This document shows positions 1-39,750 of a stretch of 39,750 nucleotides of DNA, piece after piece; within the stretch, counting starts at the first letter, position 1, and every line of letters starts with the position of its first letter. Position numbers and translations under genes: made by a program. Origin of the DNA: a virus; the IMG/VR virus record IMGVR_UViG_3300025131_000122, positions 1 through 39,750 of that record, one strand, 5' to 3'. A model generated the notes under the pieces. That model was not told the origin of the DNA. It searched no databases and saw nothing but the letters and a program-made list of their open reading frames with translations.

Positions 1-528
1 ATAAGCCCTTTGGTACAGTCTATCTAAATGCGAAAACATCTCAGGACTAATTGCCTGTGCGGTTTTGTAGATGGGTGCCGTACCTGCGTACTCAATAATA
101 CCACCAATCTCATTGTTCAGGTGTGACTTGCTCACCTTAGAGCCGCGCTCTATGAATACCTTCGGTACACTCACTAGGTGCATGGCTATCTGTATCGTTT
201 TGAGTAGTTTGTTGATTTCGATCTGAAGACCCGTCAACTGCTCTGCCATCCCCTGACCCCAAAAGCCTAATGCCTTGCTGCTCCACTTAAGGTTAACAAA
301 TGGGAAGTATGGCTTAGTGTATTCCTCGTCCAAAAGAACCGCAGTAGCGATGCATATGGTGTGCCTGCCGTCCCCCGCATTGCGAGTAGAGGGTAGGTGC
401 CAAGCCTCTATAACCTCCACGCCATCAAATATTGCAGCATCAGGCGAAGATACTGCGCTCTCCTCCGTGTCCCCTGAAGAACGTATAATCTCCCCGGCAT
501 ATTCAGGGTACACGCTAATCAGGACCTC
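1..528. repeat. Terminal direct repeat, copy 1 (circular-closure overlap)
   Basis: Bases 1-528 align without gaps to 39223-39750, with 11 substitutions (positions 127, 166, 268, 352, 358, 376, 394, 406, 451, 484 and 505). The overlap lies inside the portal gene and restores its reading frame, so the contig is a closed or terminally redundant genome of 39,222 unique bases. True terminal redundancy within one virion should be identical, so the differences point to population variants merged in the assembly. Confidence 0.95.
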
Positions 529-1113
529 CCTGTTAATCATCTTGCGCTGAAACATCTGACGGGGTTCGCCATAAATAGACTCAGAATCATCAACCAACAC
601 CTCATGGGGCAAAACACGCTCCACGGTTATCTCTTTGTTGTCCTCGTATATTTTCATAAACCCCGTACCAAAGATACATGAGTCCCTAACGACCTCTTCG
701 CCTATTTTGTAGATGTCGCTTGCATAGAATAAGCCCTGAGTGAATTTGTTAAGCATCTTAGCTTTGCGTTTCATGGTCCAATTTCCACCACTCGTCAGAA
801 ACATTGGGCGCGGTCTGTTTTTCATAATCTTCGAGACTATAGTTGAAACCATAGAGTGGACTATATTTAAGGAAAGGTTGCTATCGAGTCGATTGAAGCT
901 TGCGGATGGTCGCGCATATGCCTTGGAGCTTAAGCCATCTATAGGACTGTTGCCGTACAATCTCAAGTGCCTCAAGTCTGCCGTGGTCCGATAGGATTGT
1001 TTATCGTCTATGTAATTTATCGCATCAAAAATGAAATTATTGATTTCGTTGTCAGGTGCTTGCCACCAAAAGGTACTGTACTTGTCCTTGTAAGATTTCT
1101 TATCAGTTGGCAT
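1..1113 (-). CDS. Portal protein, N-terminal part (gene continues across the contig junction)
   Basis: This is the dodecameric portal ring at the capsid vertex through which DNA is packaged and ejected. The frame opens with ATG at 1113-1111 behind AGGGAAATAACAC and begins MPTDKKSYKDKYSTFWWQ. It stays open to base 1. Joined to the copy ending at 38446 through the terminal repeat, the gene has 630 codons (629 residues), a size typical of podovirus portals. The central stretch KPYFPFVNLKW...GFWGQGMAEQLTGLQIEIN resembles the portal core in which a clip and helical stem follow. It lies directly downstream of the terminase and two small genes and upstream of scaffold and capsid, as expected. The family call rests on context, length and this motif. 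Confidence 0.88.
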   Translation of the reverse strand, partial: MPTDKKSYKDKYSTFWWQAPDNEINNFIFDAINYIDDKQSYRTTADLRHLRLYGNSPIDGLSSKAYARPSASFNRLDSNLSLNIVHSMVSTIVSKIMKNRPRPMFLTSGGNWTMKRKAKMLNKFTQGLFYASDIYKIGEEVVRDSCIFGTGFMKIYEDNKEITVERVLPHEVLVDDSESIYGEPRQMFQRKMINREVLISVYPEYAGEIIRSSGDTEESAVSSPDAAIFDGVEVIEAWHLPSTRNAGDGRHTICIATAVLLDEEYTKPYFPFVNLKWSSKALGFWGQGMAEQLTGLQIEINKLLKTIQIAMHLVSVPKVFIERGSKVSKSHLNNEIGGIIEYAGTAPIYKTAQAISPEMFSHLDRLYQRAY

Positions 1114-1116
1114 GTG

Positions 1117-1521
1117 TTATTTCCCTAACTTGTGCATTCGTCGGTATTCCTCAAGAAAGAGCTTCATCATTTCCCGCAATTCGGCTTCGTTTTTTGCAGA
1201 AGCCATAGTTTTCTGCATGGTTGCCAAATTTTGCGTAGGGATGCTTGGTTTCATTGTTCGCTCCTTATACCACTCTTTCGACGGTGAAGGGGGATGCGGA
1301 TCGGGATTAGATGGCATAACCACACCGGGGAATGCGCCTGCCTTTCCTCTGACCTCGCTCTCTCTCATTGACCGAAGGACCTCTTGCTCTTGCCTCCTCA
1401 CAGCGTAATTAATCTCCTTCTGCTTCTCAAGCTCATCGACGGCAACGCGAATATTTTGGTTGATGTCACCGAGGACACCCATCGCCTCTTCATCTAATTT
1501 CTTTACAATATCTTCCGGCAT
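1117..1521 (-). CDS. Hypothetical protein between terminase and portal
   Basis: A 134-residue protein, starting at ATG 1521 behind GCGAGGTAGCT. Two charged helical segments (residues about 1-55 and 100-134) flank a Pro/Ser-rich linker near residues 65-90. The N-terminal half has heptad-like spacing suggesting a coiled coil, and the C-terminal helix is rich in Glu, Met and Arg. It ends 4 bp before the portal start, so it belongs to the packaging block. I do not recognise a family. A small capsid-vertex or packaging accessory role fits the position but is only inference. Confidence 0.8.
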   Translation of the reverse strand: MPEDIVKKLDEEAMGVLGDINQNIRVAVDELEKQKEINYAVRRQEQEVLRSMRESEVRGKAGAFPGVVMPSNPDPHPPSPSKEWYKERTMKPSIPTQNLATMQKTMASAKNEAELREMMKLFLEEYRRMHKLGK

Positions 1522-1523
1522 AG

Positions 1524-1760
1524 CTACCTCGCTGAATAGTAGAGAAGCTCATCGTCTTCTTCTTGTGATGTTCTGTCATCGTTTTTCTGAACGTACTTGC
1601 CTAGATCCTCGGCAGGCAAATGGATAAAATGTGTGAACTTCATAGATACGCCACCCATCGTAAACTCTTGAACTCCGTTTGATTTTAGAACCTTCAATAG
1701 CGCATCTAGTTTACTAGGGTTTTCTAGCATTTGTAAACAGACATCTTCTTTTTTTAACAT
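1524..1760 (-). CDS. Hypothetical small protein coupled to the large terminase
   Basis: A 78-residue acidic protein beginning MLKKEDVCLQ. The preferred start is ATG 1760-1758, because the terminase stop and this start share a base (TAATG), a typical translational-coupling arrangement. An upstream ATG at 1778 would overlap the terminase. The first half looks helical (LENPSKLDALLKVLKS); the C-terminus is Asp/Glu-rich. No family is recognised. The position between terminase and portal suggests a packaging-related protein. Confidence 0.78.
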   Translation of the reverse strand: MLKKEDVCLQMLENPSKLDALLKVLKSNGVQEFTMGGVSMKFTHFIHLPAEDLGKYVQKNDDRTSQEEDDELLYYSAR

Positions 1761-3217
1761 TATAGTGACTCCCACCAATCCATGCGTTTTTCGCGTTCAA
1801 TTTTCTCACACTCGGCTACTTCCCAATCATCCCATATCTTTTCCCAATATTCTTTTGTCCCATAGCGTGGATTAAATGGCAATTCTTCGCTACAATAGTG
1901 TTTGGACTCACGCCACGCATACAAAAAGGCATCTGATAAATGGTTTTCAAAACGCTTATCCTCAGTTTTCTGATTTTCAGCCCACTGCAAGAGGTTCCAT
2001 TCCCCGGCGATGTCAGAGTCAGGTGGGACTTTGACGAAGCCGGAGCGCAGATCGCTGTTCAGAAGTTCAATGTAGCTAAATTTGTCATGTTTGCTTGCGG
2101 CGATGACGGGGATATTATAACGGACACGGAACTCCTCCGCGATACTCTTGCCGAGGCCGCCCGTATCCATTACGATACGAGTAAATTTATAAGTTTTCCC
2201 AAGCTCCTCGATGTGCTGCGCGATCTCTGCCGGAATCATCCCGACACGTTTCATTTCGTAGACGAGATAGAGAGTAGGAAGATACCGATTAAAGGCACAA
2301 ACAGTAAAGGCAGATGCATCGTTGAAACCCAAATCCACGCCAAGTATGTAGTCGAAGTCATAATCCAAAGTGGGGAGGGTGTCGTAAAGATTAATAGCCT
2401 CGTCGAACTTATAAACAAGACTGTCTGCGGAGCGCACCCACCTCCCGCACCACTCGCGGAGATAAACAGGATGCTCGTTGTCCCACCCCCTACGCTTCAT
2501 GCGCTTGTCTAGCCAATCCTGAGCGTGGGGGATATGGGGGTTGTCCAAGATAGTCCAATAATGATTACTATAATCCGAATTGGGTTCTGTCGTTGCACGG
2601 TGAAAGATTCCCGTACAGGCAGCGTTGGGTGTCCCAATGAGGCACATGGTTCCATCATGGTCTATCAAGGTTGGCTCCAACACCTCTTCGACCAACTCAT
2701 CCATATGTGGTCCAAAGGAAGCGCACTCATCAATGATGATTAGTACAAATGCGCTTCCTCGAAGCTTGTCGATGTCGGCTTGGTCGTTCGCTGCCGTCAG
2801 GTAGATGACGCTCCCGTTGGGGAGATATGCCGTCAGTTCGGCATTGTTGAACTTGATGTTCATACTGTATTGACGGTCTAGCTGTTTGAGCTTGGGCCAC
2901 ATGACACGCTTTGCATTGATGCGTGTAAGGGCAATATAGGCTGCTTCGCTCTCAGGGTTCTCTAGGGCCTGTTTTAGGAGATATACGGCACAAGAGTGGG
3001 TTTTTCCTGCTCGGCGGCTGCAGAGGGCTGTCTTGAGCTTTGCAGGGTCACTTATGAATGCTACCTGCCTGTCAAAGCAGTCCTTGAAGAATTGGGTGGA
3101 TCTCTCGGTGACCTGAACACTTTTGTCCTTCTTTGGAGTTTCCCCAAAACGCTTGATGTACTCCTTTACGAGTTCACGCGCCTCAATGGGGTTCATTTGG
3201 TCGGACTTTTTACCCAT
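1760..3217 (-). CDS. terL: Terminase large subunit (packaging ATPase and nuclease)
   Basis: A 485-residue motor that translocates DNA into the prohead and cuts the concatemer. ATPase domain: Walker A variant SRRAGKTH at residues 67-74, Walker B LIIIDE at 159-164 with catalytic Glu 164, and coupling motif GTP at 195-197. RNase H-like nuclease domain: GVDLG (Asp 295), VMDTGG (Asp 351) and HLSDA (Asp 429) supply the three metal-binding acidic residues. Length and motif order are those of a full-length terminase. It overlaps the upstream small gene by 25 bp and is coupled to the downstream one by TAATG. The packaging type (cos or pac) cannot be decided by eye. Confidence 0.97.
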   Translation of the reverse strand: MGKKSDQMNPIEARELVKEYIKRFGETPKKDKSVQVTERSTQFFKDCFDRQVAFISDPAKLKTALCSRRAGKTHSCAVYLLKQALENPESEAAYIALTRINAKRVMWPKLKQLDRQYSMNIKFNNAELTAYLPNGSVIYLTAANDQADIDKLRGSAFVLIIIDECASFGPHMDELVEEVLEPTLIDHDGTMCLIGTPNAACTGIFHRATTEPNSDYSNHYWTILDNPHIPHAQDWLDKRMKRRGWDNEHPVYLREWCGRWVRSADSLVYKFDEAINLYDTLPTLDYDFDYILGVDLGFNDASAFTVCAFNRYLPTLYLVYEMKRVGMIPAEIAQHIEELGKTYKFTRIVMDTGGLGKSIAEEFRVRYNIPVIAASKHDKFSYIELLNSDLRSGFVKVPPDSDIAGEWNLLQWAENQKTEDKRFENHLSDAFLYAWRESKHYCSEELPFNPRYGTKEYWEKIWDDWEVAECEKIEREKRMDWWESL

Positions 3218-3423
3218 ATCCTCTTTACTGTGCCACCTAAGATTGTCTTTACGTCACAAATTATCTTTTTGAGACTGTCGGGCATTTTCCCTTTTATCTG
3301 ACGTTGGATGCTGAATACTTCCTTGTCGGTCATGCTAGGTATGCCCTGCATGTTGTATTTATGTGCCTTGCTCGGGCAGTCCGTTATCATTATACCATTA
3401 ACGGAGTAGTCTCTAGTTTTCAC
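3193..3423 (-). CDS. Hypothetical small protein upstream of terL
   Basis: A 76-residue basic protein read from a GTG start at 3423-3421 behind AAAGGAAATAG. It overlaps the terminase start by 25 bp and the preceding small gene by 11 bp, as is common in this densely packed operon. The middle (residues 28-65) looks helical with alternating Lys and hydrophobic residues. I recognise no family. A DNA-binding or small-terminase role is possible from size and position, but nothing in the sequence proves it. Confidence 0.65.
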   Translation of the reverse strand: MKTRDYSVNGIMITDCPSKAHKYNMQGIPSMTDKEVFSIQRQIKGKMPDSLKKIICDVKTILGGTVKRIWVKSPTK

Positions 3424-3562
3424 CTATTTCCTTTTTGTTCTTCAGTGGGACAAATGGCTTCCAATCCAATTTTCTAAACCGCTCAAAGAACAGCAGTTTT
3501 CTTTCTTCCTTTTTTGGCTTTCTTGGGTTTCCCTCCTGCGCTGAGTCCTTCTTCTTGTTCAT
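3413..3562 (-). CDS. Possible very small basic protein
   Basis: A 49-residue Lys/Arg-rich frame (MNKKKDSAQEGNPRKPKKEE...) from ATG 3562. A weak AAAGG lies about 11 bases upstream. It overlaps the end of the 3483-3806 gene by 80 bp in another frame, which weakens the case. On the other hand, it fills what would otherwise be a 60 bp gap, and its stop overlaps the next start. It could be real or chance. Function unknown. Confidence 0.4.
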   Translation of the reverse strand: MNKKKDSAQEGNPRKPKKEERKLLFFERFRKLDWKPFVPLKNKKEIGEN

Positions 3563-3806
3563 GCGAGTAGCCTTTCGGTTGTTCCTTGGAAAATAAAGAT
3601 ATGGCAGGCTCCTCCATTGTCTCACAATGTGCCACATTAGACAAAGGCACAACCGTACTTAAATGCCGTCTGTGAATAACCACAAACCCCTCTACGAGTT
3701 CTATATAGCTAAGGCGTTGGTTCACATCGGTCAAAGACGCATAAGACGCTAAGGACCCGTTAGGGAGTCTCACGTTGTTTTTAAATCTAACTGATTTGAG
3801 ATTCAT
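3483..3806 (-). CDS. Hypothetical protein, basic C-terminal tail
   Basis: A 107-residue protein. Residues 1-60 look like a small beta-rich fold (VRFKNNVRLPNGS, YIELVEGFVVIHRRH). The last 20 residues are a Lys-rich tail (KPKKAKKGRKK) that could bind nucleic acid. It overlaps the end of the GNAT-like gene by 20 bp and sits within the pre-terminase block of the late operon. No family recognised. Confidence 0.68.
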   Translation of the reverse strand: MNLKSVRFKNNVRLPNGSLASYASLTDVNQRLSYIELVEGFVVIHRRHLSTVVPLSNVAHCETMEEPAISLFSKEQPKGYSHEQEEGLSAGGKPKKAKKGRKKTAVL

Positions 3807-4260
3807 CCTGCACTCCTTTACTCATGTACACATAAAGCAAATATGGGTTGTACACAATTTTCTTTTCTTTGTTTTGCTGCCTTGAGTTTTTGTACTTCAT
3901 AAAATGGGTCGTAATTATGTGGTTGCCCAAGGACCACCCGAACTCGGCAAGGAGCAGCTTGCACAACCCCTTGTTGCGATATTCCTTCTTGGTGTATGCA
4001 AAGTGTAACACAGGTGTGTCGTAGACCTCACCACAGGCCCATGAGTAGATTTTGGTGGGGTCTTGAGTGTCACAGGCTACCTTTATGATTGCTCTGCTCA
4101 GAAGGTGGTCTATGACCTTTCTGTGCTGAGAGTAGAAAACGCTATTGCTTATGCCAACCGAAAATGGACTTTCTCGGTATTGCTTGAGCCAAGAGTTATA
4201 GATTAGGGGCAAGTCCTCTTGCGTAGCGTCCCTAACTATAACGTTTAACTGCTCTTCCAA
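3787..4260 (-). CDS. GNAT-fold N-acetyltransferase-like protein
   Basis: A 157-residue protein with the outline of the Gcn5-related acetyltransferase fold. It has an N-terminal strand and helix (IVRDATQEDLPLIYNSWL), a central strand (VLHFAYTKKEYR), and the acetyl-CoA pyrophosphate loop at residues 95-100 (RNKGLC, matching the R/Q-x-x-G-x-G/A pattern) followed by a helix. GNAT-like proteins near the terminase occur in many phages, where substrates are mostly unknown. The first upstream 100 bp holds an AT/GC/AT element rather than a gene. The fold is likely; acetyltransferase activity is inferred. Confidence 0.72.
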   Translation of the reverse strand: MEEQLNVIVRDATQEDLPLIYNSWLKQYRESPFSVGISNSVFYSQHRKVIDHLLSRAIIKVACDTQDPTKIYSWACGEVYDTPVLHFAYTKKEYRNKGLCKLLLAEFGWSLGNHIITTHFMKYKNSRQQNKEKKIVYNPYLLYVYMSKGVQDESQIS

Positions 4261-4285
4261 GATTTTTCTCTTTCAGCTTGACAGC

Positions 4286-4371
4286 ATATATATATAATAT
4301 ATATATAAATACGTGGCCTGATGAGCAGCACGCTGAGGCGGCTCCGAGGTGGGTATATATGTATTATATAT
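4286..4371. other. AT-repeat / GC core / AT-repeat intergenic element
   Basis: Two runs of alternating A and T (about 4286-4310 and 4354-4371) flank a GC-rich core (about 4311-4353). The flanks are roughly complementary, so the element can extrude as a long hairpin or cruciform. It sits in the only sizeable gap of the packaging block, between the small-terminase candidate and the GNAT gene. It could be a packaging (pac/cos) site, a transcript-processing hairpin or a regulatory leader. There is no typical U-tract terminator. Confidence 0.5.
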
Positions 4372-4783
4372 CTTTTGCATTCTTAATCATTTCTTCAATC
4401 TCACTGTCACCAATCTTAAGAGTCTTAAGCGCATCTTTGATTCGCCTCTTGAGATCTTTATCATCCATCCTATCAATCTCACTCAGCCCGCGAACGTCCC
4501 CCTCTAGCTTCACTAGCCTGTCGAGGGAAGTAATGAGCCGGGACAAGTGCTTTGAACGGTTCTCGTCCAAGCATTCGGATTCTACACCTATAGACCCCGC
4601 TAGCTTGGTCATCTCCATATGAACTAATGATAGAAAGTCCGATATGAGTCCTTGCGAACTAGGGATAACCTTAGCGACCTGCATCTTATGACGCATTGAG
4701 TCACGAACTAGCTTATCGTCGGTGTACTCTTCCTTATTCTTTTCCGGCAGGGGGACTAATTGGTGCTTGTTGCGCTTCTGCAT
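4364..4783 (-). CDS. Candidate terminase small subunit
   Basis: A 139-residue, strongly helical, charged protein. The segment LSRLITSLDRLVKLEGDVRGLSE (about residues 80-103) resembles the central oligomerisation helices of small terminases, and the C-terminal third is acidic/basic helix. The position, four genes ahead of terL in the same operon, also fits. It overlaps the preceding gene by 50 bp. I cannot see a clear helix-turn-helix, so the assignment is by context and shape. The neighbouring small proteins at 4734-4979 or 3193-3423 are alternatives. Confidence 0.5.
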   Translation of the reverse strand: MQKRNKHQLVPLPEKNKEEYTDDKLVRDSMRHKMQVAKVIPSSQGLISDFLSLVHMEMTKLAGSIGVESECLDENRSKHLSRLITSLDRLVKLEGDVRGLSEIDRMDDKDLKRRIKDALKTLKIGDSEIEEMIKNAKDI

Positions 4784-4979
4784 CGGGTCCTGCCTCTAAT
4801 TGGGTGACAACCATCATGGCAACGTCCAAACCATCAATTTGGGAGTCCAATGCGCCCAATTGCTTGCTCAAACGGTCAATCTGATGTGTTAAGGCCCCTC
4901 GTTGGGTGCATAACTCCGTATACTTGTTATTAATGGCCTCTTTGCCTTCATTGCCCTCAGTGGGTGTATTATTCTCCAT
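4734..4979 (-). CDS. Small coiled-coil protein, first gene of the late operon
   Basis: An 81-residue protein from ATG 4979 behind AAAGGACTGAATT. Residues about 20-60 form a heptad-patterned helix (LTHQIDRLSKQLGALDSQIDGLD). The C-terminus is Ala/Pro/Gln-rich and disordered-looking. It is the first gene after the candidate late promoter at 5080-5065, with a leader of roughly 75 nt. The function is unknown. A DNA-recognition partner of the terminase or a late regulator are both conceivable from the position. Confidence 0.7.
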   Translation of the reverse strand: MENNTPTEGNEGKEAINNKYTELCTQRGALTHQIDRLSKQLGALDSQIDGLDVAMMVVTQLEAGPDAEAQQAPISPPAGKE

Positions 4980-5064
4980 AATTCAGTCCTTTCTTGTTTA
5001 ATGTCATGTTTTTGGCTCCAAAAAATAGAATGTGTTTTCCGATTGTGTCATTACCTGTGTGAGA

Positions 5065-5080
5065 TGCAATCGTAATGCCA
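5065..5080 (-). promoter_or_regulatory. Sigma-54 (-24/-12) promoter of the late operon
   Basis: On the minus strand the sequence is TGGCAT-TACGA-TTGCA, preceded by T. The RpoN consensus is TGGCACG-N4-TTGC(A/T). The GG and GC doublets have the required 10-base separation. The start of transcription would fall near 5054, giving a 75-nt leader to the first late gene at 4979. I see no strong sigma-70 promoter here. The match is visible; use by RpoN is inference. Confidence 0.7.
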
Positions 5081-5107
5081 ATTCGAGGGGGGGTGCATCG
5101 GCTTTTT

Positions 5108-5126
5108 GATATTGAGAATCATTATC
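5108..5126. promoter_or_regulatory. Fur-box-like operator 1
   Basis: GATATTGAGAATCATTATC matches the 19-bp Fur consensus GATAATGATAATCATTATC at 17 of 19 positions. In the 7-1-7 model (TGATAAT-N-ATTATCA) it reads TGAGAAT-C-ATTATCA, one mismatch. It lies 28 bp upstream of the -24 element of the late promoter. Confidence 0.6.
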
Positions 5127-5177
5127 ATAGTGCCAAGCCCCTGATATCATTGAATATTCTGCATCCCGCGTCAACTT

Positions 5178-5196
5178 GATAATGAGAATCGTTATC
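5178..5196. promoter_or_regulatory. Fur-box-like operator 2
   Basis: GATAATGAGAATCGTTATC matches the 19-bp Fur consensus at 17 of 19 positions. It lies about 100 bp upstream of the late promoter and 52 bp from the first box, which is roughly five helical turns. Confidence 0.6.
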
Positions 5197-5229
5197 ATAA
5201 CGGATATGCCATTTCTCATCTGCGACAAG

Positions 5230-5243
5230 GCGCGATATCGCGC
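5230..5243. promoter_or_regulatory. Perfect 14-bp palindrome GCGCGATATCGCGC
   Basis: A perfect inverted repeat 150-165 bp upstream of the late -24 element. That is the usual distance for an enhancer bound by a sigma-54 activator. It could be an operator for a host activator or a phage dimer. The cognate protein cannot be named from the sequence. Confidence 0.45.
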
Positions 5244-5252
5244 TACTGACAA

Positions 5253-5337
5253 TGGCACGATTTTTGATTTGGCATGGTTCTTGATTTGGCACGGTTTTTG
5301 ACTTGGCATGCTTTTTTATTTGGCACGGATCTTGCAT
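5253..5337 (+). repeat. Five 17-bp tandem repeats of a -24-like element
   Basis: TGGCAC/T begins at 5253, 5270, 5287, 5304 and 5321, exactly 17 bp apart. Units include TGGCACGATTTTTGATT, TGGCATGGTTCTTGATT and TGGCACGGTTTTTGACT. Each reads as a sigma-54 -24 element followed at the right distance by TTGA, TTTA or, only in the last copy, the canonical TTGCA. The array could be tandem or decoy RpoN sites. A 17-bp period is also typical of replication iterons, so an origin is the main alternative. Confidence 0.8.
5321..5336 (+). promoter_or_regulatory. Perfect sigma-54 (-24/-12) match, rightward
   Basis: TGGCACGGATCTTGCA, preceded by T, fits the consensus YTGGCACG-N4-TTGCW at every conserved base. 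Transcription would start near 5347 and run rightwards into a gene-free stretch, then antisense to the DUF7227 gene. No protein start fits, so a small or antisense RNA is the likely product if it is active. Confidence 0.55.
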
Positions 5338-5340
5338 TAT

Positions 5341-5356
5341 TGCAGGTTCCATGCCA
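5341..5356 (-). promoter_or_regulatory. Near-match sigma-54 element facing the rightward one
   Basis: On the minus strand TGGCAT-GGAAC-CTGCA has one mismatch in the -12 box. With the element at 5321-5336 it forms a large imperfect inverted repeat (13 of 16 bases match across arms, 4-base centre). It could be a divergent promoter pair, or one palindromic protein site. Confidence 0.35.
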
Positions 5357-5683
5357 ATTTGAGCGTGGTTTGGGTTGGGCTTGAGAGTTTTAGGGCTTAT
5401 TTTGGTGGGATTAAATGTTTTGAGATGGCATGTTCTGTGCTTAACGCAACGCATTATCAGGCTCTTTTCTAGCTTGTTTTGGGTGATTGCTACAACCCTT
5501 AACCTTGAATAAGCTTTACATAGCCCTTAGCGCCTTGTCAAGCTCTTTATAGCCTAGACCTAAACCCTACCATTCAAAAGTATCAAAACGCCGCTATAGG
5601 GCTGCCATAGGCATTAGAATCGATTTAGCTTGTTTGGGTGTGTTTTGAAGGCTTGCTTGAAGTCTTATACGCTGAACGCAAGA

Positions 5684-5703
5684 AAAGCCCTAAAAAGGGC
5701 TTT
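5684..5703 (-). terminator. Intrinsic terminator of the DUF7227 operon
   Basis: The palindrome AAAGCCCTAAAAAGGGCTTT gives an 8-bp stem with a 4-base loop. On the minus strand it is followed by TTCTTG, a short U-rich run. It lies 26 bp past the stop of the leftward gene ending at 5729. Confidence 0.75.
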
Positions 5704-5728
5704 AAATGCTTTAAGATATGGGTTTAAG

Positions 5729-6592
5729 TTAGGCTGCTAACATAAACCGTGGTTTATCGTTGACCATGAATAAGGCTCTTTTATCATGTTGCCGAGTGAA
5801 GCCTAGCAAGTCGTTTTTCGCCTTTGAACCTTTAGGCTTTAGAACGCCGATTAAGCCAATTTTAGCCCTTGGATCAATTGGCCGATAATCGTGTGAATCC
5901 GCATCATAGGTTAAGAAACCCTCAATGCTTCGCGGAATTCCTTCATCCTTTTCATAAGCAATGCACATTGCCACGTTTACCCCTAAACCTAGTGCTTCGC
6001 GGTACTCAGCCTTATTGCGTTCTTTAGCGCTAAAGGTTAAATAATAGTTGGGGGTAGAATCTCTATTTTTAGCCCATGCTCTAACTCGCTCAATGTTTGC
6101 AGTGTAATCATAAAACATAATATTGGGAAATAGCGCTAAAAATTCTTGAGCTAAACCCATATCACTTACAGTATCTAGTCTCGCGGCCGCTAACATTCCA
6201 AGCTTTTTGGCTCTTTTCTCGAATGCTGCTAGTTCGTGGTATAAAAGAGCCTTAAACGCTATTGGCTCGGCATGATAAAACCATGTTCTTCTTGCACGTG
6301 CAACCATTGCCGAGAGCATTCGACCCCTACCGCTATGTGGCCCTAAGCAAAGCGCTAAGCATGCCCTTGTGGCCCATGGGCAGATATTTTTGAAAATGCT
6401 AGCATCGAGCGTCAAGCCAATTGCTTTTAGAATAGCATATGCGCTTTTACTTGGTGCAAGCATCAAAGGCGCAGTTAATACGCCGATTGTCTCGCTTAGC
6501 ATGGTTTTAGGTTGGGACACTGTTAACAGGCGCTTAACCCCATAAACACCCGCACGCTTTAAAGCTTGTTTTTTGGATAAAAGTTTTTCCAT
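5729..6592 (-). CDS. DUF7227-type phage protein with CPxATxxCxxxC motif
   Basis: A 287-residue protein from ATG 6592 behind AAGGGGAATATT. Residues 71-90 carry C71-P-W-A-T-R-A-C78-L-A-L-C82...SGRG. Later motifs are RLDTVSD (138-144), FYDYT (160-164) and a YYLTFSAKERN stretch (183-193), followed by a C-terminal Gly-rich part. I recognise this pattern from a widespread family of phage and plasmid proteins of unknown function (DUF7227, name from memory). The three cysteines could bind metal or an Fe-S cluster. It is the last gene of the three-gene leftward operon and is followed by a terminator. The operon looks more A/T-biased at third codon positions than the structural genes. Confidence 0.8.
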   Translation of the reverse strand: MEKLLSKKQALKRAGVYGVKRLLTVSQPKTMLSETIGVLTAPLMLAPSKSAYAILKAIGLTLDASIFKNICPWATRACLALCLGPHSGRGRMLSAMVARARRTWFYHAEPIAFKALLYHELAAFEKRAKKLGMLAAARLDTVSDMGLAQEFLALFPNIMFYDYTANIERVRAWAKNRDSTPNYYLTFSAKERNKAEYREALGLGVNVAMCIAYEKDEGIPRSIEGFLTYDADSHDYRPIDPRAKIGLIGVLKPKGSKAKNDLLGFTRQHDKRALFMVNDKPRFMLAA

Positions 6593-6602
6593 AATATTCC
6601 CC

Positions 6603-6845
6603 TTATAGCCCTAAAAGCTTATTGATAAAGTTTACGTGGTTTTTTATAATTGCTTGTTTGCCCTTGTCTAAGTCTATGGTTATCCCTATATTCTTAGCTT
6701 TAGTGATTGCACGCCTTTCCCTAATAAGCTCTTCGTTTTTTTTCATTGCATCCGTTACGGATTTGGTGTCCATGCTCGGCTCACAATTCACTAGCATGTT
6801 TGCTAAGTTAGCTTGGTTTATTAGTATTTCGTTGGTGTTTTTCAT
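6603..6845 (-). CDS. Hypothetical 80-residue protein of the control operon
   Basis: Starts at ATG 6845 behind AAGGAAAACAATAAA and ends 10 bp before the DUF7227 gene, with which it must be co-transcribed. It is largely helical, with a charged middle (MKKNEELIRERRAITKAKN) that could be a short coiled coil. There is no Cys motif, membrane segment or clear helix-turn-helix. Function unknown. Confidence 0.72.
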   Translation of the reverse strand: MKNTNEILINQANLANMLVNCEPSMDTKSVTDAMKKNEELIRERRAITKAKNIGITIDLDKGKQAIIKNHVNFINKLLGL

Positions 6846-6865
6846 TTTATTGTTTTCCTTTTTAG

Positions 6866-7132
6866 TTATAAATTTTGGTTGATTGTTTCAGTGTCAACGT
6901 CGTCAAGCAGGTTTAAAGCAACTTGAATAACAGCTTTTAACATTAATGAGGAAGACCTAGTGTTTATAGATTTTGGCGAAGCATGGTCTAAGTTAGCGTG
7001 CGCGGATAACTTTTTTAGTTGCCTAGACACCCCAACTATATCGTCGCAAACTTCGTCCTGATTGCTCGCGTAATACTGTGACGCTCTTAGTTGAGCAATC
7101 AAATCATTTTCAAAGTCGTTATTTTTACTCAT
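6866..7132 (-). CDS. Hypothetical 88-residue acidic protein, first gene of the control operon
   Basis: Starts at ATG 7132 behind AAAGGATTAAAAAG, about 35 nt downstream of the transcription start predicted from the sigma-54 element at 7193-7178. It is acidic and mostly helical, ending in ALNLLDDVDTETINQNL. No family is recognised. Being the promoter-proximal gene of a divergently placed operon, it is a candidate early regulator, but I see no DNA-binding motif. Confidence 0.72.
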   Translation of the reverse strand: MSKNNDFENDLIAQLRASQYYASNQDEVCDDIVGVSRQLKKLSAHANLDHASPKSINTRSSSLMLKAVIQVALNLLDDVDTETINQNL

Positions 7133-7177
7133 CTTTTTAATCCTTTGTTAAATTGTTTTAATTATGCCTTGAATATA

Positions 7178-7193
7178 TGCAAACACTATGCCA
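7178..7193 (-). promoter_or_regulatory. Sigma-54 (-24/-12) promoter of the three-gene leftward operon
   Basis: On the minus strand TGGCAT-AGTGT-TTGCA has the required 10-base gap between GG and GC. The transcript would start near 7167, 35 nt before ATG 7132. The only departures from the core consensus are T for C at the end of the -24 box and A before it. Confidence 0.62.
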
Positions 7194-7248
7194 TAAATAC
7201 AAGCAAGTATTTTTAGGGGTTTAAACACGACGAGCACACGAAAAATAT

Positions 7249-7362
7249 GGGTATTTTTACCCCATGAGGGGAAAACCCCCACCCACCACGACATAAATGT
7301 CATAGTCCATGACACGAATGTCAGTGGGGCTTTTTACCCCATAGGTGGGGCTTTACCCACCC
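7249..7362. repeat. Two ACCCC/GGGG hairpin repeats (copies A and B)
   Basis: Copy A (7249-7284) and copy B (7325-7362) share TTTTTACCCCAT, a short spacer, GGGG and a following ACCC run. Each can form a 5-9 bp GC hairpin. A degenerate third copy with GCCCCAC...GGGTGGG lies at 7580-7618. They look like repeated protein sites or structured RNA elements rather than terminators, since no U-tract follows. Confidence 0.55.
7290..7322. promoter_or_regulatory. Cluster of overlapping palindromes (operator candidates)
   Basis: GACATAAATGTC (7290-7301) and TGTCAT-AGTCC-ATGACA (7298-7314) are perfect inverted repeats. GACACGAATGTC (7311-7322) is an imperfect third. They lie 100-130 bp upstream of the leftward -24 element, a normal enhancer position for a sigma-54 activator. 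The binding protein is unknown. Confidence 0.5.
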
Positions 7363-7394
7363 GGTCGTTTGTGCAGTGTGACAATTTGCATCTT

Positions 7395-7448
7395 GAGAAT
7401 GATTCTCATTATTGTTATCAGGTGATAATGAGAATGATTATCGTTATC
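7395..7448. promoter_or_regulatory. Cluster of Fur-box-like operators
   Basis: TGAGAATGATTCTCA (7394-7408) is a perfect 7-1-7 palindrome of the Fur type. GATAATGAGAATGATTATC (7424-7442) matches the 19-bp Fur consensus at 17 of 19. An overlapping site shifted by 6 bp (7430-7448) matches 16 of 19. Overlapping GATAAT-like hexamers offset by six are the usual form of extended Fur sites. The cluster lies 210-270 bp upstream of the early promoter and about 200-250 bp upstream of the leftward one. Confidence 0.62.
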
Positions 7449-7452
7449 AGCT

Positions 7453-7468
7453 CGCGTGCGCGTGCGCG
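7453..7468. other. Alternating CG/TG tract (Z-DNA-prone)
   Basis: CGCGTGCGCGTGCGCG is 16 bp of strict pyrimidine-purine alternation, extended by GGCGCG. It begins 5 bp after the Fur-like cluster, in an otherwise AT-rich region. Such tracts can adopt left-handed DNA under negative supercoiling. Confidence 0.5.
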
Positions 7469-7579
7469 GGCGCGTAAGAAACAATCCCTATTTGTTCCAA
7501 TGGAAATATCCGTGGAAACCAAATCCCGCCCAAAAGATCGACCTGATTTTATTTCAAAATTAAGAATCGAAACAAAGCA

Positions 7580-7618
7580 GGGTGGGTTTTGCCCCACGGG
7601 TGGGTTTTATTCCCCCAC
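7580..7618. repeat. GC-box repeat, copy C
   Basis: GGGTGGGTTTTGCCCCAC followed by GGGTGGGTTTTATTCCCCCAC. It contains two near-identical GGGTGGGTTTT half-units and complementary C runs, so it can form alternative hairpins. It is related to the 7249-7362 copies and lies 45-80 bp upstream of the early -24 element. Confidence 0.5.
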
Positions 7619-7660
7619 TTACATTATTTGTAAGTCATTGATTTTATTGTGGCAAAAAGT

Positions 7661-7676
7661 TGGCACAAGACTTGCA
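7661..7676 (+). promoter_or_regulatory. Sigma-54 (-24/-12) promoter of the early operon
   Basis: TGGCAC-AAGAC-TTGCA, preceded by T, carries the full -24 and -12 cores with correct spacing. Transcription would start near 7687, about 23 nt before the first early start codon (7710) and just ahead of its AGAGGAGG ribosome binding site. No -10/-35 pair of comparable quality is visible nearby. Confidence 0.72.
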
Positions 7677-7709
7677 TGTCCTTATAAACATAACAGAGGA
7701 GGTTTTAAA

Positions 7710-7934
7710 ATGAGTATGTCAACAAGTGAATGCAGAGTTAGGTGTTGTGAGAGCTGCCACGAATCAATGGAATACTGTGCCAAGCTAATTTTTATGACTG
7801 AAGACGTTTCAGATATTCTTGGTGTTCCTTGTCGAGAGGCAGAACGCTTTTTAGCGGTAAATAAAAAGCACATAGAGCAAGCAATGAGGGATGCCGGATG
7901 GAAAGCCATCAAAGAGCTTAAAGAGGAGGTTTAA
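7710..7934 (+). CDS. Small Cys-rich protein, first early gene
   Basis: A 74-residue protein starting at ATG 7710, chosen because AGAGGAGG lies 7 bases upstream and because earlier in-frame sequence is promoter DNA. The N-terminal 25 residues hold C-R-V-R-C-C-E-S-C-H-E-S and another Cys, a likely zinc-binding knuckle. The C-terminal part looks helical (VNKKHIEQAMRDAGWKAIKELKEEV). It shares the CESCHES motif with the next gene. Small zinc-ribbon proteins made first are often host-takeover factors, but the function here is unknown. Confidence 0.78.
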   Translation: MSMSTSECRVRCCESCHESMEYCAKLIFMTEDVSDILGVPCREAERFLAVNKKHIEQAMRDAGWKAIKELKEEV

Positions 7935-7936
7935 GA

Positions 7937-8110
7937 ATGAGTGTATGTATGGTTGAGTTAAGAGGAGTTCAGTGGTGTGAGAGTTGCCACGAATCAGCGA
8001 TGAGTACGGACTTTGAAGCGGGCATGGAGGACTGCGATAGATGCTTCGCGGAGAGCGACCCCAAGGAATATGCCGAGTGGGTAAAAGAATGCGAAGAGGA
8101 GGGTAAATGA
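7937..8110 (+). CDS. Small CxxC protein, second early gene
   Basis: A 57-residue acidic protein (MSVCMVELRGVQWCESCHES...) from ATG 7937 behind AGAGGAGG, 2 bp after the previous stop. Two CxxC pairs (C-E-S-C and, 20 residues later, C-D-R-C) fit a four-Cys zinc finger. The 21-bp stretch coding for CESCHES is 20/21 identical to the same stretch in the upstream gene, so the two share a duplicated or gene-converted module. Function unknown. Confidence 0.78.
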   Translation: MSVCMVELRGVQWCESCHESAMSTDFEAGMEDCDRCFAESDPKEYAEWVKECEEEGK

Positions 8111-8113
8111 GGC

Positions 8114-8350
8114 ATGGCAGCACCAATCATAGCCCGCTACAACGGTGGGAATTGGGTGATCCGCAGCCCTCTGTCATATCAGTGGGACGTAAGCGATAGG
8201 ATAACAATGATATACGTGGAGGTAGATAAGCAGGAGGCTCGTTGGTATGACATTAGTCTAGCTAAGATCATAGACGATGAGCGAGTACTTGTAGACTTCA
8301 ACGAATTTAAAAAACTTTTGGCCCGTAAATTCGGGCAGCTATTGGAGTAG
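8114..8350 (+). CDS. Hypothetical early protein
   Basis: A 78-residue protein starting at ATG 8114, with GAGGAGG 12 bases upstream at the end of the preceding gene. Alternating hydrophobic stretches (WVIRSPLSYQW, ITMIYVEVDKQEARWYDISLAKII) suggest a small beta-rich domain with a C-terminal helix. No metal motif or membrane segment. Family not recognised. Confidence 0.72.
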   Translation: MAAPIIARYNGGNWVIRSPLSYQWDVSDRITMIYVEVDKQEARWYDISLAKIIDDERVLVDFNEFKKLLARKFGQLLE

Positions 8351-8355
8351 GAATT

Positions 8356-8571
8356 ATGCCAAGAATGTTAAGTGACAGTGAACTAGACGTATTAGATGCT
8401 CAACAGCAACAAATTGAGGCACTAAAATTTCAACTAAGACTAGGACTTACCACAGTGGATAACCTTATGGTTTCCATAGAAGACCTAGTACCTGAAGACC
8501 AAGAGGTACCACAGGCATACAAGCATGCTGTCTTTTGGACAGGTGATGCAGATACTTTAATTAAGGGATAG
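8356..8571 (+). CDS. Hypothetical early protein with N-terminal coiled coil
   Basis: A 71-residue acidic protein from ATG 8356. Residues 5-40 form a Gln-rich amphipathic helix (ELDVLDAQQQQIEALKFQLRLGL); the rest is acidic. Its stop codon lies within the first hairpin of the structured RNA region that follows. Its ribosome binding site (TAGGAATT) is weaker than those of its neighbours. Function unknown. Confidence 0.68.
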   Translation: MPRMLSDSELDVLDAQQQQIEALKFQLRLGLTTVDNLMVSIEDLVPEDQEVPQAYKHAVFWTGDADTLIKG

Positions 8572-8802
8572 GGTAGGCATACTCTATCGCGTGACGGAAC
8601 AAGCGGGGTGGTAGCCGCTAACGTACTCTGAGTTGTAACGGAACGCCGATTGGTGCAGGTTACAACGAAAAGGTTGGGGGTTATAGGCGAAAGCTGTTGA
8701 AGCCCCGGACTGAGGTACCAAGACAATGTGTTTGCCGCCTTACTATCAACGGCGCAGGGTCTTGGTTGCAGGTAACAAGTAAGTCCTGCCGCTTAACCTT
8801 TT
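8567..8802 (+). ncRNA. Long structured RNA region (unassigned ncRNA or leader)
   Basis: About 235 nt with almost every segment in a stem. Hairpin 1: GATAGGGTA/TACTCTATC (8567-8588, loop GGCA). Hairpin 2: AGCGG/CCGCT (8602-8619). Hairpin 3: GTTGTAAC/GTTACAAC (8632-8666) enclosing CGCC/GGTG. Hairpin 4: GGGG/CCCC (8676-8706) enclosing a GAAA tetraloop. Hairpin 5: ACCAAGAC/GTCTTGGT (8717-8766) enclosing GCCGCC/GGCG. Hairpin 6: GGTTGCAGG/CCTGC...AACC (8764-8802). No reading frame crosses it convincingly. It precedes the replisome-organiser-like gene. I could not match it to tRNA, tmRNA, RNase P, hammerhead or a known riboswitch. Confidence 0.65.
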
Positions 8803-8818
8803 AGACGGGAGAAATAAA

Positions 8819-9367
8819 ATGGACAATGAAATACTAACCACCCTCACAGCGGCCATAGCCGAACTGACAACAAGCGTCAAAGAATTGACGGTAGTGATGG
8901 AACCTACTAAAAGAAAAGTAAGACAAAAGAAAAGTATAGATGTTAATAATAATATAGATAATAATAATATATATAATAATATATATAGCAAGGATCGTGC
9001 CAAAAAAGACCCCGATTTGTCCTTCGATATTCGCAGTGTTGTAGCTCATTATCGGACATATCACCCCAAAGCTCTCAGGACGCTCCTCAAGAAGAGCAAG
9101 ACCTATTTAGGGGTAAAGGGTCGGTTGAATGACGGATACACCGTGACGGAGCTTGTATCGGCTATAGATGGCATGCACAAGTCACCTTTCCACCTCGGAC
9201 AGAACGAACAGAAAACTCGGTACCTGTCTTTGGAGCTTTGCATGCGTAATGCAGAGCAGGTGGAACGGTTTATATCTATCGACCGCGACGAAGTGGTCCC
9301 CGATGTTGGGGTCAACACATTAAAAACGGTCAATGCAGCAAAGGAGTGGTTAAAAAATGGAGTATAA
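8819..9367 (+). CDS. Replisome-organiser-like replication protein
   Basis: A 182-residue protein from ATG 8819 behind GGGAG. Residues 1-35 form a helix, and 42-57 an Asn/Ile/Tyr linker encoded by an AT-only tract. The C-terminal domain (about 65-165: VVAHYRTYHPKAL, RLNDGYTVTELVSAIDGMHKSPFHLG, EQVERFI) resembles the C-terminal domain of phage DnaD/O-type replication initiators. Such proteins bind the origin and recruit the host helicase through a loader. A loader candidate lies in the same operon (12554-13309). The typical winged-helix N-terminal domain is not evident, so the protein is short for the family. Confidence 0.6.
   Translation: MDNEILTTLTAAIAELTTSVKELTVVMEPTKRKVRQKKSIDVNNNIDNNNIYNNIYSKDRAKKDPDLSFDIRSVVAHYRTYHPKALRTLLKKSKTYLGVKGRLNDGYTVTELVSAIDGMHKSPFHLGQNEQKTRYLSLELCMRNAEQVERFISIDRDEVVPDVGVNTLKTVNAAKEWLKNGV
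8943..8987. other. AT-only tract inside the replication gene (candidate origin)
   Basis: Forty-five base pairs with a single G (8957), made of AAT and AT repeats. It encodes the Asn/Ile/Tyr linker of the replication protein. Lambda and related phages place their unwinding element inside the initiator gene, so this is a reasonable origin candidate. I see no clear iterons beside it. Confidence 0.45.
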
Positions 9368-9536
9368 TTTTAAACATGAGAACAATCAACGTGCCGCATT
9401 GCGGTACCTTGCCAAGAAAACATATCAGCGTAAAAGGCGCGAATGGATAGAAGTACGGATAAAAATTTCAATCTTCTTTTTTTCACTTGCGCTAGCAGCT
9501 ATTTTATATTATTGGAACAACACATTCGGGGGATAG
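9357..9536 (+). CDS. Small single-span membrane protein
   Basis: A 59-residue protein from ATG 9357, overlapping the preceding stop by 11 bp and ending 1 bp before the next start. The N-terminal 33 residues are strongly basic (LAKKTYQRKRREW). They are followed by one hydrophobic span (IKISIFFFSLALAAILYYW) and a short tail, predicting an N-in inner-membrane protein. No family recognised. Confidence 0.7.
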   Translation: MEYNFKHENNQRAALRYLAKKTYQRKRREWIEVRIKISIFFFSLALAAILYYWNNTFGG

Positions 9537-9537
9537 G

Positions 9538-10452
9538 ATGATCACACAATCAAGCATAAAACGCTATCAGGACTGCGAGTACAAGTTTAAACTACGTTAC
9601 GTGGACTTATACCGAGAGGATAAGGAGAGCGAGCCGTTGGTTTTGGGGTCACTTGTGCATCTAGGCTTAGAGGCATTTTTGCTTGGTAAACCCCTTGAAG
9701 TAGCCCTTGAAGAGATAGAGCGGTCGGCAGACACATACCTGCTATGTGATAAAGACCCGTCGATCATTGATAAGTCGTGTATCTTTGTTGAGGGCTACTA
9801 TAAACGATATGCCGAGCTTCACGCCGAGCGGTATGAAACCGTATCGGTGGAACAAGAGTTCACTATGGAGCTTGGCCCAAACACCATCGGTGGTAAGTTC
9901 GACGGTGTTTTGCGCGACAAAAAAACAGGAGAGATAATTCTAATCGAACACAAGACCTGTGGCGATTGGACCGCGAAGGATGCTATGGGTGTCTATTGGC
10001 AGCAACGCCAAAATGCGTTCGATACGCAGCTTGTTATCTATCAAGAGGCACTGCGCCGAGACATGGGCTTGCCTTGGGAAAAGCCGCCGAGAATTATTTA
10101 CGATGTGATTTACAAGGACAAGACTCAAATGAAGGACTTGTCTAAAATGCACAAATTCTACACTGACGATTCCATGATGCACAGGTTCAGCTACACTCGA
10201 CAGGATATAGTTTACACGCCCGCCGATAGGCTTCGTGCGCTTAGTGAGTATAAGGCACTAGCTACTCGAATCCAAGATAGGATGGAGGATGGGGAATGGT
10301 TGAGAAATACGAACGCATGTAGAAAGGGATGGGGGATGTGCGAGTTCTTTAAGGTGTGTCAGGGAATGGATGACCTTGAGACTGCCGACAATTTAGTTAA
10401 ACTAGGGGCGGCTCACCCTGAGCTACCTCAATTAATGGAGGAAAAAAAATGA
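9538..10452 (+). CDS. PD-(D/E)XK nuclease, Cas4/AddB-like with Fe-S cysteines
   Basis: A 304-residue nuclease of the RecB/Cas4 superfamily (PDDEXK_1). It starts at ATG 9538 behind GGGGGATAGG. Catalytic pattern: His 41, GKFDG (Asp 122), IEHKT (Glu 137 and Lys 139) and Gln 164/Tyr 168 (motif Q-x3-Y). Cys 13 in QDCEYKF pairs with a C-terminal cluster C261...C268...C274, the arrangement that holds a 4Fe-4S cluster in Cas4 and AddB. It precedes a RecA-like ATPase and an SSB, so it probably supplies 5'-end resection for phage recombination. Confidence 0.88.
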   Translation: MITQSSIKRYQDCEYKFKLRYVDLYREDKESEPLVLGSLVHLGLEAFLLGKPLEVALEEIERSADTYLLCDKDPSIIDKSCIFVEGYYKRYAELHAERYETVSVEQEFTMELGPNTIGGKFDGVLRDKKTGEIILIEHKTCGDWTAKDAMGVYWQQRQNAFDTQLVIYQEALRRDMGLPWEKPPRIIYDVIYKDKTQMKDLSKMHKFYTDDSMMHRFSYTRQDIVYTPADRLRALSEYKALATRIQDRMEDGEWLRNTNACRKGWGMCEFFKVCQGMDDLETADNLVKLGAAHPELPQLMEEKK

Positions 10453-11414
10453 ACAGGTTTTCTTTGGCTAAGTCCAAAACAAAAAAGAAAAAACCACCAC
10501 CGAGGCTGATGGTGATCGGAGATCCGGGGATTGGCAAAACCACCTTCGCCGCCAATGCCGACAGTCCCGTTATCATTGCGACCGAGAGCGGTAGCATAGG
10601 TACGGACGTACATACATTGCCAAGCGATGGCACCTGTCAAACGTGGCAGGATGTTATTGATTCAGTGGATGCCTTATTGGAGTCCGACCACAACTATAAG
10701 ACTGTGGCTATCGATACATTGGACAATGCAGTGTCTCTTTTAGAAAAAGAAGTGTGCGACACTGACTTCGGTGGAGTGATGAATGCTACCCGAGGTCGTG
10801 AAGGCTTCAATAGCTATGGCAAGGGCAATGCAGTAGTGGCACAGCGCCTAAAGGAGTTCTTACAAATAAAGCTTGATGCCCTGCAACAGCAAGGTATGCA
10901 GGTCATCTTGCTGTCCCACACGGGTGCTGCCAAGGTGAGCAATAGCCTAATGCAGGACTTTACAGCTTGCGCGGCTTCCCTGCCCAAACAAAGCTTGGCT
11001 GTAATCAATGCATGGTGCGACCAAATAGGTCACGCATGTAGCGACATCAGGGTGATTCAGCGGGACGGTGAGAAAGCCAAAGCTCAAGCAGTAGGCAACG
11101 AGCGATGGTTGGTGTTCGAGCCTGAGCCGGGAAGACTTGTTAAGAGTCGCATTGGCTACGAGATGCCGTCGAGGGTTCCTCTTGGGTATTCGCAGTATGC
11201 TGCGGCTATGGGCCGCGACTTATCCACCGATGAGGTGAGCAAGTGCTTGGGGCTTCTTAGCTCAGTGGATGAGGAGACTCTTGGGGTTGCATTGGGCAGC
11301 TTGAAGAAAAGCTCAAAGGTCAAAAGCGTAGATGATATTAACAAGGATGTTTTAGCCGGACTTGGCTTAGACAAACTAAAGCAATTAAATAATTGGCTAA
11401 CAACAAAAGTATAG
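10449..11414 (+). CDS. RecA-like AAA_24 ATPase (Sak4-type recombination protein)
   Basis: A 321-residue ATPase. It starts by ATGA overlap with the nuclease stop. Walker A is GDPGIGKTT at residues 24-32 and Walker B VAIDT at 86-90, followed by a VILLSH motif in the middle. This RecA-core pattern matches the AAA_24 (PF13479) family that includes phage Sak4 single-strand annealing/recombination proteins. At 321 residues it is longer than compact Sak4, with an extra C-terminal helical region. An SSB follows 10 bp downstream, the usual partner of Sak4. Function in homologous recombination is inferred from family and context. Confidence 0.8.
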   Translation: MNRFSLAKSKTKKKKPPPRLMVIGDPGIGKTTFAANADSPVIIATESGSIGTDVHTLPSDGTCQTWQDVIDSVDALLESDHNYKTVAIDTLDNAVSLLEKEVCDTDFGGVMNATRGREGFNSYGKGNAVVAQRLKEFLQIKLDALQQQGMQVILLSHTGAAKVSNSLMQDFTACAASLPKQSLAVINAWCDQIGHACSDIRVIQRDGEKAKAQAVGNERWLVFEPEPGRLVKSRIGYEMPSRVPLGYSQYAAAMGRDLSTDEVSKCLGLLSSVDEETLGVALGSLKKSSKVKSVDDINKDVLAGLGLDKLKQLNNWLTTKV

Positions 11415-11424
11415 AGGAGCAGTA

Positions 11425-11865
11425 ATGATTAATTATCCTGATAACAAAACAACAGTGGAAGTAAGCGCACCCCAAGAAGGTGACTTTATTTTCCCAAAGG
11501 GAACCTATGATTTTAGCATCACAAGTGCAGCACATAAAACCTATCGGACAGGTACAGAGGGTGTCGAAATTGAGTTGGAAGGCTACTATGCCTCCGGCAA
11601 AACCTTTCGGTGCTTCGACCGAGTGTTCTTAACGGCGAATGCCATGTGGAAGTTCGACCAATTCTTGGCAGGGTTGGGGTTGAACAAGCGTCCCGAAAAT
11701 GACGATGAGCTTTTAGGGCTTATTGGCAAGAAGGGCAATGCGGTAATGGGGCCGAATGATGATGGGTATCCAAAGGTACTCCGATACAATGAGATCGAGA
11801 TTGCAGAGGATTGGTCTAAAGTTGGGCCGCCACCGATGCAAACCTCAGAAGACGTACCATTTTAG
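11425..11865 (+). CDS. ssb: Single-stranded DNA-binding protein (SSB-like)
   Basis: A 146-residue protein from ATG 11425 behind AGAGGAGC. The N-terminal 110 residues look beta-rich as in an OB fold (YDFSITSAAHKTYRTGTEGVEIELEGYYASGKTFRCFDRVF). The protein ends in an acidic tip, SEDVPF, like the DD(I/V)PF tail by which SSBs recruit partner proteins. It follows the Sak4-type ATPase. It lacks strong resemblance to bacterial SSB in the core, so it may be of the DUF669-like phage type. Confidence 0.72.
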   Translation: MINYPDNKTTVEVSAPQEGDFIFPKGTYDFSITSAAHKTYRTGTEGVEIELEGYYASGKTFRCFDRVFLTANAMWKFDQFLAGLGLNKRPENDDELLGLIGKKGNAVMGPNDDGYPKVLRYNEIEIAEDWSKVGPPPMQTSEDVPF

Positions 11866-11900
11866 TAGCAATTTGGAAGGCTAGACTGTAAATTTATTGT

Positions 11901-11967
11901 GGATGTGGCTTTGTGGGTATCTTCCTACTCCCCTAAAGCCCACTTAGTCGCATCCACTTTGGGGAAG
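11901..11967 (+). promoter_or_regulatory. Hairpin with loop complementary to the ribosome binding site
   Basis: GGATGTGGCTTTGTGGG (11901-11917) pairs with CCCACTTAGTCGCATCC (11939-11955), giving a 17-position stem with two U-U mismatches and two G-U pairs. The loop contains CTTCC (11921-11925) and CTCCCC (11928-11933). Both can pair with GGGGAAG (11961-11967), the ribosome binding site of the gene at 11970. An H-type pseudoknot masking translation is therefore possible. Confidence 0.55.
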
Positions 11968-11969
11968 TT

Positions 11970-12233
11970 ATGAGACATTTTAAAAGCAGATTTGAATGGT
12001 TGAATAAACTAATTTGTAAGTTGTTCGGTTGCGCCATGATCCATGTGAGTGCTATGGCATTTGCAGAGGGAGAAATGGAGCCTGTGGAAATACTAATGGT
12101 GTGTCCACGTTGTGGGCAAGCGCATTGCCATGATTGGCCCTTCAATGGACCATCCATAAAAATGGATATGAACGGGGACATGGACTTGGAGTTCATCCCT
12201 GATTTTGATGTTAACCGAAAAACACTAAACTAA
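11970..12233 (+). CDS. Hypothetical protein with a CPRCGQ zinc-knuckle motif
   Basis: An 87-residue protein from ATG 11970 behind GGGGAAG. It has a basic N-terminal helix with two Cys (KLICKLFGCAMIHVSAMAF). The second half contains CPRCGQAHCHDW, one clear CxxC plus Cys and His that could complete a metal site. The C-terminus is acidic. Its leader contains the SD-pairing hairpin described at 11901-11967. Family not recognised. Confidence 0.72.
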   Translation: MRHFKSRFEWLNKLICKLFGCAMIHVSAMAFAEGEMEPVEILMVCPRCGQAHCHDWPFNGPSIKMDMNGDMDLEFIPDFDVNRKTLN

Positions 12234-12249
12234 TTTAAGGGGGAGTAGG

Positions 12250-12576
12250 ATGAAGGACACAGCAGTTCATCTCAGCAACCAACCCACTAATGCTAGAGGG
12301 TATGCATCAGATGGATACTTCAACACGATTGGGTACGCTATGGCAGAATCTAGATTTGACCAAAAAACAGGAAACGTCAGAACTCAGCACGACATGACCC
12401 CCAAAGAAATAAAGAAGCTCGAAAAGAAGTACGGGGCAAAGATACGCATGGATGTAGAAGTTCCCACCCACCGACCCACTGACGAGGCATCTATATGCAA
12501 TGGGTGGTACTACAAGCAGCACCGACGAAGAAAGTTGGCACAGGAGGCTCTCAATGCAGAAAAAGGACAAGGTTAA
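12250..12576 (+). CDS. Hypothetical protein
   Basis: A 108-residue basic protein from ATG 12250 behind AAGGGGGAGTAGG. The middle contains DMTPKEIKKLEKKYGAKI, a charged helix. The C-terminal WYYKQHRRRKLAQEALNAEKG is strongly basic. It overlaps the start of the next gene by 23 bp and carries that gene's AGGAGG within its own coding sequence. No family recognised; nucleic-acid binding is plausible from the charge. Confidence 0.72.
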   Translation: MKDTAVHLSNQPTNARGYASDGYFNTIGYAMAESRFDQKTGNVRTQHDMTPKEIKKLEKKYGAKIRMDVEVPTHRPTDEASICNGWYYKQHRRRKLAQEALNAEKGQG

Positions 12577-13309
12577 GTTCCTCGAAGTGCTGACATCGTT
12601 GAGTGATTTATACGATGCGCCACTATCGCAGGGTAGCATCTCTCTTTATTGGGAGACACTAAAGGTGCTGTCGCTCGATGGCTTTATTGCCGCCTCGAAG
12701 CACCATGCCGAGACAAGCAAGTGGATGCCTAAGCCAAGTGATTTCTTGGATGCCTCAAGGAAGGGCAGCATGAACTTGGAGGAGCGCAGTGCAATGGCGT
12801 GGCTAGGTGTGGTAAGCGCGGTGCGTAGCGTTGGCTCCAACCGTGGGGTCAACTTTGATGACCCACTAATCCATGCTACAATACGTTCGCTTGGGGGATG
12901 GGCTAACCTTTGCCGGAGCAAAACACAATACTTTAATTCGACGGTACGGGCATCGTTCCTCAAGACGTATGAACATATGTCTCGATGTGCAGAGAACGGT
13001 ACAGTACTTGGAACCTTGGGTAGCCTTGAGCCTTTATATGGCGCAGAAAAGAATAGCGATATGATTGAGATATCGACAGGGCTACCACAAGGACCACAGC
13101 ACAAGATGCTTCGTGAACACGTAGCGGATAGGGAGTTAAATAATGGAAGGCTTACCGAGCTTATACAGGGAATTTCAAAGGCTACGAAAATCGATAGCAC
13201 TACACAACGAGAGCCTGAGCAAAATGTTCAAGGAAAAAAGACAGGTGGACAAACGCTCGAAAGAACTACAGGCGATGATAGAGCGCAGGGTAACAAAGAA
13301 AGCCGCTAG
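12554..13309 (+). CDS. DUF6475-like protein, probable helicase-loader or replication factor
   Basis: A 251-residue protein from ATG 12554, chosen for its AGGAGG 6 bases upstream. Residues 10-65 (LTSLSDLYDAPLSQGSISLYWETL...AASKHHAETSKWMPKPSDFLDA) followed by AW..V, FDDP and LGGWANLC resemble phage proteins of the DUF6475 type (name from memory) found beside replication genes. Their N-terminal region is reminiscent of loader proteins. The last 55 residues are low-complexity and overlap another convincing frame. With the replisome-organiser-like gene it could form a lambda O/P-like pair. Function inferred. Confidence 0.6.
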   Translation: MQKKDKVKFLEVLTSLSDLYDAPLSQGSISLYWETLKVLSLDGFIAASKHHAETSKWMPKPSDFLDASRKGSMNLEERSAMAWLGVVSAVRSVGSNRGVNFDDPLIHATIRSLGGWANLCRSKTQYFNSTVRASFLKTYEHMSRCAENGTVLGTLGSLEPLYGAEKNSDMIEISTGLPQGPQHKMLREHVADRELNNGRLTELIQGISKATKIDSTTQREPEQNVQGKKTGGQTLERTTGDDRAQGNKESR

Positions 13310-13367
13310 AGAGGAGGATCTTAATTATGTTGAACTCGATATCGAAAGATTGGAAACACATGGATGA
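13143..13367 (+). CDS. Coiled-coil protein overlapping the DUF6475-like gene
   Basis: A 74-residue highly charged protein from ATG 13143 behind GGGAG. Nearly all of it is a long amphipathic helix (YREFQRLRKSIALHNESLSKMFKEK...), with the look of a genuine protein. It overlaps the last 167 bp of the preceding gene in another frame, and the next gene's start by 41 bp. The preceding gene's tail looks less protein-like here, so this frame may have been the original. Function unknown. Confidence 0.6.
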   Translation: MEGLPSLYREFQRLRKSIALHNESLSKMFKEKRQVDKRSKELQAMIERRVTKKAAREEDLNYVELDIERLETHG

Positions 13368-13515
13368 GAAGGAGAAGCAACGGTGGGAGGATTTCTACAG
13401 GGACAACCCGATTAAGCCTGACCGTGGAGAAATGCCTTGGGAAAAATACAAGGACGGATACCTCCCTAAGAGGAGGAAGATAGAAAACATACCTTGGGGA
13501 GAAGATGACACCTAG
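13327..13515 (+). CDS. Small charged protein
   Basis: A 62-residue protein from ATG 13327 with AGGAGG 8 bases upstream. It is Lys/Glu/Trp-rich, with the repeat-like PWEKYKDGYLPKRRK and IPWGEDDT. It overlaps the previous gene by 41 bp and the next by 11 bp, as in a tightly coupled operon. No family recognised. Confidence 0.66.
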   Translation: MLNSISKDWKHMDEKEKQRWEDFYRDNPIKPDRGEMPWEKYKDGYLPKRRKIENIPWGEDDT

Positions 13516-13984
13516 AAAAAACTACGAATCTCAGACCGACCTCAAGAACGAAACCCGTGCGCTTGAAGATCTTGGTGTGGGTGATAGATACGACTTCTGT
13601 AAGCTCCCTGTGTCTTATCGCTTAGACTTTGCCATGATTAGAAAGCGTCCGGGTGGACAATGGTTCGGTGCGAACATACTTGCCTTCGTAGAGGTCAAGT
13701 GCCGGAAGGGGAATAGCACTGACCGCGATGAGTTCTCGATTTCAGCATTAAAAATAACACATGGGCTTTTACTTGCTCGTGCAACAGACAAACCATTCCT
13801 GCTTGTTATCAAGTGGGAGGATGAAACACTTATGTGCAATGTTGGTCAGGTTGATTGGCGCGTCCAAATGGGGGGACGGGTTAAGACCCGGCGCGATGGT
13901 GCCGATGTCGAGCCGATGATGACTTGCACTATAGAAGATAGTTTAATGACACCTAAATCATTTTTTAATAGGAGGATAAAATGA
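13505..13984 (+). CDS. PD-(D/E)XK family nuclease, small
   Basis: A 159-residue protein from ATG 13505 behind GGGGAG. The sequence RLDFAMI (Asp 41) followed by ILAFVEVKCR (Glu 63 and Lys 65) gives the D...ExK active site of the PD-(D/E)XK superfamily. A following helix (ISALKITHGLLLARA) and strand (FLLVIKW) match the conserved core. It could be a resolvase-like or VRR-type nuclease; substrate unknown. It is one of three such nucleases in the operon. Confidence 0.75.
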   Translation: MTPRKNYESQTDLKNETRALEDLGVGDRYDFCKLPVSYRLDFAMIRKRPGGQWFGANILAFVEVKCRKGNSTDRDEFSISALKITHGLLLARATDKPFLLVIKWEDETLMCNVGQVDWRVQMGGRVKTRRDGADVEPMMTCTIEDSLMTPKSFFNRRIK

Positions 13985-14169
13985 ATAAGTTTTTGGAGGA
14001 TGTAATTGATATACTCGTTGTTGTGGCTATTTGTGGGTTTGGTGTGCTGCTTCTGCTTATTGGAAGTGGCTGTGCTAGCATCGTACCTCTTGACGGTGTG
14101 CGCTATCAAAATATGCACACGGGATGTGTGTCAGATTTACGTGGAGAACCTGAGAGTTGGTGTGAATGA
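13981..14169 (+). CDS. Small membrane protein or lipoprotein
   Basis: A 62-residue protein whose ATG overlaps the previous stop (ATGA) behind AGGAGG. Residues 8-30 form a strong hydrophobic segment (VIDILVVVAICGFGVLLLLIGSGC), then CASIVPLDG. The segment ends in GSGC, a non-ideal lipobox. The polar C-terminal half contains Cys and would lie outside the inner membrane. It could be a membrane-anchored or lipid-anchored envelope protein of the infected cell. Confidence 0.7.
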   Translation: MNKFLEDVIDILVVVAICGFGVLLLLIGSGCASIVPLDGVRYQNMHTGCVSDLRGEPESWCE

Positions 14170-14507
14170 GTGGCCTGAAAAGTCGGCGCAAAGGACACAA
14201 TTACGAGCGAGAGCTTGCGGCACGATTCAGAGAACACTTTCCTCACCTAGATATCAGGCGCGGCTTGGGTCAGGTGAGGGGCGGCGATCAAGGCCCGGAT
14301 GTGGACATGCCGATGTTTTGGGTAGAGGCGAAGAGACACAAGAGGTGCAACGTAAAGGCTGCGCTAAAGCAAGCTATAACAGATAGCGCCAATGATGAGC
14401 AGAAGCGCATCCCCGTAGCAGTATGCAGGAACGACCGCGAAGAACATGCAAGCGTGAGTATGCGCCTAAGTGACTTTATCACCATACTAGAGAAGTTGTT
14501 GCCATGA
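14166..14507 (+). CDS. Holliday-junction-resolvase-like PD-(D/E)XK nuclease
   Basis: A 113-residue protein starting by ATGA overlap. N-terminal RRKGHNYERELA (Glu 14), then GGDQGPDV (Asp 45) and FWVEAKRHK (Glu 54 and Lys 56), reproduce the E...PD...ExK pattern of archaeal Hjc-like and phage resolvases. A helix follows (VKAALKQAITDS). The length fits a compact resolvase. It probably cleaves branched intermediates before packaging. Confidence 0.78.
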   Translation: MSGLKSRRKGHNYERELAARFREHFPHLDIRRGLGQVRGGDQGPDVDMPMFWVEAKRHKRCNVKAALKQAITDSANDEQKRIPVAVCRNDREEHASVSMRLSDFITILEKLLP

Positions 14508-14878
14508 GAGGGGCGGCGTTCTTGGGTCTGATGCTCGTCGCGTCCTGTTTCGAGTTGCCCAAGGAAGTGCTATGCGAGAGCCACTGTTGGAACATACAAG
14601 ACTGCGCGAGGGAAAATGACCCTGAGCATAAGGTGGACAGGACGCTGCCCGTAGGGGAGTGCTTCACTGACTGCGAGGAAAGGTGGAACCACTCCGAGTT
14701 GGAGGATGCGTACGGGAAGCACAAAAAATACAACCATGACCATGAACTAAACAGAGGGGTGAACGGATGCAAATACTTAGCATACTTCGCACGGAGATAC
14801 GGCGAAGGAGCAGAGTGTATAGGTGGGGTTGTTAGCGTTAGCGTTGATGGCGAAATTTATGATTGTTACGTGAGGTAA
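14504..14878 (+). CDS. Cys-rich predicted lipoprotein
   Basis: A 124-residue protein starting by ATGA overlap. Its short signal peptide MRGAAFLGLMLVASC has a clear lipobox (VAS-C, Cys 15), predicting lipid anchoring in a Gram-negative envelope. The mature part has seven further Cys with spacings such as CxxxC-x5-C, consistent with disulfides in the periplasm or at the surface. Phage lipoproteins can block superinfection by binding receptors (phage T5 Llp is the established case). That role here is inference from location and class alone. Confidence 0.75.
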   Translation: MRGAAFLGLMLVASCFELPKEVLCESHCWNIQDCARENDPEHKVDRTLPVGECFTDCEERWNHSELEDAYGKHKKYNHDHELNRGVNGCKYLAYFARRYGEGAECIGGVVSVSVDGEIYDCYVR

Positions 14879-14880
14879 AA

Positions 14881-15054
14881 ATGACTTTAGAAGAAATCAA
14901 AAGAGAACTGTTGGAGCGCATAAAGAATGCGAAATACAATGGGCAAGATGAAATCGTACTCAGTCTATCTCAGGCAGCGATGATATTAGAGGGGCTTATA
15001 ACCCAAAGATGGGATGACATAACCGTGCCTATTACCGATGACGATAGAAAATAA
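14881..15054 (+). CDS. Small acidic protein, last early gene
   Basis: A 57-residue protein beginning MTLEEIKRELLERIK, from ATG 14881 behind GTGAGGTAAAA. It is mainly helical, ending with an acidic tail (ITDDDRK). Its stop overlaps by 23 bp the end of the leftward metallopeptidase gene, so the two operons converge with no spacer. Function unknown. Confidence 0.68.
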   Translation: MTLEEIKRELLERIKNAKYNGQDEIVLSLSQAAMILEGLITQRWDDITVPITDDDRK

Positions 15055-15457
15055 TATCCCATAGTTGTGGGTTGAGATTCTTGAAGAGAAGCATCCCCCT
15101 AGCACAATTCTCAGCTAGGTCTTCGTTACTTATGTGAACCAATCCGCTCGACGGCCCATACTCCTTTGTCCTGTCATCCATCCACATACTGCTTAAAATA
15201 ACGTGCCATATCTCGTGAACCAACGTGTGCCTCTGAGCCTCATGGTCGAGCTTGGCGCTTACCTTTATAGTGCGCTCGGAGAAGTCCGTTAACCCGTCAA
15301 GCTCTTCGCCATCTAGTTCCACTATCGGTACAAGCAAGATTCTGTACTTCGCCCACCCTATATTGAAGTGTCCTACACCCTTTTTACGTAGTTCCTCAAT
15401 CAACTGCAATGTTGTACTCCTCGAACATGTGGGGAATTTCCCTACACTTATTTTCAT
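15032..15457 (-). CDS. Zinc metallopeptidase-like protein (ImmA/IrrE- or SprT-like)
   Basis: A frame of 141 residues if read from ATG 15457 (MKISVGKFPT...). That start overlaps the amidase by 62 bp; a TTG start near 15410 would remove most of the overlap. The motif HTLVHEIWHVIL holds HExxH (His 81, Glu 82, His 85), and a downstream NEDLAENCARG offers a third Glu ligand, the gluzincin pattern of IrrE/ImmA-like and phage lysis-linked peptidases. It is the last late gene, next to the amidase. It might aid lysis or process a protein. Substrate unknown. Confidence 0.7.
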   Translation of the reverse strand: MKISVGKFPTCSRSTTLQLIEELRKKGVGHFNIGWAKYRILLVPIVELDGEELDGLTDFSERTIKVSAKLDHEAQRHTLVHEIWHVILSSMWMDDRTKEYGPSSGLVHISNEDLAENCARGMLLFKNLNPQLWDIIFYRHR

Positions 15458-16013
15458 CCCAAAGTTGCCGAACGGCAATTCTGCGATTATTCATATACAT
15501 ATACGCGCCGGGACAACGCTTCATGGGGTCCTTGGTGGCTTCAGGAAGCTCAGTATGACCCCATATATCAACTGCTCCTATATAGCGGCACAGCGAGGCG
15601 CTCAGGAGGTCTACGGCATATTTTTGGTAGGCATTTGGATGCTCATGGTTGAAGTCACCTCGAACAGCTATCGCTAGAGCCTTGGTGTTCCATCGACGTG
15701 CGTGTACCCCACAATCTTTTAGACTTAGGCACTGAAAAGTCTTGCAATAGTCTATAACAAAATGATAAGGAGACTCACCACCCGTGAGTCCAATCTTTGG
15801 GTGGTATTGAAACCATTTAGAAACATGGAGTCCGAAGTTATGTTCACTATTTGCCTTGGCATTTGCACTTTCGCAGTAGTCACACTCTTTCGAGTTGCAA
15901 TTTAACTTCGGACCTATGCGATGAATCAATACCTTCTCAGGTTTGATGAGTTTCTTGTACTTCCCATCGTCGGCTGCTTCGATGATGTTTATGCATTCAA
16001 GTTTAAATTCCAT
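15396..16013 (-). CDS. Endolysin: N-acetylmuramoyl-L-alanine amidase (Amidase_2/PGRP)
   Basis: A 205-residue enzyme that cuts the bond between muramic acid and the peptide stem at lysis. I start it at ATG 16013 (MEFKLECINI) behind GTGAAGAG, because the preceding bases encode the holin's frameshift extension in another frame. A TTG at 16241 in this frame is open but its product looks non-protein-like. Zinc ligands: His 31 (HRIG), His 153 (GHTEL) and Cys 167 (RCPGA). Conserved strands include YHFVID (83-88) and LAIAVRG. Several extra Cys (C41-x-x-C44-type cluster, C90, C95, C101) are unusual for a cytoplasmic endolysin. Confidence 0.9.
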   Translation of the reverse strand: MEFKLECINIIEAADDGKYKKLIKPEKVLIHRIGPKLNCNSKECDYCESANAKANSEHNFGLHVSKWFQYHPKIGLTGGESPYHFVIDYCKTFQCLSLKDCGVHARRWNTKALAIAVRGDFNHEHPNAYQKYAVDLLSASLCRYIGAVDIWGHTELPEATKDPMKRCPGAYMYMNNRRIAVRQLWDENKCREIPHMFEEYNIAVD

Positions 16014-16026
16014 CGGGTTGTACTCT

Positions 16027-16526
16027 TCACCAAGTGAATTTGAGTCCTCCGATTGCTCCCCATCTGTGGTCGGTGAAGCTTTTGAGTTCTGCTTCTCCGT
16101 AGACTTTAGCGAAAAGCTGTAGTCTCTTTGAGGCATTGAGCTTGCTCTCAACAGCCGCTCGAATGCGTTCAGCACCAACCTCAGTATAGAGAGTAGTGCA
16201 TCCACTGCCTGTCTTGAGTTTTTTGGCAGCGGCAAGCTCAATACCTACTTTTTTTCTAGGGCGTCTACTCCTGCGATTGCCGCAGCTTTGAGTCGATCTC
16301 TTTGGAGTCCGATCTCCTTAACCTTAAGAGCAGTTCTAAAAGCACCATACCCAAGGGCAGTGAGAACGGCAAGGGCAGCAGAAATAGCAGCAGCAAGAAG
16401 AGGATTTTCAACATGACCTCCGCTCTGCATAGCCTCTAGTGCGGTAGCCAATGCAGGCAATGCTATGCTCGCAAGAATACCTAGCTTGGAAGCAGACCAT
16501 TCCGTGGATTCTTTTCCCGGTTTCAT
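16027..16526 (-). CDS. Holin; -1 frameshift would give a 166-residue long form
   Basis: The plain frame (16526-16245) gives 93 residues from ATG behind AGGTGACAT, with two membrane spans (LGILASIALPALATALEAM, PLLAAAISAALAVLTALGYGAF), the class II holin pattern, followed by a charged tail ending in LEKK. The end of the frame is A AAA AAG TAG, a canonical -1 slippery heptamer right before the stop. A -1 shift continues VGIELAAAKKLKTGSG... for 73 more residues, a clearly protein-like Lys/Glu/Ala-rich helical region, to a TGA at 16029-16027, 14 nt before the amidase start. A sequencing error in the A7 run is the alternative. Confidence 0.78.
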
Positions 16527-16533
16527 ATGTCAC

Positions 16534-16746
16534 CTACTTCTTAGGAATGTTTTCTTCGTCACCCTTGGATGATTCAAACTCAGACATGAGGTCCGAGATG
16601 CTCTTTGATTGGTCAATGTCCTCGACATCCTGAGAGCCACCCTTCTGAAGGTCACCATCTTTAACAGTGTACTCAAAACTAGCTAGGATTTTATCGTCCC
16701 CTCGTTTTGCTAGTATTAAGCGTCTTACATTTAATTCTCTTGCCAT
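16534..16746 (-). CDS. Hypothetical small acidic protein before the holin
   Basis: A 70-residue protein from ATG 16746 behind AAGGAGAACAAA. The N-terminal 30 residues contain alternating hydrophobic positions (VRRLILAKRGDDKILASFEYTV). The rest is Asp/Ser/Glu-rich and probably disordered. It lies between the fibre-tip modules and the holin. No family recognised. Confidence 0.7.
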   Translation of the reverse strand: MARELNVRRLILAKRGDDKILASFEYTVKDGDLQKGGSQDVEDIDQSKSISDLMSEFESSKGDEENIPKK

Positions 16747-16756
16747 TTTGTTCTCC

Positions 16757-17467
16757 TTAAATTGGTGCTAATTCAGTCTCGGTTCCACCCGATCCTTTAT
16801 ACCATAGCCCGCCATCTTTTATATATAATATTCCACCATCGACAGGTGTAGTTGTTGGTTGTGTTTTAGTTACCATTCCTAGCACACCTATGCCACCCCC
16901 AAAATCAAGTATCGGTTGTTCAGGCAACTCCTCTCCTATGCCTACGTTTTGCATAACGGAAACACAAAGGTTTGTTACACCTAACGCTGCATATGCTATG
17001 TCCCCTATACAAACTGCTTCGCAGCAGAATCCGCTTAGAGATGCCCATGAAACGAAGGTGTTTCCAACAAAGCCACCCCATCCTGAGCTTGTTGGCGCAC
17101 CCCAAGGGTCGGCAAGCAGCGTGGGCAAGCTGAACATTGGTCCCGTGTGTGTTCCAATCCAAAACCAATTATGGGCAGACCCTGTTGCGGGTACTAATTC
17201 TTCGTTTAACGTGAATATCAGTCTTTGGTTATTACCCCACATACTCATGCCCCCTGTGGGATGGAATGACCCATCGCCCCTCTCTACTTCAGTGCGACCC
17301 GCTCCGAACATCCCCCAAAATTCGTTGCCGCCAAGGTGAGCGCCTGTCCTCTCTACGTGTTCGCCGCGAATAACTAATGGTGTCTCTATTCCTAAATTTA
17401 TATTAGGGAAACCCCCAACCCCCGTTACCTTGGGTAAAAATATTCCTTCTCCTTCAGGGTGTGGCAT
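16757..17467 (-). CDS. Fibre-tip / receptor-binding module 2
   Basis: A 236-residue Gly/Trp/Asn-rich protein from ATG 17467 behind AGGAGATAAAG, which overlaps the upstream gene's stop. The last 45 residues (GGGIGVLGMV...PVDGGILYIKDGGLWYKGSGGTETELAPI) match a C-terminal signature I recognise from many phage tail-fibre proteins and shared with the preceding gene. The body (residues 1-190) differs between the two. Together they look like alternative or stacked receptor-binding tips. Assignment by signature and position after the long fibre. Confidence 0.62.
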   Translation of the reverse strand: MPHPEGEGIFLPKVTGVGGFPNINLGIETPLVIRGEHVERTGAHLGGNEFWGMFGAGRTEVERGDGSFHPTGGMSMWGNNQRLIFTLNEELVPATGSAHNWFWIGTHTGPMFSLPTLLADPWGAPTSSGWGGFVGNTFVSWASLSGFCCEAVCIGDIAYAALGVTNLCVSVMQNVGIGEELPEQPILDFGGGIGVLGMVTKTQPTTTPVDGGILYIKDGGLWYKGSGGTETELAPI

Positions 17468-17476
17468 CTTTATCTC

Positions 17477-18064
17477 CTAAGCGGGTGCGATTTCGTTGTC
17501 GTTAAGCTCACCACGATAGCGCAATGCACCGCCCGTGACGTAGAGTATCCCAATGCCCGATCCTCCCGCAGGCGCACTTGGCACCACGTCTGCATTCTTC
17601 ATGGCGATGCAACCTTGGCCCCCACCGAACTCATCTACCGTGCCGATGCCGAGATTGTTTTCTATTGCTAACCCAAATGGTGGAGCTAGAAGTTGCGTAA
17701 AGGTATATCCACCGATTGTGGCTTCACCATTAACGGACCACCTACTTCCGGGCAAGTTTGTTCCACAGCCAACCTTGGAACCGTTGGTTTTTACGTGAAG
17801 TGCCTGACCACCCCAAGGGAACTCCCCTGTAACGGCAAAGTATCCGGGGGAGGGTGACTGCTCCGCACACAAAATCATGTTCTTGTTATTGTATAACCAC
17901 AGGCTCCAAGCATTTTCGACAGAAGGCCAATGCCGTTTAAATTCGATGATCGGCTTCATGTTGTAGGGGTCACCCGCACTAGGCCCATGCGCCGCTCTTA
18001 TTCTCAAGGAACCTGTGAACTCTTGTCCCAAGTCACCTAATGTTATAACTCTACCTTCTGACAT
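17477..18064 (-). CDS. Fibre-tip / receptor-binding module 1
   Basis: A 195-residue protein from ATG 18064 behind TAGGAGGAGTC. It shares with the following gene the C-terminal signature (GGGQGCIAMKNADVVPSAP...GILYVTGGALRYRG...APA), but has a different body (WSLWLYNNKNMILCAEQ, FPWGGQALHV). The signature is common at the ends of phage tail-fibre proteins. The pair probably arose by duplication and divergence of a host-recognition domain. Confidence 0.62.
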   Translation of the reverse strand: MSEGRVITLGDLGQEFTGSLRIRAAHGPSAGDPYNMKPIIEFKRHWPSVENAWSLWLYNNKNMILCAEQSPSPGYFAVTGEFPWGGQALHVKTNGSKVGCGTNLPGSRWSVNGEATIGGYTFTQLLAPPFGLAIENNLGIGTVDEFGGGQGCIAMKNADVVPSAPAGGSGIGILYVTGGALRYRGELNDNEIAPA

Positions 18065-18072
18065 GACTCCTC

Positions 18073-18405
18073 CTAATAGGTGTAGGCTTCTACCGTGATG
18101 GTGTCGCTTGATGCGCCTGCGTCCGGCAAAAAAGATACCGAAAAGCTCGGCACCCTGAAGCTTAAGTTTACCACCTTGAGGTCATCGGCCACAATAGTTT
18201 CCTCGTGAAGAACGCTTGCGCTCCCTTCGAGGTCTATATAGTTGACCGTCAGCACACCTGCATAGGTGGACAAGCAAAAGATAGTAACACCTTCTGCACC
18301 CACGAAGTTCTGTGCCTCTGTTACCAACGGGATTGCGACAGGTGGGTCAGAAAATGTTTCCTGTGCTCTGATGCCTACGTTTGCTCTAAATGATGTTGTT
18401 GCCAT
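18073..18405 (-). CDS. Hypothetical beta-rich structural protein
   Basis: A 110-residue protein from ATG 18405 behind AAAGGAATAAAC. Alternating hydrophobic segments (GVTIFCLSTYAGVLTVNYIDLEG, DLKVVNLSFRVPSFSVSFLP) suggest an all-beta domain of about 100 residues, as in virion carbohydrate-binding or Ig-like modules. It sits between the long tail fibre and the two fibre-tip modules, so it is probably part of the adsorption apparatus. No family recognised. Confidence 0.65.
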   Translation of the reverse strand: MATTSFRANVGIRAQETFSDPPVAIPLVTEAQNFVGAEGVTIFCLSTYAGVLTVNYIDLEGSASVLHEETIVADDLKVVNLSFRVPSFSVSFLPDAGASSDTITVEAYTY

Positions 18406-18430
18406 TGTTTATTCCTTTGTTGTTTATCAA

Positions 18431-21400
18431 TTATGTTTGAATGCCGATGATGGTTATGCTGAAGGGCAGGTCAAAGTACCACGCATTGGTCGCGCTTACC
18501 GAGCCTAGTGTAACCCATATTTTTTTCCCGTTGGCAGCGTCCCTCCATGCCGTAACATTTGTAATCGCATTTATTGTTGGATAAGCCAAATTTGATATAA
18601 TAGAATTGACAGTTGCCTGAATTGAAACTGTGTCGTCTACTGCCTCGTCCAACCAAATGGTATAATACCCTATACCTTGGTATGAGTTGCCACTTAAAGC
18701 CATAGCCACTTCGTCGATATTGTAGTGATCATCGGCAACATCAACTGTTGACCAAGGTACAGCGAGGGCATCGGGTGTGAAGAATCCCGTTGCAATTATA
18801 CTGTTATTACATACTAAGCTTTGGAATGTGCTAAGGCCCGAAGGTTCCTCGTCCTTCGCTGAAAAAACTAATTCTGCATCATCTAATCTGCTCCCATCCC
18901 CCACCTCAACATACTTTTTGGAACCCGTACCTATGTCAGACCACAGGGTGAGCATTCTATGCACATCTCCATCGGCAGCGTTGCTTCCAAAGAACATCGA
19001 AGCCGAACCGCCCGCGCCCGATGTGTTGTAGGCACACAAGACAAGTGGGTCTAGTGCATTCGCACAATCATGTGCCAATATTGTCGCATTATCCACGCTC
19101 CCTGCGGGCAGGTCCACGGGCAGTGTTCCTATTCCGCAGGTCAGAGTCGGACCTGAATATAGTGAGGTGCTAGGTCCACCTGTTTGGTTGGGATACATTC
19201 TTAATAGAGTACCACCATCACCTGTTCTAGCTTGCCCGATAGATATGGCGGGTGTTGTTGTAGTGGCAGATTCTCCAATGAGAAGGTCACCCTTCGCCTT
19301 AAGGGAACTAGACTCTGAACTACCGCATGTTATATTTTGATATTGGTCTATGAGTATGGCAGTCGCGCTGTTGTTATCTATATAGACACTGCCTGTACCC
19401 TCCTGCTTTATTTGCAGTTCCCCTGTCGAACCCGCATCCCTCTCTATCTTGGCGCTAAACGCTCCTGCCCCTAGAGCGGGTTCAGATATAAACATTATAG
19501 TAGATTTAGCACTTGATACGGTCCTCCCCATACCCAACGCAAAAAGCGCACCTGTACCCGTGGCATCATCGGGCCTTACCGTGACAATTTGATTGGTGTC
19601 AATCGAAAGAGCCTTTGTAGCGTTGGTGTGAAGTTCTATTGCCCCCGCTAATGCATAGGCCCCTGCGCCCGGTACGGTTTCTATTTTTAATGGACCCGTA
19701 CTTCCTTGATGAGAAATTATAAATTCTCCCGTACTGTATGAAGGTGTGTCCCCAACTAATCCCGGTTGCCTCCATACTCTAGCCTCAATAGGTTGTAAGC
19801 CTCCTCCTGCCACAAAGTTTAGAACTTTATTACCCGGCGATGAACTTGCTGACCCTATGTATATGCTGCCCGCTGATGTTGCACTATTGTTAACAACAAG
19901 GTTGCCCTGCATTGTTATATCCTGAGAGCTATTTATGTTCATAGCCAATGCAGAGTTGGTGTTCAACTCTATTATGCCCGTAGCACCCAAGGCATTAATG
20001 GCAACGTTACCCGGTGTGGTTGCAGGCGAGGTGAGAACGGGGCCGCTACCGTCAGTAGCATACACGCTGCCCCATAGATCACCTGTTACGTCACCTGTTA
20101 CATTACCCGTTACATTGCCCGTTACATCACCTGTAAGGTTGCCTGTCACATCTCCCGTCAGGTCACCTGTTACATTACCTGTTACGTCACCCGTTACATT
20201 TCCTGTAAGGTTTCCTGTTACGTCACCTGTTACGTCACCTGTTACATTTCCTGTAAGATCTCCTGTTACGTCACCCGTTACATTTCCTGTAAGGTTGCCC
20301 GTTATGTCACCCGTTACAGGACCAACGAATGAAGCCGCTGTTACGGTGTCGAAGAACTCAGTGTCCCCCCAAATATCTATGCCGCCATCGTGCTTGAGTT
20401 TGATGGCATCGTTGAATGAGGGAACCATGTTTCCTGATGCAGTTATTATGAGATCTCTGTCTAAAGGAACCCCCAATGCGGTTTCAGGGAATAGCCCAAT
20501 GACCGAGCATCTTGCAGTGAACGGTCCCGTGGACTGTGGGATTGTACCACCTGCTGTAGTGTCGGGCCAAACATATTGCCCTAATGCTCCCTTGACTTCT
20601 GCACTAAAAGCCAACACGGACCTGTTTCTTGCCTCGAAAATCCTTATGCCACGGTTAAGCGACTCAGGCGCGACCTCTAGAGTCCAAGGCGCGACTTGGG
20701 GTTCTAGTTCCTCCCCAACACGCATTGTCATTGCGTGACTTGAATCTAAAATACAAGCCCATTGGGTATTGTTCGCACCAAGAAAAAGCCTAGAGTCGTT
20801 CGTTGCTGCCATGATCTCGCTAAAAGCGCTGTTAAAAGGAACAAAGGAACGCGCAGATGTAATTCTGAGAACGGAGTCTACGACCCCGAGATTAGTAGTA
20901 TGTTCTAGGATGACGTTGCATCCGTCACTAGTAGTCGGGCCGGGAGGGGCGGCGTGCCTGAATTTTGCCATATCGTCACCACTCGTCATTCTTAGCATTT
21001 CAGTGCCTCCGAATGAGAGTGTTCTATCTACTGCAACGCGACTGATATCAGTGTTATAACTAGCAGTGCTAGTCTCGTTTGTTACATCATAGGTTAGGGT
21101 GGAGGCAACATCGGATGTGAAGATTATTTTTCGCTCTGAGTTGAGTCCTCCATCTGCCCTATTTGTCAGGGACAGCATGTGCCTGCCTTCAGGCGGGGTT
21201 AACATGGCAGATCCGTGGAGTATGTCTACTGAACCCGTGGTGGAATCGAAGGTCATACCTCGAAAACTAGCTGCCGCACCACCCTGTATCTTGCTTATGT
21301 CCTTAAGCTCATGCACACCCACGATGTCCGTACCTGAACGAACGAGTACATCGTTGTCATCACCTATGGCCCCTATAGGCAGCGAGGCGGGGCCTGACGA

Positions 21401-21745
21401 TTCGGTCATGGCAACAACTGACGGGTTAGGATAGGTGCCGCTAAGATCTCCACCCGCCGAGCCACCCGGAGGGGTCCCCGGTGAGCCAACAATATCCCCA
21501 CCACTCCTTATGAGGGTTTCACCATCCGCGATAGCGCCAATGACTAGGTTCGTTCCTGCGCCCGTTTCCTTCATGCCCGACACGTTGGGGTCAGGGTAGG
21601 TGCCGCTTAAGTCACCACCTGCCGCGCCGATAGGAGCACCACCCTCGTTGATGCCGAAGAGGTCCACGGTTCTTATGCGAAACTTCTTTGTCCCGGTAGT
21701 AAGCTTTAGGGTCTTATCACCTGATGTCAGCTTGAATGTCGGCAT
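18431..21745 (-). CDS. Long tail fibre protein
   Basis: A 1104-residue fibre. ATG 21745 overlaps the upstream stop (TAATG). N-terminal residues 1-30 (FKLTSGDKTLKLTTGTKKFRIR) likely attach to the tail. Two copies of a recognised fibre repeat, AGGDLSGTYPDPNV and AGGDLSGTYPNPSV, follow within residues 40-125. Residues about 476-556 are 20 tetrapeptide units of the PVTG/NVTG/DLTG type, and the C-terminal half is Ser/Gly/Thr-rich beta sequence. No chaperone or hydrolase domain is evident. It follows the ejection genes and precedes the fibre-tip modules. Confidence 0.85.
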   Translation of the reverse strand: MPTFKLTSGDKTLKLTTGTKKFRIRTVDLFGINEGGAPIGAAGGDLSGTYPDPNVSGMKETGAGTNLVIGAIADGETLIRSGGDIVGSPGTPPGGSAGGDLSGTYPNPSVVAMTESSGPASLPIGAIGDDNDVLVRSGTDIVGVHELKDISKIQGGAAASFRGMTFDSTTGSVDILHGSAMLTPPEGRHMLSLTNRADGGLNSERKIIFTSDVASTLTYDVTNETSTASYNTDISRVAVDRTLSFGGTEMLRMTSGDDMAKFRHAAPPGPTTSDGCNVILEHTTNLGVVDSVLRITSARSFVPFNSAFSEIMAATNDSRLFLGANNTQWACILDSSHAMTMRVGEELEPQVAPWTLEVAPESLNRGIRIFEARNRSVLAFSAEVKGALGQYVWPDTTAGGTIPQSTGPFTARCSVIGLFPETALGVPLDRDLIITASGNMVPSFNDAIKLKHDGGIDIWGDTEFFDTVTAASFVGPVTGDITGNLTGNVTGDVTGDLTGNVTGDVTGDVTGNLTGNVTGDVTGNVTGDLTGDVTGNLTGDVTGNVTGNVTGDVTGDLWGSVYATDGSGPVLTSPATTPGNVAINALGATGIIELNTNSALAMNINSSQDITMQGNLVVNNSATSAGSIYIGSASSSPGNKVLNFVAGGGLQPIEARVWRQPGLVGDTPSYSTGEFIISHQGSTGPLKIETVPGAGAYALAGAIELHTNATKALSIDTNQIVTVRPDDATGTGALFALGMGRTVSSAKSTIMFISEPALGAGAFSAKIERDAGSTGELQIKQEGTGSVYIDNNSATAILIDQYQNITCGSSESSSLKAKGDLLIGESATTTTPAISIGQARTGDGGTLLRMYPNQTGGPSTSLYSGPTLTCGIGTLPVDLPAGSVDNATILAHDCANALDPLVLCAYNTSGAGGSASMFFGSNAADGDVHRMLTLWSDIGTGSKKYVEVGDGSRLDDAELVFSAKDEEPSGLSTFQSLVCNNSIIATGFFTPDALAVPWSTVDVADDHYNIDEVAMALSGNSYQGIGYYTIWLDEAVDDTVSIQATVNSIISNLAYPTINAITNVTAWRDAANGKKIWVTLGSVSATNAWYFDLPFSITIIGIQT
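20081..20320 (-). repeat. Twenty 12-bp repeats coding (N/D)(V/L)TG in the tail fibre
   Basis: Exactly 240 bp = 20 units of 12 bp (on the plus strand variants of ACCTGTTACGTC). They encode PVTG, DITG and then 18 units of NVTG, DVTG, NLTG or DLTG. The run is bounded by DLWG at 20069-20080. Neighbouring units differ by one or two bases, so slippage could change unit number in 4-residue steps without breaking the frame. Confidence 0.9.
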
Positions 21746-22038
21746 TATGGTGCTAGGCTCTCGTAAACGCGCACATAGAATCCACGGAATGTTTCAACTA
21801 TAGCACTTGTGGTTACAATTATTTCAGCGGGAAACTTGCCCGCCTCGTCGAATGTTGTTGGGCCGGGGTTACCCGCCGCAGTTGTGGCACTAGTAATGGC
21901 GAGGTCGATCAGCTTGTTCCCTGCCGTCATGCCGATGGCTACTTCTACTGTGGTTGCCGGGTCTGCGGTGAGGTCGAAGTTGTCTATCTCAATGTCAATT
22001 GCAGGAGCAGTGTCTCCAATGCTATATTCAATGATCAT
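21745..22038 (-). CDS. Small structural protein, possible Ig-like/baseplate-type domain
   Basis: A 97-residue acidic protein from ATG 22038 behind AAGGAGCAAGAAAC. A pattern of strands (IDIEIDNFDLTADPATTVEVAIGM, FPAEIIVTTSAIVETFRGFYVRVYE) suggests a beta-sandwich, similar in character to small domains found beside tail fibres (BppU-like). It is coupled to the fibre gene by TAATG. It might adapt the fibre to the tail. Family uncertain. Confidence 0.62.
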   Translation of the reverse strand: MIIEYSIGDTAPAIDIEIDNFDLTADPATTVEVAIGMTAGNKLIDLAITSATTAAGNPGPTTFDEAGKFPAEIIVTTSAIVETFRGFYVRVYESLAP

Positions 22039-22306
22039 GTTTCTTGCTCCTTAGCATATGATTTAACAGTGTTTTGAGGTCCTCATGCATCGCTTCCTGC
22101 TTGGAGTCAATAATCCCTAATCGCTTGTCTATACTACTAGCTTCCTTCCTCAGTTCCAAGTGGATAGCGTTTGCCTCTTCTTTTTTCATAAAGTTATAAC
22201 TCGTACTGCATGGTCCCGCAACCGCCGAGAGGGCAATGAAGCTCATTGTCAATGCCAATGCCTTGACTCCACCCGATAACCACGTACTTATATCTATTCC
22301 ATTCAT
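22028..22306 (-). CDS. Small membrane-span plus coiled-coil protein
   Basis: A 92-residue protein. ATG 22306 overlaps the upstream stop (ATGA); a GTG at 22312 is an alternative start. A hydrophobic segment (VKALALTMSFIALSAVAGPC, about residues 14-33) is followed by a long charged helix (KKEEANAIHLELRKEASSIDKRLGIIDSKQEAM). That topology fits an i-spanin-like or inner-membrane-anchored accessory protein. However, it lies with the ejection and fibre genes, not with the lysis genes, so the function stays open. Confidence 0.68.
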   Translation of the reverse strand: MNGIDISTWLSGGVKALALTMSFIALSAVAGPCSTSYNFMKKEEANAIHLELRKEASSIDKRLGIIDSKQEAMHEDLKTLLNHMLRSKKHDH

Positions 22307-25300
22307 TTCCACTTGCTCTTCCTGTTCTCTAATGACTGAGTATCTGACTCAGCACGATCCCCTATGTGAGTCTTTATCTTCATATCCCCGCCTTGATCCT
22401 TGCTCGGTGCATGGGCGATCTCCTGAACCCCCCCGGTAAGGATGCCTAGCCCCGGACTACTAAAATCAAACTCGGGTACAAGGTTAGACAGAGCCAACTG
22501 AACATCATAATCAGGCTCTATGTTTTTCTTCTTGAATTCTGCCAACGTAACAGCGAACCCCTTCACCATTTCGATATATTCTTGCGGTCGGAGATCTCTA
22601 AATATCTTGGCTGTTTTTGAGTCCAAGGTGGCATTCTTTATATGGTCACGTATATATCGGGATGGGTCACCACCCTTGTACCAAAACAAAAGGTTCATCG
22701 CATTCATAACATTGTCTATATCTGTTCCGCTAGGCAATGGCTCACCCGTCAGGTGTGCAGTCTCCTTTGTTAGTATGTTATCCGATATATATCGCAGGTC
22801 GCTCATAACCCTTTGAGCAATCCCTTGGGCTGCTGTTTCGTCATAATCAGATATAGCACCTAGACTAGAGAGGATTTCCTCCCTAGTTTTCTCAGGGACA
22901 GCTAACTTACCCTTTATCTCTTTATACATCTCCGTATAGTTTTTTAGTTTTTTTCTCTCTGTGTCTGCATAATTGACAGGCTTATTATGAAGCACATCAC
23001 CCTTATATACCTCGTCCTCGCCACGATTGACCACAGACTTTGCCACAATTATACCCCTAGAAGGAATCTTGCTGTCAGCGAGTGCCTTAGCTGCCTCCTC
23101 TGAAAGAGATGCAGCCTTTCTTAAATTGTCTCCCATGAACGCATATAACTCTGTACCATATTTCTCCGCAGCCTTTAGGCCATCCGCGCCTGCAAGATAC
23201 ATTCTTGGTATGACTTTTTGCTTGTTTGTAAGATTAATTGCTGACGAGATAGCCAATCTATAAACAGGCAACATAGGGTCAACAAAACCCAAGGGTATAT
23301 CCATTACGTGTAGCTTCAATGTTTTCCCCGCTACCTTGACACCTTCGCGGGCGGCTTCTTCTGCCACGATGTTTCTTATAGGGATAAGAATATTCAAATC
23401 ACTGTTCGCTTCAACTATTGTCCTTTTCATTTTGGATGCTTCTTTAGGGGATAACTCTTTGCCTTTAACTAGTATATCGATGGCGCGTTTGCCCCCTCTT
23501 ATTATATGGTCCTTAACTATATGTGCAACTTGTATGTACCCCTCGTTTAGATTGCTTTTGTCGGCGTAGCCATAATCAAAAAGTTCTTTTTTAAACTTTT
23601 CCGCATCACCATAGGATACGTTATCTCCCTTATCCCTCAGAATCCCTATAAGCGACTGAAGATCGTCCCTCTCCGCAGAACGGGTGCCACCCTTAAGAAA
23701 CATAGCATTGAATATGTTCTTTTCCATAATAACGCCCGAGGCCGTGGTACCCTTGAAATCCAACAGTGTATTTAAGCCCCAATCTTTCATTGGAATAGTG
23801 TCACCATTGCTTTTTGCGGAAGGCGCGTCCAAGAGGCTCTCTAACTCATCGTGCAGCTTCTCCTTGTTGCCTTTTCCGTCAGCAAGCTGTTTCTTTATTC
23901 CATCTATCTTTTTCGCTGTAGCTTCTGCCTGTTTCCTTGCTATGGGAGTGAGCATCACAATCTTAGCCCTGTTGACATCGTCTGCAACGTCATTCATTTT
24001 TACCAAGCCTGAATCCCTTGATCTCGGAAGCCGAGTGTCTATTGGCTTTGATGATGCTTTCTCCATCTCCTTGGCTGTTCTTATGGTGTTGCGCCTGCTC
24101 CATATACTCTCTTTTAAGTACGCTATCCACGAGTCTAGATCTTCACTCGCCTGCTTTCCTGTCGGTGCGTCTAGTTTGTTCGCTGCTAAGATGGCTGCTT
24201 CGTCCCCAAGCTCCGACACCATACTGCTGTTCACTAATATTTTTACTTCATTCTTTACAGTGTCCCGAGTGTTCTTCAGTAATTTTGTTAACCACTCAGC
24301 GAGTTCGTCAGAAGCACCCTCCTTTAATACTTTAAAGTTATAACTTTCCTTGCCCGGTAGCTTTCTTACCCCTTCAAAAAACCTATCCAACACTTCCCTC
24401 GGTACGTTGTATCCCTTTACTATTTCACCCATTGCACTTGCTTTTTCAGGGGTCCATTTGCCTGTCAGGGCTATCTTTTGTATGTTTAGTATTGTTGCTG
24501 TGATAAGATCGGCCTCGTCCTCTGCCTCTAGCTTGGTCGCTTTGCGCTCTAGCTTCTTTGCCCTGAGTTCCTCCTTCATCTCCTTCAGGCGCGATGCCTT
24601 TCCTTCGGCGTGTTTACGCGCACTCCTTTTCGCTGCCTGCTTGTCGAGACTCGCAAGCCTAGCGTCATCTAGAAGTTCGCCAAGTTCACGCTCTGCTGTT
24701 TCTTTAATTCTTGTAGATCTTGTACCCAAAGCATGTTGTTCCTGTGCCTTTTTTAGGTTGGAACCCGCAATAGCGAAGTCTTTGTCGATAGCAGGCTTAA
24801 AGTGAATATCTATGAAGTCAGTGACATCATCCCTCATTTTCTCCAATGCATCCATTACGTAATTCATCTTGTCTTTTACTGTCTTTAGCTTAGAACCAAT
24901 AAGATCGCTTATGGGTTCAATGGAGTTCTCCTTCATAGAACCGACAATTTCCTTAAACCTTTCCCCGTGAGTGAGACTATGCACTCTCTCCATAACTTTA
25001 GGAGCCTTCTCACCCTTATCTATTATGAACCCTGCCGCCTTACCATTGGTCAATATTTGAAGTAGAGATCTATCTCCCCTGTTCGGAATCCAAAACTCCT
25101 TGTTTTTTCCTGAGAACACATTATGCTTAACAATAAATTCCTTCACTCCATTTTGCAGTGCAGCCCTCTGTTTGTTTAATCCACCCAAGAGGCTATATGC
25201 TTGTGAAATACCACCGGGGGCAAGAGCAAGTATAGTCGAAAAGGCAGTACCTATGATGGTTGAATCGACGAGTAGCTCTACATCAAGCTCCTTGTTCTCA

Positions 25301-26322
25301 GAAAGAGAATGCATCTTGTTTGCTTGACCAACCGCATAAGCACCTGCGGCGACACCCCTCTCCGGCCCCATCCTAAAGGCACTTGCAATAGCAGCCTTCG
25401 CAGGGCCAAGAACGGTAGCATCGGCCTGCAACTTGGGACCAATAAACTTGTTCGCTTCCTCTATGCTAATAAGTTTTTTACCAACCCCCGTTTTTCCAAC
25501 ACGCGCTGTTGCCCTCGCGCCCAAGTTAGAGATAACCTCATGCTCTAGCGAAAGAACCTTCTTAGTCTTAATGGCAGCCCGAAGAGCCTTCGATGACATA
25601 AATTTCTTAAATGCCGCCTCCCCCAAAGCCTTTTTGAGTATCCATCCTCCTCCCTTTAGTAAGACACCCCCACCTAAAGCCCCCACCACCTCGGTCCCGT
25701 GGACTCTCCACGGATGTTTTTCTTTTAGATATTGTAACTCCTCACGCAAGTCATTACTCGTTGCTGCCGCTAACATGTCAGCGAAACCAAATGGGTCAAC
25801 CGCCTCAACGACACCGAGTAGATGAGCAAGCTTCTTGCTGCCAACACCGGGATACTTATTCTTTAGCCTGTTGTAGACCTGAAGCTCCGTGCTTCGGTCC
25901 ATCTTTGGCTCGGGGGAGTCCGGCTCGATCGACACAGCCCCTATGCTCTGACCGTCTACCGTGGTGGGACCGCGCCCTGACCGTCCATGCCTGCGAATAT
26001 ACTTTCTGAAACGGCTTTCCTCTTCTTTTTTTGTAAGTCTCCCTGTTTCGGGGTCGAGGTCATATGTCTTGCCCTCGGGGTCTACGGACAGCATCTGCAA
26101 GTAGGACAGGTCACTGCTAGTAACAAGGTCATCGTCCATCTTTTGCTGTTCCATCCAAGCGTCAAGCTGAGATATATCCAACTTCCCTGAGTCGGGTATT
26201 ATCTTGCCACTCGGGTTCTCCCCATAGTCAATCCCTTCCTGTTGTCTTTCCGGCTCCGACTCGGGATAGTCATCGGGGTGAGACATGAGAGGATCTTCGG
26301 TGTATGACTTGGAATCAGACAT
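22303..26322 (-). CDS. Large ejection (internal virion) protein
   Basis: A 1339-residue protein, nearly the size of T7 gp16 (1318). It is the third and largest of three consecutive genes placed after the nozzle, as gp14-gp15-gp16 are in T7. The N-terminal 120 residues are acidic and Pro/Ser-rich. The rest is long charged helices, with an Ala/Lys/Glu-rich coiled-coil block near residues 560-620 and Gly/Ala-rich hydrophobic segments near 200-240 and 355-385 that could insert in membrane. I see no transglycosylase motif. Probably ejected to form a channel for DNA. The call rests on size and order. Confidence 0.7.
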   Translation of the reverse strand: MSDSKSYTEDPLMSHPDDYPESEPERQQEGIDYGENPSGKIIPDSGKLDISQLDAWMEQQKMDDDLVTSSDLSYLQMLSVDPEGKTYDLDPETGRLTKKEEESRFRKYIRRHGRSGRGPTTVDGQSIGAVSIEPDSPEPKMDRSTELQVYNRLKNKYPGVGSKKLAHLLGVVEAVDPFGFADMLAAATSNDLREELQYLKEKHPWRVHGTEVVGALGGGVLLKGGGWILKKALGEAAFKKFMSSKALRAAIKTKKVLSLEHEVISNLGARATARVGKTGVGKKLISIEEANKFIGPKLQADATVLGPAKAAIASAFRMGPERGVAAGAYAVGQANKMHSLSENKELDVELLVDSTIIGTAFSTILALAPGGISQAYSLLGGLNKQRAALQNGVKEFIVKHNVFSGKNKEFWIPNRGDRSLLQILTNGKAAGFIIDKGEKAPKVMERVHSLTHGERFKEIVGSMKENSIEPISDLIGSKLKTVKDKMNYVMDALEKMRDDVTDFIDIHFKPAIDKDFAIAGSNLKKAQEQHALGTRSTRIKETAERELGELLDDARLASLDKQAAKRSARKHAEGKASRLKEMKEELRAKKLERKATKLEAEDEADLITATILNIQKIALTGKWTPEKASAMGEIVKGYNVPREVLDRFFEGVRKLPGKESYNFKVLKEGASDELAEWLTKLLKNTRDTVKNEVKILVNSSMVSELGDEAAILAANKLDAPTGKQASEDLDSWIAYLKESIWSRRNTIRTAKEMEKASSKPIDTRLPRSRDSGLVKMNDVADDVNRAKIVMLTPIARKQAEATAKKIDGIKKQLADGKGNKEKLHDELESLLDAPSAKSNGDTIPMKDWGLNTLLDFKGTTASGVIMEKNIFNAMFLKGGTRSAERDDLQSLIGILRDKGDNVSYGDAEKFKKELFDYGYADKSNLNEGYIQVAHIVKDHIIRGGKRAIDILVKGKELSPKEASKMKRTIVEANSDLNILIPIRNIVAEEAAREGVKVAGKTLKLHVMDIPLGFVDPMLPVYRLAISSAINLTNKQKVIPRMYLAGADGLKAAEKYGTELYAFMGDNLRKAASLSEEAAKALADSKIPSRGIIVAKSVVNRGEDEVYKGDVLHNKPVNYADTERKKLKNYTEMYKEIKGKLAVPEKTREEILSSLGAISDYDETAAQGIAQRVMSDLRYISDNILTKETAHLTGEPLPSGTDIDNVMNAMNLLFWYKGGDPSRYIRDHIKNATLDSKTAKIFRDLRPQEYIEMVKGFAVTLAEFKKKNIEPDYDVQLALSNLVPEFDFSSPGLGILTGGVQEIAHAPSKDQGGDMKIKTHIGDRAESDTQSLENRKSKWK

Positions 26323-26325
26323 ATT

Positions 26326-28116
26326 TTATGGTTGTTCTTTCGTTCTTAAATAAGAGGTAACAGCGTCTATGCCTTGTCCAACAGCCTCGCCCCAAGTTCT
26401 CTTCTTCTCTCGTGGCGGGGCCTCATATTTATAAACCTCCGAAGCTGAAGGGGTAGTTCCAAACTGTAAAGTTCCCGGGCCGCCACCGACCAACGCCTCG
26501 CTAGACAACATCACTAAATCTTCCCTAAGTACATCAAGAGTTCCTGCGAGAACAGGGTCATCCCTATAAATATCTGCTGCGGGCATTGCCGATAACACCT
26601 GAACTATACCGTGGTTGCTAGGATATATTCTTATGTTGGCGGCAGAAGTCATTGAATCCCTTATAAGCTTCACGGAATCGCCCGTGAGCCTCTCCATTCT
26701 ATCGGCAAAAGCTTCGTCGCTTGCCCCGCCATCAGGTACATAATTTTCAAATGCCTTGAAATCTGCATCAGAAATCTTTGTTTGTGTTTTCTGTATTTCA
26801 GCAAAGATGGCTGCATTCATTTGTGCCTTAAGGAACATTGCCTCTGACCCACCCACGCTACGAATAAATGATGGCAAGTACGCAGACCCCTGAGCCTTGA
26901 ACCTCTCCCAAGTACCCCTCGGTATGTTGTTGCCATTTTCATCTTTCTGAATAAGGTCCTGAAAAGATGCTATTATACCCGAATACATTTTAAGACTACG
27001 GACTGCACCAACTACATTCTCTTTAAGAGTTTTACCATTCCCTATTTCCGCTTTAGTTGGGGCAAGCGGGGCCGTATCCGATGCCATTTGTGCATATGCA
27101 CCTTGAGTTAGTTCTGCGGCACTAGCCTTGACCGCTGCCAAATCAATCAATGCGCTGCCATAACTACTGTTTGCCTTGGTGTCTGCGTCAACAGTTTTCT
27201 CTGTGATCTTTTGAAATGCAGTGCTAAGTGTTAAGTCTTCGTTTTGGTTTATTTTAATATTATATTGCTGTATAAGATTAGCCATTGAATCCTTAACATC
27301 CTTAAGGTTAGCCTTATAGAGGTCAGACAATAACTTTTGGTCACTAGACGCTCCTTTTATAATACTGTCAATCAACTTTCCTGCTGATGTGCCTTGCCCT
27401 TGAAGGTTTTTTATATTTGCCATCTGCTGCTTCGCTGCCTGCTCGACCATCTTGTTCATCATTTTCATGGCATTGTTGTCCCCACCAAACAACCCTTGAC
27501 GAAGTGAACCCATTAGGGCGGCGGCTATTCCCCAAGAGCTACCAAATATTGGTTGCCCCGGATCTTCTGAACGTAGTTCATTTATTTGATTATTTATGTT
27601 TGTAAAGTTTGTCTCTGCCTCTAGCCTCGACTCGGCTGCTGCCTGCTTCAGTCTTACTTTGGCCTCTGAGTATTGTTGAGTGAACGCCTTTTTTAATCCC
27701 TGCTGCCTATCGATTCCCTCCTGTAAATCCCTACCCGCTGACTTTAGTCTTTTCCTTTCAGCCATCGCAACCTTTAAATGATTTTTGGTTTGTTTTTTCA
27801 GACCACTTTTCTCTGCGGCATCAGAATAGGCGGTCATCTTCCTACGCGCACCCGCCGAGGCTGTTCTTTCTATGTCACTTGCGGCCCCCAACGCTGTTGC
27901 AAGCTTATGCTTTGCCGCTGCCTTTCGTCCCTCTTCGGCTGCCTGCCTTTCTTTGGAATATACACTTTGCTTCTTCCGTTCGAGAGTTATTGGGTCTTCC
28001 TCCGTGGAAACTGCCTCGGCCACAACCTCTTCGGGATTGGTAGTACCAAACATAGTGTCAAGCTGATCGTCAGTTGCAATGTTGGTACCCGTATCGCTTT
28101 GTTTACTTTCAGTCAT
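26326..28116 (-). CDS. Ejection (internal virion) protein, gp15-position
   Basis: A 596-residue mainly helical protein. ATG 28116 (MTESKQ) is chosen over an in-frame start at 28143, because GAGGATTAATA lies directly upstream and the longer form overlaps the previous gene. The N-terminal 180 residues are Lys/Glu/Ala-rich coiled coil (ERQAAEEGRKAAAKHKLATAL, AAAESRLEAETNF). A Gly-rich segment (IFGSSWGIAAALMGSLRQGLFGG) follows near residue 200. It is second in the ejection trio. Function by synteny with podoviruses. Confidence 0.68.
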   Translation of the reverse strand: MTESKQSDTGTNIATDDQLDTMFGTTNPEEVVAEAVSTEEDPITLERKKQSVYSKERQAAEEGRKAAAKHKLATALGAASDIERTASAGARRKMTAYSDAAEKSGLKKQTKNHLKVAMAERKRLKSAGRDLQEGIDRQQGLKKAFTQQYSEAKVRLKQAAAESRLEAETNFTNINNQINELRSEDPGQPIFGSSWGIAAALMGSLRQGLFGGDNNAMKMMNKMVEQAAKQQMANIKNLQGQGTSAGKLIDSIIKGASSDQKLLSDLYKANLKDVKDSMANLIQQYNIKINQNEDLTLSTAFQKITEKTVDADTKANSSYGSALIDLAAVKASAAELTQGAYAQMASDTAPLAPTKAEIGNGKTLKENVVGAVRSLKMYSGIIASFQDLIQKDENGNNIPRGTWERFKAQGSAYLPSFIRSVGGSEAMFLKAQMNAAIFAEIQKTQTKISDADFKAFENYVPDGGASDEAFADRMERLTGDSVKLIRDSMTSAANIRIYPSNHGIVQVLSAMPAADIYRDDPVLAGTLDVLREDLVMLSSEALVGGGPGTLQFGTTPSASEVYKYEAPPREKKRTWGEAVGQGIDAVTSYLRTKEQP

Positions 28117-28118
28117 TA

Positions 28119-29228
28119 TTAATCCTCGGTACTCTCTACCCACTCGGAAACAGCATCACCCGCAGATGATATTTCCTCATTTGTTGATAATTTGCCTAAA
28201 GCTGAATCCCAATTTGGATCATCCCAATATCTCCTCTTGAGTTTTTCCTTAATGGATTCTTCCTCACCAAAAAAATCACCAAAGAACTTTAACACCATAT
28301 TATCGTCCATCAAACGTGGGTCCTGTGGTCCTAGCTGTGGCCCCCTAAGTCCCTGCGCCTGAAAATCCTGTCCGAACGATATAGGCTGTTCCTCACCGCC
28401 CAATGGGGCTTCTTCGTCCCTTAAGGTTAGGCTAGATGATGAGCCACCAACACTCCCGCCATCAAGAGACACTTCCTTATCTTCACCCTCATCACCACCC
28501 TCTTCTTCCTCTTCCCCCCAATCATCACCGCCTGATTTTTCCTTGGTTTTGACGGCAAGGGTGAGTGCTGTCTCGGCAACACTCATAGATGCGTTCAGGA
28601 ATTTGTCAGCCCTTCGTCTAGAAGCCTGCATCTCACGATGGGCCTGAGCAAATTGCATATTGTTTATCGCAGCCACCTGCGCTCTTCCTGATTCCTCTGC
28701 CATGCCTTGTAGTTTTGCTATTGCCTGTATTCCCTTCGATTGGACACTTGCGTCTAGCTCATTAAATTTCGCCCACTTCTGCTTTTGTGTCAGGTTGGGG
28801 TTACTGAAAACACTAGCTCTCAATTGTTGTCTCATATTGGCGAATTTCATTGTTGCCGCACGGACCGCAGCTGTTGTCTTTCTTCCACTAGCGATTAACT
28901 TGGCATCCGTGAGCATGGCATCTTGTATATATTTTTGTTTAGCCATAGCCTGCTGTTGCGCGTTGTCCCTCCCTGACAACCAACCCATTATGCCACCGCC
29001 AACAAATCCAACGGCACCGCCAATAGCCCCGCCTATAGGGTTTCCTCCTGATGCCATAAAGCCAACACTAGCACCCGTCAAACCACCCGAAACGGCACCC
29101 CCTCCTGCGCCCCCCATCTCGCTGCCCCATTTTTCGAGAAATCCCGGGTCGTACATGTCCTCGTCCCAATCCGAACCGTACTCTCCGTATTCGTTCTGAC
29201 CCCCTCCTGAATAATACATATTAGGCAT
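28119..29228 (-). CDS. Ejection (internal virion) protein, gp14-position
   Basis: A 369-residue protein from ATG 29228 behind AGGAGAAAAAT. Residues 35-90 are a Gly/Ala-rich hydrophobic region (GGAVSGGLTGASVGFMASGGNPIGG...GFVGGGIMGWL), followed by helical Gln/Ala/Lys-rich sequence (90-240) and an acidic tail rich in Glu, Asp and Gly. T7 gp14-class proteins insert into the outer membrane through similar Gly-rich stretches. It is first in the ejection trio after the nozzle. Inferred from composition and order. Confidence 0.68.
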   Translation of the reverse strand: MPNMYYSGGGQNEYGEYGSDWDEDMYDPGFLEKWGSEMGGAGGGAVSGGLTGASVGFMASGGNPIGGAIGGAVGFVGGGIMGWLSGRDNAQQQAMAKQKYIQDAMLTDAKLIASGRKTTAAVRAATMKFANMRQQLRASVFSNPNLTQKQKWAKFNELDASVQSKGIQAIAKLQGMAEESGRAQVAAINNMQFAQAHREMQASRRRADKFLNASMSVAETALTLAVKTKEKSGGDDWGEEEEEGGDEGEDKEVSLDGGSVGGSSSSLTLRDEEAPLGGEEQPISFGQDFQAQGLRGPQLGPQDPRLMDDNMVLKFFGDFFGEEESIKEKLKRRYWDDPNWDSALGKLSTNEEISSAGDAVSEWVESTED

Positions 29229-29237
29229 ATTTTTCTC

Positions 29238-32200
29238 CTATACGGTCTTCGATGAAGGCAGCTTCATCGCGCCCTTCTTTGGTCCAACTTCTAAAAGCAA
29301 CGTGTTTAGCGCATATCCCTTTGTTGGATTCTTTGACATTTTCTCTTTTATTCTAAATTTTATCGACTCGCACTTTTGTATTTTTGGCTTATGTCTAAAT
29401 TGGAAAACATGGTCAGTGTCATCGCCACCCCATACAGCATCCGTACCCCATTCAGATTCAGACCCCCAATTATCCAAACTAGCTATGTCAGACGCATCCA
29501 CGCTTACAGTCTCTGCCACAAGATTGTTGTAGTTATAATATATCTCTAGGTCAAAACTAGATTGAGAATCAAGTTCACCTAAAAATAAAATATTCTTTAC
29601 CCGTTGTACTCCCTGAGAAGACGCTAGTTTTATCCATGCAGTCTCTATATCTGTAGACACAGCATCTTCACCATCGCCATAATAGTCAGGGTCTTCCTTC
29701 AGGATTCTCTTGCTTACCTTCTCTATTATATATTGCCTGTTGCCTATGGTCACACTGTTGCCTGTTGACCCCAAGGAAGAGCGAGTCCATTGCTTAAACC
29801 AAGTATTGTAAACCAACATACCGCTATCGTGGCAAAATCTTATTTCGTTCACATCGGGCCTTCTTATTACTGATGTTATTTGTTGCCCTTCATCTAGGGG
29901 AACCTCTACTCCTAGCTTCACCAAATTGTATCCCTTGTCTATAAGATATAAGTCTTTATCTGATTGGAAGAATACACCCTCCGTTGTCTCTGATATGGAC
30001 ATGGGATTTGAACACCCAACAGTATCTGAAAATTCTTGCGGATTGGAATATCCACCACTCGTTCCCGAGGAGTTAATTGGTGTGCCAAACACAACAAATA
30101 TGGAATTTTCCTTAAATAATATAAGCTTTCCTGAAAGACTAGCCAAACCGACAAGAGGGCCGCCCTCCTGTTTTACTTTTATATTGGCAGATTCATTGAA
30201 ATTTGTTGCGGAAAGGACACGCCTGCTATTCGAGTAGTTTATCTTATATGGGTCCTCAGATGCCAAGGCAAACAATCTGCCATCATGCTCGGTCAGTCTA
30301 CTGCATGGGGGAGATCCTATGTATTTCAAGTCTCCAAAGCTTGTGTATATCGTTTTTGAATCGGCTATTGCGTTGTCTTTTTCATCAAAAACAATCTCTA
30401 CAGTTAGGTCAGATGTGGTCATGCCACTGTTCATATCCTTGAAATGATAACTGCCCTGCATTGCTGCACTAACGTCCTCGTAAAGCTCACCATCTGCCCC
30501 CGATGCCTCCTCACCAACCAAGTCTAGCGACCTATATGCCTTTATAGTTATGCTTTCTATGTCATTCTTATCGGTGAAGGCAGGCGGCAACATGGACAGC
30601 CTGAACCGTATCTTTCCCCTCTCTACATCATCGATTTCAGGATCGTATGTAGGCAGAACACCTATTTCAAAATATGGTGGGTCGGGGGCAGGGTCCTCGG
30701 GGGTAGGATATAGAGTTTTTGATTGGACAACTACTACTTCAGAGGGGGCAGACTGATGTATTTCTCCGTTACCGTCCACCCATTCGTATACGAATCTAAA
30801 TTGGTATGCGGGATTTGTTTCATTATGCGGATCTATAAAATAAGAACTCCCATACTGCTCTTCCTTCGCCTCCCGACTTACATCAGGGCCATCACCCACG
30901 GCATGTGGCCCCGCAGCAAAATCTGCCATAAGCTGCTCAAGCCATTCCGTCTTTAAAAAATCTCTTGGTGTCACGGGACTAGTAAACCCATCATTGTCCA
31001 TGTCTATTATCATTGGCCTAAAGTGAAAATTATTTTCATAGTAAGAAGAGCCATTCCAACACTTCAAAAAACCACCTGTCGTATATAAGTTGCTTCCATA
31101 TTCTAGTGCATTTATATTAGGGTTCAAATTTATACTTATGTTTCTAAGTCCTATTTCTAGTGGACTAGAGTACGTTGGGAAATCAAAACTAAAAACATTT
31201 TCGTTGTGATAAGAACCACTAATGGCTATTGGCTCAGACACAGAACCCAACGATATACCATCCATAGCTTTTGCTATAGTGTGTGGCTCACTCAATGATG
31301 CGGTAGCCGAGGTTGGAAATTCCTTATTGGGCAATGAATCATATGTTAAGACATACAGGTCACCCGAGTATGTGTCCCTTCCCATGAGGGGGACATTCTT
31401 TCTAACAACGGGCAGCACAAGATACGACCTGTCGCTTTCGGGATGGTCGGGGTTCGATGGTCCATATTCCACCAAGGCCCCTCTCGCGGCAGGCTTTGTG
31501 AAGGATAGCAAATCGGAATACTTTTTTGACACAGTAGTTTGAAGCACTCTGTCCCAACCCGAAACAGAAACAACTAGAGTAAAAAATCTCCTGCCCCCTC
31601 CGCGCCTTAACCCTGTTAGAATGTTCAGCCTGATAAAGCTGTTGTTTATTTGCTCCTCGAAATAAAGAACAACATACCCATTCATATTTGGCAATGCCCC
31701 CGGTGTCCCTATGTAGGGTTCAATGAACTGAGCATTCGTACATATAAAGTCAGTTGGGGTCGAGGGAACTGCGGTTGTGTCTGTTATATCTTGGTCTAGT
31801 CCACCCGTTAAGTCCGTTCTAGGCATGGCCGTGTCAGGTACATTTTTGTTTACGCTAACAAGAAAGGTTCTCTGTCTCGTGGTATGGAGTGGCAGCGGGG
31901 GCGTGGTGTTCGATGAATCGCGGCATACGGAACTGCACACGATATTGATAGAGTCGTTGAGTGTCGCGTTCGTTGCCTCACTAGCACTGACCTTGAATAT
32001 TTCATCAAAATTGTACCCCTGAACCCTTTTTATAAGATTACCGTCAGCATCCTCGTATGTAGATCTCCCACTCTTTCCCCATCTAGGTTCCTGCGGTATG
32101 TCCTCAACAAAGCCGGGGATGGCCGGAGTTGGTGTCTTGTTTGGATTTCCAAAAGATAATTCCCAAATGTTATCATCGAATGCGGGGTCGGGGTCCACAT

Positions 32201-33320
32201 TTGGTACTTGGTCGTGTGTGTCGGAGTCTATAGGTGCTGTCCTAGAGTGGACCTCGCCCGTGAATCCCGAACTTGTTCCACCCTGTGATATTTTAATAAC
32301 ATAAACCCTTTGTTCCCAAAGTGTATCAATGTACATTGGCGCAGGGTTTGTATACTCGTCTACGTAGAACTCCCTCATTCCCGATCCACCCAAAACAAAC
32401 CAAGCGACAGACTGCTCCTTGTCATAGATCAGATCTGTTGAGTGCGAATACTTGCGAACACGCTCGTCATCGTTTGGAAACACAAGCCACGGGAAGTCTT
32501 GGAAAACGGGGTCACTTATTCCTAGCCAACTCCACAAGTCCCCTTGCCCATCGTCTATGCTAGGACCCGTCATACTGTCTAGCGTCACGACCACCACCCT
32601 GTAGGCTTGTGTCCCCACGGTAGGCGATGTGTCACCCGGACTTAGCTTTGCGCTTACTATTATAATAAACTTATCAGGGTCTGCCCCATTAGACCTCCAA
32701 GGTATAATTCTAGGGTTTACCCAAGTTGTCTTTTCCCCGGAAACACCGTATATGCCACTGAGTGCATCTTTCTTATGGGCCAACACTTCATCAGTATTTA
32801 TGTCTCTGACCATAACACCTAATGCACCTTGGTCGGCACCACAATAAGCTGTACACTCTATTTGGGTATCGTTTGTGTCGATTATACTTGAATGTATGGA
32901 AAGATTTTCTCTCCCTATCGCGGTTTCATCTGCATCGAAGGGTCGGTCCCCAAAGGTGTCCCACGAAGAGATTGGTGTTGTTGTTACTTCTGTTGGAAAA
33001 TTGAACTGCTTAGAGTCTCTCCATTCTATTGCATCACTTATAAGCTTTGATCTAGTTGATGTGTATAGTTTGTTCTTTGAAAGGACAACAGGGTTCCCCT
33101 TGTGTGAGAATATTTCTTTTGGCTCATCTATCAGATGGCCCGTCCCAATCTCAGCCATAGGAACTTCCCTGAAGCCGTTTCTCTTTTGTATTTTCTTTGC
33201 AGAGTCAAAGACAACATTCTCTGCCCTCAGAAGCTTACCCTCCTTCACAAGTTTTGGATCGGTGTACTCGTCGAGTCCCAACCCAAAATCTATTGTAACC
33301 TTTTGTGTTTTAAGTGGCAT
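29238..33320 (-). CDS. Tail nozzle / stabilisation protein (beta-propeller type)
   Basis: A 1360-residue structural protein. The N-terminus (FGLGLDEYTDPKLVKEGKLLRAENVVFDSAKKIQKRNGF) is the recognisable start of podovirus nozzle/tail-tube B proteins. Near residues 1085-1150, GKLILFKENSIFVVFGTP...GCSNPMSISETTEGVFFQSDKDLYLI is the propeller-type repeat seen in the same family (T7 gp12-like and P22 gp10-like functions). It closes the portal-adaptor channel and contacts ejection proteins. At 1360 residues it is longer than the T7 protein, implying inserted domains. Its start has only a weak ribosome binding site and probably relies on coupling. Confidence 0.82.
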   Translation of the reverse strand: MPLKTQKVTIDFGLGLDEYTDPKLVKEGKLLRAENVVFDSAKKIQKRNGFREVPMAEIGTGHLIDEPKEIFSHKGNPVVLSKNKLYTSTRSKLISDAIEWRDSKQFNFPTEVTTTPISSWDTFGDRPFDADETAIGRENLSIHSSIIDTNDTQIECTAYCGADQGALGVMVRDINTDEVLAHKKDALSGIYGVSGEKTTWVNPRIIPWRSNGADPDKFIIIVSAKLSPGDTSPTVGTQAYRVVVVTLDSMTGPSIDDGQGDLWSWLGISDPVFQDFPWLVFPNDDERVRKYSHSTDLIYDKEQSVAWFVLGGSGMREFYVDEYTNPAPMYIDTLWEQRVYVIKISQGGTSSGFTGEVHSRTAPIDSDTHDQVPNVDPDPAFDDNIWELSFGNPNKTPTPAIPGFVEDIPQEPRWGKSGRSTYEDADGNLIKRVQGYNFDEIFKVSASEATNATLNDSINIVCSSVCRDSSNTTPPLPLHTTRQRTFLVSVNKNVPDTAMPRTDLTGGLDQDITDTTAVPSTPTDFICTNAQFIEPYIGTPGALPNMNGYVVLYFEEQINNSFIRLNILTGLRRGGGRRFFTLVVSVSGWDRVLQTTVSKKYSDLLSFTKPAARGALVEYGPSNPDHPESDRSYLVLPVVRKNVPLMGRDTYSGDLYVLTYDSLPNKEFPTSATASLSEPHTIAKAMDGISLGSVSEPIAISGSYHNENVFSFDFPTYSSPLEIGLRNISINLNPNINALEYGSNLYTTGGFLKCWNGSSYYENNFHFRPMIIDMDNDGFTSPVTPRDFLKTEWLEQLMADFAAGPHAVGDGPDVSREAKEEQYGSSYFIDPHNETNPAYQFRFVYEWVDGNGEIHQSAPSEVVVVQSKTLYPTPEDPAPDPPYFEIGVLPTYDPEIDDVERGKIRFRLSMLPPAFTDKNDIESITIKAYRSLDLVGEEASGADGELYEDVSAAMQGSYHFKDMNSGMTTSDLTVEIVFDEKDNAIADSKTIYTSFGDLKYIGSPPCSRLTEHDGRLFALASEDPYKINYSNSRRVLSATNFNESANIKVKQEGGPLVGLASLSGKLILFKENSIFVVFGTPINSSGTSGGYSNPQEFSDTVGCSNPMSISETTEGVFFQSDKDLYLIDKGYNLVKLGVEVPLDEGQQITSVIRRPDVNEIRFCHDSGMLVYNTWFKQWTRSSLGSTGNSVTIGNRQYIIEKVSKRILKEDPDYYGDGEDAVSTDIETAWIKLASSQGVQRVKNILFLGELDSQSSFDLEIYYNYNNLVAETVSVDASDIASLDNWGSESEWGTDAVWGGDDTDHVFQFRHKPKIQKCESIKFRIKEKMSKNPTKGYALNTLLLEVGPKKGAMKLPSSKTV

Positions 33321-33322
33321 TC

Positions 33323-34648
33323 TTATTTACCGACCACAACCAATGAAAAGTCCGTGTCTGCCGGGGTGCCTGTTTCATCACACACTCTAACAGAAATCCA
33401 ATTGTTTACCGCATCATAAGATGCCTGACATATCCTATATGCTCCCGAAATATCATTCGATGATATAACAACAGTAGAAGATGTCGATAGGTAGGAATCT
33501 ACTTTTATAGAGTAGTCACCTATATCATTGTAGAGCAATCCAACCCCCGACCACTCTGCAATATTCCAATGTGGGTCTAGACAATCTATGGTTCCTGTAG
33601 CAGGTGGACCCGCTCCCGTGTTAACAACTATGAATGTACCACGAGCAGTGACGGCATTGTTTTCTACATGTACCGTTGGTGTTCCATCAGGGGGTACGCT
33701 GTCTGCAATAGATCCCGTCCAATGCACCAAAGCAAAAATATCTGACCACCAATAAGGGTCAGCAATTGCAGGAAAACCATACTTATTATGTCCTAGTTTA
33801 TACCCCGGTGGTGAGGTGCCTGCATCAACGGCAGGTAGTATGTCCCCTGCGAATACGGTACTGTCCTTGTTGATTTGTATTTGAGCAGTTGGGTCGGTTC
33901 CGGCTATTTGGGCGCTGAGATATAATCGGCTATTTGACATAAGCGCCGTGACAGGAGATAGGTCACTAGCGTACCCCGGAGGTTGCATACCAACCCCATA
34001 TGCCACCAAGGAACACTGTGCTAGGTTTTGATTCACCGCTGAGCTTTGTAATATCAACATACCACTAGCATCCGACCCGGAACCATCATCACCAAGACCA
34101 ACGATGAGAGAGTACTCCCCATAATCAATTGCGGAAAGCATTGTCTTGAATGTCACATGGGACACACCCGATAACGGAGCAGTCGCTCCACTGCCGTCAG
34201 AGAAGGTGTACCTGTTGCTGCCTATGCTGAACCCGGCCTTGCCTTCCCCGGGCATATTGTTAGTGTAATCGTCTACGAATCCGTCAGTAGTGGTTAGTAC
34301 ACTCGCACCATCAGTTATTTGAATGTCTATTAAGCCATTGTTGTACCACAAGTCACCCGTTGTTAGTGGAGGGGGCGTCCCGTCATCCTTGACATACAAC
34401 GCAAACCCAACCGATGGGGCCAAAAGGCTGTTGGTAAAGCCACAATACTTTTGCAACAAAGATGCGTTGTTCTGAAAATCGACATCAGATGTAATATTTA
34501 ACGCACCCGAACCGATCAAGCCGCCCGTGGCTATATGACCATGCGTATCTATATAATCAGCAAGGTCCGTCAGGGCTTGGTTTATCATTTCCGCAGCTAA
34601 CGTACCCTCTGTTTCGCCAACTGTTGGGAGATATATGGTTACAGACAT
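33323..34648 (-). CDS. Fibre- or appendage-like virion protein
   Basis: A 441-residue protein from ATG 34648 behind AGAAAGGCACTGTAA. The N-terminal segment (LADYIDTHGHIATGGLIGSGALNITSDVDFQNNASLLQKYCGF) resembles head-proximal parts of phage appendage proteins. The body is Gly/Ser/Thr/Asp-rich beta sequence without coiled coil. It lies between the adaptor and the nozzle, where some podoviruses place head or neck fibres. The exact part of the virion is uncertain. Confidence 0.65.
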   Translation of the reverse strand: MSVTIYLPTVGETEGTLAAEMINQALTDLADYIDTHGHIATGGLIGSGALNITSDVDFQNNASLLQKYCGFTNSLLAPSVGFALYVKDDGTPPPLTTGDLWYNNGLIDIQITDGASVLTTTDGFVDDYTNNMPGEGKAGFSIGSNRYTFSDGSGATAPLSGVSHVTFKTMLSAIDYGEYSLIVGLGDDGSGSDASGMLILQSSAVNQNLAQCSLVAYGVGMQPPGYASDLSPVTALMSNSRLYLSAQIAGTDPTAQIQINKDSTVFAGDILPAVDAGTSPPGYKLGHNKYGFPAIADPYWWSDIFALVHWTGSIADSVPPDGTPTVHVENNAVTARGTFIVVNTGAGPPATGTIDCLDPHWNIAEWSGVGLLYNDIGDYSIKVDSYLSTSSTVVISSNDISGAYRICQASYDAVNNWISVRVCDETGTPADTDFSLVVVGK

Positions 34649-34662
34649 TTACAGTGCCTTTC

Positions 34663-34854
34663 TTACGAGTGTTTCTTCTCTAAAATATTCACTCTTTTCT
34701 TAAGACTAGATATTGAGTTTTTCAGTCTATCAACCTCCCTACTTGATGACTGAACAAGCAGTTCTAATTGATCTTGTATATAATTTATCCTCTTGCTTGC
34801 CCCGTCCGGGGTAGAATCATCACTCTTGGTTCTTATATATTGATTATATGTCAT
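34663..34854 (-). CDS. Small coiled-coil protein in the neck block
   Basis: A 63-residue protein from ATG 34854, overlapping the adaptor gene by 11 bp. Residues 25-60 form a heptad coiled coil (INYIQDQLELLVQSSSREVDRLKNSISSLKKRVNILEKK). Small coiled-coil proteins at this place may be trimeric virion cofactors or chaperones. No family recognised. Confidence 0.7.
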   Translation of the reverse strand: MTYNQYIRTKSDDSTPDGASKRINYIQDQLELLVQSSSREVDRLKNSISSLKKRVNILEKKHS

Positions 34855-35551
34855 ACGACCACTCTGCGTTGGAGCTTCGGTTCACATCAACAACCCGGTA
34901 TGGCGTTCCCGTGTCCCTGTTCATGGCAATGCTTCTTATGCGCTTGGTTAGCTGAGACTTCTCTCGCTCAAGGGCCTTCGTGTCGCTCTCTTCTTTTAGC
35001 AAGCATTTTATTGCAGAATCAAGGACAGCAAACTCTTCCCAACCGGGGGCGAGGAAGGGGGCTACATCACCTACAAAGTCTGTCTCCAACATAGGAACAA
35101 ACGATGGAACAAACCAAATTGTTATGTCGTTGTTGCTGTTGGCTTGGTCATTAGTAAACTTGATGGTGTTGCCCAACACTGCATACTGTATGTTGTACTC
35201 GAATGAAGCACTCACAACGGGCATATCCTGCATAGTGTTTCTCTCAGGAAACATAAACCTTTGCATGTTGATTGTCCGGCCACTCGTCTTAAGGTCTATG
35301 CCTGCAATCTTCATAAAATTGTCTATGCCGAAGTCGGTGACGATGTCATACTCCACCTCACCCGTTATAGTGGTGTCGAGCTTCTGAATAACATATTCCT
35401 CGTACTCCACGACAAACAAATCATAGAGTTCAGACAAGGAGTCGTTAATGTATTGGTCCAACTCAGCATCAGATATGAAGTTGCTGTTCTCCATGTCTGC
35501 CCTGCGACGAACCCTTGTTCTCATGGTTGCCAATGTTTGTGTGTTGGACAT
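34844..35551 (-). CDS. Head-tail adaptor protein
   Basis: A 235-residue protein from ATG 35551 behind TTAAGGAGCGTC. The N-terminus (LATMRTRVRRRADMENSNFISDAELDQYINDSLSELYDLF) is the pattern I recognise from podovirus adaptors that dock on the portal (gp4/gp11-like role). A helical bundle toward the C-terminus (FAVLDSAIKCLLKEESDTKALEREKSQLTKRI) supports this. It lies two genes below the capsid and before the nozzle. Confidence 0.8.
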   Translation of the reverse strand: MSNTQTLATMRTRVRRRADMENSNFISDAELDQYINDSLSELYDLFVVEYEEYVIQKLDTTITGEVEYDIVTDFGIDNFMKIAGIDLKTSGRTINMQRFMFPERNTMQDMPVVSASFEYNIQYAVLGNTIKFTNDQANSNNDITIWFVPSFVPMLETDFVGDVAPFLAPGWEEFAVLDSAIKCLLKEESDTKALEREKSQLTKRIRSIAMNRDTGTPYRVVDVNRSSNAEWSYDI

Positions 35552-35559
35552 GACGCTCC

Positions 35560-35757
35560 TTAAGAGGAATTAGAATGTATTCGTATAAAGTCCGACAGGG
35601 ATGAAGACAACTTGCCTGCATCCCCCTCCTTGAGTGCCTCGATCATAGCACGGGCAGCGGGGTCCGTAGCAGCCTTGTTAGGCTTTTTTGGACCCGCGCT
35701 GTTCCCTACTTTTTCAAGGATAGCAATTGCTAGATTCTTCTTATCTATTGCTTCCAT
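35560..35757 (-). CDS. Hypothetical 65-residue protein
   Basis: From ATG 35757 behind AGAGGAAAAC, directly after the 177-residue virion protein and before the adaptor. It is helical and moderately basic at the centre (NLAIAILEKVGNSAGPKKPNKAATDPAARAMIEALKEGD). No motif or family recognised. Expression with the capsid genes suggests a virion or assembly role. Confidence 0.7.
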   Translation of the reverse strand: MEAIDKKNLAIAILEKVGNSAGPKKPNKAATDPAARAMIEALKEGDAGKLSSSLSDFIRIHSNSS

Positions 35758-35765
35758 GTTTTCCT

Positions 35766-36299
35766 CTATCTTGAGTCTGCTGAACTGTTTCGCAGAACCA
35801 ATGTGAACTGAATTTCGCCACTCGCCTCACCCTGAAGAGAGATAGCCGCACCATCTGAGGTCTGAGATGCCCGAAGGTTAACTGTTCCTTCTCCTGCGGT
35901 ATCCTCAGAAATAAAACTAATTACTCCCGAACGACCATCATCCAACAGGACTGACCCGTTAGAAGAGATAAGATCCACATATTTATCAGATTTAATTTTG
36001 TCCAAAGTGACATCTTCAGTTGCAGGATCTGCCGCAAGCTCTTTCATTCCTAAATAGATCTTGCAATTGCCTTCGTCCTCAGCCACAGGGGCAGGGGCAG
36101 TTGTGCCGCCTACGCTAGTAGCGAAGAATCCCAACCCCGCGATAGGTGCTGCGTTTCTCACTAATTGGTCATCGCCCGTATCTGCATTATTATTTGCATC
36201 ATTGGGGTCATCGTTCAAAAGAGGAAGACCTATTCTGCCGCTGATTACTTTAACGCCATGATTGAGAGCCTGAACTCTACTAAATGTTCTGTTTGCCAT
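35766..36299 (-). CDS. Probable capsid-associated (decoration or head) protein
   Basis: A 177-residue protein from ATG 36299 behind AAGGAATTTAAA, the first gene after the major capsid protein and its terminator. The acidic N-terminal third contains an Asp/Asn-rich stretch (LLNDDPNDANNNADTGDD). The rest alternates short strands (VDLISSNGSVLLDDGRSGVISFI, AISLQGEASGEIQFTLVLRNS). Decoration proteins often occupy this slot, but no family is recognised. Confidence 0.68.
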   Translation of the reverse strand: MANRTFSRVQALNHGVKVISGRIGLPLLNDDPNDANNNADTGDDQLVRNAAPIAGLGFFATSVGGTTAPAPVAEDEGNCKIYLGMKELAADPATEDVTLDKIKSDKYVDLISSNGSVLLDDGRSGVISFISEDTAGEGTVNLRASQTSDGAAISLQGEASGEIQFTLVLRNSSADSR

Positions 36300-36317
36300 T
36301 TTAAATTCCTTACACGG

Positions 36318-36343
36318 AAAAGGGGTGAGCCGAAGCCCACCCC
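36318..36343 (-). terminator. Intrinsic terminator after the major capsid gene
   Basis: On the minus strand GGGGTGGGC-TTCG-GCTCACCCC-TTTT: a 9-bp GC stem with a stable UUCG loop and a four-U run. It lies 10 bp past the capsid stop. Partial termination here would make capsid mRNA more abundant than the downstream tail genes. Confidence 0.85.
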
Positions 36344-36353
36344 GAATTTGTTA

Positions 36354-37571
36354 TTATAATGCCACCTTGCAGTTCCAACCCGGTGCTTTGCAGGCGATAT
36401 TGGCATAGTAACCAATTCGCACTTCAATTGCATCCGCGCTAGCAAGCCGCAAAGCTCTATTACCGTCATGGGTCAAGATGCGAGGGGCTTCGCCCAAGCT
36501 ATTCAAGCTCCAAGTATCCATCTGCAATAACCAAGCTGTATCGGCTTGGCAATCAGCGTCAGGGATGACCTTCATTGTTCCATAAGGAGCATGAAGCTCT
36601 AAGGCCCTGAAGCCGATATTGGCAGGTGATTTGGCATCTACATATGTTACCTTGCTCCCGAGAGCCTTGACAAGTTCAGAGAACTTCTCAAATGGGAGGA
36701 AGCAACAGTCAGGCCGACCGCCCTCTCGCCCAACCAACGAAGCGGCATCAATAAGAGCCTCTTCAATAGGTTGCGCTGAACCGTCATGGGAAAGACCCCC
36801 TAAACGGCTAGGGTCTACGCTTCGGATAATACCGAAGAAGTCAGCAGCCAATGCAGTCGCACCGGGATCTACCCATGCGGCAAGTCCGGCTACCTTCTTA
36901 TTCTTATCACCCTGCACTAAAAGGTCTGCACCTGTAGTGATGGGTGTTGAACCCTGAACAACTGTTAACTCACCTGTACTTCGGTTAACAGCAGTAATTG
37001 TGGCACTCTCAAGACCTGAAGCCTCATCATTAAGAAGCATACCTACTTCAAACTGAGTTACGGCAGCGGGGTCTGTCAATGGGATACTAGAAGCCACGAC
37101 AGTACCTGCTGTACCAATAACACCTGAGCCGTTACGATAACAAGCACCTGCCAATGAACGACCAATAGCACTCATGGCACCATCAATCTCAGCAGTTGCT
37201 GCTTGCATAAAAGCATTTGCGTCACCCTTAGAAGCTTCCAATGTCTCACCGTCAATCTTGGCGATAGAATAATCACGCTGACGTTGAAGCAAGAAACTCT
37301 TAATAGAAGAAGCAATATAATTACTTGTCTTCTGAGCATCACCAAAGGTTGCACTTCGGTTCTGTGGGTTAGCATTCATTACGGGAACAGGCATTACCCG
37401 TCCACCGAACTTGGTGTATTTCGGCATCATTGCCAAGAGCGGTCGATTCTTGTAAACCAAGTCCTCGATCACTCCACCTTTATAGTGTTCTTTGAGGGCC
37501 ATCTCGAATGAATCAAGATTTAACCCTGCGCCTCCATCAAATGGGGTCACATCATTAGCATATACGCTCAT
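36354..37571 (-). CDS. Major capsid protein
   Basis: A 405-residue protein from ATG 37571 behind AGGAGAACGCT. It lies directly after the scaffold and is followed by a strong terminator, the normal setting of a major capsid gene. The N-terminal arm (SFEMALKEHYKGGVIEDLVYKNRPLLAMMPKYTKFGGRVMPVPV) and C-terminal features (PDADCQADTAWLLQMDTWSLNSLGEAPRIL...VRIGYYANIACKAPGWNCKVAL) fit HK97-fold capsids of podovirus relatives. An Ig-like inserted segment (residues about 155-225, AGTVVASSIPLTDPAAVTQF...) may be a surface domain. Identification by context and pattern. Confidence 0.88.
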   Translation of the reverse strand: MSVYANDVTPFDGGAGLNLDSFEMALKEHYKGGVIEDLVYKNRPLLAMMPKYTKFGGRVMPVPVMNANPQNRSATFGDAQKTSNYIASSIKSFLLQRQRDYSIAKIDGETLEASKGDANAFMQAATAEIDGAMSAIGRSLAGACYRNGSGVIGTAGTVVASSIPLTDPAAVTQFEVGMLLNDEASGLESATITAVNRSTGELTVVQGSTPITTGADLLVQGDKNKKVAGLAAWVDPGATALAADFFGIIRSVDPSRLGGLSHDGSAQPIEEALIDAASLVGREGGRPDCCFLPFEKFSELVKALGSKVTYVDAKSPANIGFRALELHAPYGTMKVIPDADCQADTAWLLQMDTWSLNSLGEAPRILTHDGNRALRLASADAIEVRIGYYANIACKAPGWNCKVAL

Positions 37572-37583
37572 AGCGTTCTCCTT

Positions 37584-38435
37584 TTAATCCCAACGCAACA
37601 TAGAGGCAGCCCTGTCTAGCGACTCTTGTCGAGACACGGGTCTATCATCCTTATAGCGTGGTGCTTTTGTTCCAATATTGTTTGTTAATGTTCGTGGTCT
37701 ATTGTCTCGTGTGCCTTCTAAAGTTTCTGTTTTGGCTAAACCTAATTTATCAAGTAACTTATCCGAGGCCAAATATCTTTTTGCCTCTTCCTCATAATAC
37801 TCTTCAACTGCTTGACATGCTTTATCCATGTCTAAAATTTCTTTTGTATTGCTGTAATGCTCTCCAATGACATTTAAAACTAAGTCAGCGGATTGCATTT
37901 TACTAACGAGTTCATACTTTTCAGTGTTCTCACCTAGAAACGCATTAACTTGCTGCATTGCTCCGTTGTACTGTTGTTTTTGTGACTCTCGGTGCAACGC
38001 ATCAGCGCGTTCCTGAGACACTTGTTGTTGGGTAGACACCTGACTCTCCAACATATTAATCTTATCTAGGATGACTTCGGACTCTGTTTTTGTCCTGTCA
38101 CCCAAGGTGTCTAAATATTTATCTGTTACTTCACCATATTCCACCCCCATAGAGTTCAATAAAGCCATAGGGTCCTGCTTCGCATTCGCCATAGCTTCTT
38201 CCATTGCAGATACCCTCTGCAACTTAGTCTCTAATTCGGTAGACATTTGGTTTAATGAAGCCTCCCTCTCAGCCAAAGACGCAGCTTGAGAACTAAGATC
38301 ATAAACGCTAGGCTCATCACTATTTTGCTCCTCTCCTACGGGTTCCTGTGCTGTTCCGGGTCCACTCACGGGTTCGCCGCCTGATGGCTCCTGTGGGTCT
38401 TGTGGTGCATTTTCTTGTGCTGATTCTTCGCTCAT
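37584..38435 (-). CDS. Capsid scaffolding protein
   Basis: A 283-residue acidic protein from ATG 38435 (MSEESAQ), chosen for CGGAGAAATT directly upstream; an in-frame ATG at 38459 would overlap the portal. The first 50 residues are Gln/Glu/Pro-rich and disordered. Residues 60-200 are predicted coiled coil (SLAEREASLNQMSTELETKLQRVSAMEE, VILDKINMLESQVSTQQQ). The basic C-terminal tail (DRPVSRQESLDRAASMLRWD) probably contacts the capsid protein. Place between portal and capsid is the classic scaffold position. Confidence 0.85.
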   Translation of the reverse strand: MSEESAQENAPQDPQEPSGGEPVSGPGTAQEPVGEEQNSDEPSVYDLSSQAASLAEREASLNQMSTELETKLQRVSAMEEAMANAKQDPMALLNSMGVEYGEVTDKYLDTLGDRTKTESEVILDKINMLESQVSTQQQVSQERADALHRESQKQQYNGAMQQVNAFLGENTEKYELVSKMQSADLVLNVIGEHYSNTKEILDMDKACQAVEEYYEEEAKRYLASDKLLDKLGLAKTETLEGTRDNRPRTLTNNIGTKAPRYKDDRPVSRQESLDRAASMLRWD

Positions 38436-38445
38436 AATTTCTCCG

Positions 38446-39750
38446 TTAAATTGCTGCAAGAGATGGTGCCGCCTGCTGTGACGATACCCCCTCTAACTGT
38501 GGCGCACTTTGCTGTTGCGCCTGTTGTTGTGCTGCTGTTTGAGCTTGCATCATGGCCATTTGCTGTTGCTGCTCGGCCTGCATTGCTTTAGATAACAAGT
38601 TCTGACATTCTGATACGTACCTTCGCATCAAACTTAATCTGTCCTCGGGGACACCATCAAGCTTGGAGCGAGTATACGCCTGATTCATCTTCTTAAGTGC
38701 AAATGGTAGATTAGTAAATGGTTCAGGAGAGAAGTAAACACCGTTCTCGACAATGCTCTCTATAATCATTTCTATCTCATCATATGCGGCAGTCTCTAGA
38801 CTCTGAACACTGTTCAGGTCGGGGAAGTCCAACAGGGCCAAGCCATCCTCGCGGGACAGTAGCCCGGTCCTCATCATCTCCTCCACCGTCTGAAGGCGGG
38901 CAGCGGGGGTGACAGGGAGCAGTGAGGTGGGGAACACCTGCATGATGTATTGGTCTTCCGCAAGGTCAACGCTTTTCCAACTGACCTTCTCCAAGTTGCT
39001 CTTGTCGAAACTCGTTACGGAGAAGTCCCCACCACGAGAGCTGACATCTCGCGCTATATCAATCATTATTTTCGCTGCGTCTAAAAACATAGACTCGTAT
39101 GCCCTCGCAAATGACAGGAATCTCTCCGATTCGATGTCAGAAAACTCGCGCAAAGCCCTTCCCGATTCTAGTCCGGCGGGCTTGCGGCTCGATGCCGCCA
39201 ATTGGCTCACACCAACTATCTCATAAGCCCTTTGGTACAGTCTATCTAAATGCGAAAACATCTCAGGACTAATTGCCTGTGCGGTTTTGTAGATGGGTGC
39301 CGTACCTGCGTACTCAATAATACCACCAATCTCATTGTTCAGGTGTGATTTGCTCACCTTAGAGCCGCGCTCTATGAATACCTTCGGCACACTCACTAGG
39401 TGCATGGCTATCTGTATCGTTTTGAGTAGTTTGTTGATTTCGATCTGAAGACCCGTCAACTGCTCTGCCATCCCCTGACCCCAAAAGCCCAATGCCTTGC
39501 TGCTCCACTTAAGGTTAACAAATGGGAAGTATGGCTTAGTGTATTCCTCGTCCAAAAGAACCGCAGTAGCGATACATATAGTGTGCCTGCCGTCCCCTGC
39601 ATTGCGAGTAGAGGGCAGGTGCCAAGCTTCTATAACCTCCACGCCATCAAATATTGCAGCATCAGGCGAAGAGACTGCGCTCTCCTCCGTGTCCCCTGAA
39701 GAACGCATAATCTCCCCGGCATATTCGGGGTACACGCTAATCAGGACCTC
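38446..39750 (-). CDS. Portal protein, C-terminal part (gene enters from the other contig end)
   Basis: This holds the last 435 codons of the portal frame, open at the right edge and stopping at TAA 38448-38446. Bases 39223-39750 duplicate 1-528, so the unique part is 38446-39222 (259 codons with stop). It contains the KPYFPFVNLKW and GFWGQGMAEQLTGLQIEIN core, a helical region and a Gln/Ala-rich C-terminus (MQAEQQQQMAMMQAQTAAQQQAQ), a feature common at portal barrels of podoviruses. It is followed 11 bp later by the scaffold start. Confidence 0.88.
   Translation of the reverse strand, partial: EVLISVYPEYAGEIMRSSGDTEESAVSSPDAAIFDGVEVIEAWHLPSTRNAGDGRHTICIATAVLLDEEYTKPYFPFVNLKWSSKALGFWGQGMAEQLTGLQIEINKLLKTIQIAMHLVSVPKVFIERGSKVSKSHLNNEIGGIIEYAGTAPIYKTAQAISPEMFSHLDRLYQRAYEIVGVSQLAASSRKPAGLESGRALREFSDIESERFLSFARAYESMFLDAAKIMIDIARDVSSRGGDFSVTSFDKSNLEKVSWKSVDLAEDQYIMQVFPTSLLPVTPAARLQTVEEMMRTGLLSREDGLALLDFPDLNSVQSLETAAYDEIEMIIESIVENGVYFSPEPFTNLPFALKKMNQAYTRSKLDGVPEDRLSLMRRYVSECQNLLSKAMQAEQQQQMAMMQAQTAAQQQAQQQSAPQLEGVSSQQAAPSLAAI
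39223..39750. repeat. Terminal direct repeat, copy 2
   Basis: Matches bases 1-528 with 11 substitutions and no gaps. Ten changes are transitions and one (451 / 39673) is a transversion. All fall at third codon positions of the portal gene, and ten are synonymous; only 484 / 39706 changes a residue (Ile to Met). Confidence 0.95.

Follow-up and report, generated by a model that had tools for sequence, protein, structure and literature searches.

Tandem and facing sigma-54-like elements in a phage control region: a predicted docking platform for host RpoN polymerase

Setting and layout of the array

The window, meaning the whole stretch of DNA analyzed here, is a virus record of 39,750 bases whose end and start join into one open frame holding the portal gene; this frame reading across the ends makes a circularly permuted genome probable. 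Non-coding DNA surrounds the array, with a leftward packaging-side operon (start at 4979) on one side and a GP88-family gene on the other. Window positions 4700 to 6700 had no nucleotide matches among cultured phages, the array used as a nucleotide query retrieved only short spurious or DnaA-box matches, and host assignment via TerL or capsid gave distant matches only.

1760-3217: TerL gene
5065-5080, minus strand: predicted sigma-54 promoter TTGGCATTACGATTGCA, lying upstream of a leftward gene with its start at 4979; one consensus position off; kept in the relative L019
5108-5126, palindromic: Fur-box-like palindrome GATATTGAGAATCATTATC, 17/19 to the Fur consensus
5178-5196, palindromic: Fur-box-like palindrome GATAATGAGAATCGTTATC, 17/19 to the Fur consensus
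5253, plus strand: array copy 1, TGGCAY, TGGCACGATTTTTGATT, -12 reads TTGAT
5270, plus strand: array copy 2, TGGCAY, TGGCATGGTTCTTGATT, -12 reads TTGAT
5287, plus strand: array copy 3, TGGCAY, TGGCACGGTTTTTGACT, -12 reads TTGAC
5304, plus strand: array copy 4, TGGCAY, TGGCATGCTTTTTTATT, -12 reads TTTAT
5253-5320, plus strand: copies 1 to 4 together, strong -24 box TGGCAY and degenerate -12 (TTGA/TTTA); predicted capture sites rather than start sites
5321-5336, plus strand: array copy 5, TGGCACGGATCTTGCAT; perfect sigma-54 promoter TTGGCACGGATCTTGCAT, predicted start ~5347
5341-5357, minus strand: facing sigma-54 element TTGGCATGGAACCTGCA, near-perfect, predicted start ~5330
5347-5703, plus strand: candidate untranslated RNA or leader of ~357 nt, following copy 5
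5684-5703, plus strand: terminator-like hairpin AAAGCCC-TAAAAA-GGGCTTT, weak T tail on the plus strand

A preliminary description of this DNA had placed TGGCAC/T at the five positions listed, with a fixed 17-bp period and the canonical TTGCA in the last copy alone. Both statements hold: the 17-bp step is exact between all five TGGCAY copies (TRF reports a period of 17 with 79% matches), and TTGCA is confined to copy 5. When compared with TGGCAYR-N4-TTGCW, including the -24 GG and the -12 GC, copy 5 matches at 12/12 consensus positions and the facing element at 11/12. Copies 1 to 4 read TTGA, TTGA, TTGA, and TTTA where TTGC is needed and are not classed as promoters because the -12 GC element is missing. 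The facing element (5357-5341) is identical to the arm at 5320-5336 at 14/17 positions, and with copy 5 it forms a 38-bp palindrome (5320-5357) with 17-bp arms and a 4-bp center. The imperfect palindrome described earlier is thus confirmed, with its extent amended from a facing element at 5356-5341 and 16-bp arms. The predicted starts of this unit, 5347 rightward and 5330 leftward, point outward and lie 17 bp apart.

The window contains eight matches to TGGCAYN5TTG, compared with 0.86 in dinucleotide shuffles. In 200 first-order Markov genomes, checked at every period between 10 and 40 bp, evenly spaced TGGCAY copies never formed a run of three or more; two was the maximum. The same array is present in a 99.9% identical contig (L004). 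A chance or low-complexity artifact, to which the T-rich spacers and nothing else would point, is vanishingly improbable; shuffles and recurrence refute it, and a chance origin of the array is excluded.

Three sites at gene heads (5080-, 7193-, and 7661+) are near-exact to exact matches to the sigma-54 consensus. The first is listed above; the others belong to a second control region.

7178-7193, minus strand: predicted sigma-54 promoter TGGCATAGTGTTTGCA of the leftward operon starting at 7132; equivalent in L002 at 729+
7394-7448, palindromic: second Fur-box-like palindrome pair (7394 and 7424-7448), midway between the divergent promoters 7193- and 7661+
7661-7676, plus strand: predicted sigma-54 promoter TTGGCACAAGACTTGCA, predicted start ~7687, with a ribosome-binding site and an ATG at 7710

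The predicted start of 7661+ lies 23 nt before the ATG, and the site has equivalents in L002 (321-) and L023 (4364-). A sigma-70 reading of 7661 (TTGGCA-N18-TATAAA) was dropped, as it fails at the other gene-head sites. Fur-like palindromes, of which 0.01 are expected in the window, separate divergent sigma-54 promoters in both of its control regions; they were not found in L002 or L023, and L002 has unrelated sequence in place of the 7394-7448 segment. As for the activator palindromes or IHF site that may accompany a sigma-54 promoter upstream, these Fur-like palindromes were observed, and an IHF-like site at 7643 only. Two further elements were observed: a G-run element CGAGGGGGGGTGCATCGGCTTTTT at 5085-5105, upstream of the packaging-side genes and kept in most relatives, which is possibly a cos site; and a 36/48-bp tandem repeat array (20078-20318) inside the tail fiber gene (18431-21745, minus strand).

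Sigma-54 identity and recurrence in other phages

Half-site positions outside the search pattern follow sigma-54 promoters: position 7 is R in 98% and the first -12 base is T in 78%. Among TTGGCAY sites near arrays that were not used by the pattern, 138/152 have TGC at -12, compared with 35/173 elsewhere. Within one 20-contig lineage, divergence was 7.4% at consensus positions, 24.9% in the spacers within sites, and 21.9% in flanks; that is, consensus positions evolve three times slower than spacers, and spacers this free to vary speak against a longer palindrome recognized by a different protein. In 21 virus records, matches to the sigma-54 pattern were numerous, compared with two in all for the backward-read control. 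Taken together, independent motif logos, conservation, and recurrence strongly support the prediction that the units are real sigma-54 elements, and phages as different as these probably share no binding protein except one of the host.

The 17-bp tandem pattern occurs in 11 viral contigs and at four loci in 257 Gb of bacterial and archaeal genomes, where we estimate from the pattern that ~2 would arise by chance. When the gap may range from 0 to 8, it occurs in 21 viral contigs at periods of 15 to 19 bp, with none at 20 to 23. The facing pattern was retrieved from 54 viral contigs in ~27 DNA-level lineages (contigs merged when sharing an alignment of at least 300 bp), with a spacing of mainly 31 to 33 bp, and from 0/398 bacterial genomes of one phylum; by our estimate from 21 effective bases, fewer than one facing pair is expected in the viral collection. 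Facing gaps of 3, 4, 5, 6, 7, and 8 number 14, 25, 15, 3, 1, and 0, respectively, which shows a constraint on spacing; gaps of 1 to 2 are also present in a few lineages. The facing distances center on three helical turns, with a periodicity test over all distances that was not clean. Many contigs contain 5 to 13 sites within a few hundred bases; L060 has a 46- to 47-bp repeat of facing pairs, and L038 has five tandem copies. At 7575-7611, the unrelated contig L006 has an exact 22-mer TGGCACGATTTTTGATTTGGCA in common with copies 1 and 2, except for the base after each TGGCAY. Searches of the open-access literature found neither sigma-54 arrays nor facing sigma-54 pairs described in phages.

The gene context of these units is mixed. 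ORFs of at least 100 aa flanking facing units are divergent in 22 cases, co-directional in 22, and convergent in 2 (by lineage, ~8, ~14, and 1 to 2); thus, a purely divergent-operon role is only partly supported. A 335-kb phage (L099) has 24 sigma-54 sites strewn among small genes over ~20 kb, six of which are facing pairs with a 34-bp step. These sites are possibly the sigma-54 regulon of a jumbo phage, and the facing pairs and single sites between small genes favor promoter use there. In a 22-member lineage, the promoter for the packaging gene is of sigma-70 type, and the array, accompanied by DnaA boxes, is separate from it, which favors a hub, decoy, or origin role there, as considered below. 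The array-adjacent gene of L081 has its own sigma-70-type promoter, and there is no sigma-54 site elsewhere on that contig. The same module may be put to different uses by different phages.

Rearrangement among relatives and alternative readings

L002 (97% TerL identity) is homologous to the window from copy 5 on, and it keeps the perfect promoter and an identical facing partner. Upstream of copy 5, two further facing sigma-54 pairs replace the four degenerate copies, giving three facing pairs in total; copies 1 to 4 are therefore not conserved even in this relative. L023 (85% TerL identity) has about twelve sites in both orientations within ~430 bp, directly before early genes. The array is lost in L019 (96% TerL identity), and L024 lacks a sigma-54 cluster as well as any convincing site. 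The cluster and the gene-head promoters are both present in the window, L002, and L023, and neither is present in L024. Some relatives appear to retain the function of a cluster of sigma-54 sites but not its arrangement. The preliminary description had named a variable period and sequence in relatives as grounds for abandoning its interpretation; taken literally, such variation exists, in that site arrangement varies while sigma-54 identity does not.

Conservation with L002 has a sharp boundary at copy 5 and runs through non-coding DNA to the terminator-like hairpin, with 37 differences over ~366 nt. The candidate RNA region (5347-5703) contains no convincing gene and has no Rfam matches, and the hairpin at its end was not listed by the promoter/terminator scan. 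Folding gave z scores of -1.6 on the plus strand and +0.7 on the minus strand; covariation, drawn from two distinct sequences only, gave three double changes on the plus strand and two on the minus strand, which does not distinguish between the strands. The early suggestions included staggered promoters for an untranslated RNA. An RNA promoter fits copy 5, given the conservation boundary in L002, but staggering is disfavored because copies 1 to 4 are without the -12 GC.

An origin of replication was another early suggestion, with the copies acting as iterons for the phage replication protein.

8819-9367, plus strand: replication initiation protein gene (phrog_16167, E 3e-10), followed by exonuclease and Sak4-like genes
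8875-8890: palindrome CGTCAAAGAATTGACG inside the replication gene
8935-8988: AT-rich tract inside the replication gene
8987-9002, minus strand: perfect sigma-54 site TTGGCACGATCCTTGCT that lies antisense within the replication gene and points into the AT-rich tract

Iterons are expected to adjoin the replication gene and to be conserved with it. The array lies 3.5 kb from that gene, is absent from L019, and is rebuilt in L002 and L023; a separate palindrome and AT-rich tract belong to the gene itself, and the motif also turns up in phages whose genes are unrelated. Rep iterons are thus unlikely. A broader version holds that the copies only resemble sigma-54 sites and serve a phage-encoded initiator, terminase, or repressor as iterons or operators, which would suit tandem and palindromic repeats in a terminase-proximal intergenic region and a record (that of L058) with both ends in its array. 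We consider it very unlikely, as the same composite motif is present in ~27 lineages, which probably have no protein in common except a host one, the sigma-54 match extends to positions not used for retrieval, the spacer is unconstrained, and no phage RpoN-like (sigma-54) DNA-binding domain was found in 42 records. The two ends of the L058 record (G019), designated L101 and L102, overlap with differences, and one of them is without a segment holding two DnaA boxes and two sigma-54 sites; array length thus varies within the population or between genome copies.

Boxes for other host regulators were counted within 500 bp of arrays and compared with Markov controls. DnaA (36 observed versus 0.97 expected), Fur core (21 versus 0.27), LexA (7 versus 0.13), and IHF (18 versus 5) boxes were in excess. 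NtrC sites showed no enrichment (19 versus 20), and NrdR-like boxes (5 versus 0.7) were poor matches from one lineage. Three DNA-level lineages (the L007, L034, and 22-member groups) account for the DnaA boxes, which are absent at most arrays; LexA boxes are confined to one lineage, whereas Fur boxes occur in several, among them the window, the L007 group, and L056. LexA-like, DnaA, Fur-like, and sigma-54 sites occur together in one intergenic region of L014 (4834-5510).

These counts bear on a further reading, in which sigma-54 holoenzyme or its transcripts open or prime the phage replication origin. Strict DnaA boxes are concentrated near arrays (two elsewhere), and the perfect sigma-54 site abuts the AT-rich tract of the replication gene in the window and three relatives (9002- is conserved in L023, L029, and L030 and absent in L031). 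The replication gene with its palindrome and AT-rich tract is likely a lambda-like origin, and sigma-54 transcription from 9002- may open it, which does not make the array an iteron set. This putative origin is 3.5 kb from the window's array, the array region has no DnaA box, and GC skew tracks gene direction and nothing beyond that. An origin-associated role for the array is accordingly improbable in our estimate.

Alternatively, the phage may multiply sites as a decoy or sponge, titrating host RpoN, Fur, DnaA, and LexA as its copy number rises and thereby silencing or derepressing regulons. Arrays of 8 to 13 overlapping sites in both orientations cannot all be promoters, the Fur, DnaA, and LexA boxes are in excess, and the arrays of the 22-member lineage stand beside a sigma-70-type promoter for the packaging gene, with no sigma-54 site elsewhere on the L081 contig. 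However, a fixed facing geometry would be superfluous in a pure sponge, yet the spacing is tightly constrained; the window's array has one full promoter only and would be a weak sponge; and of the DnaA, LexA, and Fur boxes, Fur alone is present at the window's array. We therefore regard a decoy role as doubtful. Somewhat less doubtful, though still tentative, is a non-coding "host-regulator hub" in many unrelated phages, in which RpoN sites arrayed in a fixed geometry, frequently alongside DnaA, Fur, or LexA boxes, would capture or titrate host global regulators, so that the phage would read out or rewire host physiology by DNA alone, without an encoded protein.

Predicted docking of host polymerase and comparison with known systems

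We predict from sequence, at roughly even odds, that the array is a docking platform for host RpoN (sigma-54) RNA polymerase in the main control region of the phage. An RpoN decoy or loading platform had been among the early suggestions; the loading platform is the best fit for copies 1 to 4, with their strong -24 and broken -12, and the early suggestions as a whole are partly supported. Bases at or next to the -12 GC element help to form a stable closed complex (PMC3844500), so copies 1 to 4, without the -12 GC, should not start RNA. Unable to initiate, they would hold or recapture scarce holoenzyme and pass it to copy 5. Secondary sigma-54 sites have been proposed to provide faster promoter search or a higher local holoenzyme concentration (PMC3844500). 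A usable -12 is confined to copy 5 and its facing partner, and 5320-5357 is thus predicted to be an interlocked bidirectional promoter unit. Neither the window nor 41 other records encode an enhancer-binding protein or AAA+ sigma-54 activator, so activation must come from the host, whose enhancer-binding protein would fire copy 5. Rightward, the unit would then yield a conserved untranslated RNA or leader; in the opposite direction, its transcript would run toward the leftward packaging genes, and Fur boxes between divergent sigma-54 promoters could add iron-dependent control. Counting against a docking array are the lack of conservation of copies 1 to 4 in L002, the absence of the array from L019, the occurrence of facing units outside divergent gene pairs, the sigma-70-type promoter of L081, the dependence on a host activator, and RNA covariation that favors neither strand.

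Phages are generally thought to rely on the housekeeping sigma factor or on one of their own. Sequence evidence from ~27 phage lineages points to deliberate, repeated use of host sigma-54 in facing arrays of fixed geometry. If the sites bind RpoN polymerase, phages could read the nitrogen, envelope-stress, or iron state of the host or, alternatively, take polymerase or regulators from it. Interlocked bidirectional sigma-54 promoters and -24-only capture sites would then also offer sharp tests in sigma-54 biology.

Iteron origins and the lambda O-gene origin contain regular short repeats, as does this array, and the AT-rich tract of this phage likewise sits inside its replication gene; unlike in those origins, the array is distant from that gene and its motif is common to unrelated phages. 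Sigma-54 promoters usually occur singly, one per gene, with an enhancer upstream. Copy 5 and the gene-head sites match their -24/-12 consensus TTGGCAYRN4TTGCW (5080- being one position off), whereas the phage has overlapping tandem and facing copies, most of which, in the window, are without a usable -12.

Bacterial bidirectional promoters, described by Warman, Grainger, and colleagues (PMC12825309), similarly consist of interlocked opposite promoters with mutually exclusive polymerase binding. Their commonest distance between starts is 18 bp; predicted starts in the phages are 16 to 18 bp apart, and 5320-5357, judged from its predicted starts, has opposed promoters at about this distance, in a geometry found in all 54 facing-pattern contigs. 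Theirs are housekeeping promoters with a common -10 element, whereas the phage version is sigma-54. Finally, non-promoter sigma-54 sites of Salmonella and E. coli (PMC3844500, PMC4591121), many of them unlinked to a gene start, have likewise been proposed to aid promoter search or holoenzyme concentration; those sites are single and scattered, whereas in phages they are packed into regular arrays.

Follow-up and report, generated by a model that had tools for sequence, protein, structure and literature searches.

Background

The manA and wcaG RNAs were described together as riboswitch candidates borne by cyanophages (Weinberg et al. 2010, accessible text of PMC2864571). Phages and prophages also carry GOLLD and ROOL, structured non-coding RNAs of unknown function found near tRNA islands, many GOLLD members being longer than 800 nt (accessible text of PMC12286853). 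Where its biology is discussed, the accessible parts of the literature present manA as a 5' UTR or cis-regulatory element (among PMC2864571, PMC9964418, PMC9602691, PMC7779021, PMC7657543, PMC3023696, PMC12286853 and PMC10665884), and in one of these papers its regulatory role is said still to need verification (PMC9964418, accessible text). Our search of the accessible literature returned no function for manA, nor any description of it as a gene in its own right. The family has been known since 2010; the sequence comparisons below suggest that it is a stand-alone RNA gene.

A structured RNA in an early phage operon

The window (the whole 39,750-nucleotide stretch of phage DNA analysed) carries a structured RNA at positions 8567-8802 of the plus strand. 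A sequence-only reading of the same DNA had placed a structured RNA of about 235 nt in the early operon; its coordinates are accurate to a few bases, and covariation in four contigs confirms the RNA. The features of the locus are as follows.

8356-8571, plus strand: upstream ORF of 71 aa, whose stop codon lies within P1, the first helix of the RNA
8567-8802, plus strand: manA-family structured RNA (RF01745), divergent long form (Rfam E-value search, covariation)
8567-8575/8580-8588, plus strand: P1, 5' hairpin of 9 bp with loop 8576-8579 (fold; aligned to Rfam helix 1)
8589-8591, plus strand: P2, 5' strand, pairing with 8790-8792 and closing the multibranch core
8591-8599, plus strand: core motif GUGACNGAA, invariant in 27 aligned members
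8594-8624, plus strand: P3 hairpin (8594-8596/8622-8624 and 8603-8606/8615-8618) with a conserved internal loop (covariation)
8632-8666, plus strand: P4a hairpin, outer helix 8632-8639/8659-8666, inner helix 8644-8647/8652-8655 (covariation)
8672-8711, plus strand: P4b hairpin with GAAA tetraloop 8689-8692, part of the clade's enlarged middle domain
8717-8766, plus strand: P5, long helix (8717-8724/8759-8766) with inner helices (covariation)
8768-8789, plus strand: P6 hairpin (8768-8772/8785-8789) with conserved loop UANNNAGUAA(N)U (covariation, 27 members)
8790-8792, plus strand: P2, 3' strand (covariation)
8807-8811, plus strand: ribosome-binding site GGGAG of the next gene
8819-9367, plus strand: downstream gene, replication-initiation (O-like) protein (phrog_16167, 3.1e-10; also phrog_18020)

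The RNA ends 16 nt before the downstream ORF, in an operon that holds replication-initiation, nuclease and AAA proteins. Since neither a promoter of 10/12 matches nor a terminator abuts it, we take the window RNA to be co-transcribed with its neighbours. Three related contigs (L002, L003 and L030) carry the same RNA type. A Pfam search with the 71-aa ORF gave no match; a similar ORF stands upstream of the RNA in L003, and in L002 and L030 an ORF ends at the same point. Downstream, the O-like gene adjoins the RNA in the window and in L002, whereas L003 and L030 have there a short ORF whose product begins MYNN; the O-like gene of L003 lies about 2.6 kb further on, so that the RNA there has the window's upstream neighbour and a different downstream one. 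As the earlier reading held, no coding frame explains the interval: each forward frame across the RNA contains 4-5 stops, and the longest open runs are of 60 codons on the plus strand and 73 on the minus strand. A tRNA or tmRNA is excluded, ARAGORN finding no such gene in the window. By blastn against 50,697 phage records the RNA region had no match (no close isolate), and neither did the RNA types of L179, L012 and L100.

Some further features of the window were recorded. AT-rich direct repeats (TAATAATAATATA units) at 8935-8988, inside the O-like gene and just 3' of the RNA, fit what is expected of a lambda-O-type replication origin. Tandem repeats of 17/34 bp (4.5 copies of 17 bp) lie at 5253-5328, ahead of the early operon, and others of 12/36/48 bp at 20078-20318, within a large minus-strand ORF (18431-21745). 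The early genes are on the plus strand from about 7300 to 14200, most long ORFs past 15 kb are on the minus strand, and the GC skew turns near 15000.

Fold and covariation

The sequence-only reading had judged the density of structure far above chance, and had proposed covariation analysis and an Rfam search as checks. By energy the judgement is too strong: the minimum free energy, -85.1 kcal/mol, compares with -74.5 +/- 4.4 in 200 shuffles (z -2.41), four of the 200 shuffles fold as well, and z falls to -1.45 once 38 nt of downstream sequence are added. The folding energy being only moderately unusual, it is by itself no proof of a structured RNA. Covariation was scored on a 58-pair structure in four sequences, the window and the three related contigs. 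Here 223 of 230 pair cells are paired (97.0%), compared with 84.0% in shuffled alignments and 31-50% when the partner strand is slid, a figure that leans toward the window because the structure was derived from its sequence. The double changes are unaffected by this: both partners have changed in 24 of the 58 pairs (34 cells), where shuffles give 12.0 such pairs (13.4 cells) and sliding the partner strand gives 0-4. This is decisive, and 8567-8802 is a real folded RNA.

The three stems of 8-9 bp noticed by eye correspond to P1, P4a (8632-8639/8659-8666) and P5. Among the four relatives, 7 of the 8 pairs of the outer P4a helix changed on both sides, and the GAAA tetraloop at 8689-8692, also noticed before, is invariant. 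Three of the five P2 pairs of the family form in the window, one of which (8590-8791) is C-G there and G-C in L002, L003 and L030. A weak inner helix, 8734-8737/8750-8753, is paired in 68.8% of cells.

A divergent member of the manA family

A default Rfam scan of the window, at the gathering threshold, returned no match. When positions 8400-9000 were searched by E-value against 4227 families, the sole match was the manA RNA (RF01745), with E 8.1e-8, over the full length of the model (1-192 of 192). Its score of 36.5 bits is below the gathering score of 55.2, which explains the empty default search. The reading had called the RNA unassigned and matching no class; this does not hold, and the RNA stands under the name of a known family, an outcome the reading itself had foreseen. 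The relatives score in the same range (36.5 bits in L001, of identical sequence, 32.4 in L002 and 30.0 in L003, the latter two likewise end to end). About 78 bases are inserted in the middle of the alignment with respect to the model, where the window clade has two large hairpins, and the low score fits this insertion. The window has a single occurrence of the core signature, with both GUGACNGAA and the P6 loop GGUANNNAGUAA(N)UCC. Its RNA is a divergent manA-family member whose middle domain is enlarged.

Searches at the Rfam threshold overlook divergent members of this kind. In a search of 48 records with RF01745 under other settings (E 0.01), which left out L161-L202 and most of L007-L125, 38 records matched and 31 were over the cut-off; G010 was found, and G009 and G011 were missed. 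G009 carries the L124 RNA, which belongs to the window's cluster. For wider comparison we used our own model, R1; since it was built with the window included, the 78 bits that it gives the window RNA are not independent, whereas the Rfam score is.

In an alignment of 27 members, four helices (17 pairs) are paired in 95.6% of 458 cells, as opposed to 73.6% in shuffles, and the double-changed cells number 105, where shuffling gives 28.1 and sliding the partner 11-18. At this level covariation covers P2, P3 and P6: four of the five P2 pairs show double changes, and the five P6 pairs are paired in 100% of cells. P2 may be the pairing that a figure legend in the accessible text of PMC2864571 gives, with a question mark, as a pseudoknot. 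Invariant in all 27, and present in the window, are chiefly GUGACNGAA, an A and a G 3' of P3, and the TG..GGUA...AGUAA.UCC...C of P6.

Copy number and distribution

With R1 we assembled a set of 78 full-length members, the window among them, which fall into 18 clusters at 85% identity; members within a cluster are not independent, and the use of a motif pattern to collect loci biases the counts of contexts. Short, partial and weak matches (for example L172, L174, L176, L074 and L127) were left out of the 78, as were L217 and L218, which are the same contigs as L002 and L003. The search did not take in L001, L006 and L124, of the window's cluster; L219 is outside the 78; and 41 of the 77 loci L126-L202 were covered, the remainder being mostly near copies of cyanophage types. 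Each viral record had one match (40 of 40, weak or partial in G003, G015, G035 and G060), and so did each cyanophage isolate genome (10 of 10, 173-252 kb); two isolates are common to both sets, and many of the viral records are fragments.

The relatives are in phages, many of them marine cyanophages; the carriers include phages of Prochlorococcus and Synechococcus and uncultured phages. Among 84,980 bacterial and archaeal species, a pattern with spacing shorter than that of the window type gave a single match, on a 188-kb contig (L215, NZ_RMVE01000006.1) filed under Nonlabens xiamenensis. By eye, one of its ORFs resembles a transaldolase and several resemble oxygenases, and the contig is probably that of a T4-like cyanophage, contaminating the record.

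Promoters, terminators and neighbours

A sigma-70-type promoter of at least 10/12 matches, with the end of its -10 box 5-11 nt before the RNA, was found in 29 of the 78 members (4 of 18 clusters), where 0.6 are expected from shuffles that keep base composition only; it is perfect (12/12) in P-SSM2, S-SSM5 and P-SSM7, and 49 members are without a strong abutting promoter. An intrinsic terminator follows within 90 nt in 24 of 78 (6 of 18 clusters), compared with 1 of 316 positions drawn at random from these loci; the remaining 54 are without one by the criteria used. Both signals occur together in 14 of 78, namely S-SSM5 and all 13 members of cluster L012, where promoter and terminator frame the RNA alone; in locus L012 itself a further terminator precedes the promoter.

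The neighbours vary. A tRNA gene lies within 10 nt in 8 of 78 members (3 of 18 clusters), and one 85% cluster contains the orders Thr-RNA-Ala, Ala-RNA-Asn and RNA-Gly. RNAs at least 85% identical are followed by differing features: tRNA-Ala, tRNA-Asn, tRNA-Gly or an ORF in cluster L126, and an ORF (two cases) or a terminator (two cases) in cluster L010. An ATG-started ORF of at least 45 aa begins within 60 nt in 43 of 78, some of these ORFs lying past a terminator. In the 11 of 37 isolate records inspected (most of the others are second accessions of phages already covered), the first sizeable gene after the RNA is gp32 in P-HM2, transaldolase in P-RSM6, carbamoyltransferase in P-SSM7 and purL in P-SSM2. 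P-HM1, MbCM1, P-RSM4, S-SSM5 and MED4-213 have a small hypothetical gene following the major head protein, P-SSM3 has small hypotheticals following a phosphate transporter subunit, and P-TIM68 an ORF on the opposite strand. On unannotated contigs, too, cyanophage-type RNAs recur ahead of ORFs with like N-termini.

RefSeq annotates "hypothetical proteins" over the manA RNA in P-HM2 (L205, 1571-1745), P-HM1 (L207, 1456-1632) and S-SSM5 (L213, 1505-1711); these short ORFs are probably spurious. On L127, a contig with many tRNA genes, a helix running end to end (AAAGAACACT/AGTGTTCTTT; 4722-5041, minus strand, by eye) encloses two manA-like core motifs. In L069 (1-184, minus strand), what we take by eye to be the 5' end of a tmRNA lies within about 15 nt of the RNA; the contig ends there, and an RF00023 search of this record, which stops at the putative tmRNA start, gave no match. 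In the related record that holds L051, some 500 nt separate the RNA from a tmRNA downstream. A general association of the two (7 of 40 records over the cut-off) was set aside.

A stand-alone RNA gene or a leader

Homology, fold, copy number, placement and the promoter and terminator signatures are established. The manA family is probably a single-copy, stand-alone and likely early structured phage ncRNA that acts in trans, with the window RNA as a divergent member. A single copy, transcription units of its own and free choice of neighbours fit an autonomous RNA, and, judged from the compared loci, the cis-regulatory label suits the family poorly. Against a stand-alone gene, an ORF follows closely on the RNA in the window and in many cyanophages, as it would on a leader; 49 of the 78 members are without a strong abutting promoter and 54 without a terminator; a promoter at its 5' end would serve a leader equally well; and the cyanophage members recur before the same few genes (gp32, transaldolase).

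The strongest alternative, which we consider possible but unlikely, is a cis-acting leader, riboswitch or translational operator that controls the downstream gene (replication initiation in the window). It has on its side the Rfam type (Cis-reg), the 2010 description as a potential 5' UTR and riboswitch candidate (accessible text of PMC2864571), the ribosome-binding site and ORF 16 nt past the window RNA, the 43 of 78 members with a nearby ORF, even if some lie beyond a terminator, and the recurrence ahead of gp32 and transaldolase. Yet near-identical RNAs precede different features, terminators or tRNAs follow many members, there is a single copy per genome, and the RNA is kept while the downstream gene differs between the window and L002 on one side and L003 and L030 on the other. 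Nor does pairing speak for a switch. The window RNA lacks any 5-nt or longer complement of the sequence around GGGAG. A translational switch with the 3' strand of P2 (CuCCC) as anti-Shine-Dalgarno was rejected for want of complement enrichment, the complement between RNA and ribosome-binding site in the 43 ORF-type members averaging 4.81 against 4.97 +/- 0.12 in swapped controls; a terminator/antiterminator switch was likewise rejected (4.46 against 4.73 +/- 0.16 swapped, 24 members). By continuous complementarity, which is what these comparisons detect and which tertiary switching would escape, neither the window nor its relatives show a riboswitch expression platform of either type. The window copy, whose position is itself leader-like, may still have a leader function.

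Much less probable is an element of mRNA processing, stability or insulation, a compact intergenic fold that shields mRNA ends and separates polycistronic units. The exact intergenic position in many contexts, with any neighbour tolerated, and the abutment on tRNAs and terminators would be expected of it; but phages have dozens of such junctions and only one copy of the RNA, 14 of 78 members have a promoter and a terminator around the RNA, and the strict conservation of the unpaired core exceeds what a roadblock needs. Chance structure, or a coding region taken for RNA, can be practically dismissed, since the moderate folding energy (equalled by 4 of 200 shuffles) is outweighed by covariation in 4 and in 27 sequences, the Rfam E-value of 8.1e-8 and stops in all forward frames.

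On balance we lean towards manA being an autonomous phage ncRNA gene, early, transcribed from host-type promoters and acting in trans, with a range wider than the cyanophage types represented among isolates and a long form that sits in the early/replication operon of the window. In copies with a gene of their own, a sigma-70-type promoter would start the transcript at or near the first base of P1, P2 would close the multibranched core into which the RNA folds, and a terminator just 3' of the RNA would stop transcription. Copies in tRNA arrays would be released by tRNA processing, and the window copy would be carried on the early operon transcript and then released, or be active in place. The folded RNA would offer a fixed surface for contact with a protein, with the ribosome or with some other host factor. 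Host-type promoters are an established mark of phage early genes, and the early timing is proposed because of these promoters and the replication-initiation, nuclease and AAA genes of the window operon. The conserved bases are mostly unpaired or in loops (GUGACNGAA, UAA.GU, UANNNAGUAA) and the helix sequences vary, from which we infer a fixed-surface role and not an antisense one. The discrete RNA, its early timing, its action in trans and the existence of a binding target are inferred; that the RNA works by binding or as a decoy is a tentative suggestion that we regard as rather doubtful. If manA is a trans-acting RNA gene, the search for its role shifts from ligands and downstream genes to host targets, and P-SSM2, P-HM2 and S-SSM5 are cultured carriers.

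Comparison with known systems

The wcaG RNA (RF01761) differs from the window RNA in that it has no match in the window at the gathering threshold or in 8400-9000 at E up to 10. GOLLD and ROOL resemble manA as structured phage ncRNAs often near tRNA genes, a likeness of placement only, and by analogy manA may work as they do; neither of their covariance models matches, manA being the sole match among the 4227 families. With manA RF01745 the window RNA shares P1, the closing P2, P3 with GUGACNGAA and UAA.GU, P5, and the P6 hairpin with GGUANNNAGUAANUCC. It differs in its enlarged middle domain, with two large hairpins and the GAAA tetraloop, in a P2 of only 3 bp, and in its place in the early/replication operon of a 39,750-base phage record.
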